From Gammaproteobacteria bacterium (GTDB taxonomy: Bacteria; Pseudomonadota; Gammaproteobacteria; Eutrophobiales; Eutrophobiaceae): 64,000 nucleotides of DNA. Below, piece after piece: positions 1 through 64,000 of the stretch. Location: the NCBI GenBank assembly GCA_012103475.1, contig WLWS01000002.1:682081-746080 (forward strand), given 5' to 3'. The notes under the pieces are model-generated. The model was not told the origin of the DNA and did not search any database. It saw only the letters and a list, made by a program, of their open reading frames with translations. Within the stretch, counting starts at the first letter, position 1. Every line of letters begins with the position of its first letter. The position numbers were made by a program, and so were the translations under genes.

Positions 1-237
1 CGCGGTATAGACATTCAATCAAGAACCATGATTTATGAGCTCTTGAACAATCTGGCGCTTGAAGGCAAAGCGATTGTCGTCGTCTCCAGCGATGATGCTG
101 AATTGAGTCAGCTGTGTGACCGGATCGCGGTCATGTCAAATGGCAGACTGGCTGATACCTTTGATTATGGAGAGTGGACGCAGGAGAAATTACTTAGTGC
201 TGCATTCCGGTTTTATTCAACGGACAGCGCAGCCTGA
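1..237 (+). CDS. Sugar/nucleoside-type ABC importer, ATP-binding protein (C-terminal fragment)
   Basis: The reading frame is open from base 1, so this is the 3' end of a gene that begins outside the window. The visible residues (RGIDIQSRTMIYELLNN...) match the segment after the second Walker B of RbsA/MglA/XylG-type double-domain ATPases, where 'G(I/V)D(I/V)...IY.L...LA.EGKA..V.SSD..EL...CDR..VM..GR' is typical. It would energise import by the permease that starts 9 bases downstream. The first ATG in the ORF track (base 28) is internal, not the start. Substrate cannot be read from this fragment; ribose, another pentose or a nucleoside would fit the nearby deoxynucleoside genes, but this is inference. 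Confidence 0.85.
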   Translation, partial: RGIDIQSRTMIYELLNNLALEGKAIVVVSSDDAELSQLCDRIAVMSNGRLADTFDYGEWTQEKLLSAAFRFYSTDSAA

Positions 238-246
238 GGAAATACA

Positions 247-1227
247 ATGCCGACAATCCGCTCAATCTTATCGAAAGACTACGTGACCTTGCTTGGCGTT
301 GTGGCCTTACTGGTTTTTGTATTCAGTCTGAGCAGTCAACACTTTTTTTCCCTGCTTACTTTTACCACTCTGGCCAATCAGCTACCTGCCCTGACCGTCA
401 TCGCAGTCGGTATGACTTTTGTATTAATCGTGGCTGGTATCGATCTTTCTGTTGGTTCTGTCATGGCCTTCAGTGCAGCAGTGCTGGGCATCGCCCTGGT
501 TGATGGCGGCCTGTCTCTCTAGCTCGCGGCCCTGTTGTGTCTTGGTACCGGTTTTCTATGCGGGTTCGTAAATGGTTTTATTTCGGCCAAATGGAGCGTT
601 CCTTCTTTTATCGTGACACTGGGTATGCTGGAAGTTGCAAGGGGTTCTGCCTATCTTGTGAGTGATTCACAAACTATATTTATCGGTTCAAAAATAGATA
701 CTCTCGGCACACCTCTGCCGATACTTGGGCTCTCACCTGCCATGCTGATTGCAATCCTCGTTGTGATTCTGGGTCAGCTAATATTAAGCCGTCATGTATT
801 CGGACGTTACATGGTAGCGATTGGCAGTAATGAGGAAGCTGTCAGGCTGTCCGGTATCAACACGGTTTACTGGAAGATACTTGTATTTGCCCTTTCTGGT
901 CTGCTTGCCGGTCTGGCCGGCTTTTTTCACGTGGCTTACCTGCAATCGGCCGATCCTAATGCCGGCATCGGTCTTGAACTGGCTGCCATTGCCGCGGTGG
1001 TAATCGGTGGTACCAGTCTTGCCGGCGGTAAAGGATCCGTGATTAACACTTTTCTCGGCGTCATTATCATTGCGCTTCTACAAACCGGACTGGCTCAGCT
1101 TGGTGTTTCCGAGCCCGGTAAGCGGGTCATTACCGGTCTAGTCATCATCACAGCAGTCGTGCTTGATGTTTATCGCAATCGTGAGCGCAGTTTTGTTAAG
1201 GTGTTGAGTCGCTTTTTCAGGCGCTAG
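247..1227 (+). pseudogene. RbsC-like ABC importer permease interrupted by an in-frame TAG
   Basis: A branched-chain/ribose-type permease (BPD_transp_2 family) with multiple hydrophobic helices. The first 91 residues contain the hallmark 'AVGMTFVLIVAGIDLSVGSVMA', and the second part 'VPSFIVTLGMLEVARG', 'ISGIN'-like and 'AAVVIGGTSLAGGKGSV' segments, all in the correct order. Both parts are in the same frame and are separated only by TAG at 520-522 (LSL*LAALLC). A single C-to-T change in a CAG (Gln) codon would explain it. About 326 residues in total, normal for the family. It starts 9 bases after the ATPase gene, so it is the same operon. Either a recent nonsense mutation or a base-call error; function is lost unless the stop is read through. 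Its 3' end overlaps the convergent MFS gene by 11 bases. Confidence 0.85.
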
Positions 1228-2389
1228 TCCTGTCCTTTAGATAATTGCAATAGTTGGCCAGCAGAAGAACAATAAACACCAGCAGATAAACCAGCATACA
1301 CATGCTAACGGCCGCATCGACACTACCCTGCATTTCCACCACCTTGCTACTCAAGACCGGACCAAGAGCCGATCCGAGACCACCGACTAGCAACAGATAA
1401 GCAATATGCTTATGGGTTGGCGTATTAACAAAAGTAAGGGCGAAAGCCACATAGGAATTATAAGTAGCCGAAATAGATATGCCGAATAAAAAAGCAAGAG
1501 TAAGCATAGTGCTGAAGTTATCACTCTGAGTAAACAGCCAGGTACTCAGCATGGCAAGAACCACCAGACTATAGAGTACATAATGAACTTTTACTCTTGA
1601 AACCAGCCATGTGCCAGCTACAGAACCGAAGAAAGCACTGCTGAAGATATTCGACATGAACTGAGCGGATTCAGCACTACCGACAGAAAATTTCTGTTCA
1701 ACAAACTGGGGCGCCCAGACAAATAATGCTATTTTTGCGAGTAGAAAAAGCAAAAGACTCAGACCAATAAGAATAAAACCTGCATTCCATTCTGTAACTA
1801 TTGTCGTTTGTTCTTCGTTGCGAGTAACATTCTCTGCATCCCTGAACGAAGATAACAACCCCAGAAGTACGACCAGAAAAGCAAGTCCGCCGACCACCAC
1901 ATAGGTAGTACTCCAGCTGAAATCCTTATTAAGGAATGATATTGATAGCCAGGCAAATACGACACCACCGCCATTAAACATGGCATCCTGAGCGACCAGA
2001 ACAGATTGCCTGATATTGCCCTCCCATAAACGGGTTATCATTGTACCTCCGGCACAGGCAGCAATACTTGCACACACACCAATCAGCAGTAACAAAGCCG
2101 GCAGCATAGGATATGAAGGCAGATATTGAATTATTAGTACCGCTACCAGCAATAAGATATACACAAGGCTGATGGCGGGTTTCATTTTCATATAATCGAA
2201 AATAAAAAAGGACATGATGTAACCGATAAAGACGCCGCCTATGAAAAAGGAAAACTGCGAGGCAATAAGAGTTATTTCAACCCCATATTGTTCAGCAGCA
2301 GAAGCGGTGAGAAGACCGATGGGTGTGACCAGACCCGACATAATAAAGGTGGCCATCAGGCATATCACCAGCAGACTGATTTTATTCAT
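1217..2389 (-). CDS. Major facilitator superfamily transporter (TsgA/FucP-like)
   Basis: About 390 residues, almost entirely hydrophobic, with roughly twelve predicted membrane helices and a central charged loop (SSFRDAENVTRNEEQ), the two-times-six layout of MFS carriers. The overall look, including the N-terminal 'MSGLVTPIGLLT' and 'FFIGGVFIGY', recalls TsgA/FucP-type proteins, but the substrate is not readable. I choose the ATG at 2389 (MNKISLL) instead of the track start at 2446, because the extra 19 residues would overlap the upstream oxygenase gene and are not needed. It follows that gene after 10 bases, which suggests co-transcription. An oxygenase paired with a carrier could mean uptake and processing of one small molecule; this is inference. 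Confidence 0.75.
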   Translation of the reverse strand: MNKISLLVICLMATFIMSGLVTPIGLLTASAAEQYGVEITLIASQFSFFIGGVFIGYIMSFFIFDYMKMKPAISLVYILLLVAVLIIQYLPSYPMLPALLLLIGVCASIAACAGGTMITRLWEGNIRQSVLVAQDAMFNGGGVVFAWLSISFLNKDFSWSTTYVVVGGLAFLVVLLGLLSSFRDAENVTRNEEQTTIVTEWNAGFILIGLSLLLFLLAKIALFVWAPQFVEQKFSVGSAESAQFMSNIFSSAFFGSVAGTWLVSRVKVHYVLYSLVVLAMLSTWLFTQSDNFSTMLTLAFLFGISISATYNSYVAFALTFVNTPTHKHIAYLLLVGGLGSALGPVLSSKVVEMQGSVDAAVSMCMLVYLLVFIVLLLANYCNYLKDRTSA

Positions 2390-2399
2390 AGATATTGAT

Positions 2400-3116
2400 T
2401 TAGCGATGTAGCCAGCCGATATAACTACAACGACTGGCACCGGCAAACGGTGTCACGAGCTGCACCGCATGCGGCTGAGGAATCAGGAACACAGTAAGGG
2501 TATTAAAACCGGGTATATAGGCTTCTTCAATATTTCCGTGTTCATCGTAGAATGCCGTATGTCCTCCCCAGTTTTGCTGCCACTTTCGAGTCATACCAAA
2601 AGTATAAGCCGCTACACGATCGTGAGTATTGTGGCTGTCATCATGCTGCGTCAGAAACTGACCAGGCGAATACAGGGTCGCGTAACAGTCCGCTCTTGCC
2701 ACTGCTTTTTCTGCGGTCAGTTCGCGCATCATATTCAAAGTAGCCTCACTATTCATGAAATGATGAAGTGCGTGCATGGGATGTCCCGGCTGCTCGTTTA
2801 ATTCTATTGCCTGACTTATATAGTATTGATGAAAAACATACTGAAATTGCGTCTGCGCGCGCGCGTAAACCGCATTCATGAATTGTTGTCTTTGCTCTGT
2901 ACTCAGAGCCTGCATCTGCTGCATCGAGCTTTCAAAATATTCACTGCCTTCGTTGTAGGCCAGATACCAGTCCTTGTTTTCTGTTATCAGACTGAGCAGA
3001 TAGTCTGCAGTCTCCTCTTCAAAAAAATCAGCGATCTGTACGCGTCTTTTTTCGCGCAGGACTTTCGCATAATCATCCAGTGGTAAATTCGAGGAGATTT
3101 TGATTTCAGCCACCAT
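2400..3116 (-). CDS. 2OG-Fe(II) oxygenase (prolyl-4-hydroxylase-like)
   Basis: 238 residues. The C-terminal half carries the Fe(II) ligand set of the double-stranded beta-helix dioxygenases: H158-x-D160 in 'LTQHDDSH' and distal H216 in 'PQPHAVQLV', followed by R229 in 'GASRCSYIGW' as the likely 2-oxoglutarate-binding arginine. The family uses O2 and 2-oxoglutarate to hydroxylate proteins or small molecules; the N-terminal region is the alpha-helical cap seen in Ofd1/PKHD-like proteins. It lies 6 bases downstream of the CsaA-like gene and 10 bases upstream of the MFS carrier, so three minus-strand genes form one unit. The target is unknown; the tRNA-binding neighbour makes a translation-related protein substrate conceivable, but only as a hypothesis. 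Confidence 0.8.
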   Translation of the reverse strand: MVAEIKISSNLPLDDYAKVLREKRRVQIADFFEEETADYLLSLITENKDWYLAYNEGSEYFESSMQQMQALSTEQRQQFMNAVYARAQTQFQYVFHQYYISQAIELNEQPGHPMHALHHFMNSEATLNMMRELTAEKAVARADCYATLYSPGQFLTQHDDSHNTHDRVAAYTFGMTRKWQQNWGGHTAFYDEHGNIEEAYIPGFNTLTVFLIPQPHAVQLVTPFAGASRCSYIGWLHR

Positions 3117-3122
3117 GTTAAC

Positions 3123-3476
3123 TCATCCGGCCCGGGCACCATTTTCGATCGGTTTTTCAGGCATTGCCAGACAAGGTACTAAACCGTCCGCATATCCGAT
3201 ATCAAAAAGCATGCCTTCGGAGATTTCACCGGCCATTTTTCTTGCTGGCAAATTCAAAATAAATAAGGCCTGTTTGCCTTCTATCTCAGCCGGGTTTTCC
3301 CGCTCCTGCTTTATGCCTGCCAGTATTGAACGCCTGTGATCGCCGAAATCAACATTGAGCTTAACCAGCTTTTTTGATGAGCTCACTTCCGCAACCGAGC
3401 GTATCGTACCCACTCGGATGTCCAGTTTTTCAAAATCTTCAAAGCTGATTTCTGGTTTTATCGCTGCCGGTGTCAT
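3123..3476 (-). CDS. CsaA/YgjH-type tRNA-binding domain protein
   Basis: 117 residues, the length of stand-alone tRNA-binding (OB-fold) domains such as CsaA. Diagnostic segments are 'FEKLDIRVGTIRSVAEV' near the N-terminus, 'KLNVDFGDHRRSILAGI' in the middle and the C-terminal 'GLVPCLAMP' region; the same fold ends MetG and begins PheT. The family binds the outside corner of tRNA; CsaA was described as having chaperone-like activity. No catalytic site is expected. It is the first gene of the minus-strand unit that continues into the oxygenase and the MFS carrier, and it is divergent from deoB with about 130 bases between the two starts. Confidence 0.85.
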   Translation of the reverse strand: MTPAAIKPEISFEDFEKLDIRVGTIRSVAEVSSSKKLVKLNVDFGDHRRSILAGIKQERENPAEIEGKQALFILNLPARKMAGEISEGMLFDIGYADGLVPCLAMPEKPIENGARAG

Positions 3477-3606
3477 TTTATTTATCTTCTTGATTGAATT
3501 GATGTTATTGTTAATTTAATTGTTCCGGTGGCCTGATTTAATCCATAATTACGGACGTCATCCACCGCTTAAGACTTTATTTTCATACATTCTATCTATT
3601 AAACCA

Positions 3607-4812
3607 ATGAAACGAGCAATAATCCTGGTCATGGACTCATTCGGTATCGGCGCAACTGAGGATGCCCACCGTTTTGGTGATGTCGGTGCCAATACTCTTG
3701 GGAGTATCGCCAGACATTGTCAGGAACAACGTCAACAGGCCCTGTCACTTCCGAATCTGGCCCGGCTCGGCCTGTTTCAGGCGGCCCGGGAAAGCGCCGG
3801 TGCCTACCCTGCAGGCTGTAGTGATCAGACCGATATAATTGCGGCCTATGGTTATGCCGCTGAACTCAGTACAGGCAAGGATACGCCCAGCGGACACTGG
3901 GAAATGGCTGGTGTACCTGTTTTGTTTGACTGGGGATACTTCAGTGAAAAAGAAAATTCTTTCCCACAGACACTACTGGAGAACTTTATCGACAAAGCCG
4001 GGGTGCCCGGGGTACTGGGAAATTGCCACGCATCCGGGACAGAAATAATCGCCAGACTTGGTGAGGACCACATGAAGTCGGGTAAACCGATCGTTTATAC
4101 CTCGGCCGACAGCGTTTTTCAGATTGCCTGCCATGAAGAGTCCTTTGGCCTGGAAAGATTACTGGATATATCACACGTCGCTCGTGAACTGGTCGACGAG
4201 TACAATATCGGCAGAGTGATTGCACGTCCTTTTGTCGGCGAAAGTTCAGATAGCTTTGCCCGCACCGGTAACCGACGCGATCTGGCCGTGCCACCACCAG
4301 CCCCGACGGTTCTGGATAAATTATACGACAGCGGTGCTGAAGTAATCAGCATTGGTAAGATTGCCGATATCTACGCACAGAAAGGCATCACACAGAAAAT
4401 CAAGGCTGATGGAAACGCAGCGCTTTTCGATGCCACCTTAAAAGCAATGCAGGAGACTGAGGGTCAGTCGCTTATTTTTACTAATTTCGTTGATTTTGAC
4501 ATGCTCTACGGGCATCGACGCGATCCACTTGGTTATGCCGGGGCGCTTGAGTATTTCGACAAGCGTCTGCCTGAATTACTAGCCCTTATGCAGGAAGATG
4601 ATCTGCTTATCATCAGTGCCGATCACGGCTGCGACCCGAGCTGGAGTGGTAGCGATCATACGCGTGAACATATTCCGGTTCTTGCCTGTGGTAAGTCTAT
4701 AAGACCGGGCTCACTTGGACTTCGCCCCACCTTTGCCGACATCGGGCAAAGCCTGGCCGATTATTTCGATTTACCTGCTATGGATTATGGCAGCAGTTTT
4801 CTTGGCCAGTAG
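3607..4812 (+). CDS. deoB: Phosphopentomutase
   Basis: 401 residues from the ATG at 3607; the track's earlier start adds 29 residues unlike the family. DeoB interconverts ribose- or deoxyribose-1-phosphate and the 5-phosphate, the middle step of nucleoside catabolism. The alkaline-phosphatase-like metal centre is visible: N-terminal '[12 protein letters not shown]' with D10, the '[15 protein letters not shown]' segment that contains the phosphorylated threonine, and C-terminal '[22 protein letters not shown]' metal ligands. Usual length is about 407, so it is complete. It heads the plus-strand nucleoside operon with deoD 36 bases downstream. No strong Shine-Dalgarno is visible before the ATG, which may point to weak initiation. 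Confidence 0.95.
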
Positions 4813-4848
4813 ACCGGCTTTCTTTTATTAACCCGGAGAACAAGATTT

Positions 4849-5571
4849 ATGTCTTCGAAACATATTAACGCCAGTGCAGGAGATTTTGCGGATACCGTAT
4901 TAATGCCCGGCGATCCCTTACGAGCTCAGTATATAGCTGAAAAATACCTGAGTAACAGCAAACAGGTGAATAACGTACGCAACATGTTTGCCTTTACCGG
5001 CGAATATCAGGGAACACGTTTGTCGATAATGGGACATGGCATGGGCATACCTTCTGTCTCCATCTATGCCACAGAGTTAATAAATGAGTATGGCGTGAAA
5101 AACATTATTCGGGCGGGAAGTTGTGGCGCAGTGAGCCCGCAAATAAAACTCCGCGATATTGTTGTCGGGCTCGGTGCCTGTACCGACTCTTCAGTTAACC
5201 GCATGCGTTTTCAGGGCTATGACTACGCAGCCATAGCCGACTACGGCTTACTGGAAAATATTGTCAGTGCTGCGCGTAACAAACAGATAGAAGTTCAAGT
5301 TGGCAATATTTTTTCAGCGGATCTGTTTTATACACCACAACCCGAGATGTTCGATGTAATGGAAAAATACAATATCCTCGGTGTGGAAATGGAAGCCGCC
5401 GGCCTCTATGGATTAGCTGCAGAATTTGGCGCAAAAGCAGTCACTATTTGTACCGTCAGCGATCATATTCGCAGTGGTGCTGCGCTATCTTCCGAGGATC
5501 GCCAAAGCACTTTTGATGAAATGATCGAAGTCGCGCTGGATGCTGCCGTTCTTGCGGAGACTAGGCAATGA
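4849..5571 (+). CDS. deoD: Purine nucleoside phosphorylase, DeoD type
   Basis: 240 residues, nearly identical in length to E. coli DeoD (239). It splits purine (deoxy)ribonucleosides with phosphate into base and pentose-1-phosphate, feeding DeoB. Family segments seen in order: '[25 protein letters not shown]', '[17 protein letters not shown]', '[20 protein letters not shown]', '[19 protein letters not shown]' and '[12 protein letters not shown]' with the catalytic Asp. A good ribosome-binding site (cccGGAGaacaagattt) precedes the ATG. Its stop overlaps the next start (ATGA), showing translational coupling to the DUF606 transporter. Confidence 0.96.
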
Positions 5572-6008
5572 ACAATCTTATGTTTATCAGTCTGTTTGGT
5601 ATTGCCGGTGGTCTGGCAATAGGTTTACAGGCGCCACTGGCCGCAATAATCAGCCAGCGTATTGGCATTTTTGAAAGTGTATTCATTATTCATCTTGGCG
5701 GACTCGTAGCAGTGTTAGCCATCTTACTGCTAGCTAAAGGCGGTAATCTGGGGCAATGGCAGACCGTACCCTGGTATGCACTACTGGGTGGCACACTGGG
5801 TGTGATTCTGATTAGTGCTCAGGTTTACATCATACCAACTATTGGTGTTGCCGCTACGATAACACTGATCATCGCCGGTCAATTATTGATGGCGACCTGT
5901 ATCGACCACTTTGGTTTACTTGAAATTGAAGCGATAGCACTCACTTGGAAAAGATTACTTGGTCTAAGCATTGTTCTTGTTGGCGTCTGGCTGACAGTGA
6001 GGAATTGA
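5568..6008 (+). CDS. DUF606 (YdcZ-like) small membrane transporter
   Basis: 146 residues with about five hydrophobic helices, beginning '[33 protein letters not shown]', typical of the DUF606/YdcZ branch of the drug/metabolite transporter superfamily. Family members are half-size and may work as dimers. It overlaps deoD by four bases and ends three bases before the nucleoside permease, so it is embedded in the nucleoside operon. That position suggests movement of a nucleoside, base or pentose, but substrates of this family are mostly unknown and this is inference. Confidence 0.85.
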
Positions 6009-6011
6009 TTC

Positions 6012-7412
6012 ATGTCACAATTCACGGGTTTGCTTGGTATCGGTGTAATTTTTTTGAGCGTCTATATGATGTCCAACAACCGGCAGGCTATTAACTGGCG
6101 ACTGGTTTTCTGTGGTGTCAGTCTGCAACTTTTTCTGGCTATGTTTATTCTGCGTACGAGCTGGGGACAAAATTTATTTCAGGTACTTGGCAATATGGTC
6201 GAGAAGATTCTCAGCTTTGCCGAAGCCGGGGCCGGTTTTGTATTCGGGCCGCTGGTTTCGCAACCTGAAAAATTAATTGAGATATTTGGTCCCGGCGGCA
6301 GTTTCATATTCGTATTCAAGCTGGTGCCTGTATTCATTTTCGTTGCTTCTCTCGCGGCACTTGCCTATCACTTTGGCATCATGCAGAAAATTGTCGGCGC
6401 CATGGCCTGGGTTATCTATCGCCTGATGGGTGCGAGTGGTGCTGAGGCGACTTCAAACTCAGCCAGTATTTTTGTCGGCCAGGTCGAAGCGCAAATTCTA
6501 ATAAAACCTTTTCTGGCCAGCGCAACCAGATCAGAACTACTTGCGATCATGAGCGGTAGCATGGCCTGTATCTCCGGTGGCATCATGGCGGTCTACATAA
6601 ATATGGGCATAGCCGCCAACTACCTGATGACGGCCAGCGTGATGGCTATTCCCGGAGCACTAGTGATCTCCAAAATACTCTTACCGGAAGTTGAAGAATC
6701 CCTTACGCAGGGCACTATTAAGCTGGAAATTAAAAAAGAGTCAGTTAATGCAATTGATGCCATAGTCAACGGCGCTGGTGATGGCCTGAAAATTGGACTG
6801 GTTGTTACTGCGATGCTAATCGCTTTTATTTCTCTAATTACCATGCTTGATTTTTTACTGGGTAATTTCGGTTCTTATCTGGCCTCCAGCTTTTATGAGA
6901 CTGGAGAATCTGCACTGATTCTAAATATGGATTTAAATAATCTCACCTTGAGCAGTGTTCTCGGAGCCATGTTTTACTACCTTGCCATTCTAATGGGTGT
7001 GCCTGTTGAAGATGCTCTTCAGGTTGGTGGCTTGATGGGAACAAAACTGGTTATTAATGAGTTTGTTGCCTACAGCCAGATGGTCCCAATGATTAGCAGT
7101 GATGAACTCAGTCCGAAGGCGATTGTTATTGCCACATTTGCACTTTGTGGATTCGCCAGTTTTGGTTCAGTTGCGATGCTCATCGGTGGTATCAGTGAAA
7201 TGATACCTGAACGCAAACACGAGCTGGCGACACTCGCGATTCCAGCCATGATTTGCGGAACGCTTGTTTCCTATTTATCCGCGACGCTTGCGGGATTACT
7301 GTATCTCCCGCCTGAATCAAGCCTTAACAATTCTATGATTCTGCCGCTAACTGTTATGACGGGCTCTGTTGCTGTTATTGCCTGGTTTAACTATAGAATC
7401 TTAAATAAATAA
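6012..7412 (+). CDS. Concentrative nucleoside transporter, NupC/CNT family
   Basis: 466 residues, multi-helix inner-membrane protein; CNT carriers import nucleosides with H+ or Na+. Recognisable segments: N-terminal 'GIGVIFLSVYMMSNNRQAINWRLV', gate helix 'NSASIFVGQVEAQILIKPFL' (family 'GQ.EA..LIKP'), 'SGSMACISGGIMAVYI', and the second substrate-binding segment 'NEFVAYSQM'. Slightly longer than E. coli NupC (400), in the range of the NupG/animal-like bacterial CNTs. Last gene of deoB-deoD-DUF606-CNT, supplying the phosphorylase with substrate. Confidence 0.93.
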   Translation: MSQFTGLLGIGVIFLSVYMMSNNRQAINWRLVFCGVSLQLFLAMFILRTSWGQNLFQVLGNMVEKILSFAEAGAGFVFGPLVSQPEKLIEIFGPGGSFIFVFKLVPVFIFVASLAALAYHFGIMQKIVGAMAWVIYRLMGASGAEATSNSASIFVGQVEAQILIKPFLASATRSELLAIMSGSMACISGGIMAVYINMGIAANYLMTASVMAIPGALVISKILLPEVEESLTQGTIKLEIKKESVNAIDAIVNGAGDGLKIGLVVTAMLIAFISLITMLDFLLGNFGSYLASSFYETGESALILNMDLNNLTLSSVLGAMFYYLAILMGVPVEDALQVGGLMGTKLVINEFVAYSQMVPMISSDELSPKAIVIATFALCGFASFGSVAMLIGGISEMIPERKHELATLAIPAMICGTLVSYLSATLAGLLYLPPESSLNNSMILPLTVMTGSVAVIAWFNYRILNK

Positions 7413-7441
7413 GACCTGTAAACACTGCTGCGGAGCAGCCC

Positions 7442-8346
7442 ATGGGAAAGAACCTATCGAGCAAGTCTGAAGAGGTGAATTATTATTTTCATCGTGCACA
7501 CACTGAAGACGATGAAAAACCGAAATGTACGGTCGTCTTCGTGCATGGCCTACGAGATCATTCCGGCACACACAGCTTTTTTTTCATCAACTTAATCAGG
7601 AAGGTTGTCATGTTTTGAGCTTCGATTTGCTCGGACATGGCTTTAGTAGAGGTGAACCCTGCACTATTGATGATTACCGCCATCATGTGGTCGTAGTATG
7701 GCAAGGCATTATCCGGGCAATAAGAGAACATATTCCTCAGGGTATTCCTGTTGTTGTAATGGGTTACTCCTATGGGTTCTCACTGGTTATACATGCATTG
7801 AATGAATTGTGCTCAAAGTACAAAAGCATCGAGAAAATAATCAGCAAACGGGTCGCACTCGTAATCGGCTTGAGCCCTGCCTTTAAAGTCGGTCATACTG
7901 CTTCTCATCTTGTCCGTTTTTTTTCACCTGTTTTGGCCTTTATGTCGCGACATGTGAAAAACATCCCCTTAATGCCTATTCGACCGGAGTTTATTAGTGA
8001 TGATGAGTCGATCCTGAATATTATAGAAACCGATCCAAAGGTCTTTAAAGGTCGCATAAATGTTCAAACCGCACGGAATGTCCATATAGCCGGTCAAAGC
8101 GCTCTTTATATTCTGCCCACTATTCAGCTACCCTTTTTGCTGATCTTCGGAACGGAAGATTTTGTCCTGCCAGTCACAACTAAAGAAACCGGTGATCGCG
8201 AAGATATTGAGATTCGCATGGTTCGGGGCGGTAAGCACAATATATTTGATGGCGACAACCTGTATGCGGGGCGCACACTTGAATCTATCACCCGGGCTAT
8301 AGAGAAATATTGCGTGGAAGGAAATCCGAGGTCCTCAAATAGCTGA
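7442..8346 (+). pseudogene. Alpha/beta hydrolase (monoacylglycerol-lipase-like) with a one-base frameshift
   Basis: Translation from ATG 7442, which has a GGAG 8 bases upstream, gives '...EKPKCTVVFVHGLRDHSGTHSFFF', the oxyanion HG motif and start of an alpha/beta hydrolase. The continuation 'HQLNQEGCHVLSFDLLGHGFSRGEP...VVVMGYSYGFSLVIHAL' with the nucleophile serine elbow (GYSYG), Asp (FGTEDFVLP) and His (GGKHNIFDG) is in another frame. The switch lies in a run of eight T (7577-7584); one more T restores a single frame of about 302 codons. The ORF-track start at 7525 is an out-of-frame artefact. Either a homopolymer consensus error, a slippage/phase-variable tract, or a true loss. Family role: esterase or lipase-like hydrolysis in the cytoplasm. 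Confidence 0.8.
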
Positions 8347-8357
8347 CTCCGCTTGAT

Positions 8358-9344
8358 TCAGGAGGCTGTTTCTTTACGCTTTTTCTTATCGCGTTTAGCC
8401 AGAAGCATTTGTGACAGTTTCGGGCCTCTGTCTGGTTCAGACCAGGGACAAACCTGAATGCATATCGCACAGCCATAGGTTGCACTAAAATAGGGAACGC
8501 ACTTGTCGAAATCAACGTACCAGCGCTTCTCCCCTCTCACCCACTGTTTCTGATCAGTTATCGCGTCGGGCGGGCAATCCGTTGTGCAGCGTCTGCAGCC
8601 AAAACATAAATCGTCTACAGCAATATCGACCGGCTCATCGCAGACTAATGGAATATTAGTTCCGACATTCGATAGCCTGACGTTCGAACCGTATTCAGTG
8701 CAAATCAGTGAGCCATGTTTTCCCAGTTCACCAAGCCCTGCCCTGACAGCCAGCGGGATCTGTAGTACGTCGGTGCTGCGCGGATCGCCGTAAGCGTAAG
8801 CCGGCCAGCCTAAACTGCGTATGTATTCGGCCAACTCGATTGCGATTGTGCCTACCTCATCATATACCCGCTGCACTTCCTCACCGGCAGCGGCATCAGG
8901 AACACCAGCCATCGCCTCTCGTCGCATGGGCACGCCTATACAAATAGCATAGCGATACTTTAGTTCAACATCATGATAGAGATCGTGATCAGTAAATTCA
9001 GTAATACCAATAATTCCGGCGCCCAGTTCACGAGCCTTTTGTTTTATTCTGGCACTCATCTCCACCGGGTCATTCACTTCGACGCGCTTTTTTGCGACGG
9101 GTCCGGCTGCTCTACGCAGCTTCCATCTCAATTGCAGTGCGAGTCGCACAATTTTCAGAGTTCCCGTCATCAGGAAGAAAACATTCATTCCAGCAAAGGG
9201 ATAATTCGGTCGACCGGGAGTGTGAAAAACTCGTTGCGCCCTGACTTTTTCTTTCAGCCCCTGACCGTTAGTCTTATTACCGGAAACCGGTGCGTTCTGG
9301 TAGGTGGGAAGGTTACCCGCCGACGGTGTGTTATGAAGTTTCAT
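8358..9344 (-). CDS. Double [4Fe-4S] protein related to epoxyqueuosine reductase / reductive dehalogenase
   Basis: 328 residues. The C-terminal third holds two ferredoxin-type cluster motifs: 'CFGCRRCTTDCPPDAI' (CxxCxxCxxxCP) and 'CVPYFSATYGCAICIQVCPW' (Cx10CxxCxxxCP). The middle ('GAGIIGITEF', 'AYGDPRSTDVLQIPLAVRAGLGELGKHGSLICTEYGS') matches the QueG/reductive-dehalogenase core, where this region meets cobalamin. There is no Tat signal, so it is probably cytoplasmic; the N-terminal 90 residues contain one weak hydrophobic stretch. It is not canonical QueG, which has a different N-terminus. It overlaps the upstream 73-aa gene by four bases (ATGA). Electron donor and substrate are unknown. Confidence 0.75.
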   Translation of the reverse strand: MKLHNTPSAGNLPTYQNAPVSGNKTNGQGLKEKVRAQRVFHTPGRPNYPFAGMNVFFLMTGTLKIVRLALQLRWKLRRAAGPVAKKRVEVNDPVEMSARIKQKARELGAGIIGITEFTDHDLYHDVELKYRYAICIGVPMRREAMAGVPDAAAGEEVQRVYDEVGTIAIELAEYIRSLGWPAYAYGDPRSTDVLQIPLAVRAGLGELGKHGSLICTEYGSNVRLSNVGTNIPLVCDEPVDIAVDDLCFGCRRCTTDCPPDAITDQKQWVRGEKRWYVDFDKCVPYFSATYGCAICIQVCPWSEPDRGPKLSQMLLAKRDKKKRKETAS

Positions 9345-9562
9345 GATTTGCTTTCATCTGGTGGTGCGAATCTATCCACATAAAAGACTTCACCATTTTC
9401 CCGGGCACTTTTGAATTCTTCTCTAACCTTTTTCGCTTTAGCCCATCCGATCACAGTAAAAAACATAAATTTTAGAAGTCGAAAATTACGTAACTGCCGT
9501 TGTAGGAAAGTCGCTTCTTCAAGACAAAATTGCTCTGAAAATGTTTTGTAGGGTTTAGGCAT
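9341..9562 (-). CDS. Small protein coupled to the Fe-S gene
   Basis: 73 residues, unrecognised. It is basic in the middle and contains one hydrophobic stretch (LLKFMFFTVIGWAKAKK) too short for a confident membrane helix. Its stop overlaps the start of the QueG-like gene (ATGA), which strongly supports that it is translated and co-expressed. It may be a partner or membrane anchor of the Fe-S protein; this is a guess from context. Confidence 0.6.
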   Translation of the reverse strand: MPKPYKTFSEQFCLEEATFLQRQLRNFRLLKFMFFTVIGWAKAKKVREEFKSARENGEVFYVDRFAPPDESKS

Positions 9563-9639
9563 TTTTATTGTTTTTAAGAGTCTCAGTTCAGGTATTATTC
9601 ATGTTAAACCAATAAGATATATCCAGTATAGAAAAAAAT

Positions 9640-11259
9640 ATGTCAACATCGCCGATAATCGTCGCCAGCACATCAGAAATTGCTTTACCTTATGAGCAAA
9701 GGACGATTCCTGCACTCCTCAAGCAGCAGTCTGGCCGCTACACAGATAAAAAACTGATCACTTCTGGTGATTTCTCAAATAGCTACGCACAGGTTCTCGA
9801 AAACACAGCCCGTCTCGGGGCGATGTTTGTTCATTATGGTGTTAAGAAAGGCGATCGGATAGTTGTCATGTCCGCAAATCGTCCTGAGGTACTCGAACTT
9901 TTTTTAGCCTGTGCATGGACAGGCGCTATTTTTACGCCTGTTAATACGGCCGCCCGTGGCGAACAGCTGCGTCATGTCATTGCTACGGCCGATCCTGAAG
10001 TGATCGTTATTGAGCAAGAGCTTTTGCATCATCTACAAACATATAGTATCGAGACTCCCTCGCTTTCTCATTTGTGGATAATGGATTTGAAAGACGATAA
10101 GCCTCTCTGGAACAATGTTGAAGTTTCTAATTTACCAGCCCCAATGGAAGCCATTCCGGCCGTTGATATTCTACCTTCTGATCCTCTGACAATAATCTAT
10201 ACATCCGGCACAACTGGCCCTTCCAAAGGCGTGCTTTGCTCACATTCACAGTTCTGCTGGTGGGGACACTATGGTGTTCACTACATGGGCATTACGGAAG
10301 ACGATGTACTTTTTACTGTGCTGCCCTTTTTTCACACTAACGCCATCTCTGCCCTCTGCCAGACTTTAATGGCTGGTGCCAGCTACACTTTTGAAAAACG
10401 CTTTTCAGCCTCAAAATTCTGGCGACAGGTAACGAACTATAAAGCGACTGTGACCTACCTGTTAGGCACGATGTCTCATATTCTTCTGGATCGGGATGAA
10501 TCTGAATACAAAGCAGAGCATCAAGTAAGGATCGCTTTATCTGCCGCTACTTCTGCTCCTGTGGTTGAAGCGTTCAGGGAACGCTTTGGTACCCACCTCA
10601 TTGACGGCTACGGATCAACAGAAACTAATCACATCATGTCTACTAATATTGGAAGCTTTGAACCCGGCACTATGGGACGACTGGTTGACGACTTTGAAGT
10701 AATGGTTGTCGACGATAACGATATCCCAGTCACCGACGATGAAGCCGGTGAAATGCTGGTACGCAACAGGATCCCGGACACAGTTGCACTTGGTTATTTT
10801 GGCAATCCGGAAGCGACAATCGAAAGCCGCAAGAATCTCTGGTTCCATACAGGTGATCGAGTTATTCGTCGTAGCGATGGCGTTTTCCTGTTCGTTGATC
10901 GAAAAAAAGACGCCATCCGTCGTCGAGGAGAGAATATCTCATCGCACGAAGTCGAATCAGCCATTATCGGCCATCCTTCGGTGAATGCCGTAGCCGTTGT
11001 CGGTACCGCATCTGAAATCGGTGAAGAGGAAGTAATGGCATTTATCGTTCTGGGAAAAGATAAAGCAATGGACCCGATTGAAATTATGCGTTATCTGGAG
11101 CCCCACCTTGCTTACTATGCCATACCAAGGTATATCGAATTTCTGGATGAGTTGCCAGTCACGGAAAATGGAAAAGTAAGAAAAACTGTACTTCGCGACT
11201 TCGGTGTACGAGCCAGCACCTGGGATAGAGAAGCTGCCGGAATTAGACTCAAACGTTGA
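9640..11259 (+). CDS. AMP-forming acyl-CoA ligase (CaiC-like)
   Basis: 539 residues of the adenylate-forming (ANL) superfamily: activation of a carboxylic acid with ATP, then thioesterification to CoA. Motifs in order: P-loop 'TIIYTSGTTGPSKG', 'DGYGSTETNH', 'WFHTGDRVIRRSDGVFLFVDRKKDAIRRRGENIS' (hinge Asp/Arg) and the catalytic Lys region 'PVTENGKVRKTVLRD'. The 'RRRGENISSHEVE' stretch resembles crotonobetaine/carnitine-CoA ligase and related short-chain or aromatic acid ligases. It is divergent from the 73-aa/Fe-S pair. An acyl-CoA dehydrogenase and a CaiB/BaiF transferase occur elsewhere in the window, but not in one operon, so the substrate is open. Confidence 0.88.
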   Translation: MSTSPIIVASTSEIALPYEQRTIPALLKQQSGRYTDKKLITSGDFSNSYAQVLENTARLGAMFVHYGVKKGDRIVVMSANRPEVLELFLACAWTGAIFTPVNTAARGEQLRHVIATADPEVIVIEQELLHHLQTYSIETPSLSHLWIMDLKDDKPLWNNVEVSNLPAPMEAIPAVDILPSDPLTIIYTSGTTGPSKGVLCSHSQFCWWGHYGVHYMGITEDDVLFTVLPFFHTNAISALCQTLMAGASYTFEKRFSASKFWRQVTNYKATVTYLLGTMSHILLDRDESEYKAEHQVRIALSAATSAPVVEAFRERFGTHLIDGYGSTETNHIMSTNIGSFEPGTMGRLVDDFEVMVVDDNDIPVTDDEAGEMLVRNRIPDTVALGYFGNPEATIESRKNLWFHTGDRVIRRSDGVFLFVDRKKDAIRRRGENISSHEVESAIIGHPSVNAVAVVGTASEIGEEEVMAFIVLGKDKAMDPIEIMRYLEPHLAYYAIPRYIEFLDELPVTENGKVRKTVLRDFGVRASTWDREAAGIRLKR

Positions 11260-11360
11260 ATCTTCTTATCTGATTGCAGATCTCAGAAAATCTTGAAGAC
11301 TTTACTAAGGATGAATACTTTTTAACTGCCCTGAAACAATATTGAAAAATCCGAAGATAT

Positions 11361-11882
11361 TTATTTTTCATCGACTACAGCAATGGCAGTGATTTCCACC
11401 AAAAACTGTGGAAAAGAAAGCTTTTCAATTCCGAGTAAAGTATTGGCTGGTAAGTGTTCAGGATCAAAAAACTGCTTCATTGCTGCCTGGTAGGCAGGCA
11501 ACTTGTCTGAACTCCAGTCAACCAGATAAATTTCAAGACGCACGACATCACGCATGCTGGCACCAATTTCCATCAATGCTGTTTGAATGTTGCTTAATGC
11601 CTGAACCATTTGTTTTTCCAGGTTATCGCCACCGACCAGATTCCCATCTTTATCACGTGCAGTTTGCCCGGAGATATAAACCGTTTTTGCACGAGTTGAA
11701 GTGACAACCTGGGAAAGATGATACTTAGTCAGGTCAGGTAGTCCTTTCGGCTGTATGTATTCAATTCTGCTATCAGCAGATACTGTATGTAGTGGCAATA
11801 AAAAAAGAACTAATGCTAGTGAAATCAGAAAATTGACGGGCAATGTCAATCTAGCGACGCTGATAGGATGTATATATTGCAT
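11361..11882 (-). CDS. Exported RidA-family protein
   Basis: 173 residues, of which the last 135 form a RidA/YjgF/UK114 domain ('VVTSTRAKTVYISGQTARDKDGNLVGG', 'QMVQALSNIQTALMEIGASMRDVVRLEIYLVD', 'ANTLLGIEKLSFPQFLVEITAIAVV'). Cytoplasmic RidA deaminates reactive enamine/imine intermediates; many paralogues lack this activity. Here a hydrophobic leader (LISLALVLFLLPLHTVSA) indicates export to the periplasm, as in a subset of RidA-like proteins. The usual catalytic Arg near the C-terminus is replaced in this stretch (VEITAIAVV), suggesting a non-canonical role. It is followed by a 128-base gap to the YkvI-like gene. Confidence 0.85.
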   Translation of the reverse strand: MQYIHPISVARLTLPVNFLISLALVLFLLPLHTVSADSRIEYIQPKGLPDLTKYHLSQVVTSTRAKTVYISGQTARDKDGNLVGGDNLEKQMVQALSNIQTALMEIGASMRDVVRLEIYLVDWSSDKLPAYQAAMKQFFDPEHLPANTLLGIEKLSFPQFLVEITAIAVVDEK

Positions 11883-12010
11883 AAAACTCTCCCAGATTTA
11901 TGAAATCGTACTCAAATTGTCTTAGCAGTGTCTGCCTAAATAATAGTTACAACTAAAATACGACAGGAATCAACTGAAAAGCTATATAAGGTTGCCACTG
12001 CGGCCTGGAG

Positions 12011-13099
12011 TCAGGCTTCATTGGCGCGCACTATTCGATATACGCCAACAGTCAACAGAGGACCCACAAACATTAACAGGAAGAACCAGGCATAGGATTG
12101 GGCTGCAATCATTATCAGTTCAACCAGTCCTATTTTGGCCAGTAATGAGGCTATCACCAGTAATATGAATGCTGTTATTGGCCGTAGTTTTTGCGGCATT
12201 TCTTTGTTACGTGAGCGATAAAGGCTGGCTAAACGTTCGTTAACAGCGTGAATGACTCCGGTACCCGTTTCTATCAGAGTACCTATCAGAACTATCTGAA
12301 AGAAAAGTTGAAACCATCTGGCATTGAGTGCCTCCAACATAAAGTTCGACGGCAACACGACATCTTTTATAGTCGGATACTGACTCAGCATGATCAGATA
12401 AAACAGAATTCCGGGGATTATGGCAATGGGGCCAACCAGACTACCGGCAATAATCGCCTGCCGGCGAGTTTTGATGTGATGAAGAGCAAATAACACCGCG
12501 GGCATCATACTAAGCTGCAGACCGGCATAGGCTGTGCCATTTTTAAGCCAGTTACTGCCTGTTGCCGGTTCTGCCAGACTCGTGGATATATTCTCCCCGA
12601 ATTCTCGAAAGGCCCAGATAAAAAAGAATATGTAAGTCACATAAAGTACAAACGACCAGAATGACAGAACCCTCTCCACAAGTGCACTACCCCAGAACAC
12701 AAGTGTCGCGATAGAAACCATCAGGAAAATGGTGCCGCTAGCGTAAGGTAAGCCGAAGGTTTGAGAGAAAATCTCACCTGCGGCTGAGCCCATAAGTCCA
12801 AAGAAAATAGCAAGGCTGGAGAGGAAGCCAATCTCCCATATCCACCAGGCACGACCGAGCAATAACTGAAAGAAGCTTCTATAGTCGTATGCCCGATAGA
12901 TCCGGGCTAACTCGAAACTCAGGATCGCACTGATACTGATGATCGGAATCGGTAGAAGAATGAGCGCCAGTAATCCTTCTTTCGGACCAAGACTTAAAAA
13001 GAAAACCGAAAGCTCCTGTCCGGTGCCATAACCACCAGCAACTATTATCGACTGAAATACGACCCCGGGAAGCAGAAATATCAAGAAAATTCTTTTCAT
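12011..13099 (-). CDS. YkvI-type integral membrane transporter (APC superfamily-like)
   Basis: About 362 residues with ten or more hydrophobic helices, beginning 'MKRIFLIFLLPGVVFQSIIVAGGYGTGQELSVFFLSLG'. The glycine-rich first helix and general layout match the YkvI-like membrane proteins of the APC/LeuT-fold superfamily. The track start at 13138 is a TTG that would overlap the upstream exported-protein gene by 22 bases; I prefer ATG 13099, although neither start has a strong Shine-Dalgarno. Likely translationally linked to the upstream gene. Substrate unknown, perhaps a small amine or amino acid as in related carriers. Confidence 0.7.
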   Translation of the reverse strand: MKRIFLIFLLPGVVFQSIIVAGGYGTGQELSVFFLSLGPKEGLLALILLPIPIISISAILSFELARIYRAYDYRSFFQLLLGRAWWIWEIGFLSSLAIFFGLMGSAAGEIFSQTFGLPYASGTIFLMVSIATLVFWGSALVERVLSFWSFVLYVTYIFFFIWAFREFGENISTSLAEPATGSNWLKNGTAYAGLQLSMMPAVLFALHHIKTRRQAIIAGSLVGPIAIIPGILFYLIMLSQYPTIKDVVLPSNFMLEALNARWFQLFFQIVLIGTLIETGTGVIHAVNERLASLYRSRNKEMPQKLRPITAFILLVIASLLAKIGLVELIMIAAQSYAWFFLLMFVGPLLTVGVYRIVRANEA

Positions 13100-13116
13100 A
13101 GTAGAACTGAGTTCAT

Positions 13117-13986
13117 TTATTTGTTCGTTACTGGGCAAGCGCGACCGGGTTCGGCCTCGCCACTGGTTTTAAATCTAAAAAAGGTCAGCGTGGCATAAGT
13201 CGAAATACCCGGGACTCCCTGGTATGTTTCAACATCCGCGGTAGCCTGTTCAACTATCAGGGTATAGTCGAGACCAGGCTCCAGGGTTTTGCCGGGCACA
13301 ATGTAATGTCTATCCTCAAAAGTCAGATAATCACCCTGGTAAGGTCGACCGCTATGAATCACACTCTTGCCATGACAATCGAAACCAAGCACAAAAATCA
13401 GATCAGCTAATTCACTGCCTATAGCTTTGGTATTGCCAGGCATAGGCTCCCAGTTTATTCGCCAGTCATACTCTGCATTGATAATCGCATTGTCTATTCT
13501 TTTCTGAGCCTGCAACAAACTTACTCTGGCCGCACGTGGCATATCCTCTGTCGTTACTCGTTTTTTCAGTGTAAGAAATTGATTCATGTTTCCACTTTGT
13601 GTTTCATAGTCGAATATATAGACACCATCAGGATGAGCTTTATGCAATTCTTCTGCGTTTTGAACACGAGCACCGTGAGCAAGAAAAGCCAGACCTTCAT
13701 TATTGAATGTTAATACCTGGTTGGGTTTAGCCGCGCTTGTAAGCGTGCCTCCAACAATCCGACGGCCGGTTTTCGGCATAATTTCAGCGACAAAATGATA
13801 GTCTCGTAATGTAACCTCGCCATCAACATGCTGATTAAAAATCGCCATTTTTGCCAACACCAGAAAAAGTACATCATCAGCAACCGGATTAATCACGTTA
13901 TTTGGGTTCTCAACAGCGACTAAACTGCTGCAGAAAAAAAAGATGTAATTCAGACTGCCGTATACAACCAGGTTTTTAAATTTCAT
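13117..13986 (-). CDS. Exported protein of unknown function
   Basis: 289 residues; I do not recognise the family. The N-terminus 'MKFKNLVVYGSLNYIFFFCSSLVAVE' is a signal peptide. The mature part is mixed alpha/beta with no obvious catalytic signature; two cysteines (FDCHGK and RACPVTNK near the C-terminus) could pair in the periplasm. It sits directly upstream of the YkvI-like carrier on the same strand with an 17-base gap to its preferred start, so it may be a periplasmic partner of that transporter. It follows deoC only by strand, with about 40 bases between. Confidence 0.65.
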   Translation of the reverse strand: MKFKNLVVYGSLNYIFFFCSSLVAVENPNNVINPVADDVLFLVLAKMAIFNQHVDGEVTLRDYHFVAEIMPKTGRRIVGGTLTSAAKPNQVLTFNNEGLAFLAHGARVQNAEELHKAHPDGVYIFDYETQSGNMNQFLTLKKRVTTEDMPRAARVSLLQAQKRIDNAIINAEYDWRINWEPMPGNTKAIGSELADLIFVLGFDCHGKSVIHSGRPYQGDYLTFEDRHYIVPGKTLEPGLDYTLIVEQATADVETYQGVPGISTYATLTFFRFKTSGEAEPGRACPVTNK

Positions 13987-14025
13987 GAACGACAGCGTTA
14001 GTCTATTAGTAGTCGCCAGAAAACA

Positions 14026-14706
14026 TTAGTAGCCGCCGGAACTTTCTTTATCAGCATCACCAACTATGGTCAGCCCTGAACTAGTGCCAAGACGATTTGC
14101 ACCGGATTCTACCATTGCTCTGGCCGTTTCATAATCACGAACACCGCCACTCGCTTTCACACCGATATCAGGCCCGACCGTCTGCCTCATCAATCTGACG
14201 TCTTCCAGGGTCGCGCCGGAAGTCGAAAATCCACTGGAGGTTTTGACGAAATCGGCTCCCGCACTGACACAAAGTTCGCAGGCTTTTTTCTTCTCCTCAT
14301 CGTTGAGCAAACAGGTTTCCAGAATAACCTTAACAGTCCTTCCTTTTGCTGCTCCCACAACCGCACTGATATCTTTCTCGACTTTGTCCCAATCCCCGCT
14401 TTTCAGCAGGCCCACATTGATAACCATATCAACTTCATCTGCACCCTGATCAACCGCCACACCGGTTTCTATTGCTTTGATTGCTGACTCATTCCCACCC
14501 AGAGGAAAACCGATCACGGTACACACTTTGACACTTGTATCTTTCAGAAGTGTTGCCGCCAGATGGACGTAGCTGGGTAAGATACAGACAGAGCAAAAAC
14601 CAGCCGTAATGGCTTCATCGCATACTTGCTCAACCATGGCAGCTGTTGACTCTGGCTTCAATAATGTGTGGTCAATCAGGGCTGCTATTTCTTTATTCGT
14701 GTTCAT
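14026..14706 (-). CDS. deoC: Deoxyribose-phosphate aldolase
   Basis: 226 residues, the length of short-form DeoC. It splits deoxyribose-5-phosphate into glyceraldehyde-3-phosphate and acetaldehyde, the step after DeoB. Core motifs: '[12 protein letters not shown]', '[14 protein letters not shown]', '[17 protein letters not shown]', '[10 protein letters not shown]', Schiff-base Lys in '[16 protein letters not shown]' and '[14 protein letters not shown]'. The end '[13 protein letters not shown]' is standard. It is separated from deoB/deoD by about 8.5 kb and lies on the opposite strand, so the deo genes are split into two units here. P450 starts upstream 28 bases away on the same strand. Confidence 0.95.
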
Positions 14707-14733
14707 AGGTTTCCTGTAAAGAGCTTAATTTGC

Positions 14734-15954
14734 CTACCATGATACCGGCAGAGTCTTTAAACCCCTACTGGTAATGCCGGGCCTGAACTCTGGATTATCG
14801 TCTATCAGTCTTAACTCGGGCATTCTTTTCAGCACGCTGGAAAACATTATGTCCATATTCAGACGTGCCAGATGATTGCCGAGGCAAAAATGTGCGCCAA
14901 TTCCGAAAGCGAGGTGACGGTTTGGCTCCCGTCTGATATCGAAAGTATCGGCATTCGGAAATTGCGCCGGGTCACGATTAGCAGAGGCGTAAAGTATCCC
15001 GAATTTTGTACCTTTCTCATATAGCACACCTTTATATTCCACATCCTCAGCAAGAAAACGATGAAAGTAGGGTAGCGGAGGATCATAACGTAACATTTCC
15101 TGCACAGCCGTCTGAATCAACTCTGGCTCCTGTCTCAATTGTCGCAACTGTTCTGGATGCCGTAACAAAGCAAGTAAACCATTACCGCTCACATCGATGG
15201 TTGAACCATGACCTCCGGCGAGAATTAATATGCAGGTAGATATCAGTTCGTCACGATTCAGTTTGCCTTCAGATTCTGCATGAATTAGTTCAGATAACAA
15301 ATCATCTTCAGCTTGCCTTCGGCGTTCTTCAATAAGCACGAGCAAATAATCAGCAAATTCCCTGGTCGTATCTTCAGCAAGCTGGATATGTTCTGCCGTT
15401 CTCTCAGGCTCAAAGACCTGTACGATATTCTCCGACCATATCCGTAATCGGGCTCGATCGGGTTTCGGAATACCGAGCAGCATGCCGATGACATGACCCG
15501 GGATTTGTGCGAAAAATTCTTCAACAAAATCAGCTTCCTTTTTATCAACAATGATATCGAGGCACTCACTGACACGCTCCTGTACGAGATTGCGTAGACT
15601 GTGAACGCGGGCCGGGGTAAAGATACGAAAGACCAGTTTTCTCAGGCGATCATGAGTTTCTCCTTCTGATTCCAGTATACTGAAACGGACATAAGCACTT
15701 AGATTTGGCGTACTGTCCCAGTTTTCCATTTTTTTGTGCTCAGCAACATCCTTTGCTGGCAAAATATGGTCCAGAGTTCTTACCAGTCGCGAATCATTGA
15801 CCAAAGTGGCAATATCCTCGTAACAACTAAGCAGGTAGGCATCCCAGTCTTTGAAATAAAACACGGGCTGTTGTTCGCGTAATTGTTTGTATACCGCGTA
15901 AGGGTCTTGCGCAAATTCTGCCGAGAAGGGTTGAAAACTTAACTCGTTTGACAT
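14734..15954 (-). CDS. Cytochrome P450 (soluble bacterial type)
   Basis: 406 residues, no membrane anchor, as for bacterial class I P450s that receive electrons from ferredoxin. Heme-binding loop 'FGIGAHFCLGNHLARLN' supplies the cysteine thiolate; the K-helix ExxR is in 'QEMLRYDPPLPYFHR'; the I-helix oxygen-activating segment is 'LILAGGHGSTIDVSGN', with the Thr in its usual place. No ferredoxin or reductase gene is adjacent. Substrate is not readable; terpenoid or fatty acid oxidation would be typical of this CYP style. It is divergent from the LOG gene, with 87 bases between the starts. Confidence 0.92.
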   Translation of the reverse strand: MSNELSFQPFSAEFAQDPYAVYKQLREQQPVFYFKDWDAYLLSCYEDIATLVNDSRLVRTLDHILPAKDVAEHKKMENWDSTPNLSAYVRFSILESEGETHDRLRKLVFRIFTPARVHSLRNLVQERVSECLDIIVDKKEADFVEEFFAQIPGHVIGMLLGIPKPDRARLRIWSENIVQVFEPERTAEHIQLAEDTTREFADYLLVLIEERRRQAEDDLLSELIHAESEGKLNRDELISTCILILAGGHGSTIDVSGNGLLALLRHPEQLRQLRQEPELIQTAVQEMLRYDPPLPYFHRFLAEDVEYKGVLYEKGTKFGILYASANRDPAQFPNADTFDIRREPNRHLAFGIGAHFCLGNHLARLNMDIMFSSVLKRMPELRLIDDNPEFRPGITSRGLKTLPVSW

Positions 15955-16041
15955 TTTAATACCGTAAATTAAATATCTATTTTATGAATAAACGAATGTT
16001 ATTATATAGGCATATAAAAATTAAAGCGGGATCAGATTAGT

Positions 16042-16632
16042 ATGACTAAAAAGATCAAGCGCATTTGTGTGTTTTCAGGATCAAGCCCCGGCGGACGACC
16101 CGAGTACACTGAAGCGGCCATCGCTCTCGGACGCGAGCTGGCAAAAAATGATATCCAGCTGATATACGGTGGTGGTGATGTCGGTTTAATGGGAGTGATT
16201 GCCGATACAGTGATGTCCTCTGGTGGTCAGGTAACAGGCATAATTCCGGAATTTCTTGCGAAAAAGGAAGTTGCTCATAACGAATTAACCGAGTTACATA
16301 TCGTTCAGTCCATGCACGAACGCAAGGCAATGATGTCGGAATTGGCAGATGCTTTCATTGCCATGCCGGGCGGTATCGGCACCTTTGAAGAGCTCATTGA
16401 AGTCTTAACCTGGCAACAACTCGGCATTCAGTTCAAACCCTGCGCCCTACTCAACACCGCCGGCTACTTTAAACACTTGCTCGCACAATTAGATCACGCT
16501 GTCGATGAAGCTTTTTTAAAACCGGTTCATCGACAAATGTTACTGGTTAAATCAGAGTCCGCAGAAATCGTGAATGAGATTATGGCCTACCGCCACAGCC
16601 ATGAAGACAAGTGGATGGGTGACAGAACCTGA
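16042..16632 (+). CDS. LOG-family nucleoside 5'-monophosphate phosphoribohydrolase (TIGR00730)
   Basis: 196 residues with the family hallmarks 'FSGSSPG', 'IYGGGDVGLMGVIAD' and the active-site 'MPGGIGTFEELIEVLTWQQLG' (PGGxGTxxE). Proteins of this family release a base from a nucleoside 5'-monophosphate (cytokinin riboside phosphate in plants, AMP or other NMPs in bacteria). Complete length. It is monocistronic and convergent with the acyl-CoA dehydrogenase gene, 13 bases away. Confidence 0.92.
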   Translation: MTKKIKRICVFSGSSPGGRPEYTEAAIALGRELAKNDIQLIYGGGDVGLMGVIADTVMSSGGQVTGIIPEFLAKKEVAHNELTELHIVQSMHERKAMMSELADAFIAMPGGIGTFEELIEVLTWQQLGIQFKPCALLNTAGYFKHLLAQLDHAVDEAFLKPVHRQMLLVKSESAEIVNEIMAYRHSHEDKWMGDRT

Positions 16633-16645
16633 AGGTCTGAGTCAC

Positions 16646-17830
16646 TTACAGACGCTGTGACATAAAATACTTGAGTACTTCGTTAGCGCCGCCAATGATG
16701 GGAAATACCATCGCGTCACGAAGGTATTTTTCCACAGGGTAATCTTTCATATATCCTGCCCCGCCCATTATCTGCATGGCATTCACGGTAACCCGCCGAG
16801 CCATTTCGGCCGGATAAACCTTGGCTAAATTGGGTAACAAGGCGCCCTCTGAACTTTCATTCGTGCATTGCCAGGCGACCCGGCGTACCAGCAGGCGAGA
16901 CATCTCTATATCCGCTTTCATATCGACCAGCATATTGCCGACGGCTTGATACTTACCGATAGCCTGACCCCAGATCTCGCGTTCTTTGGCGTATTCAAGT
17001 GCCATTTCATAGGCCGCTCTGGCAACACCGACGGCCTGACTTCCCAGACCCATACCGTTCGAATCATAAATCGCATTCAGGGTGGCAAAGCCGCCGCCTT
17101 CTTCGCCAAGCATGTTGTCCTTTGTCAGACGCATATCCTCGTAAATATGCTCCCCGTTCATGGAAGAACGGGTACCCATTTTGTTTTCTATGGTGCCAAT
17201 TGAAAAGCCGGGGGTATCTGCAGGAAACATAAATACCGAGCAGGATTCTGCGTTGGGTTTGGTCGTATCGGTTCGGGCCAGGCAACCATAAAGACCGGCG
17301 ACACCGGCATTACTGGAATACACTTTCCTGCCATTAACAACATAATCATCGCCCTCTTTCCTGGCGTGAGATCGGGTTCCCAGTTTAGGATCGGGAAGCG
17401 GGCAAAAAATCTCACTGCCACCTGCCGGCTCAGTTGCACCAAAACCTATCAACTGGGTACCCGTTTCGTCTTCCGCTATGGGTCTTAACCAGCGTTCGCA
17501 TTGTTCTTCAGTTCCGGTTTTGGAAATCAATTCTGAAATTGACATGCAGACATGGAAGGCATTGGCCGTGCCCAGATCGGCAACGGCTAACTCCTCAAGC
17601 AAAATGGCGTAATCGAGTGGCGTCGCTCCTATGCCACCGTATTTCTCCGGGATCAAAAGAGAGTGAAAACCGAGTTCAAAACCTTTTTTGATTACCTCTT
17701 TAGGGTAAGTCTTGTGAGGATCAGTTTCATTATCCAACGCTGCGGCAATCGGTTTAATTTCGTTTTCCGCAAAACGCCGTGCTACATCCTGTAGCTGTTT
17801 TTGTTCTTCTGACAACTCGAAATCAATCAT
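16646..17830 (-). CDS. Acyl-CoA dehydrogenase
   Basis: 394 residues of the FAD acyl-CoA dehydrogenase family: N-terminal helical domain 'FELSEEQKQLQDVARRFAENEIKP', FAD/substrate segment 'IGFGATEPAGGSE', 'VNGRKVYSSNAGVAGLYG', and C-terminal 'QIMGGAGYMKDYPVEKYLRDAMVFPIIGGANEVLK'. It oxidises an acyl-CoA to the 2-enoyl-CoA and passes electrons to ETF. An insertion after 'SEIFCPLPDPKLGTRSHARKEG' is a little longer than usual. The DapA-family gene lies upstream on the same strand with a 61-base gap. Confidence 0.93.
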   Translation of the reverse strand: MIDFELSEEQKQLQDVARRFAENEIKPIAAALDNETDPHKTYPKEVIKKGFELGFHSLLIPEKYGGIGATPLDYAILLEELAVADLGTANAFHVCMSISELISKTGTEEQCERWLRPIAEDETGTQLIGFGATEPAGGSEIFCPLPDPKLGTRSHARKEGDDYVVNGRKVYSSNAGVAGLYGCLARTDTTKPNAESCSVFMFPADTPGFSIGTIENKMGTRSSMNGEHIYEDMRLTKDNMLGEEGGGFATLNAIYDSNGMGLGSQAVGVARAAYEMALEYAKEREIWGQAIGKYQAVGNMLVDMKADIEMSRLLVRRVAWQCTNESSEGALLPNLAKVYPAEMARRVTVNAMQIMGGAGYMKDYPVEKYLRDAMVFPIIGGANEVLKYFMSQRL

Positions 17831-17891
17831 AACTTCATCAACACCCTTAATTGATTAACTTTTTCCCGAAAACATTTTTTCCTGCAGTTCC

Positions 17892-18860
17892 TTACACAAG
17901 CCCGGCTTCTGCAAGACGCGTATCAATCGCGTTTTTTGTGAAGTCATCAAGCAAATCGAATGGAGGTCTAACCGGACCACCTGGTAATCCGAGTTTTTCC
18001 GCCCAGTACTTTAAGGCGGTCAGAGGAAATACACCTTTACCCATCAGATAAGCTACCTGTGTCTGATGGAAGAGAATACGCATGGGCGACAATTCATTGA
18101 AAATTTTCATTGCTTCGTCTTCCTTGCCTTCCTTAAGTAAGCGCGTGTACTGAATCAGGCGGGGTTTTTCCGGGGTCTGAAAAAGTGCAGGAGCGAAATT
18201 ACAAAACTGAAAGGCCGTATCCGGCATATAACGCATCTGCTCTGGCCAGTAATCTTCGAAAGGATCGCCAATGACAATCTTGTCCCCTGCCAGTTCATAA
18301 GCTCTGAGGGTTTGATCGATGCTACCTATGCCCTGCTTGATACCACATATGTTTGGTATTTTCTCGGCAAGCATATTAATAGCCTGTGGAGAGAGCACGT
18401 ATCCGGTCGGGCGCGTATTATAGAGACAAATACCGATATCTACTCGATCAGCAAGATACTTGTAATAACGGTAAACACCATCATCAGAAGAGGAATTCGC
18501 GTAAGGGGTGCAATGCATAAGTGCATCACAGCCAACATCCTGAGCATGCTGGGCCAGTTCGACAGCCTGCATGATATTCGGATGGCTGCTATTGGCAATT
18601 AAAGGTACCCGCCCGGCCACGGTTTCTACCGCGACTTCATAAATTTTCTTGCGCTCTTCGACGCTGAAGGTGAGCCACTCGCCGCAGGCCCCATCACAAA
18701 TGATGGAGTCGACACCCATATCAATCTGTCTGTTTATCCAGGCCGCGGTGCCTTCATAGTCAATGCTGTAATCGTCATTGAGAGGCTGAATTATGCCGCC
18801 GCCGATTCCGGGCAAGTTCTCTCTAGCCCATTGTTTTGCTTCACCTTTCTTGTATTTCAT
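17892..18860 (-). CDS. DapA-family (DHDPS/N-acetylneuraminate lyase) aldolase
   Basis: About 322 residues from ATG 18860, preceded by GGAGA nine bases upstream; the track start at 18875 is a GTG. The TIM-barrel aldolase family condenses or cleaves pyruvate-type substrates through a lysine Schiff base. Seen: 'GIIQPLNDDYSIDYEGTAAWINRQIDMGVDSIICDGACGEWLTFSVEERK', tyrosine region 'ICLYNTRPTGYVLS', and Schiff-base Lys in 'NICGIKQGIGS'. The usual 'GTTGE' is 'GACGE', and the protein is longer than DapA (about 292), so it is probably a catabolic paralogue and not lysine biosynthesis. A symmetric GTATACcGTATAC element lies upstream. Confidence 0.85.
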   Translation of the reverse strand: MKYKKGEAKQWARENLPGIGGGIIQPLNDDYSIDYEGTAAWINRQIDMGVDSIICDGACGEWLTFSVEERKKIYEVAVETVAGRVPLIANSSHPNIMQAVELAQHAQDVGCDALMHCTPYANSSSDDGVYRYYKYLADRVDIGICLYNTRPTGYVLSPQAINMLAEKIPNICGIKQGIGSIDQTLRAYELAGDKIVIGDPFEDYWPEQMRYMPDTAFQFCNFAPALFQTPEKPRLIQYTRLLKEGKEDEAMKIFNELSPMRILFHQTQVAYLMGKGVFPLTALKYWAEKLGLPGGPVRPPFDLLDDFTKNAIDTRLAEAGLV

Positions 18861-18936
18861 TAACGCTGTCTCCACTGAAATGGCGAATGTCCATACACTC
18901 GCTGGTTAGGTTGTCAATCGATCGTTGGCTAGATTA

Positions 18937-18951
18937 CGGTATACCGTATAC
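18937..18951. promoter_or_regulatory. Symmetric operator-like element upstream of the DapA-family gene
   Basis: The bases CGGTATACCGTATAC combine a perfect 10-base palindrome (CGGTATACCG) and GTATAC repeated around a single C. GntR-family (FCD) regulators of sugar-acid and sialic-acid genes bind GGTATA-type tandem or palindromic sites, and a DapA/NanA-family gene starts about 77 bases away. Operator role is inference from symmetry and context; no regulator gene is in the window. Confidence 0.4.
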
Positions 18952-19006
18952 TAAGAAAAGGGCAAATTACCCCGAAATGCTGAAAAATGCGATTTTAAAG
19001 CGATTA

Positions 19007-19303
19007 TCAGAAAGAAATCGACCTGCCTGATTCGGTAAATATTACCGGACTCGCCCGCATGACGATCGTTGGGCAGCTCATACTGAAATCCATTTCATCT
19101 TCATTTTCAGCATACCAGTCGTCCTGAAAAGCCTGCATCTGGCCTTCCTTATAGCCGTCTTCGTAGTCCTTTTTGCCAAATACCAGCCATTTTTGTTGTT
19201 CTACATTGTCATAACCATCGTAGTACCCGGTTTCGTGATCAGAGCAGGAAATGAGTACAGAACTGGAGAGGCAAACAAGTATTCTGGCAATATCCCTGAA
19301 CAT
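19007..19303 (-). CDS. Small lipoprotein of unknown function
   Basis: 98 residues. The N-terminus 'MFRDIARILVCLSSSVLISCSDH' is a lipoprotein signal with lipobox L-I-S-C. The mature part is short, aromatic and acidic ('GYYDGY', 'KKDYEDGYKEGQMQAFQDDWYAENEDEMDF'), with DGY repeats reminiscent of small envelope lipoproteins. No catalytic motif. It lies 15 bases downstream of the NmrA-like gene on the same strand. Confidence 0.65.
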   Translation of the reverse strand: MFRDIARILVCLSSSVLISCSDHETGYYDGYDNVEQQKWLVFGKKDYEDGYKEGQMQAFQDDWYAENEDEMDFSMSCPTIVMRASPVIFTESGRSISF

Positions 19304-19318
19304 AGCGTCTGCCGCTTA

Positions 19319-20178
19319 TCAGGATTTCGAGAATGCCGCTTTGTGGATTTCCAAAAATTCACGGAACGAACGCGGAGCATGACCACAGACCTCGGTGAAA
19401 GTGTCTGTTTTTTTCGCACCATCATTGCTGGCGATTAGCTCAAACAAGTCGGTCACGGCCGCAACATACCAATCACCAGTTCCCCATTTTCGCAATTCAT
19501 CACAGAAAGCCTGTGAGGGAACATCAACATATGAGATTTCTCGTCCAAACACTTCAGACATCTGTGTCGCCATTTCAGTGAAAGACAGTATTTCAGGGCC
19601 GGTGATGTAATGGATTTTATTATCGTGCCCCTCTCCGGTCAGGACTTCAGCAATAAACTCCGCGACATCTGCTACGTCAATCAGGCCTGTTGAGCCATCT
19701 CGCATCGGCAAATAAAACCTATTCTCAGCAATAATAGACGCGGCTGAATGCAGCATATTCTGCATATAGAAATTAGGCCGGACTGATGTATAGGTAAGTC
19801 CGGAATCGGACAGATAGTCTTCGGCTTTGCCATGAAAATTCTTCAACAAAGCATGTGAATTAGCATCAGCTCCCGAAGCAGAGAGTTTAACCAGATGCTG
19901 TACTCCGGTTTTTTAGCGACGTCTATAAAGCGTTTTTCGTTATCCAGCTGCTCTTCAATATTTGGCATTAACATAAAGGCTTTTTCGACACCGGTCATTG
20001 CTTTTGCCAGTGACGCTTCATTGTCAAAATCTCCCTCGACTATTTCAAGGTTTGCTATCTCACTGCTGTTGAGCTTAGAAGGATCACGAAGCATTGCCCG
20101 CATTGGTACATCCTTGTTTTTTAGCGCCTGAAGTAACAGCGAGCCAGTGGTTCCGGTAACACCCGTAAGTAATATCAT
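19319..20178 (-). pseudogene. NmrA-like NAD(P)-binding protein with a one-base frameshift
   Basis: Two ORFs make one atypical short-chain dehydrogenase (NmrA/SDR5a-like). The first (from 20178) has the dinucleotide motif 'MILLTGVTGTTGSLLLQAL' and 'MLMPNIEEQLDNEKRFIDVAKK'; the second continues in another frame with 'TGVQHLVKLSASGADANSHALLKNFHGKAEDYLSDSGLTYTSVRPNFYMQN'. One extra A in the run at 19909-19914 (minus strand AAAAAA) would join them to about 286 codons. No Tyr-x3-Lys is expected in this family, which senses or reduces quinones and redox cofactors. The slip may be a homopolymer consensus error or genuine decay. Confidence 0.8.
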
Positions 20179-20287
20179 GTTATAGTTTCCATCAATAATA
20201 AATTAAGAAGTATGTCAGTTTCACCTTCGAGACGTACTGTTTATCACCATTCAAATTGTTCAGCATCAGACAAAGAACGCATTGTAG

Positions 20288-20301
20288 TATAATTCATTAT
20301 A
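20288..20301 (+). promoter_or_regulatory. AT-rich inverted repeat upstream of modA
   Basis: TATAATTCATTATA (5-base arms, 4-base loop) lies 13 bases before modA and overlaps a -10-like TATAAT. Molybdate operons are commonly repressed by ModE at AT-rich palindromes, but the match to the ModE consensus is only partial, so this may simply be the -10 region. Confidence 0.3.
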
Positions 20302-20314
20302 TTTGGCTCCTTAC

Positions 20315-21103
20315 ATGAAAAAAATTCGACTACTGATTGTCTTGCTAGGACTCTGTATTAATGCTCAGGCAGCGGAAGTGCTGAATATAGCGGTTGCCTC
20401 GAATATGTCGCATGCCTTTACTCAAATAGCTGACATCTATGAAGAACGAAGCAATTCGAAAATCAGACTCAGCGTCGGTTCATCCGGTAATTTCACCCGG
20501 CAGATTATTCAGGGTGCCCCTTATAAGATATTTTTGAGTGCTGGTACCAGCTATATCGATATGCTCAGGAAAAATGGCGTAAGCCTGATTGCTGACGTTG
20601 AATATGCACGCGGGCGTATCGGTTTTTTTATTCCCCATAACTCAACGCTGAATCAGAATAATAATTTAGACGGGATCATTAAAAAATTGTTTCACGGTCA
20701 CTATGCCCGTCTGGTCATCCCGAACCCTGAACACGCACCTTTTGGTCTTGCTGCAAGACAGGCTTTGCAAACAGGTGGAATCTGGGCTCTGAACAGAAAG
20801 AAACTACTGCCGGCCGAGAACGCTGCACAGGCAACACAGATTGCTATTAGCGGCAATGTCGACGCAGGTATTATTCCGGCATCACATGCTTTGTTACCTG
20901 AGGTTTCTGAAAAAGGTCAGTTTATTCTGATTCCGGAAAACTGGCATGAGCCGCTACAGCAGCACCTTGTTCTGTTAGCAGGTGCAAATAAGTCTGAATC
21001 CGTTTTTTTTGATTTCCTCAGGAAAGACACTGCACTAAAAATAGTTAGTCATTTCGGTTATACACTCGGGACAGAAAAGTTTGATGGATTGGCAATCCCT
21101 TGA
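20315..21103 (+). CDS. modA: Molybdate-binding periplasmic protein
   Basis: 262 residues from ATG 20315; the track start is a TTG four codons earlier. Signal peptide 'MKKIRLLIVLLGLCINAQA' is followed by a type II binding-protein fold: 'LNIAVASNMSHAFTQIADIYEE', oxyanion-binding 'SVGSSGNFTRQIIQGAPYKIFLSAGTSYID', 'LVIPNPEHAPFGLAARQAL' and 'NVDAGIIPASHAL'. It captures molybdate or tungstate and delivers it to ModBC. It overlaps modB by 20 bases. Confidence 0.92.
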   Translation: MKKIRLLIVLLGLCINAQAAEVLNIAVASNMSHAFTQIADIYEERSNSKIRLSVGSSGNFTRQIIQGAPYKIFLSAGTSYIDMLRKNGVSLIADVEYARGRIGFFIPHNSTLNQNNNLDGIIKKLFHGHYARLVIPNPEHAPFGLAARQALQTGGIWALNRKKLLPAENAAQATQIAISGNVDAGIIPASHALLPEVSEKGQFILIPENWHEPLQQHLVLLAGANKSESVFFDFLRKDTALKIVSHFGYTLGTEKFDGLAIP

Positions 21104-21752
21104 GCTCTCTCTGCTGCTCGGGATATGGACAGTCATTGTTCTTATCCCGCTTGGAATCCTGCTTGCACGCATATTAGCCTGGCGTCGATTTCCCGGCAGA
21201 AATTTTCTTCAGACATTACTCGCCTTGCCGTTGTTGTTACCACCTACGGTGCTCGGCTTTTACCTGCTCTTGCTTATGGGCAATCAGTCTTTCATTGGCA
21301 GAACTTATCAATTCATTTTTGCAGAACCACTGGTGTTCTCCTTTCAGGGCTTACTGCTAGCTTCGATTATTTTTAATATTCCCTTTGCCATACAGCCTAT
21401 GCAACGGGCATTTGAATCCATTTCGATTTCAATACGGGAAGCTGCCTGGTGTAGCGGACTAAGCGCCTGGCAGACCTTCTGGAAAATAGAACTACCGCTG
21501 GCCTGGCCCGGAATTCTTTCAGCAGGAATTTTAACCTTTGCACACACTCTCGGAGAATTCGGTGTGGTCTTGATGGTTGGTGGTAACATTGAAGGAGAAA
21601 CACGTACTATTGCTATTTCCATCTACGATCGTGTGCAGGCTTTTGATAATCAGAGCGCAGGAATCATGTCTGCTGTATTACTGATTATTGCTTTTGTCTC
21701 TATCACGAGTATTTATGTATTAAATGACAAGATAGGCCGGCGACATGACTGA
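21084..21752 (+). CDS. modB: Molybdate ABC transporter permease
   Basis: 222 residues from ATG 21084, with five to six membrane helices. Family segments: 'LPLLLPPTVLGFYLLLLMG' and the EAA loop 'REAAWCSGLSAWQTFWKIELPLAWPGILSAGILTFAHTLGEFGVVLMVGGN', which contacts ModC. It overlaps modA by 20 bases and modC by 8 bases, so the three are translated together. Confidence 0.94.
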   Translation: MDWQSLELSLLLGIWTVIVLIPLGILLARILAWRRFPGRNFLQTLLALPLLLPPTVLGFYLLLLMGNQSFIGRTYQFIFAEPLVFSFQGLLLASIIFNIPFAIQPMQRAFESISISIREAAWCSGLSAWQTFWKIELPLAWPGILSAGILTFAHTLGEFGVVLMVGGNIEGETRTIAISIYDRVQAFDNQSAGIMSAVLLIIAFVSITSIYVLNDKIGRRHD

Positions 21753-22845
21753 ACAAAGCCTGGCACTATCTTTGAATCAACTTTCCCCTATTCCGCTTGA
21801 TGTCGAGCTTTCCTGTAAGACAGGAGAAATATTGGTCATTCTCGGTCCCTCTGGTTCTGGAAAGACCACTGTTTTGAGAAGTATCGCCGGCCTCTATACA
21901 CCGAAAACCGGAAAAATTAGTAGTAATGGTAGCAGCTGGTTTGACACAGAAAAAAAAGTGAACCTTTCCATTCAGCAAAGAAAGGTGGGGTTTGTGTTTC
22001 AGGAATATGCCCTGTTTCCGCATCTGACAGCACTGGATAATATCCGTACCGCCTTGCCGAATGCCGAGTATTCTGCGCAATTACTTAAAGCAGAAGAGCT
22101 ACTGGAAAGAGTCAATATGCAGGGGCTTGGAGATCGCTATCCCAACCAGTTGTCAGGTGGTCAGCAGCAGCGTGTCGCATTGGCCAGAGCACTGGCCCGG
22201 GATCCTCGTGTCCTGCTGCTGGATGAACCCTTTTCCGCTGTTGACCAACAAACCCGGCGCAAACTGGTACGCGAACTACTACAACTACGTGAACAAGTGA
22301 ATATTCCAATTATTCATGTGACTCATGATCTTAATGAAGCACGTCGCATTGCTGATCGAATTTGTATTATTCACCGTGGTAATACTCTGCAAATCGATAC
22401 ACCACAAAACATTATGGCCAGACCACTTAACCGGAATGTTGCGCACCTGGTTGGTCATTACAATGTCTTCAGAGCAAACATTGAACAGCATGACGAAGCT
22501 GAGAAACTCACCTATCTGCGCTGGCACGATTACCTGCTTGAGACAAATTATCGTCCTGAGTTCGAAAAAGGCCAGGAAGTAAGCTGGGTTATTCCCGCTG
22601 AAAATTTAATTTTGCACAGACGTGACAGACCCTCTAAAGGGGAAAGAGAGAACCCGGTAAGCGGCGCGATTGAAGAATTTATTCCTATGGGTGAAACTGT
22701 ACTGGTAACAATAAAGGTAACTAACAGCGACGAAATACTGACTATGAGTGTTCCCACGCATGTGGCACAGCGAAATGCAATTCAAAAAGGTGGCGATTTG
22801 TCCGTCTCCCTGCTTGGCCAGGGTATTCATCTCATGAAAGAATAA
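21745..22845 (+). CDS. modC: Molybdate ABC transporter ATPase
   Basis: 366 residues. Walker A 'GPSGSGKTT', Q-loop 'VFQEYALFPHLTALDN', signature 'LSGGQQQRVALARALARDP', Walker B 'VLLLDEPFSA' and switch His 'IHVTHDLNEA' give the ATPase; the last 110 residues ('VIPAENLILHRRDRPSKGERENPVSGAIEEF' onward) are the TOBE/MOP regulatory domain that senses molybdate. Length matches E. coli ModC (352). Last gene of modABC. Confidence 0.94.
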   Translation: MTEQSLALSLNQLSPIPLDVELSCKTGEILVILGPSGSGKTTVLRSIAGLYTPKTGKISSNGSSWFDTEKKVNLSIQQRKVGFVFQEYALFPHLTALDNIRTALPNAEYSAQLLKAEELLERVNMQGLGDRYPNQLSGGQQQRVALARALARDPRVLLLDEPFSAVDQQTRRKLVRELLQLREQVNIPIIHVTHDLNEARRIADRICIIHRGNTLQIDTPQNIMARPLNRNVAHLVGHYNVFRANIEQHDEAEKLTYLRWHDYLLETNYRPEFEKGQEVSWVIPAENLILHRRDRPSKGERENPVSGAIEEFIPMGETVLVTIKVTNSDEILTMSVPTHVAQRNAIQKGGDLSVSLLGQGIHLMKE

Positions 22846-22883
22846 GACAACAGGATAAGCTTGATAGACATCAAGGTTTCGTT

Positions 22884-23981
22884 ATGAGCACAATAATATT
22901 CAGACAATTATTTGATCAGGACTCCTCTACATACACTTATTTGCTGGCAGATAAGGATAGCGGCGAGGCTGTGATTATTGATTCCGTGTTTGAACAGTGT
23001 CGGAGAGACCGGGCGCTGCTGAAAGAATTGAATCTGGAACTCAAGCATGTGATTGACACCCATTGTCATGCTGATCATGTCACTGCCAGCTGGTTAATGA
23101 GTCAGCATACCGGTGCTAAAATCGGTGTCTCTGCAAATGCGGATGTTGCCGGTGCCGATAACTATTTTAAGCATGGCGATGAAATTAGGTTCGGGGCTCG
23201 CTACCTGCAGGCTCGTTCTACACCCGGTCACACCAATGGCTGCATGACCTATGTACTCGATGATGAAAGTATGGCGTTTACAGGAGACGCGTTGCTGATA
23301 CGAGGCTGCGGTCGCACCGATTTTCAGCAGGGTGACGCGCATACCCTGTACAAATCGATTCACGAAAACATATTCACACTACCGGACTCGAGCCAGATTT
23401 ATCCGGGACATGACTATCGTGGGTTGATGTCCAGCACAGTCAAAGAAGAAAAAAAGTACAACTCCCGCCTTGGTGGCAATGTCAGTGCAGAAGATTTTAG
23501 TGGTTACATGGACAATCTTGGACTCGCACACCCACGAAAACTGGACATAGCCGTACCTGCAAACCTTAAATCGGGTAGACCAGAGAATGGTGAACTACCC
23601 GAATCCGAACCTCAATGGGCCCCACTGTCATTTACCTTTGGTGGCATCTGGGAAATTGATGCGAACTGGTTGGTGGACAATCTGAAAGCTGTGCAAGTTG
23701 TGGATGTCAGAGAGCAGGAAGAATTTGATGGCCCGCTCGGTCACATTGCCGATGCGATTCTTGTTCCGCTTAGAACATTGAAGGAAAAACTTCAGGATCT
23801 GGACACAAAAAAACCTGTAATTGCCGTCTGCCGTTCCGGTGCCCGATCTGCACAAGCCACCAATATTATGTCTCAAGCCGGCCTCGCGAACGTGGCTAAC
23901 TTACATGGTGGCATGTTGCACTGGAATGATCTCGGACTTCCAGTGGCTGGTAATAGCCTGGATCCTGATTTTCAAATCTGA
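22884..23981 (+). CDS. Persulfide dioxygenase-rhodanese fusion
   Basis: 365 residues, two domains. Residues 1-240 are an ETHE1-like metallo-beta-lactamase-fold persulfide dioxygenase with H60-x-H62-x-D64-H65 (HCHADH), H116 (TPGHTNG), D135 (FTGDALL) and H176 (YPGHDYRG); it oxidises glutathione persulfide to sulfite using one Fe(II). Residues 255-355 are a rhodanese with active-site C316 in 'VCRSGARSAQ', which moves sulfane sulfur between thiosulfate or persulfides and glutathione. Such fusions (PRF type) link the two reactions. It follows modC by 38 bases with its own short leader; molybdate supply for sulfite oxidation is a possible link, inferred only. Confidence 0.92.
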   Translation: MSTIIFRQLFDQDSSTYTYLLADKDSGEAVIIDSVFEQCRRDRALLKELNLELKHVIDTHCHADHVTASWLMSQHTGAKIGVSANADVAGADNYFKHGDEIRFGARYLQARSTPGHTNGCMTYVLDDESMAFTGDALLIRGCGRTDFQQGDAHTLYKSIHENIFTLPDSSQIYPGHDYRGLMSSTVKEEKKYNSRLGGNVSAEDFSGYMDNLGLAHPRKLDIAVPANLKSGRPENGELPESEPQWAPLSFTFGGIWEIDANWLVDNLKAVQVVDVREQEEFDGPLGHIADAILVPLRTLKEKLQDLDTKKPVIAVCRSGARSAQATNIMSQAGLANVANLHGGMLHWNDLGLPVAGNSLDPDFQI

Positions 23982-23998
23982 TCCAGAAGTTTACGCAC

Positions 23999-24766
23999 TC
24001 AAAGTAGAAAGGCCAGGTCGTAGCGGCAACAAATTGCATCATCCTCAAAGTTAAAAGCCAGCTCGCTGTAATCCTTAGGCATATTCTCCGCCAGCAGGAT
24101 TTTGTCTCTGACACGTTTTGGTCTGCTCAGGAAAACCAGATCGGTAGGAGCCACTTCTTCATGAGAGGCATTATCGAAATAGGCCTCAGTCGTCAGCACA
24201 CCATGTTCCTCATGTCGCATTTTCATATGAATATGCGCTGCTCTTGGAATACCACGATGATCAGATCCCGGGAGCCCCGCTAAAAAATACCAGCGAGGTC
24301 GAATCGTCTTGAAGAAATAGTATCCTTCCTGGTTTGTTTTTACCTTGGCAAAATAGCCAAAATTCGGATCAAGTTGATCCTGACCCCAGCCACGGGGATG
24401 TTTGTAATTACCGTTATAATCCGTGTGCCAGATTTCCACTACCGCATTTGGCAAGGGCCTTCCCTGTCTGCTGAATATCTGACCAAACAAATAGAGCGTA
24501 GTCCCTTTTGCTTTGCCTTTCTCTCCGGTTTTCGTAAGGTCATTATTCCAGGGAATCTCTACCGGTGGATATAAAGGTCCATCTTCGGTCATACCGATAA
24601 AAGGGATATCTTCATCTCCAAAAATAACATCTTCGATCTTCTCGGTTTTTGTCTGCTCCGCGTTAGCAGTTAATGAAATACCGGTAATACCTGCCAGTCC
24701 TGCAGTTTGCCCTGCCATGGCAATAAATTCTCTACGAGACAAATCCTGCTTTATCTTTTTCATCAT
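23999..24766 (-). CDS. Tat-exported intradiol ring-cleavage dioxygenase-like protein
   Basis: 255 residues. The N-terminus 'SRREFIAMAGQTAGLAGITGISLTANA' is a twin-arginine signal, so it folds in the cytoplasm and is exported. The core matches protocatechuate 3,4-dioxygenase/intradiol proteins: 'LFGQIFSRQGRPLPNAVVEIWHTDYNGNYKHP', and non-heme Fe(III) ligand candidates Tyr in 'NGNYKHP', Tyr in 'RPRWYFLAG' and two His in 'RAAHIHMKM'. Exported members are common in marine bacteria but few substrates are known. Canonical PcaG/PcaH are cytoplasmic heteromers; this is a stand-alone copy. Downstream end of the group that begins with the M1 aminopeptidase. Confidence 0.85.
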   Translation of the reverse strand: MMKKIKQDLSRREFIAMAGQTAGLAGITGISLTANAEQTKTEKIEDVIFGDEDIPFIGMTEDGPLYPPVEIPWNNDLTKTGEKGKAKGTTLYLFGQIFSRQGRPLPNAVVEIWHTDYNGNYKHPRGWGQDQLDPNFGYFAKVKTNQEGYYFFKTIRPRWYFLAGLPGSDHRGIPRAAHIHMKMRHEEHGVLTTEAYFDNASHEEVAPTDLVFLSRPKRVRDKILLAENMPKDYSELAFNFEDDAICCRYDLAFLL

Positions 24767-24775
24767 AATTTCCTT

Positions 24776-25198
24776 TCATTTGCATTCGTACATTCTGGTC
24801 ATACGCTCGATTGAATCTGCAACAATTTCCTTCAACGCTTCCACATCAATATCGGAAAGCCGCTTAATATAAAGACAGGACACGCTGTGTTTGTGTTTGC
24901 CCAGTTTTGCCAGCTGTTTTTTGTATTTTGAAAATCCGGGCATGATGTAAATACTGATATTTTGCTTACGGGGCGAAAACCCGGTTACCGGCCAGTCCCC
25001 CTCTCTTCCTGATTTGTATTTATAATGATATTCACCAAAGCCAACAATACTGTCGCCCCACATCGCCGCACGTTTACCACTGAGTTTGCGCATCATTGTC
25101 GCAAGTTGTTTACAGTCCTTTTTCTTTTCACTATCTTCAATCGAATCGATAAATTCTCTAACACTGGCTTTGTTCTTTTTCGTCTTTAGTTCCGACAT
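24776..25198 (-). CDS. DUF1801 protein
   Basis: 140 residues of the DUF1801 (YdhG/YdeI-like) family: 'REFIDSIEDSEKKKDCKQLATMMRKLSGKRAAMWGDSIVGFGEYHYKYKSGREGDWPVTGFSPRKQNISIYIMPGF' and 'KLGKHKHSVSCLYIKRLSDIDVEALKEIV' are typical. Function of the family is not established. It follows the PhzF gene by three bases and precedes the intradiol-dioxygenase-like gene by nine, so all are probably co-transcribed. Confidence 0.85.
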   Translation of the reverse strand: MSELKTKKNKASVREFIDSIEDSEKKKDCKQLATMMRKLSGKRAAMWGDSIVGFGEYHYKYKSGREGDWPVTGFSPRKQNISIYIMPGFSKYKKQLAKLGKHKHSVSCLYIKRLSDIDVEALKEIVADSIERMTRMYECK

Positions 25199-25201
25199 TA
25201 C

Positions 25202-25993
25202 CTAGCCCAGATCGATTTCTATATCTGCCTTCATGTATTTAACAGCATGACCGGCAATCGCAACACGTGAACCTTTAACACTGCATTTCAAATCACCGCC
25301 TCTTTTCGAAATTTGTTTTGCACGCATTGTTGTCCTAGAGAGCCTGTCCGCCCAGAACGGGGTTAAAACGCAATGCGCTGAACCAGTCACCGGATCTTCA
25401 TCGATACCGAAGCGAGGTGCGAAGAAACGACTGACGAAATCGACTTCATCACCGGGAGCGGTGACCAGGATCCCACGGGTATCTATCTCTGCCATTAACT
25501 TAAAATCAGGTGCGATTTTTCTTACCTCAGTTTCCGACTCGAGCAGAACTACGTAATCTTCGTTGCTGAAGACATCGACTGGGCCAATTCCAAGTGACTT
25601 AAAGAGCCTGGCGGGCGCTTCACATTTAATGGGCATCTTGCTTGGAAAATCCATTTCCAGTTCGCCGTCTGTATGTCGCTCGACAAAAAGATCCCCTTCT
25701 CTCGTACTAAATCGAATTTTATCGCCCTGATAATCAAGCAGATTGAATAATACGTAAGCAGAAGCCAGTGTCGCATGACCACAAAGATCGACTTCTGTAG
25801 CCGGTGTAAACCAGCGCAGATGAAAGCCATCATCTTCTGGTATAAAGAAGGCCGTTTCTGACAGGTTGTTTTCAATCGCAATCGCCTGCATGACTTCATC
25901 GGGCAACCATTGCGCAAGTGGGCAGACTGCGGCAGGGTTTCCTGAAAATACCCTGCTGGTAAAGGCATCGATCTGGTACATCGTAATTTTCAT
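25202..25993 (-). CDS. PhzF-family isomerase/epimerase-like protein
   Basis: 263 residues. N-terminal 'YQIDAFTSRVFSGNPAAVCPL', catalytic Glu region 'IENNLSETAFFIP', 'LRWFTPATEVDLCGHATLASAYVLF' and the C-terminal 'RFFAPRFGIDEDPVTGSAHCVLTPFWADRL' are diagnostic. The family has a diaminopimelate-epimerase fold; PhzF isomerises a phenazine precursor, but most members are of unknown substrate and no other phenazine genes are seen. It lies four bases downstream of the aminopeptidase gene. Confidence 0.92.
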   Translation of the reverse strand: MKITMYQIDAFTSRVFSGNPAAVCPLAQWLPDEVMQAIAIENNLSETAFFIPEDDGFHLRWFTPATEVDLCGHATLASAYVLFNLLDYQGDKIRFSTREGDLFVERHTDGELEMDFPSKMPIKCEAPARLFKSLGIGPVDVFSNEDYVVLLESETEVRKIAPDFKLMAEIDTRGILVTAPGDEVDFVSRFFAPRFGIDEDPVTGSAHCVLTPFWADRLSRTTMRAKQISKRGGDLKCSVKGSRVAIAGHAVKYMKADIEIDLG

Positions 25994-25997
25994 ATGA

Positions 25998-28676
25998 TTA
26001 CTCCGTAAGCAGCGCTTTCATTGCAATACAGCGTTGATCTTCCTGCAAAGCAATTCTCAATGCTTTTACCGTGCCGAGTGATGCCTGACTATTGTCTGTT
26101 ATTGCTTTTTCCAGTTCGGCATTACTATCAGCAGTGCAGTAACCTCTGATTAGATAACGATTATAGAAGCGCAAATATTGCTGGTCTTTTTGGGTGTCAA
26201 GAACGCTCAGTTTCTCTAATGCTTTGGCTAAAAGTGCTTGCCTGTACTCCACATGATGCGCCGGGTACAGTGTTCCCATTGCGGCGCGTAATTTCGCCAG
26301 CTCCAGGTTGGTTGTTTCATCCTGAATTTCCGCCAGCCAGACCTGTTTGTTATTCAAATCCGGCGCGGCCGATTGGGCGGAGACATGTGCCTTGGCACCT
26401 GTGTTTGAAGGATCTCTGACCAGTTCACGATTGAGAATATCTTCGATACCTGTATGGGCGTGCGTGGCAAGTCGTACTACCAGAGCCCAGCGACGATCCT
26501 GATCCAAAGTAAAGCCGGCAATACTGTTTTCTCCCTGCAGCAAAGCTTTTAATCTAGCCAGTCCTGCACTGCTGTGAACAATCGAGGCATAGTGATCAAA
26601 CCAGAGTTTTTGCAGATCCGGGTTGTCTTTAGAGCCCTGAACTTTTTCCCAGGCCAGCGCTTCGAAACGCTCCTGAAACAATTCTCTAGAGTTGTCAGCC
26701 GTGGCCTGAAACAGGTGCAGATAGGCTATCGTGCCGCCAATAGTTCCCATCACCTGATTCAAGGTTTTCAGATCACTCTCTTGCGTAATATTCGCCAGTA
26801 CAATTTCAGCATAATCAGTGATCGGTAGCTGCGCATCTCGCACAGCTTCCCACAAATTCCGCCATAGCATTGAACGCAGCATCGGATCGTCAAAGCCATT
26901 AATATTGTTTTTCAGCAAAGCAACTTCTTTTTCAGGTAATCCAATTTTTGCAAAGCCCCAGTCTTCGTAGTTTGGATAAATAAAATCCGGACAGGCTTTT
27001 GTAGTCAGTTCCGAAATATTTGTGCTGTCTCCTGATATGACCACCGATAGCGAGTCCTGTAATTGCATACGCCTGTTTTCATCAGCTTTGTACAAGCCCA
27101 ATTTAAGTCGATGTTCACGTAATTCCTGATCGTCCGCTGGCATAGCCTCCTGCAGAATCTGAATAGCATTTATCTTGCCGTCCTCACACTGGTAGTCTGC
27201 CGTCACCCTGTTGGTTCCCTTGGTATACAGCCATTGTCGCGTCCATTCATCGAGATCACGGTCTGCCGCACGCGCCATCGAAGACATAAAATCTTCCAGC
27301 TCGCTATTTTCAAAGGATTTGGTTTTCAGATATTCGCTAACGCCTTTACGAAACACTTCCTGTTCTATCAGATACGACAGTTGCTTGAGAACGGAAGCGC
27401 CCTTCCCATAAGTAATTCCATCAAAATTGGCAAAGCCGCTGTCTGTATTATTAACCGGCAATTCAATAGGATGATTGGTTACCTGTTCATCAGTGTTGTA
27501 AGCCCAGAGCTTGGTACGGGAATAAAAACTATGCCAGGCCCGCTTGAAAGACGTCGCTTCCGTAGCCGAGAGGTAGGCCATATAGGTTGCAAAACTCTCA
27601 TTCAGCCACAGACCATTCCACCAGCGCATTGTCACCAGATTACCAAACCACATGTGGGCCATTTCATGCAGGATCACATTAGCAATACGTTCCCTTTCCT
27701 CCATGGTGTAGTCACCGCGTTTTATATAACGCTCGGAAAAAGTCACCGCACCCACATTTTCCATTGCTCCGGAATTGAAATCAGGAACAATAAGCTGATC
27801 ATACTTATGAAAGGGGTAGTCGACCTCGAAGTACTTTTGAAAAAAATCAAAACCCTGTCTGGATATTTCAAACCAGTGTTCTTCTTCAACGTATTGCGCC
27901 AGAGTTTTTCGCGCCATCAGACGCATAGGAATATCTCCGGCCATATCTTCCCAGATCACATAAGGGCCAGCATGCAGGGAAAATATATAAGTACTGAATT
28001 TATCACTGGCCGGAAAACGCCATAACTTCCGCTCGCCTTTCTCTTCAATGGCAAATTCCCGCTGTGCCGTGATTACCTGCCAGTCACCCGGCGCTTCTAC
28101 TTCTATGTGGTATGTCGCCTTTATATCCGGCTGGTCAAATGCGGGGAAGATCCGATTGGCGTCATAGGGTTCCAGATCTGAATAAATGTAGGCATTGCCA
28201 TCTTCCGGATCAATCGAGCGATACAAACCGGAACCCGTTTTCGAATAAGGGTGGCTGAATTCAATGTCGAGCTTTTGCTGGCCAATTTCAAGAATGTCTT
28301 TATCGATAGTGATAAACCAGTTGTTGTAAGCGAATTCGATTTGTTCACCATTCAGACTGATTTTTTGAACCGAACCATCAGTAAAATCAATAGTCAGATC
28401 CTGCTCAGTATTCAGAAGCTCAAAACTGATTTCCTGTTTACCCTGAAAATCCTCATCGTCCGCAGAGAGACTGAAAAACTGTGTGTAAGCAACCTTATCT
28501 ACCTGCTTACTGCGTAATTTAGAATAGTCTTCGTTAAGATAACTGACTTCAGCTCGCTTGTAAGCTGCAGTATTTTCTGACTGTTTTGTTGTCTCCTGTT
28601 TCTGTTCAGCCGCGTCATCTGAGCAGGCTGTAAAAAAAAGCAGGCAAACAAGAATAGAATATTTCCAATCATACAT
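25998..28676 (-). CDS. M1-family aminopeptidase N, lipoprotein-anchored
   Basis: About 892 residues from ATG 28676, preceded by GGGAG; the track start at 28745 adds 23 unlikely residues. The N-terminus 'MYDWKYSILVCLLFFTACSDD' is a lipoprotein signal (lipobox T-A-C), so the enzyme is membrane-tethered outside the cytoplasm, unlike E. coli PepN. Catalytic motifs: exopeptidase 'NSGAMENVGAVTF', zinc site 'VILHEMAHMWFGNLVTMRWWNGLWLNESFATY' (HExxH-x18-E), and ERAP-like C-terminal domain. It removes N-terminal residues from peptides, which could then enter via Opp transport encoded elsewhere in the window. Confidence 0.92.
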   Translation of the reverse strand: MYDWKYSILVCLLFFTACSDDAAEQKQETTKQSENTAAYKRAEVSYLNEDYSKLRSKQVDKVAYTQFFSLSADDEDFQGKQEISFELLNTEQDLTIDFTDGSVQKISLNGEQIEFAYNNWFITIDKDILEIGQQKLDIEFSHPYSKTGSGLYRSIDPEDGNAYIYSDLEPYDANRIFPAFDQPDIKATYHIEVEAPGDWQVITAQREFAIEEKGERKLWRFPASDKFSTYIFSLHAGPYVIWEDMAGDIPMRLMARKTLAQYVEEEHWFEISRQGFDFFQKYFEVDYPFHKYDQLIVPDFNSGAMENVGAVTFSERYIKRGDYTMEERERIANVILHEMAHMWFGNLVTMRWWNGLWLNESFATYMAYLSATEATSFKRAWHSFYSRTKLWAYNTDEQVTNHPIELPVNNTDSGFANFDGITYGKGASVLKQLSYLIEQEVFRKGVSEYLKTKSFENSELEDFMSSMARAADRDLDEWTRQWLYTKGTNRVTADYQCEDGKINAIQILQEAMPADDQELREHRLKLGLYKADENRRMQLQDSLSVVISGDSTNISELTTKACPDFIYPNYEDWGFAKIGLPEKEVALLKNNINGFDDPMLRSMLWRNLWEAVRDAQLPITDYAEIVLANITQESDLKTLNQVMGTIGGTIAYLHLFQATADNSRELFQERFEALAWEKVQGSKDNPDLQKLWFDHYASIVHSSAGLARLKALLQGENSIAGFTLDQDRRWALVVRLATHAHTGIEDILNRELVRDPSNTGAKAHVSAQSAAPDLNNKQVWLAEIQDETTNLELAKLRAAMGTLYPAHHVEYRQALLAKALEKLSVLDTQKDQQYLRFYNRYLIRGYCTADSNAELEKAITDNSQASLGTVKALRIALQEDQRCIAMKALLTE

Positions 28677-28816
28677 TTGGGTTAATCTCCCTCTGAAATT
28701 CTGAACATTAGAACTCGGAGAAATTAATATATTTATTAATTTCAATAGCTTATTTGAGCTCTGGAATAGCCTTATGTTACCTTAGAACACTTTTTATTTC
28801 ACAGGATAAGTAGCGT

Positions 28817-29980
28817 ATGAAAAATGGCAAGGGTCCCCTGAAAGGTTTTCGGTTTATCGAAGTGGCCGGAATAGGTCCGACTCAGTTATGCGGTATGTTA
28901 CTGGCTGATATGGGTGCCGAGATCATTCGGGTTGAAAGAATCAATACTGTTGATCTTGGTGTTGGCATGGAGGAGAAATACAACCTGATGAATAGAAGTC
29001 GACGCTCTGTCGCCATCAACCTCAAAGATGCACGCGGCCGCGAGTTGCTACTTGAATTATGTAAACAAGCTGATGCGCTATTCGAAGGCTTTCGGCCAGG
29101 CGTAATGGAACGTCTGGGCCTTGGGCCGGAACAGTGTATGAAACAGAATGCCAAATTGGTCTATGGACGAATGACAGGCTGGGGGCAGGAAGGGCCGCTC
29201 GCACAAGCAGCGGGACACGACCCGAATTACATCAGCATTGCCGGCGCTCTCGGACTGATTGGTGATGATGGAAATGGCCCGACATATCCCTTGAATATTA
29301 TTGGTGATTTCGGGGGAGGCGCCCTTTATCTTGCTATGGGTATGCTAGCCGCTCTTCTGGAAACAACTAAATCAGGTAAAGGCCAGGTAGTAGATGCAGC
29401 AATGATTGATGGCGTCGCTTCCTTACTCACCTATTTTTATAGTCTGCAGGAGGCTGGCGAATGGAGCAGAGAGAGAGGTAAAAACGTTCTTGATGGCGGA
29501 GCGCACTTCCTCAGGCCCTATAGAACTTCGGATGATCAATATATTGTTGTGGGTGCTCTTGAGGCGCGTTTTTATGAGAACCTTCTGGATACTCTGGAAA
29601 TAGACGATTCCGATTTACGTAACAATCAGATGGACAAGACAAACTGGCCTCAATTCAGAGAAAAATTACAAAATATATTTTCTACTAAGACAAGAGATGA
29701 GTGGCTGGAAATATTTTCTGATTCTGAAAGTTGTTTTTCACCGGTTCTCAGCCTTCAAGAAGCCACTCGTCACCCTCATGCACTGGAAAGAAACAGTTAC
29801 ATTGACGTTGCCGGAATTACACAGCCGGCGCCAGCGCCGAGATTCAGTCGGACGCCATCGAATATTCAATCTCCTCCAGCCGAAATAGGTGAACACACCA
29901 TAGATTGTCTTTCAGATTGGGGAATTGACAGAACGCTAATTGATAAACTACTAAAAACCGAAATCATCATGCAGTCTTAA
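28817..29980 (+). CDS. CaiB/BaiF family CoA-transferase or alpha-methylacyl-CoA racemase
   Basis: 387 residues of the class III CoA-transferase family. N-terminal 'PLKGFRFIEVAGIGPTQLCGMLLADMGAEIIRVER', 'RSVAINLKDARGRELLLELCKQADALFEGFRPGVMERLGLGP' and 'YGRMTGWGQEGPLAQAAGHDPNYISIAGAL' (with the Asp/His pair used by alpha-methylacyl-CoA racemase) favour the racemase branch. In that case it interconverts R and S 2-methylacyl-CoAs for beta-oxidation of branched or sterol side chains. It is monocistronic, divergent from the aminopeptidase group. Confidence 0.9.
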   Translation: MKNGKGPLKGFRFIEVAGIGPTQLCGMLLADMGAEIIRVERINTVDLGVGMEEKYNLMNRSRRSVAINLKDARGRELLLELCKQADALFEGFRPGVMERLGLGPEQCMKQNAKLVYGRMTGWGQEGPLAQAAGHDPNYISIAGALGLIGDDGNGPTYPLNIIGDFGGGALYLAMGMLAALLETTKSGKGQVVDAAMIDGVASLLTYFYSLQEAGEWSRERGKNVLDGGAHFLRPYRTSDDQYIVVGALEARFYENLLDTLEIDDSDLRNNQMDKTNWPQFREKLQNIFSTKTRDEWLEIFSDSESCFSPVLSLQEATRHPHALERNSYIDVAGITQPAPAPRFSRTPSNIQSPPAEIGEHTIDCLSDWGIDRTLIDKLLKTEIIMQS

Positions 29981-30002
29981 TTAACGCCACACCTTGACTA
30001 AA

Positions 30003-30018
30003 TGTGAATCAGTTCACA
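30003..30018 (+). promoter_or_regulatory. CRP/Vfr-type binding site
   Basis: TGTGAATCAGTTCACA is a perfect TGTGA-N6-TCACA palindrome, the consensus half-sites for cAMP-CRP/Vfr. It lies 114 bases before the start of the secreted coiled-coil gene and 23 bases after the CoA-transferase stop, so it most likely controls the downstream three-gene operon. FNR-type sites (TTGAT-N4-ATCAA) do not fit. Confidence 0.75.
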
Positions 30019-30038
30019 CAAATTGTCCGAAATTCAGT

Positions 30039-30044
30039 TACGAT
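30039..30044 (+). promoter_or_regulatory. Candidate -10 element of a class II CRP-dependent promoter
   Basis: TACGAT lies so that a start about 7 bases downstream (near 30051) would place the CRP palindrome centre (30010.5) at about -41, the class II activator position. No good -35 hexamer is present, as expected when the activator covers it. This is a spacing argument, not a demonstrated start. Confidence 0.45.
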
Positions 30045-30131
30045 GGAACCCCTAGAATTTACACTTGAGCTGACAACAGCATAATTTTATCTGAATCACA
30101 CTGTTAACCGGAGAATGGTGCTAATACCCCC

Positions 30132-32723
30132 ATGACTCGCTTTGGCTTTTTTCTGCATAACCCAATAAAAACCTCTCTGTTTTTTGTATTCCTATTTCTG
30201 TTGTGCGTATCTTTCCCTCTCTCTATTCATGCTGACGAAGAAGAGACACTGGATAAAATTGAAAATGCCGCTGATAAAATAAAGGAGTTAATCGAAGCCT
30301 ACCAGGAAGCTGATGTCAATTTCGTAAAGAAAGAAATTGTTAGCATCAAAGATACTTCCGGCAATCCTCGAGATTGCGACGTCGCTATATTCTATGACAA
30401 TGGTCAACAAGCTCGCTTTACAACCAAGGAAGGTCGTTTTGAAGGCAACTTCGATCACGGTACTAATGTCCCTGCCAATTCTCTGAGTTTGCGTCTATCT
30501 AATTGCGAATGTCGTGCAATAAGAACCCGGCATGTATCAACATGGTTAGGCGTAATCGAAGAAATTGAAAAAGTTAAAAAAGTCATTGCTGATGAAATTG
30601 AAGGGATGCTTGAAGAAAAAGCCAGCGAATATGCCGAAGAACTTCTTAATAAACTGGCAGAAAAAGCGGGACTTGCTGCAGGCGCCAGCGGCTTCTTAAC
30701 TGGTTTTAAAGCTGGTGCCGAACTCGGTGCAGCAGTAGGTGATCATATTACTGAAGAAATTAACAAAATTCTCGATAGTGCCAGGCAGAAAAACCAGCAA
30801 GCCGCTAAAGATCTCAATAATTCTCCCTTGTATCCGAGTGTCGGTCATATCAGTCCGCGCGGCTGGTGGGGAAACACGCGGGGAGAAAATCCCAAGTTAC
30901 AGAACAAGTGGGATATAACTGTGCGTTGCGGTTCCAGAATCATTCCTCCTGCAGCCGCAACATGGTCTGATACAAATCAGCTGGAAGCCGCACAGGAGCG
31001 CTTCGATTATCCGCCTGAAACTTCATCAGGTACTAGTGGTACCGATCGTCAGGCTGAGCAACAACGCGCCCGTGAAGAAGCGCAGCGACAGCGGGAACAA
31101 GGTAAAGCCGAAGCTCGAGCGGAAAGAGAACGTCAGCAGGAAGCCGAAGCCGCCCGTCGCCGCTACGAAGCTGAGCAACGCCGCATCGAACAAAAAGCGC
31201 AGGAGATAGCCAGAACCTGCACTATCTGCGATCCGATTCGCGAACAGATCAGACTGGCTGAACAGGAACTTCAGGATGCCGAAGCAAGCCTGCCAGATCT
31301 GGAACAGGCTGTTAGTGAAGCAGAAGCAGCCAGAAATCGCGCTCAGAATAAGGAACGCCAGGCTCGTCAAAGACTCAATGAATTTCTGAACCCGCAAAGC
31401 TCAGCTACTAATGAAAGCACCGGAAGAACAGCAACTACAACTGATCTGGAAGTAAGAAACCAGGCCGCACTGGAAGCACAGGAGCGCTATCGTTCCGGAG
31501 AAGCATCAGCGCAGGAAACCGAGGAAGCCTGGAAGAATCTGGATGATCCCGAAAAAATCGAAGAGCTAAAAGAAGCAGCGCAAGAACGTCTGGAAAATGA
31601 GATAACAACAGCAGAGCAGGAGCGCGAACAGACAGACACAGACTTTCAGAATGCACGGCGTGATCTTGCCCGCGGCAAACGCAAAGTCGACAATGCCAAG
31701 GACTATATTGAATATTTAAAAAGTAAGCTGGAAGAATGCATTAAGCAATGTCAGGCACAAGCACGTAGTATTGCCATTGGCCATGTCGTAGATCTGGATG
31801 ACCTGATGGACTACAGAGTGCCGCCTTCATCGCCAACAATTACCCCAACGGAAGCCACTCCTTCTACGACGACTGCAGAGAATAAAGACTTGTTTGAAGA
31901 TATTTTTGGACCCGGTCGTGATACTGAAATTGAAATTGTCGATGTCATCAATATCAGAGGTAATGATCCTTATGATCCTTATGATCCACGCGATCCACTC
32001 GCGGAAGAATCTTCTCAGATAGGCCTTGAGATTGTTCTCGAAGCAGAGCCCGAGCCGGAACAACCTCCACCACCACCATTACCGCCACCACTTCCACCAG
32101 TGATGACTGATGCGAGTTTCAATGCTCAATGTGATGTCCAGTCCGGCGCAGGAACGCATGATGTCAGCATCGATGGCAATCCATTTTGTTCTCAGACAGG
32201 CACTGGTGTAAATGGGGGTACAGCTAATTTTATGTGTATACCTGGTGATTCTGTGTCAGTTTCAGGCACCTGTACTGGCCCGGGAAGTTGTCGTGCCTTT
32301 GTCAACACCACTACCAATCTGAACTGTCCTTTTCCCGACGGTGGGTTTTTGAATGGTGGATTCAACGGCAACATCGGTTATACAGGAACAGCCTCGGTAA
32401 ATTGTAGTTGTGACGCAGTGGGGCCACCTACGAGTGACGTCGGAATCAGTGCCAACTGTGATGTCAATTCCGGTAGCGGAACCAGCTCGTTGTCAATTGA
32501 TGGCACAGAGTTTTGTAGTGTCAACGGCAGCGCTTCGGACTTCGCTGGTGGCGCTACATTCATCAGATGTAACTCTGGAGACACTGTTACCCTGACTCAC
32601 ACCTGCACCGCAACCGATTGCCGCTTTACATTAGGGGAAAGCACACTGCCCTTCCCCGGTCTCGTTCCCGGTACCAATGGTCCCTTTAGCGGCGTAACTA
32701 CTTTTACTGCGACCTGTCCCTGA
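30132..32723 (+). CDS. Secreted coiled-coil protein with duplicated Cys-containing C-terminal domain
   Basis: 863 residues; no family recognised. Layout: signal peptide (1-35, ending SIHA), an N-terminal domain (about 36-300) with cysteines and a glycine-rich helix 'GLAAGASGFLTGFKAGAELGAAVGDHI', a charged Arg/Glu/Gln coiled coil (about 306-360), a CxxC (RTCTIC, near 363), two further coiled-coil segments (about 370-550) ending 'ECIKQCQ', an acidic linker with DPYDPYDPRDPL, a Pro-rich hinge (PPPPPLPPPLPP near 645) and two tandem domains of about 100 residues. Each of the latter begins with 'CDV.SG.GT..(V/L)SIDG..FC' and carries regularly spaced cysteines suggestive of disulfides. First gene of a three-gene operon; the next gene is 25 bases downstream. 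Structure suggests an envelope or surface fibre-like protein. Confidence 0.85.
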   Translation: MTRFGFFLHNPIKTSLFFVFLFLLCVSFPLSIHADEEETLDKIENAADKIKELIEAYQEADVNFVKKEIVSIKDTSGNPRDCDVAIFYDNGQQARFTTKEGRFEGNFDHGTNVPANSLSLRLSNCECRAIRTRHVSTWLGVIEEIEKVKKVIADEIEGMLEEKASEYAEELLNKLAEKAGLAAGASGFLTGFKAGAELGAAVGDHITEEINKILDSARQKNQQAAKDLNNSPLYPSVGHISPRGWWGNTRGENPKLQNKWDITVRCGSRIIPPAAATWSDTNQLEAAQERFDYPPETSSGTSGTDRQAEQQRAREEAQRQREQGKAEARAERERQQEAEAARRRYEAEQRRIEQKAQEIARTCTICDPIREQIRLAEQELQDAEASLPDLEQAVSEAEAARNRAQNKERQARQRLNEFLNPQSSATNESTGRTATTTDLEVRNQAALEAQERYRSGEASAQETEEAWKNLDDPEKIEELKEAAQERLENEITTAEQEREQTDTDFQNARRDLARGKRKVDNAKDYIEYLKSKLEECIKQCQAQARSIAIGHVVDLDDLMDYRVPPSSPTITPTEATPSTTTAENKDLFEDIFGPGRDTEIEIVDVINIRGNDPYDPYDPRDPLAEESSQIGLEIVLEAEPEPEQPPPPPLPPPLPPVMTDASFNAQCDVQSGAGTHDVSIDGNPFCSQTGTGVNGGTANFMCIPGDSVSVSGTCTGPGSCRAFVNTTTNLNCPFPDGGFLNGGFNGNIGYTGTASVNCSCDAVGPPTSDVGISANCDVNSGSGTSSLSIDGTEFCSVNGSASDFAGGATFIRCNSGDTVTLTHTCTATDCRFTLGESTLPFPGLVPGTNGPFSGVTTFTATCP
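31965..32000 (+). repeat. 9-base tandem repeat (GATCCnnnn x4)
   Basis: Four consecutive 9-base units beginning GATCC (31965, 31974, 31983, 31992), the first two identical (GATCCTTAT), encode DPYDPYDPRDPL in the linker of the coiled-coil protein. Copy number changes would stay in frame and vary linker length. Confidence 0.8.
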
Positions 32724-32748
32724 CCTTAAGATACCCAAGGTAAAACGA

Positions 32749-33255
32749 ATGCGATACAAACTTTTATTTACAGCCTTGACGATTTCGCTGGTGTTGAGCT
32801 TCAGTAATGTAATGGACAGCGAAGCACGTCAGCTTCGTACAATTTCCGCCCCAGCCAAAATAAAAATGAAACTGCCTGATGGCGCTATCCCGGTGGATGA
32901 GGCCAGAGATTTAGATCGAAGGCAAATAAGCGCTGCCGTGGAACAAGTTGTGTCCCTTTGGAACCAGGGAGATACGGCCAGCACCTTGTCTGAGAGGTTT
33001 TTTGATAAAAGTCGCTTAAGCGATGCGATAGATAGTCTTGTTCCCAGAGATGCGACCTTAAGAATCCAGTCTGTGCAGGGAGTACGGACTCTGGAGCAAT
33101 ATTTACTGCCATCATCAAAAGGCAACAGGTTGGTCAGTGTTGTTTCGGCCACAGTTCGCACACAACTGGAATTCAACGACCCGAGCACCGGCTTCGTCCA
33201 GCGTCAGGGTGTAAATGAATTTATTCTACAAATCAGTCAACCGGCACAAAGATGA
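32749..33255 (+). CDS. Exported protein of the three-gene envelope operon
   Basis: 168 residues, unrecognised. Signal peptide 'MRYKLLFTALTISLVLSFSNVMDSEA' then a helical segment ('ARDLDRRQISAAVEQVVSLWNQGDTASTLSERFFDKSRLSDAIDSL') and a beta-rich half ('ATLRIQSVQGVRTLEQY...RLVSVVSATVRTQLEFNDPSTGFVQRQGVNEFILQI'), a helix-then-sheet order that recalls NTF2-like folds, though I cannot confirm this. No catalytic residues are evident. Its stop overlaps the start of the barrel gene (ATGA), showing tight coupling; a periplasmic chaperone or accessory role for the other two products is a reasonable guess. Confidence 0.75.
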   Translation: MRYKLLFTALTISLVLSFSNVMDSEARQLRTISAPAKIKMKLPDGAIPVDEARDLDRRQISAAVEQVVSLWNQGDTASTLSERFFDKSRLSDAIDSLVPRDATLRIQSVQGVRTLEQYLLPSSKGNRLVSVVSATVRTQLEFNDPSTGFVQRQGVNEFILQISQPAQR

Positions 33256-35438
33256 GTTCATCAACTCAAACCCTGATCTTTTTTCTGTTTCTAAGCTTCA
33301 CGACTTATCTCGCGGCAGAGAAAGCAACGACGGGTTGGGATGTGTACGGCAGCAATACACTTAGGGGAAGCGTCTATGATGCTAGCGGTCCCGGTTCAGG
33401 CAGTCCTTACCCTTTCGAAGGCGATATGTATTTTGATGAGTTAAGCGTGTTTTTCAGCAAAGAAGATTCAGACTACGCTTCCTGGCGTGGTGAAGTGAGT
33501 GGTTTGTATAACGTGAATGACGACTATCGTAGTCAGGATTTCGGTCTGGTGCCGGAACGTATGAACCTGACCCGTGAAAGTGGCGAAGGCGTTATTCCCT
33601 ACCGCGTCGAGATAGGTGACTATTTTGCCTACTACAGTTATTTGACCCTGCAGCGTTCGTTAAAAGGTCTGCAGCTGGAACTGCAGCCCTTTACTAATGA
33701 CAGACAGCAGCATTCGATTATTATCACCTCTGGTGCAAACGAAAATAACTGGCGCGACCTCACCCCACAGGACAACTACGTTAACGGTCTCTCCTGGCTG
33801 GTTCAGGATCAGAAACTCGGTAGCTGGACTTTCAATATCGCTCACAACTTTCAGGACAATTCATTCAAAGCCGGCACTCTGGACAGGAATCAATACACCT
33901 ACAGTGTGGCAGGCGAAGTACCGTTTACACTGGGTAATCATTTTGTTTCGATCGAAGCGGAAGCGGCACACTTTGGCGGTGATCACAATGGTCGAACAGG
34001 TGCGGCCAGCGGCCAGGATAGATCCGATAATGGTTATCTGGTCGAAATGCGCGGAAACCACAAAAAGCTGCCCTGGAATTATCGTTTTCGTTTTGAACGC
34101 TATGGACAGGATTTCCGTCCTACCGGCGCAGTTGTCACGCCCGACAGGGAATCTTACGAATTACACAGTGGCTGGCGATTTCAAAACAACATTCAGATAC
34201 GTCTGCGTGCACAACGATTTGAGGACGCTCTGGAAACCAGTAATTCACTACGAACTCGCACATACGGGGTAAACCTGACGGGACCATTGTTAACAAACTG
34301 GTATACCGGATTGAATGGTCGCATTGACGCCTTTGTTCAAAACCGCGATAACGAATTAACTACCATCAGCCAGTTGAGCCAGACCATCAACGTCAACCTC
34401 AATGCTCCCTTGCCGCAAGGCTGGACTGGTCGTCTCGCCTTGTTTTTGCAGAATGTAAAAAATCGACTTGGTAGAAGCGGCGATACGCTGACACGCCAGG
34501 TAAATATTGGTCTCGACCGTGGCTTTACTATTTCCGGATGGCAGGCTTATATTACCCCCGGCTTTACTCTGCGAATACTACGGAAAGGTGGTCGTGATGA
34601 TGAAGAATATCGACCTTCACTTGCCCTTCGTCTAAACAGGGACGCACATTCCCTGAGCATGAATTACGGTTTACAAATTCAAGACAGAACCAGCACACTG
34701 GGTGGAATAGATGTCGACACTCATACCTTCAATGCTGACTATCGTTACCGTTACAAACATCATACTTTGGGTTTTGAAGCGAATCTTTTCGGACGTGAAT
34801 CCGAACTCAATCCGGACACTGAGGCCTATCGTATCTCGGCATACTGGACGATGACATTTGATAAACCGGCGGTCCCTGCCACGACAGTACGTCAGGCTGA
34901 CGTAAGCAGTAAGGCATTACCTGCAGGTGAATGGCAATTAAATCTCATAACACTAGGACCCGAAAGTGAAATTAAACACGTGGAATCGGAACTAAAAGCT
35001 GCCAATATCAGTCGTGGTACCCAGCAGGGAGGCTATACCGTTTATGAGACGGCTGTACTTCGCAATATTTTCCGGCGACAACGTCTGGCTCTGGCCTATC
35101 AGGCGGGTGTCCTGAGGGATGCAGTAGTCGTGATTGACTTTGATGAAGTCGGTAATCGTGATAGTAATGCGCAAAGTTACGAAAGAATTCGCCAATCACT
35201 TATTCGCCAGTTGGGTAGCCCCAGCCGGACCATTGATGAAGGTGATTTTACCAGCACACTTGCGCGTGATGTTAATGATGAGCGTTTTATCAGAATTACG
35301 GAATGGCAGACTGAGCGCGGCAGCATTCGATTCGGCATACCGCGACGTCTGGATGGTCAGGTCAGAATGGAAATTCAACACCGAAGCAGATTTCCTTCTT
35401 ATCGCGACACGCTTTGGTCAGTAGAGGCTGTACGTTAG
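33252..35438 (+). CDS. Outer-membrane beta-barrel protein with an extra C-terminal domain
   Basis: 728 residues. Signal peptide (MSSSTQTLIFFLFLSFTTYLAA) is followed by about 510 residues of alternating-hydrophobicity strands with aromatic girdles and polar loops, no TonB box and no plug domain. The barrel appears to end at 'YRISAYWTMTF', a typical C-terminal barrel strand ending in Phe, but about 190 more residues follow (from 'ADVSSKALPAGEWQLNLITLGPE'), a mixed alpha/beta domain with 'SYERIRQSLIRQLGSPSRTIDEGDF' and 'IRFGIPRRLDGQVRMEIQH'. A soluble domain after the last strand should lie in the periplasm. Last gene of the operon. Candidate pore, exporter or anchor for the coiled-coil protein; family not recognised. 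Confidence 0.8.
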   Translation: MSSSTQTLIFFLFLSFTTYLAAEKATTGWDVYGSNTLRGSVYDASGPGSGSPYPFEGDMYFDELSVFFSKEDSDYASWRGEVSGLYNVNDDYRSQDFGLVPERMNLTRESGEGVIPYRVEIGDYFAYYSYLTLQRSLKGLQLELQPFTNDRQQHSIIITSGANENNWRDLTPQDNYVNGLSWLVQDQKLGSWTFNIAHNFQDNSFKAGTLDRNQYTYSVAGEVPFTLGNHFVSIEAEAAHFGGDHNGRTGAASGQDRSDNGYLVEMRGNHKKLPWNYRFRFERYGQDFRPTGAVVTPDRESYELHSGWRFQNNIQIRLRAQRFEDALETSNSLRTRTYGVNLTGPLLTNWYTGLNGRIDAFVQNRDNELTTISQLSQTINVNLNAPLPQGWTGRLALFLQNVKNRLGRSGDTLTRQVNIGLDRGFTISGWQAYITPGFTLRILRKGGRDDEEYRPSLALRLNRDAHSLSMNYGLQIQDRTSTLGGIDVDTHTFNADYRYRYKHHTLGFEANLFGRESELNPDTEAYRISAYWTMTFDKPAVPATTVRQADVSSKALPAGEWQLNLITLGPESEIKHVESELKAANISRGTQQGGYTVYETAVLRNIFRRQRLALAYQAGVLRDAVVVIDFDEVGNRDSNAQSYERIRQSLIRQLGSPSRTIDEGDFTSTLARDVNDERFIRITEWQTERGSIRFGIPRRLDGQVRMEIQHRSRFPSYRDTLWSVEAVR

Positions 35439-35454
35439 AAATTTCACAAATCTT

Positions 35455-35479
35455 TAAGACTCTTTTTTTAATTAGTCTT
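35455..35479. terminator. Possible weak bidirectional terminator
   Basis: AAGACT at 35455 and AGTCTT at 35474 form a six-base stem around an AT-rich loop that contains a T run, between the convergent barrel gene and acyl-CoA synthetase pseudogene. The stem is short, so the call is tentative. Confidence 0.3.
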
Positions 35480-35492
35480 TGTATACACCCTA

Positions 35493-37210
35493 CTAAGTAT
35501 GTCCTGAATACATTTGCTCAATTTCACTTTCAAAACGCTCCATGATTACTTTGCGCTTCATTTTCATGGTAGGGGTTAACAAACCATTTTCCACCGTCCA
35601 AGGATCTTGGATGCAATGGCTATGATAAATCTGTGCATAACCGGGAAATTCTTTCAGGCATCCGCCCAGCTTCTCCAGAATTATTTTTTCGCATTCGCTG
35701 TCGTTCACATCTTTATCTGCCAGACCCGCTTCGGCGGCGATGGTTTTCCAGCGATGTTGATTAATGACTGTTAATACAACCAAAAAAGGTTTGGCCTCGC
35801 CGATAACCATGGCCTGTTCAAACAGAGAGTTGGAGGCAATGGCCAGTTCCATATCGACCGGGCTGACTTTTTCACCGTTTGCGAGAACGATAATGTCCTT
35901 AAAACGGCCTCAGTGGCTTCCTGATTTTTCCAGTAACCGAGCATGATGTTTTCGCCTTTGGCAAACAACTCATCATTCTCACCAATACGCACGTCGACTC
36001 CCGGAATCGCCTTGCCAATACTATCCGGTTTGTTTTCTTCAATGCGGTTAACGCTGATTATCGGACTGCTTTCTGTTAATCCATAGCCCTGCACAATCGG
36101 CACACCGAGCCCAACAAATACTTTTGAAATTTCGGGTGAAAGCGCAGCGCCACCACTGACAGCTATCTGCAAATTACCACCGAGACGTTCTGTGATCTTG
36201 TCAGCAACCAGTCGTTTTAAAAGTGGCCACATGAAAAGCAGCATTGGTTTTTTTGCCCTGCCTTGTAAATACTCGAATCGCTGCCAGCCCAATTCCACTG
36301 CCTGCCAGAACAGGCGTTTTTCAAAGTTTGATTTTGCTGCCAGATTTTCTTTAATTTTTGCATACACCCGCTCATAAATTCTTGGTACTGAAATCAGACC
36401 ATGGGGTTTAATAATCAGTAAATCTTTTGCCAGCTCAGGGATACCTCTGGCGTGCGCTACCGTTGCCCCGGCCATCATCGGCAGATAATAACCAACTGTT
36501 CTTTCCAGGGTGTGTGAAAGTGGTAGAAAAGAAAGATAAACGTGATGAGTGTCTATATCGAAGACTTGCAGGGCGTTATAACTGTTACTGAGAATGTTAC
36601 GATGACTCAGCATGACGCCTTTTGGTTTACCCGTCGTGCCTGAGGTATAAACAATTGTCGCTAACTCATCCGGGCCAAATACCGGTCTATCAACTTCCGG
36701 ATAATCCATGGGCAACCAGCTTCCCATATGTAACAGACGTTTATCTTTGCCCCCTGAACATTCTGCAATGCTGATAATGCGTTTTAATTTTGACAGCGGT
36801 TTCAGACTGGCGTGAAGATCCTGCCATTGCTCATCACCACCGATAACCAGTAGCCTGACTTCCGCATGCTCTAATATGTAAGCAACGTTATCGGCACGAT
36901 CCTCGGTATAAATGGGCACCACTACCAGTCCAAGTGACAATATAGCCTGATCAAAGATCACCCAGTAACGCGAATTACGCGCCATGATGGCAACTTTGTC
37001 GCCAGGTTTCAGTTTTTCTTTTGCCAGGGCAGCGCGGCAACGGGCCACATCTTTGGCCGTGGCTCTCCAGGAACTGTCGGTCCAGACACCGTTCAAGGCA
37101 TCATAAAAACGATAGGCACAATTTTCGGCTGAACGACTGACTCTTTCCTCAAACAACTCTGGTAGAGTTGTGGCCACATCAGGCCCGATAACAGAATTTC
37201 TGGCAGTCAT
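35493..37210 (-). pseudogene. Long-chain acyl-CoA synthetase with internal deletion and frameshift
   Basis: The N-terminal ORF (from 37210) has all early motifs of a long-chain fatty acid CoA ligase: 'ATIVYTSGTTGKPKGVMLSHRN', 'YLSFLPLSHTLERTVGYYLPMMAGATV', 'LRIAVSGGAALSPE'-like segment and 'VQGYGLTESSPIISVN'. After 'GENIMLGYWKNQEATEAVL' the next sensible sequence, in another frame, is 'KDIIVLANGEKVSPVDMELAIASNSLFEQAMVIGE', then a normal C-terminus. The roughly 30 residues that normally lie between, with the 'GWxxTGD' motif and the hinge Arg, are missing. So about 90-odd bases are deleted and the frame is shifted at about 35908-35912. The enzyme would lack an essential ATP-binding Asp. Probably a true pseudogene or a mis-assembly, not a simple homopolymer slip. 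Confidence 0.85.
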
Positions 37211-37215
37211 AGGCT

Positions 37216-39252
37216 TTACTTCACTTGCTGCCAGCCTTCATGGGCACGGAAACGCTCACCATATTTATCTTCCAGATCTTTAAGTGTTGCCCTTATATTC
37301 TCGACCCCTCTGGCTTTTGCATAATGCAAAGGTCCGCCCCGGAAGGGCGCGAAACCCGTTCCGAATACCATTCCCGCATCAAGCAGATCGCTGTCTTCTA
37401 CAAGCCCTTCGTGCAGACAGGCGACGCATTCGTTAAGAATACGCATGACCATACGATCTTCTATATCCGGCAATGATGACTTCACATAATTTTTATTTTT
37501 TTTCAGTTTGCCCTTTTCATATTCATAAAAGCCACGACTGGACTTTTTACCCAGGTTTCCCTTATTGACCATCTGCTGTAATTGCTCTGGAATCTTAATG
37601 TTCAGGGTATCCGCCATGTTCTGTGACACGGACAAACATATATCCAGACCCACGGTGTCAGCCAGCTCCACCGGCCCCATTGGCATACCGAAGTTTTTGG
37701 CCACTTTATCAATCTGTTCAGCACTAACCCCTTCCTCCCATAAAGCCACTGCTTCCAGTAGATAAGGTGTGAGTATACGATTGACCAGAAAACCGGGCGA
37801 ACTCAATACGGACACTGGCAGCCGCGATATCTGCTGACAGAATGCCGTGGCTTTGTCGATCCATTGCTTATCCGTTTTTGCTGAATAGACCACCTCAACC
37901 AGCTGCATCTTTGCTACCGGATTAAAAAAATGAATACCGGCAAGACGCCCTGGATTATTTAACTGCGTACTGATTTCATCGAGAGGAATACTCGAAGTAT
38001 TGGTGGCAAGAATGGCATCCTTCTTTGCTCTCGATTCCAGATCCTTAAACAAAGCTATCTTGGTATCAGCATTTTCAACAATGGCTTCGATGATCACATC
38101 CGCTTTTTCCACACCCAGAGCTTTATGGTCCGGGATAAGTCTGTCCATCGCGGCAGTTACCAGTCGAGTCTGTTTCAGTTTGCGCTTGAATAAAGTGTGC
38201 GCACGTTTGATTGCCGGCGCGATGAATTTTGGTTCACGATCCTGCAGGGTTACGGTCATACCCTGTAAAGCACACCAGGCTGCAATATCACCACCCATGA
38301 CTCCTGCGCCGATTACGTGCACATGTTCTGCTTTAAATTCAAGTTCAGGGTTTTTACTTTTGAGCCGGTCTTGTAATTTAAACAAACGCACCAGGCTCTT
38401 CGATGTGTCGGTCTCAAACATCTCGGCAACGGATTCGGCTTCTGCTTTCAGTACAGCGCGGTCGTCCCCGCCATGTTTTTCCCAGACATCTAAAATTGCG
38501 AAAGGCGCCGGATAGTGATCCTGACGGGCTTTCTTCTCCAGCTGAGAACGCATGTATTTTGCCAGCAAAGGTCTGACCAGAGGCAGGTTCGATATATTTT
38601 GTAATACACCCGCTTTCTTCAGAGACGGCCTTTGCTCCAGCATTATCTCGGCGCTACGCCGTAATTGTCTGTGCGCAACAACCTTGTCGACTATGCCGAG
38701 TTTCTTAGCTTTACGCGCGTCCAGGCTCCGCCCCGTCAACATCAGCGGTATTGCCTGTATCGGACCAATCAAACGTAATAAACGCATCAGACCACCGAAG
38801 CCTGGGTGAATACCAAGCATGACTTCGGGCAAGCCAATGCGTGTTTTTGGATCATCCAGTGCAACGCGATAGCGACAGGCCAGTGCCAGTTCCAGGCCGC
38901 CACCAAGACAAAAGCCATTTATTAATGCCAGTGTCGGGCAGGAAAGTGCTTCGAGGCGATCAAACAGGGCATGCACATGCTGGATATGCTCAAGTGCGCC
39001 ACCACTTTCCTGCAAAGGAATGAATTCATCGATATTGGCACCGGCGATGAAACCATTGTCTTTTCTAGACATGATGACGAGTCCGACTGGCGCTGAATTT
39101 TCAGCTGTTTCAACAATACTCTGGAATTCTTCGAGCACCTCTGTCGAGAGGATGTTAGTGGATTTACCCGCGACATCGAGATGACACCAGAGCACTCCTG
39201 AAGCATCTGTTTCCAGAAGCCAGTTTTTGTATTTCATTTGTTTTTCCGCCAC
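37216..39252 (-). CDS. Multifunctional enoyl-CoA hydratase / 3-hydroxyacyl-CoA dehydrogenase (FadB/FadJ-like)
   Basis: 678 residues, two enzymes of beta-oxidation in one chain. Residues about 10-190 are a crotonase domain with 'DNGFIAGANIDEF' and 'EVMLGIHPGFGG'; from about 310 the NAD-binding domain has 'VHVIGAGVMGGDIAAWCALQG', 'ATNTSSIPLDEIS' and 'AGIHFFNPVAKMQLVEVV', then the helical C-terminal dimerisation domain. The GTG at 39252 has a good AGGAG 8 bases upstream; an ATG at 39237 (MKYKNW) with weaker GGCGGA is the alternative. Five bases downstream of it lies the acyl-CoA synthetase; upstream, 80 bases away, is the thiolase partner. Confidence 0.94.
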   Translation of the reverse strand: MAEKQMKYKNWLLETDASGVLWCHLDVAGKSTNILSTEVLEEFQSIVETAENSAPVGLVIMSRKDNGFIAGANIDEFIPLQESGGALEHIQHVHALFDRLEALSCPTLALINGFCLGGGLELALACRYRVALDDPKTRIGLPEVMLGIHPGFGGLMRLLRLIGPIQAIPLMLTGRSLDARKAKKLGIVDKVVAHRQLRRSAEIMLEQRPSLKKAGVLQNISNLPLVRPLLAKYMRSQLEKKARQDHYPAPFAILDVWEKHGGDDRAVLKAEAESVAEMFETDTSKSLVRLFKLQDRLKSKNPELEFKAEHVHVIGAGVMGGDIAAWCALQGMTVTLQDREPKFIAPAIKRAHTLFKRKLKQTRLVTAAMDRLIPDHKALGVEKADVIIEAIVENADTKIALFKDLESRAKKDAILATNTSSIPLDEISTQLNNPGRLAGIHFFNPVAKMQLVEVVYSAKTDKQWIDKATAFCQQISRLPVSVLSSPGFLVNRILTPYLLEAVALWEEGVSAEQIDKVAKNFGMPMGPVELADTVGLDICLSVSQNMADTLNIKIPEQLQQMVNKGNLGKKSSRGFYEYEKGKLKKNKNYVKSSLPDIEDRMVMRILNECVACLHEGLVEDSDLLDAGMVFGTGFAPFRGGPLHYAKARGVENIRATLKDLEDKYGERFRAHEGWQQVK

Positions 39253-39332
39253 TTCTCTAACTCCTGATTAACTAGCAGCGCCTGCTGCTGATTATTTTGC
39301 TGAGTACCCGACTGCGCTCAAACAAAACTGAC

Positions 39333-40640
39333 TCATTCTCTTTCAATCAACATGGCGCCACCCTGGCCGCCACCGATACATATCGACGCCAGCCCTCGTT
39401 TTGCCTGATTCTGCTCAAGCACATGACACATGTGTAAAACGATTCGCGCACCGCTGGATCCAACCGGGTGACCAAGCGCGATAGCACCACCATCAACATT
39501 CAGTTTTGCCTGATCCAGTTCGCCAAACGCCGAACGCAGGTGCAATTGTTCACGACAGTATTTTGCGTCCTTCCAGGCTTCGATACAGCCCAGAACCTGC
39601 GCTGCAAAAGCTTCATTAATTTCCCAGAAATCCACATCATCGATTTTCAGTTTCTGTCGCTTCATTAAAGGAGTCATGGCGTGTACAGGCCCGAGTCCCA
39701 TTTCTTCAGGGCGTAAAGCCGCCCATTCACTATCAATTAATCGCCCGAGTACCGGTAACTTATGTTTTTTAACTGCCTTTTCACTGGCCAAAATCAGCCA
39801 GGCGGCGCCATCGGTTATTTGTGAGCTGTTACCGGCCGTAACCATGCCGAACTGGCGATCAAAAACGGGTTTTAATTTGGCGAGTTTTTCCACGGAGCTG
39901 TCCTGTCTGACGCCATCATCGTGATCGTAAAATTTGCCCTTGTGATCGTACATCACCTCAATTTCATTCAACCGGCCCTCAGCCTGGGCAGCAGCAAGTC
40001 GCAAGTGTGATTGCACAGCAAAGGTATCCATGGCAAGACGATCAATGCCAAAGTGATAAGCTATTTCTTCCGCCGTCTGACCCATGTTAAGACCAACAAC
40101 CGGATCGGTAAGACCCTGTAACAAGGCGATGACAGGTTTCAAGAGCGGTGGACGAAATTTGCTAATGGCTTGTAATTTAGCCGGCAGGGAGCGGGCTGCA
40201 TAAAAATTACCCAGCCAGGTCGCCATCGCCGTACTGAACAGCAAAGGCGCATGACTCATGGCATCAACACCACCAGCTAGCACCAGTTCGGAACGGCCTG
40301 CGAGAATGTTGCGTGCAGCGCTGTCTATCGATTGCATGCCGGAGGCGCAATTGCGCATTACTGTCCAGGCCGGTACCTGCTCGCCACAGCCCAGTCGTAG
40401 CGCAACCACCCGCCCGATATTCGCCTCATCAGGAGAAGGCATGGTGCTGCCCAGAATCACTTCACTAAAATCGGAAGCTGCAAAATTCTGTCTGGCCAGC
40501 AAGCTACGACCAGCTGAGACAGCCAGATCAGCTGCATGAAAGGGTCCCGGTACACCGCGGGCGCGAATATAGGGAGTTCGGGCTCCATCAACAATGTATA
40601 CCGCTTTTCCCGAGCTTTTTTTAACTTCAGCCATGTTCAT
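39333..40640 (-). CDS. 3-ketoacyl-CoA thiolase (FadI-like acetyl-CoA C-acyltransferase)
   Basis: 435 residues, the long form partnered with FadJ-type enzymes. Active-site Cys in 'RNCASGMQSIDSAARNI', His in 'WEINEAFAAQV' region and second Cys in 'ASICIGGGQGGAMLIE', plus 'DGGAIALGHPVGSSGARI'. It cleaves 3-ketoacyl-CoA with CoA, the last beta-oxidation step. First gene of the minus-strand thiolase - FadB/J - acyl-CoA synthetase unit. Start chosen at 40640; an ATG two codons in is equally possible. Confidence 0.94.
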   Translation of the reverse strand: MNMAEVKKSSGKAVYIVDGARTPYIRARGVPGPFHAADLAVSAGRSLLARQNFAASDFSEVILGSTMPSPDEANIGRVVALRLGCGEQVPAWTVMRNCASGMQSIDSAARNILAGRSELVLAGGVDAMSHAPLLFSTAMATWLGNFYAARSLPAKLQAISKFRPPLLKPVIALLQGLTDPVVGLNMGQTAEEIAYHFGIDRLAMDTFAVQSHLRLAAAQAEGRLNEIEVMYDHKGKFYDHDDGVRQDSSVEKLAKLKPVFDRQFGMVTAGNSSQITDGAAWLILASEKAVKKHKLPVLGRLIDSEWAALRPEEMGLGPVHAMTPLMKRQKLKIDDVDFWEINEAFAAQVLGCIEAWKDAKYCREQLHLRSAFGELDQAKLNVDGGAIALGHPVGSSGARIVLHMCHVLEQNQAKRGLASICIGGGQGGAMLIERE

Positions 40641-40827
40641 TCATCCTGTGTTCTTAATCTGATTAACGCTGTTAACAGGGTCATTATTACACAGCTGCGG
40701 TAGAAATCTCATCGAATTAAGGCCTTGATTTTGCGACTAAATCGACAGCTTGCACATTGCACTTTCAAGGTCATAATAGGGCTTGTAGACAAATCCGCTC
40801 TGCTAATTCAATCAGTCGGAGATTCAC

Positions 40828-42747
40828 TTGAAAAATCACATAAAAACACTACCCAGGATTCTCCTCATGTGCCTGTGCCTGCCTGCCATACTGTCAGCGC
40901 AAGACAAGGAAGCGGATGTTACCGCCCAGTTCCAGCAGGAGTGTCAAAAATCCCTAGAGGCTTCGAGTCTGCAGTTTGAATCTATACTTGCGGTTGAAGG
41001 AGCCAAAACTTTGCAAAGCGTGCTGGAACCTCTCAATGATCTGGAAGTGTTAATTAACAAAGGCTACAGCAAAGCCCAGCTTTACCAGAACGTTCATCCT
41101 CTGCCGCAAGTCAGAGAGCTGGCGGAGAAATGCGCTCAGGATTTTTCCGAATTGATTACCAGGATCACTCTGTCGCGCCCTCTGTTTGACACCGTTAGTG
41201 CCGTCGACGTTTCAACTGCTGATGAGCAGAGTAAACGCTACTTGCGGCAGACTCTAAGAGACTTCAAAAGATCGGGGGTGAATAAGAGCGAGAAAGACAG
41301 AGATAGAATAACAAAGCTTCAGGAAGAACTGGCGGGTTTACCGGAGGACTACATTCAAAATCACCCTGCTAATGAGAATGGCAAAATTCTGATCACTACG
41401 GATTATCCGGATTATTTTCCATTTATGAACTATGCGGAAAATGATTCTCTGCGCAAGGATCTCTACAAACTATTTCGAAACCGGGGTTATCCACAGAACG
41501 AAAAAATTCTGAAAAACATTCTTCGTAAACGCTATGAACTATCGCAGATACTTGGTTATGATAATTACGCTGAGTTTATAACCGAAAATAAAATGATTAA
41601 AAATGCCTCAGCGGTTTAATCTTTTATAGAAAAAATTTCAAAGATTGCGAATAAGCGAAGCTCTGTGGATTACCAGACATTGCTGGCAAGGCTGCAAAAA
41701 ATTGATCCCGCAGCCAAAGAAGTCGGTGACTGGCAAAAGTCGTATTTATCCGAACTGGTGCGCAAAGAGCAATACAATTTTGATTCAAAAGCAGTCCGCC
41801 AGTACTTTGCCTACAACAAGGTCAGGGACGGTATCTTTCAACTCATGTCGACCCTGTTCGATATTTCTATTCACCCCTGGGACACAACAACCTGGCATGA
41901 CAGTGTTGAGGCCTATGAAGTGCGCGATAATGGCAAGCTCATGGCTCGATTTTATCTGGACATGCACCCTCGTGAAGGTAAATATAAACACGCTGCGCAC
42001 TTTTCATTACAAAATGGTTTGACTGGTCGTCAGCTTCCTGTGTCTTCCCTTGTTTGTAATTTTCCCGGAGGAGATGATGGTTCCGGTTTGATGACCCATG
42101 ATCAGGTGGAAACCTTTCTGCATGAATTCGGACATTTGATTCATCACTTTTTCGGAGGCGAACAACGCTGGACAAGTTTTTCCGGGGTCGCTACTGAATG
42201 GGACTTTGTTGAAGCGCCGTCACAAATGCTCGAAGAGTGGATATGGGATGCGGACACGCTCAAGCTCTTTGCCACTAATGAGCAGGGTGAAACTATTCCA
42301 GATGAATTAATTACAAAGATGAATACTACGCGCTACTTTGGTCGCGGCCTGAATGTGAAGAATCAGATGTTCTATGCAGCCACATCTTTGAACTACTATA
42401 ATCGCGAACCGGATAGCTTTGATTTGACCCGAAAAATGATAGAGATGCAGGATCGCTATTCACCTTACAAATACGTTGATGACACACATTTTTTCGCCAG
42501 CTTTGGCCATCTGGATGGCTATTCCGCAATTTACTATACCTACATGTGGTCACTGGTTATTGCCAACGACCTTTTCAGCCGTTTCGAGAAAGAAGGCATG
42601 CACAACAGGAAGGTGGCAAAAGATTATCGGGAAAAGGTTCTGGCACCCGGAGGTTCGGCCGATGCAGCCGAACTTGTGAAAGATTTCCTTGGTAGACCGT
42701 ATAACTTTGAAGCCTTTGAAAAAGAACTGGATAAAGGCACGCGATAA
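40828..42747 (+). pseudogene. Exported M3-family metallopeptidase with an in-frame TAA
   Basis: Two ORFs in the same frame separated by TAA at 41617-41619 (NASAV*SFIEKISKIA). Together about 639 codons, normal for thimet-oligopeptidase/Dcp-like enzymes. The second part has the zinc motif 'VETFLHEFGHLIHHFFGG', with the downstream Glu region 'EWDFVEAPSQMLEEW' and 'YYTYMWSLVIANDLFSRF'. Initiation is at TTG 40828, six bases after CGGAG, giving signal peptide 'MKNHIKTLPRILLMCLCLPAILSAQ'; so the enzyme is exported. A C-to-T change in a CAA (Gln) codon would create the stop. If it is real, the catalytic half is not made unless translation restarts. It precedes the Opp genes by 42 bases. Confidence 0.85.
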
Positions 42748-42789
42748 GTCTGTTATAGTCTGTATAAGAGCGAAATTGACCTGTCAGTA

Positions 42790-44446
42790 ATGAAAGCCAA
42801 CACAATAAGAATAATTACAAAGCTCAGCCATTCATTTGTCCTCGCCGGTGTATTCATCACGCTGTCTTCCTGTTCGCTGGACTGGGAGTCTAATGTTGAA
42901 TCCGGAAATCGCGAACAAATCCTGCATTACGGCAATGGCGATGAGCCACAGGAAATCGATCCTCATCTGACCACCGGTATCCCGGAATTTAATATACAAC
43001 TGGCCTTGTTCGAAGGTGTGGTTTCAAAGCATCCGAAAGACTTGAGTATTCAGCCGGCTGTTGCCGAATCCTGGGAAATCTCTGAGGACCAACTCACTTA
43101 TACTTTTCATTTTCGGGGAGATGCGCGCTGGTCTAATGGTGAGCCCGTCACTGCACAGGATTTTGTCTATTCATGGGAGCGGGCGCTGCGTCCGGAATTA
43201 GGCAGTTTGTACGCTTATATGTTCACCTACATTGTCAACGCCAATGAATTCTTCAAAGGCGAGATAGACGACTTCGACAAGGTTGGTATCAAAGCGCTGG
43301 ATGAAAGAACATTACAAGTAAGCTTACGTTCACCGACACCCTTCTTTTTACAATTGCTTGATCACCATAGTTATTACCCTGTGCACCCACCCACTATTGA
43401 AAAATTTGGCGGCATGACTAAACGCGGCAGTCAATGGTCAAGGCCTGGTAATTTTGTCGGCAATGGGTCTTTCGTATTAAAAGAGTGGAAACTGAATCGT
43501 ATTCTCACTGTAGAAAAAAGTCCGACCTATTGGGATGCAGACAGAGTTCGTTTGAAAGAGATTCGTTTTTATCCCGTCTCTAATCGTTCTACAGAAGAGC
43601 GCATGTATCGTGCAGGACAATTGCATGTCACAAACAGAGTACCTAATGAAAAAATTGCTCAATACAGAATTGACGATCCAGAGTCTCTGAATATTACACC
43701 TTATCTGGGTACTTATTTTTATCGTTTCAATTCACGAGTAAAACCGCTCGGTGATGCGCGTATTCGTCGTGCTCTGTCCATGTCGATTAATCGTCCGCAG
43801 ATAGTCGAACACGTGACGAAAGGCGGAGAATTGCCCGCCTATACTTTTACACCACCGAATACCAATGGCTTCACATCCAATCACAATTTTGAATACGATA
43901 TATGAAGGTGCAAGAAAACTACTGACAGAGGCGGGCTACCCTGATGGAGCAGGTTTTCCCAAACTGGAAATAATCTATAACACCGATGAATCGCATCGCA
44001 TGGTGGCTATTGCTATTCAGCAAATGTGGAAACAGGCCCTTAATATAGATGTAACTCTGTCCAATCAGGACTGGCAGGTTTATCTTGAAAACGAATCTAG
44101 AGGAAATTATCAGATATCGCGTGCCGCCTGGATTGGCGATTATCTTGATCCGAATAACTTTCTGGACATGTGGTTATCAGATGGAGGTAATAACAGAACC
44201 GGTTGGTCGAATCGCGAATACGATGAGTCAATCGCTGCGGCGGCGGTGGCCATCGAAAAAGAAGATCGCTTTCGATATTTCCAGAGAAATGAACAAATTC
44301 TCATTGAAGAAGCACCGGTAATGCCGATCTATACCTACACGCGAGTGTATTTAATACGCCCCAGTGTAAAGGGCTGGGATGAAAACATCCTCGACCAACA
44401 TCCATATAAATATGTCTATCTCGAAGACGATACAGTCAAAGAATAA
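42790..44446 (+). pseudogene. Oligopeptide ABC transporter substrate-binding lipoprotein with a one-base frameshift
   Basis: Lipoprotein signal 'RIITKLSHSFVLAGVFITLSSCSLD' (lipobox S-S-C), then an OppA/SBP_bac_5 fold: 'LHYGNGDEPQEIDPHLTTGIPE', 'DLSIQPAVAESWEISEDQLTYTFHFRGDARWSNGEPVTAQDFVYSWERAL'. The first ORF ends at 43905 just after 'NHNFEYDI'; the sequence continues in the +1 frame with 'YEGARKLLTEAGYPDGAGFPKLEIIYN', a normal SBP segment. Removing one base near 43898-43901 gives 'FEYDYEGARKLL' and one frame of about 551 codons. The site (GATATATG) is not a homopolymer. The stop overlaps the oppB-like start (TAATG). Confidence 0.87.
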
Positions 44447-45381
44447 TGCTTAAATTTATCCTGAAGCGACTTTTGCAGGCCATCCCTGTTCTCTTGATTG
44501 TGATTACGATAACCTTTGCACTTATTCACGCCGCCCCCGGCGGGCCCTTCTCCGCAGAACGTGCCGTGCCACCTGAGGTTATTGAAGCACTCAATGCACA
44601 GTACAATCTTGATGATCCGGCTTATGTTCAATATTTTATTTATCTGAAGAATATTGTCAGAGGTGATTTCGGGCCTTCTTTTAAATACACCGGTCGCAGC
44701 GTTACTGAGATAATTGCCGCCGGTATGCCAGTCACCTTTGAACTCGGCTTTTACGCGATTATGATCGCACTGACTCTGGGCATCAGCGCCGGTGTAATTG
44801 CTTCCTTGAAACCCAACACCATCCAGGACTATATTCCGATGTCACTGGCCATGACCGGTATCTGTTTACCGACATTTGTACTCGGTCCAATGATGGTTCT
44901 TGTCTTCGCCATCTGGTTAGACTGGTTGCCCGTATCAGGCTGGGGCTATATTCCCGGTGATAAAATTCTGCCGGCGCTGACTCTCGGCTTTGCTTACGCA
45001 GCTTACATTGCCCGCCTGAGTCGCGGTGGCATGCTGGAAATCCTGTCACAGGATTTTATTCGCACCGCTCGCGCCAAGGGTTTGAAGACCGCGACCATTG
45101 TGACCCGACATGCCTTACGTGGCGGCATGCAACCGGTTGTCTCCTTTATGGGGCCTGCCCTTGCCGGTTTATTAAGCGGTTCCTTTGTGGTTGAAACTAT
45201 TTTTCAGATACCGGGTATGGGGCGATATTTTGTGCAGGCAGCCTTTAATCGTGATTACACCCTGATTCTCGGCACCACCGTCTTTTTTGCCTCACTCATT
45301 ATTCTTTTTAATCTTCTCGCCGACATAGTGACCGTCTGGCTTAATCCGCGCTTACGCGATAATAGCAATTCAGGAAATTGA
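44446..45381 (+). CDS. Oligopeptide ABC transporter permease, OppB-like
   Basis: 311 residues, six membrane helices. N-terminal 'MLKFILKRLLQAIPVLLIVITITFALIHAAPGGPF' is the OppB/DppB signature, and the EAA loop 'IRTARAKGLKTATIVTRHALRGGMQPVVSFMGPALAGLLSGSFVVETIFQIPGMGRYF' contacts the ATPases. It overlaps the binding-protein stop by one base, so expression depends on ribosomes reaching that point; a broken upstream frame could reduce it. Confidence 0.94.
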   Translation: MLKFILKRLLQAIPVLLIVITITFALIHAAPGGPFSAERAVPPEVIEALNAQYNLDDPAYVQYFIYLKNIVRGDFGPSFKYTGRSVTEIIAAGMPVTFELGFYAIMIALTLGISAGVIASLKPNTIQDYIPMSLAMTGICLPTFVLGPMMVLVFAIWLDWLPVSGWGYIPGDKILPALTLGFAYAAYIARLSRGGMLEILSQDFIRTARAKGLKTATIVTRHALRGGMQPVVSFMGPALAGLLSGSFVVETIFQIPGMGRYFVQAAFNRDYTLILGTTVFFASLIILFNLLADIVTVWLNPRLRDNSNSGN

Positions 45382-45383
45382 CT

Positions 45384-46283
45384 ATGTCAGGTTCGGAAGA
45401 GCAAGCCACAATAAAGGATCTGGACAGCGTCGAGTCGGGCACTTCTCTCTGGCAGGACGCCTGGAACCGCCTGAAGAAAAACCGTCTGGCAATGTTCGGC
45501 CTCTGTGTGGTTTCCTTCATGATTATCATCGCTTTATTGACGCCCTGGATTGCGCCTTATTCCTATTTTGAGCAAAACCTTGATTTGGGTGCCACGCCGC
45601 CGGATGCTGATCATTGGCTAGGTACCGACACACTGGGTCGGGATTTGCTAACCCGCATAATGTATGGCAGCCGGATTTCGCTAATGGTGGGTTTTCTGGC
45701 TACCGCAGTCGCGCTTACCATCGGTGTGCTCTGGGGTACAGTATCTGGGTTCTTCGGCGGCCGGGTTGATGCTTTCATGATGCGCACCGTCGACATCCTC
45801 TATGCCCTGCCCTTCACTATTTTCATTATTTTATTAATGGTCGTCTTCGGTCGAAATATTCTCTTACTGTTCATGGCAATAGGCGCGGTTGAATGGCTGA
45901 CTATGGCCAGAATTGTTCGCGGTCAGGTTCTCAGTATCCGTCAGCAGGAATACATTGACGCAGCCATAACCATGGGACTTCCTAAAGCGCAGATTATGTG
46001 GCGACATGTGATTCCCAATACTCTGGGCACTATCATTATTTATGCCACTCTGACAATTCCAAATGTCATATTACTGGAATCGTTTCTCAGCTTTCTGGGG
46101 CTGGGCGTGCAGCCTCCGCAAAGTTCCTGGGGCCTGTTGATTTCATATGGTGTCGAGACCATGGAAGAATATCCATGGTTGTTGTTTTTTCCTGCACTGG
46201 TACTTTCCCTGACACTTTTTTCCCTGAACTTCCTTGGTGATGGCCTGCGTGATGCGCTGGATCCAAAGGCATCCAGAGATTAA
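45384..46283 (+). CDS. Oligopeptide ABC transporter permease, OppC-like
   Basis: 299 residues from ATG 45384 (AGGA upstream); the track start is a TTG two codons earlier. OppC features: N-terminal cytoplasmic stretch, 'LWQDAWNRLKKNRLAMFGLCVVSFMIIIALLTPWIAPYSY', 'HWLGTDTLGRDLLTRIMYGSRISLMVGF' and EAA loop 'YIDAAITMGLPKAQIMWRHVIPNTLGTIIIYATLTIPNVILLESFLSFLGLGVQPPQ'. It pairs with the OppB-like subunit. Confidence 0.94.
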   Translation: MSGSEEQATIKDLDSVESGTSLWQDAWNRLKKNRLAMFGLCVVSFMIIIALLTPWIAPYSYFEQNLDLGATPPDADHWLGTDTLGRDLLTRIMYGSRISLMVGFLATAVALTIGVLWGTVSGFFGGRVDAFMMRTVDILYALPFTIFIILLMVVFGRNILLLFMAIGAVEWLTMARIVRGQVLSIRQQEYIDAAITMGLPKAQIMWRHVIPNTLGTIIIYATLTIPNVILLESFLSFLGLGVQPPQSSWGLLISYGVETMEEYPWLLFFPALVLSLTLFSLNFLGDGLRDALDPKASRD

Positions 46284-46293
46284 TTAATAGACT

Positions 46294-47955
46294 ATGTCAC
46301 TACTAAGCGTCAAAGATTTGCATATTCACTTTCACACCCGCAATGGTCTTGTGAAAGCCGTTAATGGTGTGAACTTTGAGCTGAATAAGGGCGAAACGCT
46401 GGGAATCGTCGGTGAGTCCGGTTCCGGAAAAACCGTGTGCTGCTATTCTCTGCTTGGTCTGCTGCCCTCACCACCAGCTCGTATCGAGTCCGGTAGCGCC
46501 AGTTTTGAAGGTAAAGATTTATTGCATATGCCTGAGGAGGAACTGCGCGATATTCGTGGTAACCGCATAGCCATGATTTTTCAGGATCCGATGACTTCGC
46601 TGAATCCCTATATGAAACTGGGTGCCCAGCTGATTGAACCGCTAACCATACACAGCGATATTTCAAAGGATGAAGCCAGGAAACGGGCCATAGCCGCGAT
46701 GCAGGAAGTGGGTATTCCTGAACCGGAACGTCGTATCGACTGTTATCCGCATGAGTTTTCAGGTGGCATGAGACAACGCGTGATGATTGCGATGGCACTG
46801 GTTACTGAACCGGACATTCTTATTGCTGATGAACCTACCACTGCCCTTGATGTTACCGTGCAGGCGCAGATTCTCGATTTGATTAAAAAACTGCAGGACA
46901 AACATGACATCGCGGTAATTTTCATCAGTCATGATCTGGGAGTGATTGCCGGTTGCGCTGACAAGATTATTGTCATGCATCAGGGAGATATTGTTGAAAG
47001 TGGTACAACGGATGAAATTTTCTATAAAACCAGTCACGACTACACCAAAAAATTACTGAACGCGATTCCAACATCAGGCAAACCTGCAGCAGCAAGCCTC
47101 GATACGAACAAAGGTCAGGAGCCATTTTTTTCCATCGACCAACTACAGACAAATTACGACATTCGTGATGGCAGTTTTTTTGGCAATGGCAAAAAAGAGA
47201 TACATAAAGCCGTAGACAATGTCAGTCTGGAGTTAGTTGAAGGCGAAACGCTTGGCCTGGTGGGAGAATCCGGCTGCGGGAAATCAACGATAGCAAAGTC
47301 GATCATGCGACTGGTTAATATTTCTTCAGGGAAAATCACTTTAGACGGAAAAACCATCAGCTCACTGGAAGGCGAGGAATTAAAACGGGCACGAGGCGAT
47401 TTTCAGATGGTGTTTCAGGACCCTTATGCCTCACTTAACCCGCGCATGACTGTTTATGACTCACTCGCTGAAGCGCTAAACACTCAGAGCAATATTGATA
47501 AGTCTGCCTTGCTTGATCGGGTTGTTAATCTGATGACTGATGTCGGCTTGCCGGCGCAGGCTATCAGAAAATACCCTCACGAATTTTCAGGTGGTCAGCG
47601 CCAACGCATCGCCATCGCCAGAGCCCTCGCCTTACAACCACGCTTACTCATTGCAGATGAACCCGTATCCGCACTGGACGTCACCATTCAGGCGCAGATT
47701 CTTGATTTGTTATTGAAGCTGATTCAGAAGTACCGGATTACAATGATTTTTATATCGCATGACTTATCTGTCGTGCGCTACCTTACTGACCGGACAGCGG
47801 TGATGTATCAGGGTAAGATTGTTGAATATGGTGAAACCGAAGAGATTTTTAACAAGCCAAAGCACAAGTATACTCAGGCGCTGCTCTCCGCAATTCCAAT
47901 TGCTGATCCAGATAAGGAACGTTCCAGAGAGCGTATTATATTTAGTCCCGAGTAG
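46294..47955 (+). CDS. Fused oligopeptide ABC transporter ATPase (OppD-OppF in one chain)
   Basis: 553 residues with two complete ATPase domains, as in YejF. Domain 1: Walker A 'GESGSGKT', signature '[15 protein letters not shown]', Walker B '[12 protein letters not shown]', '[10 protein letters not shown]'. Domain 2 (from about 280): Walker A 'GESGCGKST', '[15 protein letters not shown]', '[12 protein letters not shown]', '[11 protein letters not shown]'. C-terminal '[13 protein letters not shown]' is the Opp/Dpp extension that often binds an Fe-S cluster in related proteins, but no cysteine cluster is seen here. It completes the Opp operon. Confidence 0.95.
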
Positions 47956-47999
47956 GTATGTTGAGTTTTAAAAACCTGTAAATCAATTATCAGTTCCGT

Positions 48000-49867
48000 A
48001 TGTCATTTGATATTGCCAAAAGTATTCAGTCAGCACTTGAACATCATCAAGCCGGACGCTGGCAACAGGCAGAGCAAGGCTATCAGGCAATTATTGATAA
48101 CTATCCACAATACGCGGATGCCTGGCATTTACTCGGTGTGCTTTCCTTACAGCTGGGTCATGCAGAAAAAGCCCTCGAACTTATAGACAAAGCAATCGAG
48201 ATCAGTCCCGATACCAGCGATTTCTATTGCAATTCCGGTGAGGCCTATCTGGCCCTGGGACAACTCGAATCGGCAATAAATCGTTACAAACGGGCTATTG
48301 AGATTAATCCAGACTCAGCCGGTGCACACAATAATCTAGGTAATATGTTCAGACAGTCGGGGCAAACTGAAAGGCCTACGCCTCATATAAAAAAGCCGTA
48401 GATCTGGCGCCGGACGTTGCCCTTTTTCAGAATAATCTGGGTGTCTCTTTAAAAGATTGCGGTCGTCTGGATGAGGCCACTGAGCATTTCGGTATTGCTA
48501 TCAATTTGTCTCCCGAATATGTCGAATCGTATAACAATCTAGGAAACGTGCTTCAACTACAAAATGCATATCAAGATGCTGTGGAAAACTATCGTAAGGC
48601 TATTAAGATAAATCCCGATTACGCCGAATCACACAGTAATCTGGGAAATGCCTTAAGGCATCTGGGTAATAACGAGGAGGCGATTGCCCACTATAATAAG
48701 GCTATTAATATTAAGCCCGATTTTGCAATGGCTCATTATAATCTGGGTAATGTGCTTGTGCAGCTTGGTCAGAAAGAAGACGCAATAAAAGCCTTTGAAA
48801 CCGCAATCGAATTGAGACACGCTTATGCCGAAGCACACAGGCATTTGTCCATGCTCAAATATGAGAATAGCCAGATTACTGCGATTGACAGAGAATTACT
48901 TCAAACTGATCTGCCTCAATCAGAGAAAATGCATTTTCACTATGCACTTGGCAATATTCATAATGAAAACAAAGACTATGATCAGGCCTTTGAACATTAT
49001 CTACTGGCGAATAATCTGAAACGCAGAACACTTAATTATGATGCGGCCCAGTACACCTCTCATGTAAACACTTTGATAGATGGTTTCACGCCGGATTATT
49101 TCCGGAAAGTAGAAGGCTATGGCTCAGAGTCGATATTACCGGTATTCATTGTGGGCATGCCCCGATCTGGCACCACATTGGTTGAACAAATACTGTCTTC
49201 TCATCCTGAAATAAGCGGAGCGGGTGAATTGACAGACATGCTTAAGATTGAAAAAGCGATTATTTATGAAACACCAAAGGGAATGTCCTATGCAAAATAC
49301 ATGTCGAACTGTGATGCCACCCTGTTTAGAAACTATTCACAGCAATATTTACAGGTACTTGAAAAATATTCGAACAAGGCCTTACGTGTCACCGACAAAG
49401 ATCCTGGTAATTTTCATAGAATAGGACTAATAAAGTCATTATTTCCAAAAGCCAGAATAATTCATTGTCAACGAAATCCTCTGGATACCTGTACGTCTAT
49501 ATTCTTTAATTATTTTATTAAAGGTAATGAGTACACTTTCGATCTAGAGGAGTTGGGTAAGTACTATCTGGATTATCAACGCCTGATGACACACTGGAAC
49601 AAACTGTTTCCTGAAGATATTCTCAATATTCAATACGAAAGTCTGGTTAATCAGCAGCTGGAATATAGCCAGAAAATTATTGCGCACACAGGTCTCCCCT
49701 GGAATGAAAAGTGTCTTGAGTTTCATCTCAATGACCGGGCAGTGAAAACACTCAGCTGTGTGCAGGTGAGACAGCCAATCTATTCTCAATCAATTGATCG
49801 CTGGAAACGCTATGAGAATCACCTTCAACCGCTAATGGAAATTCTGAAAACATCCAGAGATTACTGA
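48000..49867 (+). pseudogene. TPR-sulfotransferase with a one-base frameshift
   Basis: The N-terminal half is a chain of tetratricopeptide repeats ('YAESHSNLGNALRHLGNNEEAIAHYNKAINIKPD' and similar); the C-terminal half is a P-loop sulfotransferase with the PAPS 5'-phosphosulfate loop 'IVGMPRSGTTLVEQILSSHPE' and 3'-phosphate loop 'RIIHCQRNPLDTCTSIFFNYF'. The frame breaks at 48370-48372: GAAAGG read as GAAAAGG restores 'GQTEKAYASYKKAVDLAPDVALFQNNLGV', one frame of about 623 codons. It would move a sulfo group from PAPS to a protein or glycan. Homopolymer length is only three, so this could be a true mutation or a base-call error. Confidence 0.83.
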
Positions 49868-49943
49868 TTTTATAATCCACTTGCTGGACTGGCTAGGCTC
49901 ATGCCAAAATGGTCTTTCAAAACCGAATAGCTGAGAGGAAAAT

Positions 49944-50720
49944 ATGAGCTTGCTCGAAGGTAAACGCGCACTAATAGTCGGAGTAGCCAGTAATCGTTCC
50001 ATTGCATGGGGGATTGCTCAGGCAATGCATCGTGAAGGCGCCGAATTGGCCTTTACCTACCAGAATGACAAGTTAAAGGCCCGTGTCGAGAAATTCGGGG
50101 CTGAGCTCAATTCCGAAATTATCTTGCCCTGCGATGTGGCTGATGACGGAGAAATCCAGAAAGTCTTTGAGCGACTCGATGACTACTGGGATCACTTCGA
50201 TATACTGGTTCACTCAGTCGCTTATGCACCGAAAGAACAGCTCGAAGGGGGCTATCTTGAGAGCGTTACTAGAGAAGGCTTCCTGATGGCACACGATATC
50301 AGCTCTTATAGTTTCACGGCACTTGCTGACGCTGCGCGTCCAATGATGAAAGACACCAACGGTGCCATGCTGACTCTTTCCTATATCGGTGCTGTCAGGG
50401 CGATGCCAAACTACAATGTGATGGGAGTTGCCAAAGCCAGTCTTGAAGCTAATGTACGCTATATGGCATCGAGTCTGGGACCCGAGGGCATTCGCGTCAA
50501 CGCTATTTCTGCAGGCCCCATTCGTACACTCGCCGCCTCCGGGATTAAGGGCTTAAGGGGGTTTTTATCTCATGTGGAAGAAGTTTCACCTTTAAGGCGA
50601 AACGTGACTATCGATGAGGTTGGAAATGCAGCTGCTTTTCTTTGCTCTAATCATGCATCAGCGATAACCGGCGAAGTCACTTACGTCGATTGCGGCTACA
50701 ATTCGGTGGGAGCAACCTGA
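49944..50720 (+). CDS. fabI: Enoyl-[acyl-carrier-protein] reductase (NADH)
   Basis: 258 residues. FabI features: N-terminal '[38 protein letters not shown]', '[19 protein letters not shown]', and the catalytic '[56 protein letters not shown]' with Tyr-x6-Lys. It makes the final reduction in each fatty acid elongation cycle and is the triclosan/isoniazid-type target. AGAGG precedes the ATG. Monocistronic. Confidence 0.96.
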
Positions 50721-50726
50721 GCTCAA

Positions 50727-52031
50727 TTACCTTTTTGCGGCGTTTCCGTTTTTATCAGGATTGAGATCGGCTTCGGGATCCTTGTATGTTTCGATATCCA
50801 GCTCACCTTCCTGACTTGCAACAATAAGAGAGACTGTGGCATCACCCGTTATGTTCACTGCGGTTCGTACCATATCCAGCAAGCGGTCAACACCAATGAT
50901 TAAGGCAATGCCTTCAACAGGTAAACCTACTTGCTGTAATACCATTGCCAAAGTAATCAAACCAACTCCCGGTACTGCGGCAGTACCGACTGAGGCCAAT
51001 GTCGCTGTCAATACTACGGTTAATAAATCCACAGCACTAAGCGGAATACCATAAACCTGAGCGATAAATACAGTCGCCACACCCTGCATTATTGCCGTTC
51101 CGTCCATGTTAATTGTCGCACCCAATGGAACCGTAAACGAAGCGATGGAGTTATGTACGCCAAGTCGCTTTTCTACGGCCCGCAGTGTTATCGGCAAAGT
51201 TGCGCCGGATGATGCTGTAGAGAATGCGAAGGCCCAGATATGACGAAGTTTGGAATACATCTGTTTTGGGTTAAGACCGGTAAAAAACCTGAGCACAAGG
51301 CTGTATACACCCAAAGCATGAAGCAACAATATCATTACAACAGTAAGAAAGTATTTCGCCAGATCCACAATCGCGCCGACGCCCAACTCGGAAAATAATT
51401 TTGTCAGTAGACAAAATACACCGTAAGGAGCAAGTGTTATTAAAACGGCTACCATTTTCATTATAACCTGCTCAAAATCACGAAAAATTGCGGTGACACG
51501 CTGGCCTTCCTCACCGGAACGGGATATTGCATATCCCAGTAATAAAGAGAAGACAATAACCTGTAGCATTTTCCCTTCTGCCATTGCCTTAACTGGATTC
51601 GACGGGAAAATTTCTACCAGTACCTGCTTTAATGGTGGTGCCTGCTGTGCGACAAAATCGGCTTCGCTGATCAGGTTCATACCGACTCCGGGTTGTATCA
51701 GCATTGCCGCCAGCAATGCTGCGCTGATCGCAAGAGCCGTCGTCAACATATAAAGCAATAGAGTTTTAGTTGCGATTATTCCCATCCTCTGATTATCACC
51801 AAGTGCAGTAACACCACAGACCAGTGAGACAAAAACCAGGGGAACCACAAGAAGCTTGAGGGATGCGATAAATATCCTGCCGATGCCGTCCAGCAGACCG
51901 GCAACGAGAAAATCGTATACGTCTGTAGCAAAGGCTTCAGACAGCACCTGTGTGGAGAATAGCAGGTTCAAAACAGAGCCAGCGATAACGCCGAGAACCA
52001 TCGCGAGTAAAATTCGAGCGGTGAGAGACAT
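50727..52031 (-). CDS. Dicarboxylate/amino acid:cation symporter (GltP/DctA family)
   Basis: 434 residues, eight helices plus two re-entrant loops. Signature segments: serine-rich HP1 'AFSTASSGATLPITLRAVEKRLGV', substrate helix 'PLGATINMDGTAIMQGVATVFIAQ' and HP2/TM8 'ASVGTAAVPGVGLITLAMVLQQVGLP...GVDRLLDMVRTAVNITGDA'. The Arg/Asp positions in TM8 ('DRLLDMVRTAVNITGD') suggest acidic substrates, but glutamate versus C4-dicarboxylate cannot be settled. Convergent with fabI, six bases apart. Confidence 0.92.
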   Translation of the reverse strand: MSLTARILLAMVLGVIAGSVLNLLFSTQVLSEAFATDVYDFLVAGLLDGIGRIFIASLKLLVVPLVFVSLVCGVTALGDNQRMGIIATKTLLLYMLTTALAISAALLAAMLIQPGVGMNLISEADFVAQQAPPLKQVLVEIFPSNPVKAMAEGKMLQVIVFSLLLGYAISRSGEEGQRVTAIFRDFEQVIMKMVAVLITLAPYGVFCLLTKLFSELGVGAIVDLAKYFLTVVMILLLHALGVYSLVLRFFTGLNPKQMYSKLRHIWAFAFSTASSGATLPITLRAVEKRLGVHNSIASFTVPLGATINMDGTAIMQGVATVFIAQVYGIPLSAVDLLTVVLTATLASVGTAAVPGVGLITLAMVLQQVGLPVEGIALIIGVDRLLDMVRTAVNITGDATVSLIVASQEGELDIETYKDPEADLNPDKNGNAAKR

Positions 52032-52246
52032 AGTGGATAAAATTAGTTATGAAAGCTGAGTAAGACGATTATAAGCCTCCTGCAGGATTCAAACACTCGA
52101 AGAATTCGCTTAAGGGGATATTACGATAAGGCACTATTTTTCCTTTAATATCAAATTGTTATATTTTTTTTGGTTTTTTTGCATCCAAATTGCCCAGGAC
52201 GAACATCTAAATGGGTAACGTAATTAAATTTTATTGAGGAAAAGCC

Positions 52247-52528
52247 ATGAAAACTTTACCAACACTGCTATTTTGCCTTGTATTATCACTGACTGTGGCA
52301 GGCCAGAGTTATGCCATGCAACAGGTTTCATCACCCCAGAACGGGATAAATCAGGTGCTGCAAATGAAAATCGAGAAAGACCTGACACAATTGCTAAATT
52401 CGAAAAAGGCTTATCGCGGTGTAAAAAAGATAAACACGCCTGTTCGAAAAGAGCCCGCTACGGTTCAGGAAAGTGATGAAATAATCGCACCCGATTGCCT
52501 CTGCGATCTACATACACGTATTATTTAA
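52247..52528 (+). CDS. Small exported protein of unknown function
   Basis: 93 residues. Signal peptide 'MKTLPTLLFCLVLSLTVAGQSYA' and a short basic mature part ending 'PDCLCDLHTRII' with CxC. TTGAGGAAAAGCC gives a good ribosome-binding site. It lies upstream of the DUF6249-like/ECF genes with 50 bases between, so it may belong to that unit. Not recognised. Confidence 0.65.
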   Translation: MKTLPTLLFCLVLSLTVAGQSYAMQQVSSPQNGINQVLQMKIEKDLTQLLNSKKAYRGVKKINTPVRKEPATVQESDEIIAPDCLCDLHTRII

Positions 52529-52578
52529 TCTGAGTTCATTCTAAGCATAACTATTTGGAATATTTTCCGGAGAATAAA

Positions 52579-53283
52579 ATGAAAAACTTTTTATACAGCC
52601 TGCTTCTAAGCAGCATCCTCGTGGCTCCGGTATGGAGCGAAACCGATACTTCTTCTTCAAATACTAAAGATGGTGGCTTGAAAATCGAACTCAGTATGGA
52701 TGATGAAGCCGATACCCGGATAACTGAAAAAGAGTTGGAAACTAAAATAAAAGGAAAAGTGTTTTCAATTATCACTGATATTCTTGAGGCGGCGGGTGAT
52801 GATATTAGTGATGAAGAAAAGGCCGAAATCAAAACCGAGATTAAAGAAGCCATCACAGAAATTAAGGAAGAGGATGAAGGCACCGTTATACGACCAAAAC
52901 TCCATATCGGAGATGATGATGATTCACTTGAGTTTACTGAAGCCGCGCTGGGTGCTCTGGCTATTTTCTTTATATTCGGCACACCTATTATGATAATTGC
53001 TGCGGTTCTTTATGCCAGTTACCGTAAGAAACGACTGATGCATGAAACCATAAATCAATATGTCGCCAGCGGTAAGGACATTCCTCCGGAAGTACTGCAG
53101 GGATTGCAGAAAGAAACCGCACCAAAGAACAACCTGCATCGTGGCCTGATCATGAGCGGTCTCGGACTCGGAATTTTTCTCTGCTTTGTCATTATCGGCG
53201 CTATCCCGGCAGCTGCTCTCGGTCTGATACCTCTGTTCATAGGTCTTGCTCAACTTTTAATCTGGAAACTGGAGAATAAATAA
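52579..53283 (+). CDS. Membrane protein with DUF6249-like C-terminal domain
   Basis: 234 residues from ATG 52579 (CCGGAG upstream); the track start is eight codons too early. Signal peptide 'MKNFLYSLLLSSILVAPVWSE', an acidic helical middle rich in Glu/Asp/Lys (about 25-125), then a hydrophobic helix, a cytoplasmic segment 'YRKKRLMHETINQYVASGKDIPPEVLQGL' and two more helices. The 'KKR..HE.I...V..GKDIP.E' pattern is typical of DUF6249 proteins, which usually sit next to ECF sigma and anti-sigma genes as here. Role unknown; perhaps envelope sensing. 23 bases before the sigma gene. Confidence 0.8.
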   Translation: MKNFLYSLLLSSILVAPVWSETDTSSSNTKDGGLKIELSMDDEADTRITEKELETKIKGKVFSIITDILEAAGDDISDEEKAEIKTEIKEAITEIKEEDEGTVIRPKLHIGDDDDSLEFTEAALGALAIFFIFGTPIMIIAAVLYASYRKKRLMHETINQYVASGKDIPPEVLQGLQKETAPKNNLHRGLIMSGLGLGIFLCFVIIGAIPAAALGLIPLFIGLAQLLIWKLENK

Positions 53284-53306
53284 CACGGCAGAACAGAAAT
53301 ATTTCG

Positions 53307-53846
53307 ATGGAAATTGATGACCAGACCCTGATAGAAAGGGTTCTGGACAAGGGAGATGAACATGCATTTTCCGAACTGGTAAAACGATATCAGTCTCAAT
53401 TACGCTACTCATTGAGACAACTTACCGGCTGGGACGAAGCACTTGCGGACGATCTGGCGCAGGAGACTTTTATAAAAGCGTACAAGTCGCTTAAGCAGTT
53501 CAAAGGCAAGGCAAAATTCTTCACCTGGCTCTATCGCATTGCCTACAACTGTTTTGCTGCCTATTATCGCAGCCACAAAGCCGAATTACAGTTGAACGAC
53601 GAAGATATTCCGGATCCGGGCTTTAACCCGGAACTTGCCAGTGATTTACACAGGGATTTTGCCAGAGCCTTAAAAGCATTTGAACCACAACAGAGAATGG
53701 CGCTACACTTAAGTTTCCAGCGCCAGCTGTCACATAGCGAAATTTCCGAAGTGATGGAAATTCCACTGGGAACCGTGAAAAGCTACATTTCACGGGGACA
53801 GGACAAACTTAAGCAGCAGATGATAAGTTGGCAATCAGGAGTCTAA
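53307..53846 (+). CDS. ECF RNA polymerase sigma factor
   Basis: 179 residues. Region 2: 'FSELVKRYQSQLRYSLRQLTGWDEALADDLAQETFIKAYKSLKQFKGKAKFFTWLYRIAYNCFAAYYRS' and region 4: 'LSFQRQLSHSEISEVMEIPLGTVKSYISRGQDKLKQ' with the helix-turn-helix that reads the -35. No region 1.1 or 3. It would direct transcription of an envelope-related regulon, likely including its own operon. Its partner anti-sigma gene overlaps nothing but starts three bases after the stop. Confidence 0.94.
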   Translation: MEIDDQTLIERVLDKGDEHAFSELVKRYQSQLRYSLRQLTGWDEALADDLAQETFIKAYKSLKQFKGKAKFFTWLYRIAYNCFAAYYRSHKAELQLNDEDIPDPGFNPELASDLHRDFARALKAFEPQQRMALHLSFQRQLSHSEISEVMEIPLGTVKSYISRGQDKLKQQMISWQSGV

Positions 53847-53848
53847 AT

Positions 53849-54187
53849 ATGCAAGGCACAAATAATTTTGATGATTTGCTCGGTAACTTAAGAGAAACCG
53901 AACCCTATATTGCCGATGAAGGATTTACTTCGGGCATTATCGCCCGCCTCCCCGAGGCCGAACAACTACCTGCCTGGTTGAGTAATCTGATACTACTTGT
54001 ATTCACTGCAATGGGCTCTGGTATCGCTGCATGGCAATTACCGGTCTCCAAAATGGTTTCTTTTACTACTTCATCAATTACTTCTTTACCTGCCTTCAGT
54101 TCAATTCCTATGATTGGTGTTGGCGCAACGATTACTTTTTTACTGAGCTATGTGATTATTTGGTTAGTTCATAGTGATGCTATTTAA
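53849..54187 (+). CDS. Putative anti-sigma factor, two-helix membrane protein
   Basis: 112 residues from ATG 53849, with AGGAG eight bases upstream; the track start would overlap the sigma gene. The first about 50 residues are acidic and soluble ('NFDDLLGNLRETEPYIADEGFTSGIIARLPEAE'), the rest has two hydrophobic helices. This size, order and position directly after an ECF gene are typical of membrane-bound anti-sigma factors that hold the sigma factor inactive. No zinc-finger (HxxxCxxC) is present. Family not identified by sequence. Confidence 0.65.
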   Translation: MQGTNNFDDLLGNLRETEPYIADEGFTSGIIARLPEAEQLPAWLSNLILLVFTAMGSGIAAWQLPVSKMVSFTTSSITSLPAFSSIPMIGVGATITFLLSYVIIWLVHSDAI

Positions 54188-54234
54188 ACATTTCAACAAA
54201 AGCTGACTATTGACGTCTTACAGGAGTGCTCTCA

Positions 54235-55581
54235 ATGAAAGTTCACAAGCTGTCAATTGTTTACACCTTGCTTGTGAATGCAATCACCTCGATATTTTGT
54301 TTCGTCGTCAGCACGAGTCTCCTGTCAGCAGAGTCTTCATTAGAAGATTATCAACAACGAATTAACATGATACAGAAAAGTATCGGTCCCTACAGTGAAG
54401 AGCTGATTCAACCTACTTTACAAATGGGTCTTATATTGCATGAAAACAATCAATTCTCTGATGCCAACGAGAGACTTGAATCTGCACTTTATTTACACCG
54501 GGTAAATTATGGTCTTCAGGATCTGCAACAATCTTCGATAGTCGATCTTCTTATCAGCAATAACCTGAATCGTCAGGACTGGAAGTCCGCTGATAATAAT
54601 TTTCATAAACTACATTGGCTGCATCGAAGAAATCTTGATTCAAATGATCCAGAATTACTTGCCGTACTGGACAGACTCATAGCCTGGCATCTGGTTGCCA
54701 CCAATTTAAAAACAGGCCAGCATCCGGGCAAACATTTCATGAAGTTGCTGGAACTAAATCAACGTGCACTTGAAATAGTTGATAATTATCCCGTGCAAGA
54801 CCAGCTGGAACTATCCAGAAGACTTTACAAACTGGCTTTAGTGCATTACTACATAGCAATCGCGGTCCAGCGTGGTGATTCAGTCGGTCGCTATCTGCTG
54901 GAAGAATTTGATCCTATTCAACTCAGCGACAGTTATGAGACGGCCAGTGAAAAAACGGCTTTAAAGATGTTCAGAAAAAGTCGCCAGCTGATTGTTCGAA
55001 TAGTAAGTCTTCATCAGGATATTGTGCCTGCCACTAAAGATAGCCGAGCAATTGCGCAGTTGTATCTGGCAGACTGGGATTTACTCTTTAATCGACACGC
55101 GAATGCAAATCGCGGTTATCAAAATTCTTATGACATTCTACTTGAGCGCGGTTATTCCAGTGATTTAATTAATTCTTTTTTCGACCAACCCATACTCTTG
55201 CCAAAGTCCGAGTTCATTCCCGATTTGATGACGAAATATGCGCTTCAATATGAAAAAAATGAAATCCCCGAGACTGGCACAATGGAATTCGTAGGCTGGT
55301 CCAAATCACTTCCCGGAGTCAAGTATCCTACGGCGGAGATTAATAATATTGTCTCGGCCAGTACAGAGCGTTTTGCAGATGTGTCTTTTGATGTCTTGAA
55401 AGATGGTCTAGCGAAAAACATTGTTATAGGCAAACACAAACGCAAAAGTGGCCTCCCCAGAAGGACTACTTACGAAGCCATCTGGTCAGCGCAATTCCGG
55501 CCTCGCTTAATTGAAGGCAGAGCAGTAGCTGTGTCTGGAGTCACAACCCGTTTTTATATGCCCAGTATCGAGAACAAATAA
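54235..55581 (+). CDS. Secreted helical-repeat protein with TonB-C-like domain
   Basis: 448 residues from ATG 54235 (CAGGAG upstream; the track start is a GTG three codons earlier). Signal peptide 'KLSIVYTLLVNAITSIFCFVVSTSLLSA' then a long helical, TPR-like region ('ELIQPTLQMGLILHENNQFSDANERLESALYLHRVNYG...'). The last about 90 residues ('ADVSFDVLKDGLAKNIVIGKHKRKSGLPRRTTYEAIWSAQFRPRLIEGRAVAVSGVTTRFYMP') match the beta-strand pattern of TonB C-terminal domains, seen in many envelope proteins without true TonB function (no Pro-rich linker or anchor here). Last gene downstream of the sigma/anti-sigma pair, 47 bases away. Confidence 0.75.
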   Translation: MKVHKLSIVYTLLVNAITSIFCFVVSTSLLSAESSLEDYQQRINMIQKSIGPYSEELIQPTLQMGLILHENNQFSDANERLESALYLHRVNYGLQDLQQSSIVDLLISNNLNRQDWKSADNNFHKLHWLHRRNLDSNDPELLAVLDRLIAWHLVATNLKTGQHPGKHFMKLLELNQRALEIVDNYPVQDQLELSRRLYKLALVHYYIAIAVQRGDSVGRYLLEEFDPIQLSDSYETASEKTALKMFRKSRQLIVRIVSLHQDIVPATKDSRAIAQLYLADWDLLFNRHANANRGYQNSYDILLERGYSSDLINSFFDQPILLPKSEFIPDLMTKYALQYEKNEIPETGTMEFVGWSKSLPGVKYPTAEINNIVSASTERFADVSFDVLKDGLAKNIVIGKHKRKSGLPRRTTYEAIWSAQFRPRLIEGRAVAVSGVTTRFYMPSIENK

Positions 55582-57231
55582 TTAGCGTAATAGCTGACTG
55601 ATATCTTCAATCATATCCCGGTAGTTTTTCCAACGACCACAGGAATTCTGATGCAGGCCTTCGCGAACCTGCCAGACACTGGCCGTTTTTACAGGATTAG
55701 CGCTTTCACTGAAATTCAGACAGGCTGGATCCCACTCCAGTTCTAGAAAATCCAGCAAGCCGGACAACAAAGGTTCAGGCTCGTTCACCAGATTTTCATA
55801 ATCTACAGTGAATATATTATCGGCAAAACATTCATGCCAGTGTTCCATCAGGACAAGATGTTGCTGATAATAGTGAGCGATATTTTCCATTCGTGTAGCG
55901 TAATGCAGGTTACCACCAAGCTGCTGGAAAAATACGGAAAGGCAATTATCGAGTGGATTACGTTTTGTATAGATGATTCTGGCTGATGGATAAAGCATTT
56001 TTATCAGACCAAGAAACAGAAAATTGTCAGGTTGCTTGTCCGTTATATTCCAGGCTTTGGGAAAAAGCGATTCAAGTAAAGACAAATATTGGTAACCAAC
56101 CGCGTGCAGTTCCTCCGCTGTCGATGTGGCTACTCTATCCGGATAGGGAGTAAAATTTTGCGTGACCAGCCATTGTAGAAAATCCAGTTCTCCTGCCGCA
56201 ATTATCGAATTGTGCGCGGACAAAATCTGTTCAATCAATGTAGAACCGGAACGAAACATACCGCAGATAAATATCGGCGAGACAGAAGGATCCCCGTCAG
56301 CATCTCTGATTCGGTTTTTCGAGAACACCTTTTTAAGATTATGAAATCCCGTTTCTACATCCGCAGTAACATAAGGAGGGTTGCGAGCACTACCGAGTTC
56401 ATTTCCTTTCGTATAGGCTTCAACTGCCCTGTCGTACTGAGCTAAATCATCATAAGATTTTCCCAATGCGAAAAAAATACTCTCTTTACCTATAGGATCG
56501 GCAGTGTCACGATTAGAAGCTGTTTCAAGCTTGTCGAGTAAATCCTTATCTTCTTCGCCAATTTTTTTCATATACGCCAGTCTTGAAAGTGACTCAAGAT
56601 GCTGGGAATCAAGCGTAAGAATTTTTTCATACAATCTGGCCGCTGTAGCTCTGTCACCCCGCTCTTCACTCAAGCCCGCCAAATTAAATAGCGCCGGAAT
56701 ATACTGCGGGTCAATCTGAAGAGCCTGTTCATACATACTGTGGGCTTTATCAGCCTGACGCATTTCAGAGTAAAGGACACCCAGGTTCGAGTAGACTTCT
56801 TCTGCTCCCCTAACTCCCAGTGTCAGTGATTTTTCATAAGCTTCTAGCGCATCGGAAAAACGTTTCCCGCGCTTGTATAAAAGAGCCAGGTTAAACCAGG
56901 CATCAGCATTACCAGCATGACGTCCGACAAAATCCTGATAGTAAGATATGGCGATACCCAGTTGACCGAAGCCAGTCAGCATCCCGGCCAGTCTATCCAG
57001 ATAGAAAAGACTGTCTGGCTTTTCTGCATGCAATTTTTTAAGTGTGTTCATCGCCTCCAGTGGGCGCTGGTTCTGCATATAGAATTCCAGCAATGCATTC
57101 AAGGATTGCTCCGGATCAGCACTCATCTCAACCAATGCAACAAGTTCACGTTCTGCTGCTTCAAAATTCCCATTTCTGAGTAGTTCAGCGGCCTTGTTAA
57201 TCTGGATCTGAAAATTATCGCCATTACTCAT
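55582..57231 (-). CDS. TPR-sulfotransferase
   Basis: 549 residues from ATG 57231 (the track start is a TTG). N-terminal tetratricopeptide repeats ('GNADAWFNLALLYKRGKRFSDALEAYEKSLTLG', 'PQYIPALFNLAGLSEERGDRATAARLYEKILTLD') hold a C-terminal P-loop sulfotransferase: PAPS loops 'FICGMFRSGSTLIEQILSAHNSI' and 'RIIYTKRNPLDNCLSVFFQQL', and a C-terminal 'ENLVNEPEPLLSGLLDFLELEWDPACLNF'. It transfers a sulfo group from PAPS; related TPR-fused enzymes include tyrosylprotein-type and glycan sulfotransferases. 23 bases downstream of the TPR-2OG oxygenase on the same strand, so both may modify the same target. Confidence 0.9.
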   Translation of the reverse strand: MSNGDNFQIQINKAAELLRNGNFEAAERELVALVEMSADPEQSLNALLEFYMQNQRPLEAMNTLKKLHAEKPDSLFYLDRLAGMLTGFGQLGIAISYYQDFVGRHAGNADAWFNLALLYKRGKRFSDALEAYEKSLTLGVRGAEEVYSNLGVLYSEMRQADKAHSMYEQALQIDPQYIPALFNLAGLSEERGDRATAARLYEKILTLDSQHLESLSRLAYMKKIGEEDKDLLDKLETASNRDTADPIGKESIFFALGKSYDDLAQYDRAVEAYTKGNELGSARNPPYVTADVETGFHNLKKVFSKNRIRDADGDPSVSPIFICGMFRSGSTLIEQILSAHNSIIAAGELDFLQWLVTQNFTPYPDRVATSTAEELHAVGYQYLSLLESLFPKAWNITDKQPDNFLFLGLIKMLYPSARIIYTKRNPLDNCLSVFFQQLGGNLHYATRMENIAHYYQQHLVLMEHWHECFADNIFTVDYENLVNEPEPLLSGLLDFLELEWDPACLNFSESANPVKTASVWQVREGLHQNSCGRWKNYRDMIEDISQLLR

Positions 57232-57254
57232 TGTCAAAAATATCTCATCTGTAC

Positions 57255-59093
57255 TTAGTCGTGAACAGGTACAACATCGAAGGCGACTGTTGTTCGAGGC
57301 TCATTTGATTCAAATGGCACAGTTCCATGCCACATATAAGATGGAAATAAGACCAGACGACCAGTCTGTGGTTGAATTTTATGTACAGCCAGACCACGCC
57401 AACCCAGATCAATATCCGGCTCTCCAAATTTGATGCCACCACCATGCTCATCCGATTCACTCACTTCAGTTGGTACGTGCACATAATACGCCGAGCTGAT
57501 CCAGCCCAGCGGATGTACATGCATAGTGTGATATCCGGGTGCATGCAAGCGAACTGACCAGGAAGCCGAATAGGAAAAGCGATCGCTCTTACGCATGAGT
57601 AAGGGATGCTGGCTATGGTCGGCGAGCTTACTGATATAATCCTGAACACAGGCACTTAACCCTGCCTTTAATTCCTGAATTTCAGGTTCTCTTCGATCCA
57701 GTAAATCACCATGAGTCTGAGTGCCTCCTCGCAAGGTTTGTTCAGGAGGATGACGCCTGCCAACATGCAATTTATCCAGCAACTGCATAAGGTTCCGGTT
57801 AAATTCAGCGGCATCAGAGTAGCGTTCCGAGATGGGTATGTCATAGACCTGAACAAGATTTTCATAATCGTTTATGAAAGCGTCTGCTTCATTCTCCAAC
57901 ATACGCCAGCATAAACCCAGATAGGCAATCGCCCGTTGATTAAAGGGCATGTCATCGGCCGCTTTCTGCGCGTACACAAGGGCTTTTTCCGGTTCTTCAC
58001 GGGCAAGTAAAGCACGAGCATAACTTATACCGTGATTCGGGTTTGTATCCGCGCAGCTGACTGCATTGGCGTGAGTTTGTAAAGCGCGTGTCCAATCCCC
58101 CTGTCCTTCAAAGGTGTAGGCCAGCAAACTTTTTAATTCACTGGATTCGGGTGCATGCACTAAAGCTGCGCTTAGCACCTCCTCCGCTTTTTCAAAACTT
58201 TCACCCTGATTCAGCGCCATCCCGTATGCCAGTGCCAGTGCCTGAGATTTCGGATTCGTCAATAGTGCCTGTTGGTAGGACTGTAAATACTCCTCTTCTC
58301 GTTCCAACTGGAAAAGCAGGCTATTCAGTGAACGGTGACTGGCGAGATCTTCAGGATCACGCGTAATTGCCTTCCGGTAATTCTCCAACGCATTGTCCAT
58401 ATCCAGCCTGTCCACCTGTACACTGGCTAGATTCTGGTAAATTTCCGCTCGATCAAGCCCCAGCGCCCGGGCTTTTTCGAAACACTCCATCGCTTCCAGC
58501 GATTTTCCCTGCATGCGTAAACACACACCCATATTATGATGCGCTTCGGCGTAATCAGGCCGGAATTCGATTGCTTTTCCAAGACACTGTATTGCCTGAT
58601 CAAGTTCATTCTCTGCCTTAAAAATGTTACTCAGTCCCAGGCAAGCCACAGCATCGTCCGGCTGAATTTTCAAACATTGTTTCAAAGCGTCCAATGCTGC
58701 CTGACTGTTCTCTATTTCTATATAAGTCAGACCCAGATTTCGCCAGGCTTCGGCGTAGGCAGGTTTAATTTTGACCGCCTGTAGATAACACTCAATCGCT
58801 TCATGGGAGCGCTCACATGCGGATAAGGCATTGGCAAGATTGTTGGCTACTTCAGCCTGCTCTGGAAATAGTTTTAGAGAACGAGACATTAACTCAATAG
58901 CAGGTTCGTATTCGCCTAGTTGCGAATGTAGCAGACCGGTTAATTGTAAAGCGGTGGGATGCTCACTCTCTTGTTCAAGAAATTGTTGATAAAGCGGCAT
59001 AGCCTTATCTGGTAAACCTGCCTGATGAGCATTTATTGCTTTCTGCAACAAGGCCGGTAATTGTGCCGGGGTAGAGGGCGACTTATTACTCAT
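57255..59093 (-). CDS. TPR protein with C-terminal 2OG-Fe(II) oxygenase domain
   Basis: 612 residues. About ten to eleven tetratricopeptide repeats (1-400; 'PAYAEAWRNLGLTYIEIENSQAALDALKQCLKIQPD' etc.) are followed by a putative 2OG-Fe(II) oxygenase of the type with 'GYHTMHVHPLGWISSAYYVHVP' (iron ligands His-x-His region), 'GGGIKFGEPDI' and the distal 'GRLVLFPSYMWHGTVPFESNEPRTTVAFDVV' with His and a 2OG-binding Arg. It resembles aspartyl/prolyl hydroxylases in arrangement, with TPRs that can hold a protein substrate. It begins the two-gene unit with the sulfotransferase, downstream of a strong terminator that closes the TonB receptor gene. Confidence 0.88.
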   Translation of the reverse strand: MSNKSPSTPAQLPALLQKAINAHQAGLPDKAMPLYQQFLEQESEHPTALQLTGLLHSQLGEYEPAIELMSRSLKLFPEQAEVANNLANALSACERSHEAIECYLQAVKIKPAYAEAWRNLGLTYIEIENSQAALDALKQCLKIQPDDAVACLGLSNIFKAENELDQAIQCLGKAIEFRPDYAEAHHNMGVCLRMQGKSLEAMECFEKARALGLDRAEIYQNLASVQVDRLDMDNALENYRKAITRDPEDLASHRSLNSLLFQLEREEEYLQSYQQALLTNPKSQALALAYGMALNQGESFEKAEEVLSAALVHAPESSELKSLLAYTFEGQGDWTRALQTHANAVSCADTNPNHGISYARALLAREEPEKALVYAQKAADDMPFNQRAIAYLGLCWRMLENEADAFINDYENLVQVYDIPISERYSDAAEFNRNLMQLLDKLHVGRRHPPEQTLRGGTQTHGDLLDRREPEIQELKAGLSACVQDYISKLADHSQHPLLMRKSDRFSYSASWSVRLHAPGYHTMHVHPLGWISSAYYVHVPTEVSESDEHGGGIKFGEPDIDLGWRGLAVHKIQPQTGRLVLFPSYMWHGTVPFESNEPRTTVAFDVVPVHD

Positions 59094-59156
59094 GCTAAAC
59101 AGTATACTCGCGTGCTTAAGTCATATAGATGAATTTAAAACGAACTGCGCAAATAA

Positions 59157-59182
59157 AAACGGCGGACCTGAGTCCGCCGTTT
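59157..59182 (-). terminator. Rho-independent terminator of the TonB receptor gene
   Basis: AAACGGCGGAC-ctga-GTCCGCCGTTT is an 11-base perfect stem with a four-base loop, followed on the minus strand by GTTTTTATTT. It lies 22 bases after the receptor stop. On the plus strand it is followed only by AT-rich sequence, so it mainly serves the minus strand. Confidence 0.9.
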
Positions 59183-59204
59183 ATATTACTCACTTTACTG
59201 CCGT

Positions 59205-62200
59205 TTAGAACTTCTGGGTCACCCCGAAGAACATATAGCGACCAAGTGTGTCCCAGGTACCCGGAACCGTATTACCATTACCGAAAGTAGAAACGTTATT
59301 GAAGAAACCATTAATAGGTGGATCATTATCCAATACGTTGCTGACGCCAATGTTAACTACAGTTTCGCCATACCCAATCCACTGCGGCGTATAGGCCATG
59401 GAAAGATCCAGATAGCTCTCATCACCAGCTGAACGAGGGTTGCCCTGAAAGTTATCCACACCTTTAATAAACCGCCATGAAGCGTTAAAGCTCAGATCCC
59501 ACGGAGTTGTCCAGGTGGAACTGAGTGTATGCTTCCATTCGGGACGTGGGCGCTGACAGGAACCGCCAAAAAAGCCTGCACATTCCTCGATAGCAGCGCC
59601 TGGTGCGAGTTGTTGCAACCATTTTTCAGTCCAGGTACCTCTCATGGAGAAGTCCAGACTGCCGTAATCACCAACTTCCATTGCGTAACTAGTAGCGATA
59701 TCGATACCAGAAGTTTCGAAGAAGCCAATGTTTACGTTAGTGGAGGTAACATTCGGAGCGGTCGCACTGCTACCAATCCAGAGGTTACCGTTGGCGGGTG
59801 AGCGATTAACCAGATTACAGAAAGCCGGATCACCAGTCAGACCACATTGGTTCACAATAAACTCAGGCTGAACATCATCAATAGCATTCTTAATGGTGAT
59901 GCTCCAGTAGTCGATACTCAACTGGAAGCCTGGAATCTGATCAGGCGTAAATACTGCCCCAACAGTAAAAGAGTTGGATTTTTCTGGATCCAGATTCGGA
60001 TTACCACCAAAAACGCCGTTGTACTGACCAGCCGGGCTCAGAGGAATGGTACCGTACTGAGCTGCGGTAACGCCTGAGTTGGCACACTGCGCTGCAGATT
60101 GTGCAGGAGTAGGTCCTGCACAAGGATCAACACCAGCCCAAAGACCCAGGTTCTGCGGCTCGAACAACTCACGGATATTGGCCACACGAGAAGCTCGTGA
60201 ATAACCACCGCGTAGTTTAAAGCCGGATACTGGTGTGTATTCACCCTGGAATTTGTAAGTATCGGTTTTCTTGCCAATACTGTAATCCGAGTAACGATAA
60301 CCAACGTCCAGTGTTAAAGACTCAATCCAGTCCTGATTCTGAGCGATTGGAATCTGCGCTTCGACAAAGAACTCAGTCACATCCAGTGCACCGTTTACAG
60401 CCGCCGTCGGACCACCCTGACCTGCACCATCACCCGATGTGTAACCGGCATCTGGTTTGTAGTCCATGCGTTCATCACGGAATTCGCCACCGAGTACTAT
60501 CTGCATGCCATCTTCAGCCATCGGACTGACGAAACCGTAGTTGGTCAAGTCGCCAGAGACAAAGCCGACATACTGATCCTGTTTCAGGCTACCCTGAGCA
60601 AAAAGGTCAATAAACAGATAGTTGATCTGGGCCTGTGTAACACCGCCTGTCTGAAATACGTTCCATGGAACACAGGTCGGGTCGCTGCCATCTACAACAG
60701 ATTGACAGGTAGGTGCTCCGCCGGGACCAGCTACGACGTTTAAGGCTCGAGTAACTCGAGTGGTAGAGAGGTCATTGTTATAGAGCTCACTAAGATCGGT
60801 ACGTGAAATATTAACGAAAGCGTCATAACTCCAGTCATCATTGATCTCGCCTTTGGCTCCGAACAGTAAACGATAAGAGGTATGTTGAATATCGTCATTA
60901 CGCGGACCACCTTCAACGTTACGACGACCGATGTATAAAGGTACGTTCGCAGTTGGGTCGCCAGCCGCTGCAGCAATCTGTGCCCCGGTACAACCAACTG
61001 CACCAGCCTGTTGCGCTGACAATAGTGGATTATTACAGTTCAGTGACGTGGTAACGAAGAAAGCACCAGAAGGCGCGATCTGAGCATTGGTCTTGTCATC
61101 CATAAACTGAAATTCAGCGTAGGCTTCAAAGTGCTCGTTGACTTCATAGTGACCAAACATGCCAGCGGTAAAACGCTCATCCGGACGTTGAAAATGGTTA
61201 GCCGGAGCATAATTATAGTAACTATAATCCCAGGGAACGAACTGGTTACCGGCGACCGTCAGGTAGCCAGTGTTAGATGTCGCCCCACCAAAGTCTGTGA
61301 ACAAACCAGTGGGAAGCGTCGCCGAACCAGCGCAGGAATGGGGTCCGTCAGCATCATCAATGGAACAGGCGCTGAAGTCTCTTTCAGATTGCGTTACCGG
61401 GTTAATCTGACGATAACCAAGATAAGCCGTGATGTTACCTTTGCCGTCAAACACCCATTGTAACGTTGACATCATGACCACCGCCATCCCAGACACTGCC
61501 TGGAGCCTGTTGGAAGCCACTGTTACCTATAGCTGTCTGAGCTTCGCTATTGCCCTGATTGTGGTGGTAACCGGAATATTGATAATCAACCTGCAGGCCT
61601 TCAAAGTCGCGCTTCATGACAAAGTTAACAACACCGGCCATAGCATCCGAACCATAGGTTGATGAAGCACCACCGGTCAGAACTTCGATTCGTTCGACCA
61701 GCGCACCGGGTACCTGGTTGATGTCAGGCGCTAACTGAAAAACGTCGCCAAAACCCATGCGATGTCCGTTGGTCAAGACCAGAGTACGATCGGATGTCAA
61801 TCCACGTAAATCGATGGTTGCGGTACCGACCGCGCCGTTAGCTTCATTAGCGGTGAATTCAGGTGTAATTGAAGGCAAATCGTTGAGCAGGTCTTCAACA
61901 CGCGTGATACCACGTGCGCTGAGTTCTTCTGCTTTAATCATCGAAACAGGACTTGAGCTGACTAGATTGGAATCAGTCGCGATTCGAGAACCGGTCACGA
62001 CAACTTCTTCAACGGTTTCATCTCCAGTTCCGAGTATGCCTTTTACTACGGCACCTGGAACTGAAAGCACACCCTTAACTACATTCCCTACACCTTCTGC
62101 AACACCCTCGACAACATTTTTGTCCTCTTCCTGTGCATAACCCACAGTTGGAGCAACAACAGTTGCTGCAATTGCTGCGGTCGACAACGCGCGATGCACT

Positions 62201-62229
62201 GCGACCGAAAGCGGTTTCAGTTCAAACAT
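59205..62229 (-). pseudogene. TonB-dependent outer-membrane receptor with a frameshift
   Basis: Two overlapping ORFs form one receptor of about 1008 codons. The first (from 62229) has a signal peptide, an unusual Gly/Val-rich stretch 'GVAEGVGNVVKGVLSVPGAVVKGILG', TonB box 'EEVVVTGSRI' and plug ('SPVSMIKAEELSARGITRVEDLLNDLPSI', 'TLVLTNGHRM', 'VERIEVLTGGASSTYGSDAMAGVVNFVMKRDF'). The frame breaks at about 61449-61453 after 'GHDVNVTMG'; the second ORF continues 'FDGKGNITAYLGYRQINP' and the barrel, ending 'GRYMFFGVTQKF' with terminal Phe. Barrel loops are Cys-containing and Asn/Gly rich, as in uncharacterised marine receptors for large or peptide substrates. The slip sits outside a long homopolymer. 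Confidence 0.88.
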
Positions 62230-62402
62230 AAAATTTCTCCCATACTTTTACTGCGTAAACTTCTAATTGTTGTGTTATAGAAACAATCCAGCGAATCTAC
62301 AACTTATGGCGCGAGTATAGGCCTACGACAGTGTGAGGTAAAGTACAAATTAGGTGTCAAAAAAGTTGTCGCCATAAAACAACAAAGTTCTCTATGGAGA
62401 TC

Positions 62403-62882
62403 TTATTTGAGCCGACTGACACCGACTCGACGGCCGGTTTTGAGGATTGTCATTTCATAGAAACCAAACAGGTTCTTTTTAATTTCAACTGCCGGGTTTT
62501 CCAGCGAAACTGCGTAGCGACTGGATAAACGCTGTTTCCAGATCTCTCCATTATCGAGTCTGAAGACGGTTTTTCCCGTCCAGCCACTGAAATGACCGAC
62601 AATGTGACGCTTAACGCCCTGATTCTGAAGTTTTTGAATCTTTTTATCTGACTTCACCATTTGCTGGGAGTCATGAGCTAGAAACTTCAAAAACCAGCGA
62701 TCCAGTAATTTCAGTTCGTCCGCACTTAAGTTATCCAGCCCCGTTTTTTCAAACTCTTCTGCTGTCATCATTTTTCTGAGCCCGTCCCAATTACCGGACT
62801 TAATCTTCTCAGCCATGGATGTCGCTGAGAAGGTCAAAAACAGCAAACTAAAAATAGGAATAGTTATTGATTTCAAACTCAT
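62403..62882 (-). CDS. Small exported protein between sulfotransferase and TonB receptor genes
   Basis: 159 residues, not recognised with certainty. Signal peptide 'MSLKSITIPIFSLLFLTFSATSMA', a helical middle ('LSADELKLLDRWFLKFLAHDSQQM') and a beta-rich end 'HIVGHFSGWTGKTVFRLDNGEIWKQRLSSRYAVSLENPAVEIKKNLFGFYEMTILKTGRRVGVSRLK', which reads like a small SH3-type barrel. Periplasmic by signal. It follows the sulfotransferase gene by 28 bases and precedes the receptor by about 170, so it belongs to this cluster. Confidence 0.7.
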   Translation of the reverse strand: MSLKSITIPIFSLLFLTFSATSMAEKIKSGNWDGLRKMMTAEEFEKTGLDNLSADELKLLDRWFLKFLAHDSQQMVKSDKKIQKLQNQGVKRHIVGHFSGWTGKTVFRLDNGEIWKQRLSSRYAVSLENPAVEIKKNLFGFYEMTILKTGRRVGVSRLK

Positions 62883-62910
62883 ACGCCTGCTCCAGAAAAA
62901 TTATCAAGGT

Positions 62911-64000
62911 TTAGATTTTTGGGTACTTCTCCAGCAATGGGCCCAGATTATTTTTTAAGGGCTCAAGCCAGTTCTCATAATTGCGCCAGTGCTCAAGGCC
63001 GGAACGGAAAATAGGCTGCCTGACCTGCTCTGCGCTTGCCGTACTTACGGCTCTGTCAGTCTGATGAAAATTAAGGCAAGCCTCTTCAAACTCCAGATCA
63101 CAGTAATCCAGCAGTCGCCGAATTTCTGCTTCCGTATCATCCACCAGCGATTCGTAAATGATGCGATGAACACGTCCGGGTAATACCTCATCAATATGCC
63201 TCATTATCTCAATATAGGCCGAATAGTATTTTCCGATGTCTTCGAGGCTGTAACTGAAATTCTGACCACCGGCAAAATGTTCTTTGAACAGGGAGAATCC
63301 ACAGGCCATAGGATGTCGGCGTACATCGATAATCCGGGAATTTGGTAAAATCAGGTTTATCATGCCTATGTGAGCGAAATTATTCGGTCTTTTATCAATA
63401 AAAAGCGGTGTATTTTCATGACGTTGTACACGCGTCTGCTCCAGATATGCCTCGCCAAGTTTTTCAGCCGCTACCTGCTCGATACTATGGAGAATATCCG
63501 GATAACCAGGTACATCACCATCTTCTTCGGCCTTCCAGCCATTCATGGAAAAAGACAGGGCTTCTATCTCGGTGAGTTCCATAGTGCCTTCGACGAGAGA
63601 ATGACTGGAGAGAATCTGCTCTACCAGTGTTGAACCTGAACGGGGTAAACCAAGAACGAATATCGGATCTTTCGCCTGGCAGCCCCAATTCTCTCTCTTA
63701 TTGAAGAATTCTGAGGTGAACACAGCCTGACTTTTTCTTACATGCTCGGCGAATTGTTCAGACTGATACGGCTTACTTTGCAATCGCAGTTGATTACCTG
63801 CCTTATAATGTTGAAAAGATTTCTCAAACTGCTGTCTGTCTTCCTGCGCTTTACCGATAGCAAAATGAAAATGCAGGCGGTCTTCATCTTTTAACTCATT
63901 CTCCTCCACCAGCTTTAGCATGGCATCGAGTTCCGCGTCGGCTACTGTCAGAGTCTTCATATTGGCCAGATTCCAATACGGCTCTCCAAACTGAGGGGCG
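62911..64000 (-). CDS. TPR-sulfotransferase (5' part outside the window)
   Basis: The frame stays open to the window edge (upstream of the track's ATG: APQFGEPYWNLAN), so the N-terminal TPR part lies beyond base 64000. The visible part has the end of the TPR region ('LHFHFAIGKAQEDRQQFEKSFQHYKAGNQLR') and a full sulfotransferase domain with PAPS loops 'FVLGLPRSGSTLVEQILSSHSLVEG' and 'RIIDVRRHPMACGFSLFKEHF'. Second intact copy of this family in the window, third counting the frameshifted one at 48000. Likely co-transcribed with the 159-aa exported protein. Confidence 0.9.
   Translation of the reverse strand, partial: APQFGEPYWNLANMKTLTVADAELDAMLKLVEENELKDEDRLHFHFAIGKAQEDRQQFEKSFQHYKAGNQLRLQSKPYQSEQFAEHVRKSQAVFTSEFFNKRENWGCQAKDPIFVLGLPRSGSTLVEQILSSHSLVEGTMELTEIEALSFSMNGWKAEEDGDVPGYPDILHSIEQVAAEKLGEAYLEQTRVQRHENTPLFIDKRPNNFAHIGMINLILPNSRIIDVRRHPMACGFSLFKEHFAGGQNFSYSLEDIGKYYSAYIEIMRHIDEVLPGRVHRIIYESLVDDTEAEIRRLLDYCDLEFEEACLNFHQTDRAVSTASAEQVRQPIFRSGLEHWRNYENWLEPLKNNLGPLLEKYPKI

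Follow-up and report, generated by a model that had tools for sequence, protein, structure and literature searches.

A conserved DUF6249–ECF sigma factor–two-TM protein module with a predicted small regulon

Five genes stand in a row on the plus strand of the 64,000-nucleotide stretch of DNA analysed here (the window), and the presence among them of an ECF sigma factor gene raises the question of whether the row is one regulatory unit and, if so, how the sigma factor would be controlled and what it would transcribe. A preliminary description, made from the window alone, had read the row as an ECF sigma cluster in which a small exported protein, a DUF6249-like membrane protein, the sigma factor, a putative anti-sigma factor and a secreted TonB-C-like protein belong together. 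All five open reading frames were present where that description had placed them (Table 1). The matching ribosome-binding sites it had also reported were clear and of the GGAG/GAGG type before four of the five genes, while the site of the sigma gene was weak.

Table 1 Features of the locus, with window coordinates and the evidence for each
Feature	Position	Strand	Evidence
ECF-type promoter-like motif, TGCATCCAAA-N14-CATCTAA	52180..52210	+	Perfect match (0 mismatches); conserved before the module elsewhere
Gene 1, small exported protein, 93 aa	52247..52528	+	N-terminal hydrophobic signal; INxxLQxxIE, C-terminal PDCLC
DUF6249 membrane protein, 234 aa	52579..53283	+	PF19762, 85.2 bits (cut-off 33)
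ECF sigma factor, 179 aa	53307..53846	+	Pfam Sigma70_r2 and r4_2 above cut-off
Putative anti-sigma factor, two-TM, 112 aa	53849..54187	+	Hydropathy, AlphaFold model, FxxxVxxxL motif
Secreted TPR protein with TonB_C-like C-terminus, 448 aa	54235..55581	+	Sub-cut-off Pfam matches

A three-gene core within the row

The identification of the third gene as an ECF sigma factor was borne out by its Pfam matches and by a match to TIGR02937 (98 bits against a cut-off of 42.9). The protein carries sigma-70 regions 2 and 4 only, which places it among the ECF sigma factors, and its best match in the PDB was E. coli sigma-E (3.2e-22). A scan of bacterial genomes with this protein returned eleven clear relatives with 46–81% identity, and at all eleven loci a DUF6249 gene lay upstream and a small ORF followed the sigma gene. 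Searching 274 genomes of the class, 96 of relatives and 399 of the phylum with PF19762 yielded 33 DUF6249 loci besides that of the window, all scoring above the Pfam cut-off. An ECF gene was directly downstream in 32 of these loci, and in 31 of the 32 a small TM ORF came directly behind the sigma gene, often overlapping it. Among the 96 relatives, the window's own genome included, seven had a sigma homologue at E ≤ 1e-25 and eight had DUF6249 above cut-off; all seven were among these eight, and the eighth, with no close sigma homologue, has a distant form of the trio.

The co-occurrence and adjacency of these genes across genomes therefore define the conserved unit as three genes, encoding the DUF6249 membrane protein, the ECF sigma factor and the small two-TM protein. 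This core is kept far beyond chance and recurs across Proteobacteria, whereas the whole five-gene row is not so kept. The five-gene unit of the preliminary description thus does not stand, and its proposed co-occurrence and synteny held for the trio and failed for gene 1 and the fifth gene. In several Caulobacteraceae-type loci (L036, L038, L039, L041–L043) a second ECF gene was also seen near the DUF6249 module.

Gene 1 is confined to close relatives: with orthologues in L007 and L008, it is present in the three genus members, and similar small proteins head the operon in two other lineages. The module at L066 opens with a gene (L066:1133-1462, minus strand) whose small exported product contains MEEIxVVAxRxP three times, a repeat resembling TonB-box sequences. 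The TPR/TonB-C gene adjoins the module in two of the three genus members (the window and L008/L029) and was not beside it in L007/L027 or in any other lineage examined, and the window's genome holds three other members of its family. Its product scored 21.8 bits for TPR_12 and 17.1 bits for TonB_C, both below cut-off; the C-terminal part alone reached 20.1 bits for TonB_C (PF03544, cut-off 24.6), and one paralogue in the same genome reached 25.7 bits, above cut-off. The fifth gene is probably an accessory passenger outside the core module. On either side of the region, at 48506-49867 and 55582-57237 in the window, lie genes for TPR proteins whose C-terminal part is sulfotransferase-like, and another such gene follows the module in L007.

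The TonB_C-like C-terminus encoded by the fifth gene, together with a TonB-dependent-receptor-like ORF at 59205-61520, about 3.6 kb away, could be taken to mean that all five genes form a TonB-linked surface signalling system of the FecIR type, in which the TonB-C-like protein would pass on an outer-membrane signal. We consider this highly improbable and rejected it, because no FecR domain was found among Pfam matches at E ≤ 1, the receptor-like ORF lies on the opposite strand and outside the cluster, and the fifth gene, which has paralogues, is not conserved with the module.

Two putative membrane partners of the sigma factor

The 112-aa protein encoded directly after the sigma factor consists of a cytosolic part of about 40 residues with two predicted short helices, followed by two TM helices, and hydropathy gave two TM helices in this protein and in 9 of 10 relatives tested. 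A low-confidence AlphaFold model (mean pLDDT 66, helix part about 60–66) placed the N-terminal helices at residues 5–17 and 25–33, and 34 of 38 family members retain an N-terminal FxxxVxxxL motif. The usual zinc motif, whose absence had been remarked on in the preliminary description, is truly missing: the protein contains no cysteine, and the Hx3Cx2C motif of class I ZAS domains was absent from all 11 family members tested. The absence is nevertheless unremarkable, since this motif is missing from about 44% of class I anti-sigma domains (PMC7406223).

No Pfam family matched the 112-aa protein above cut-off; its N-terminal part gave sub-threshold matches to DUF5056 (E 0.003–0.08), which were repeated in L011, L016 and L017. 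The family profile had no PDB match at E ≤ 10, so no match to a solved anti-sigma factor, and Foldseek with the low-confidence model returned no fold match. This want of any sequence or fold match to a solved anti-sigma factor would fit a small protein that is some other membrane effector, with the sigma factor under transcriptional control alone. That explanation is quite unlikely, as a small TM ORF lies directly after the sigma gene in all but one of 32 loci and the cytosolic helix motif is conserved. The pairing of a sigma factor with a putative anti-sigma factor, as first proposed, has good support from synteny, co-occurrence, topology and the conserved putative self-promoter described below, and we infer an anti-sigma role for the 112-aa protein.

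Hydropathy of the DUF6249 protein indicated a signal peptide, an acidic extracytoplasmic region, about three TM helices and a basic cytosolic loop, and its AlphaFold model was helical and of low confidence. Between relatives the basic cytosolic loop is conserved and the exported N-terminal region varies; in one relative (L010:3382-4551) the exported part is a DUF2807/DUF4097 domain, a swap which, judged from sequence, suggests that sensor domains are interchangeable. Because of this variation and of the DUF2807 domain in one relative, the DUF6249 protein is the best sensor candidate, and we propose that it acts as a sensor or co-regulator. The sensing chain, noted at the outset as undescribed, is still so, and now has a best candidate. 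The literature searched gave nothing relevant on DUF6249, the single paper that mentions it being, by its title and abstract, on a plant gene family, and nothing relevant on DUF5056 or the promoter motif.

It is also conceivable that the DUF6249 protein is itself the main anti-sigma factor, or that both membrane proteins share this function, as reported for AabA and AabB, both of which have anti-SigAb activity (PMC12153292). The DUF6249 gene is linked to the sigma gene as tightly as that of the small protein, and the conservation of its basic cytosolic loop would suit such a role. We regard this as unlikely, given that known anti-sigma domains do not resemble the cytosolic part of DUF6249, a short loop joining TM helices, and that the conserved N-terminal two-helix part of the small protein is a better anti-sigma candidate.

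Promoter-like motif and predicted regulon

The promoter-like motif upstream of the row (−35 GCATCCAAA, −10 CATCTAA) is the only match within the window and lies 36 bp before the first ATG of the operon, that of gene 1. In many lineages, the module's first gene is preceded by a shared pattern, GMATCCAAA-N13/14-CRTCT. The strict pattern was present in 20 of 38 loci, which are related by descent, compared with about zero in Markov shuffles that keep composition, and a looser pattern was present in 23. Some Caulobacteraceae-type loci have GCATCC with a different −10, CCTCT, and several of the 38 loci have no recognisable site. This conservation points to the window's site as a candidate self-promoter of the sigma factor.

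Perfect sites number exactly two in the window's genome and two in each of two congeners, and sites with two or three mismatches were about as frequent as reversed-pattern controls. As the window's genome is 87% complete, further sites may be missing. Its second perfect site is intergenic (C17:121702-121732, minus strand), and the gene behind it encodes an 80-aa exported protein; in a congener, an 81-aa protein is found there. Both proteins share an INxxLQxxI motif with gene 1, and the similarity of their mature regions to gene 1 was matched or surpassed by just 7 and 2 of 1000 shuffles, so that kinship with gene 1 is suggested and not proven.

When the pattern was relaxed slightly, 14 more distant genomes yielded 49 sites, own-operon sites included, compared with 11 for the reversed control. 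Efflux-type genes lie behind sites in five other genomes, with HlyD-type adaptors in L116, L120 and L121, an outer-membrane efflux protein in L112 and a further adaptor behind a one-mismatch site in L083, a family relative. DUF885 genes follow sites in L127 and L128, two SAR92/Porticoccaceae genomes in which the motif precedes seemingly the same DUF885 gene. Further sites in the distant genomes fall within coding regions and are probably due to chance. The predicted efflux-pump adaptor targets in related lineages indicate envelope or toxic-compound stress as a candidate signal.

Proposed mechanism and comparison with known systems

Gene-order conservation, co-occurrence, motif conservation and the count of two sites were obtained by computation, and we think it likely that the locus encodes an ECF/anti-sigma module that regulates itself and has a very small regulon. 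In the proposed mechanism, the 112-aa two-TM protein would keep the sigma factor at the inner membrane, binding it through a short cytosolic domain at its own N-terminus, where the two helices are predicted. The DUF6249 protein, which has TM helices and an acidic exported region, would most likely sense an envelope condition and relay it to the anti-sigma factor. Once released, the sigma factor would transcribe from TGCATCCAAA-N14-CRTCTAA promoters, the predicted targets in the window's genome being its own operon and the distant gene for the second small exported protein. A broader proposal, which we put forward as speculative, is that DUF6249 proteins are modular transmembrane sensors with interchangeable exported domains that gate a minimal two-TM anti-sigma factor, that they define a widespread, undescribed class of ECF modules, and that the chief output of the module in this genus consists of small exported proteins with a feedback effect on the sensor.

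The module is real, conserved and, as far as the literature searched shows, undescribed; no published account of a DUF6249–ECF–two-TM module was found there. It places DUF6249, a Pfam domain of unknown function, in a specific regulatory setting that comes with a promoter open to testing and a regulon predicted to comprise two promoters. With a predicted regulon this small, the signal can be tested directly, and so can the role of the small exported proteins.

Among known systems, likenesses were found to three. E. coli RpoE-RseA (class I) has a sigma factor to which the present one is clearly related and the same membrane anti-sigma logic. The present module differs in the size of the small protein (112 compared with 217 aa), in its second partner, DUF6249, in its tiny predicted regulon and in its promoter. 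With CnrH-CnrY of Cupriavidus metallidurans (class II), it shares a short two-helix cytosolic part, known for CnrY (PMC7406223) and predicted only for the small protein here. The latter has two TM helices and no sequence match to CnrY, a DUF6249 protein is present, and no metal-resistance genes are linked to the module within the window; membership of the CnrY class is not claimed, because there is no sequence or fold match. SigAb of Acinetobacter baumannii is autoregulated, is encoded in an operon with AabA and AabB, and has a direct regulon of three targets, including relA and a small RNA, and its membrane anti-sigma factor of about 107 aa is predicted to bind like CnrY (PMC12153292). The likeness, one of organisation, lies in the combination of an ECF sigma factor, a proven or putative anti-sigma factor of similar size and a second protein, which in the SigAb system has anti-sigma activity, and in the small regulon, predicted only for the present module. 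The present module differs from SigAb in having DUF6249, a different third partner, encoded upstream of the sigma gene, in its promoter (GCATCCAAA/CRTCT compared with GTCAAC/CGTT) and in its predicted target, a small exported protein in place of relA and a small RNA.
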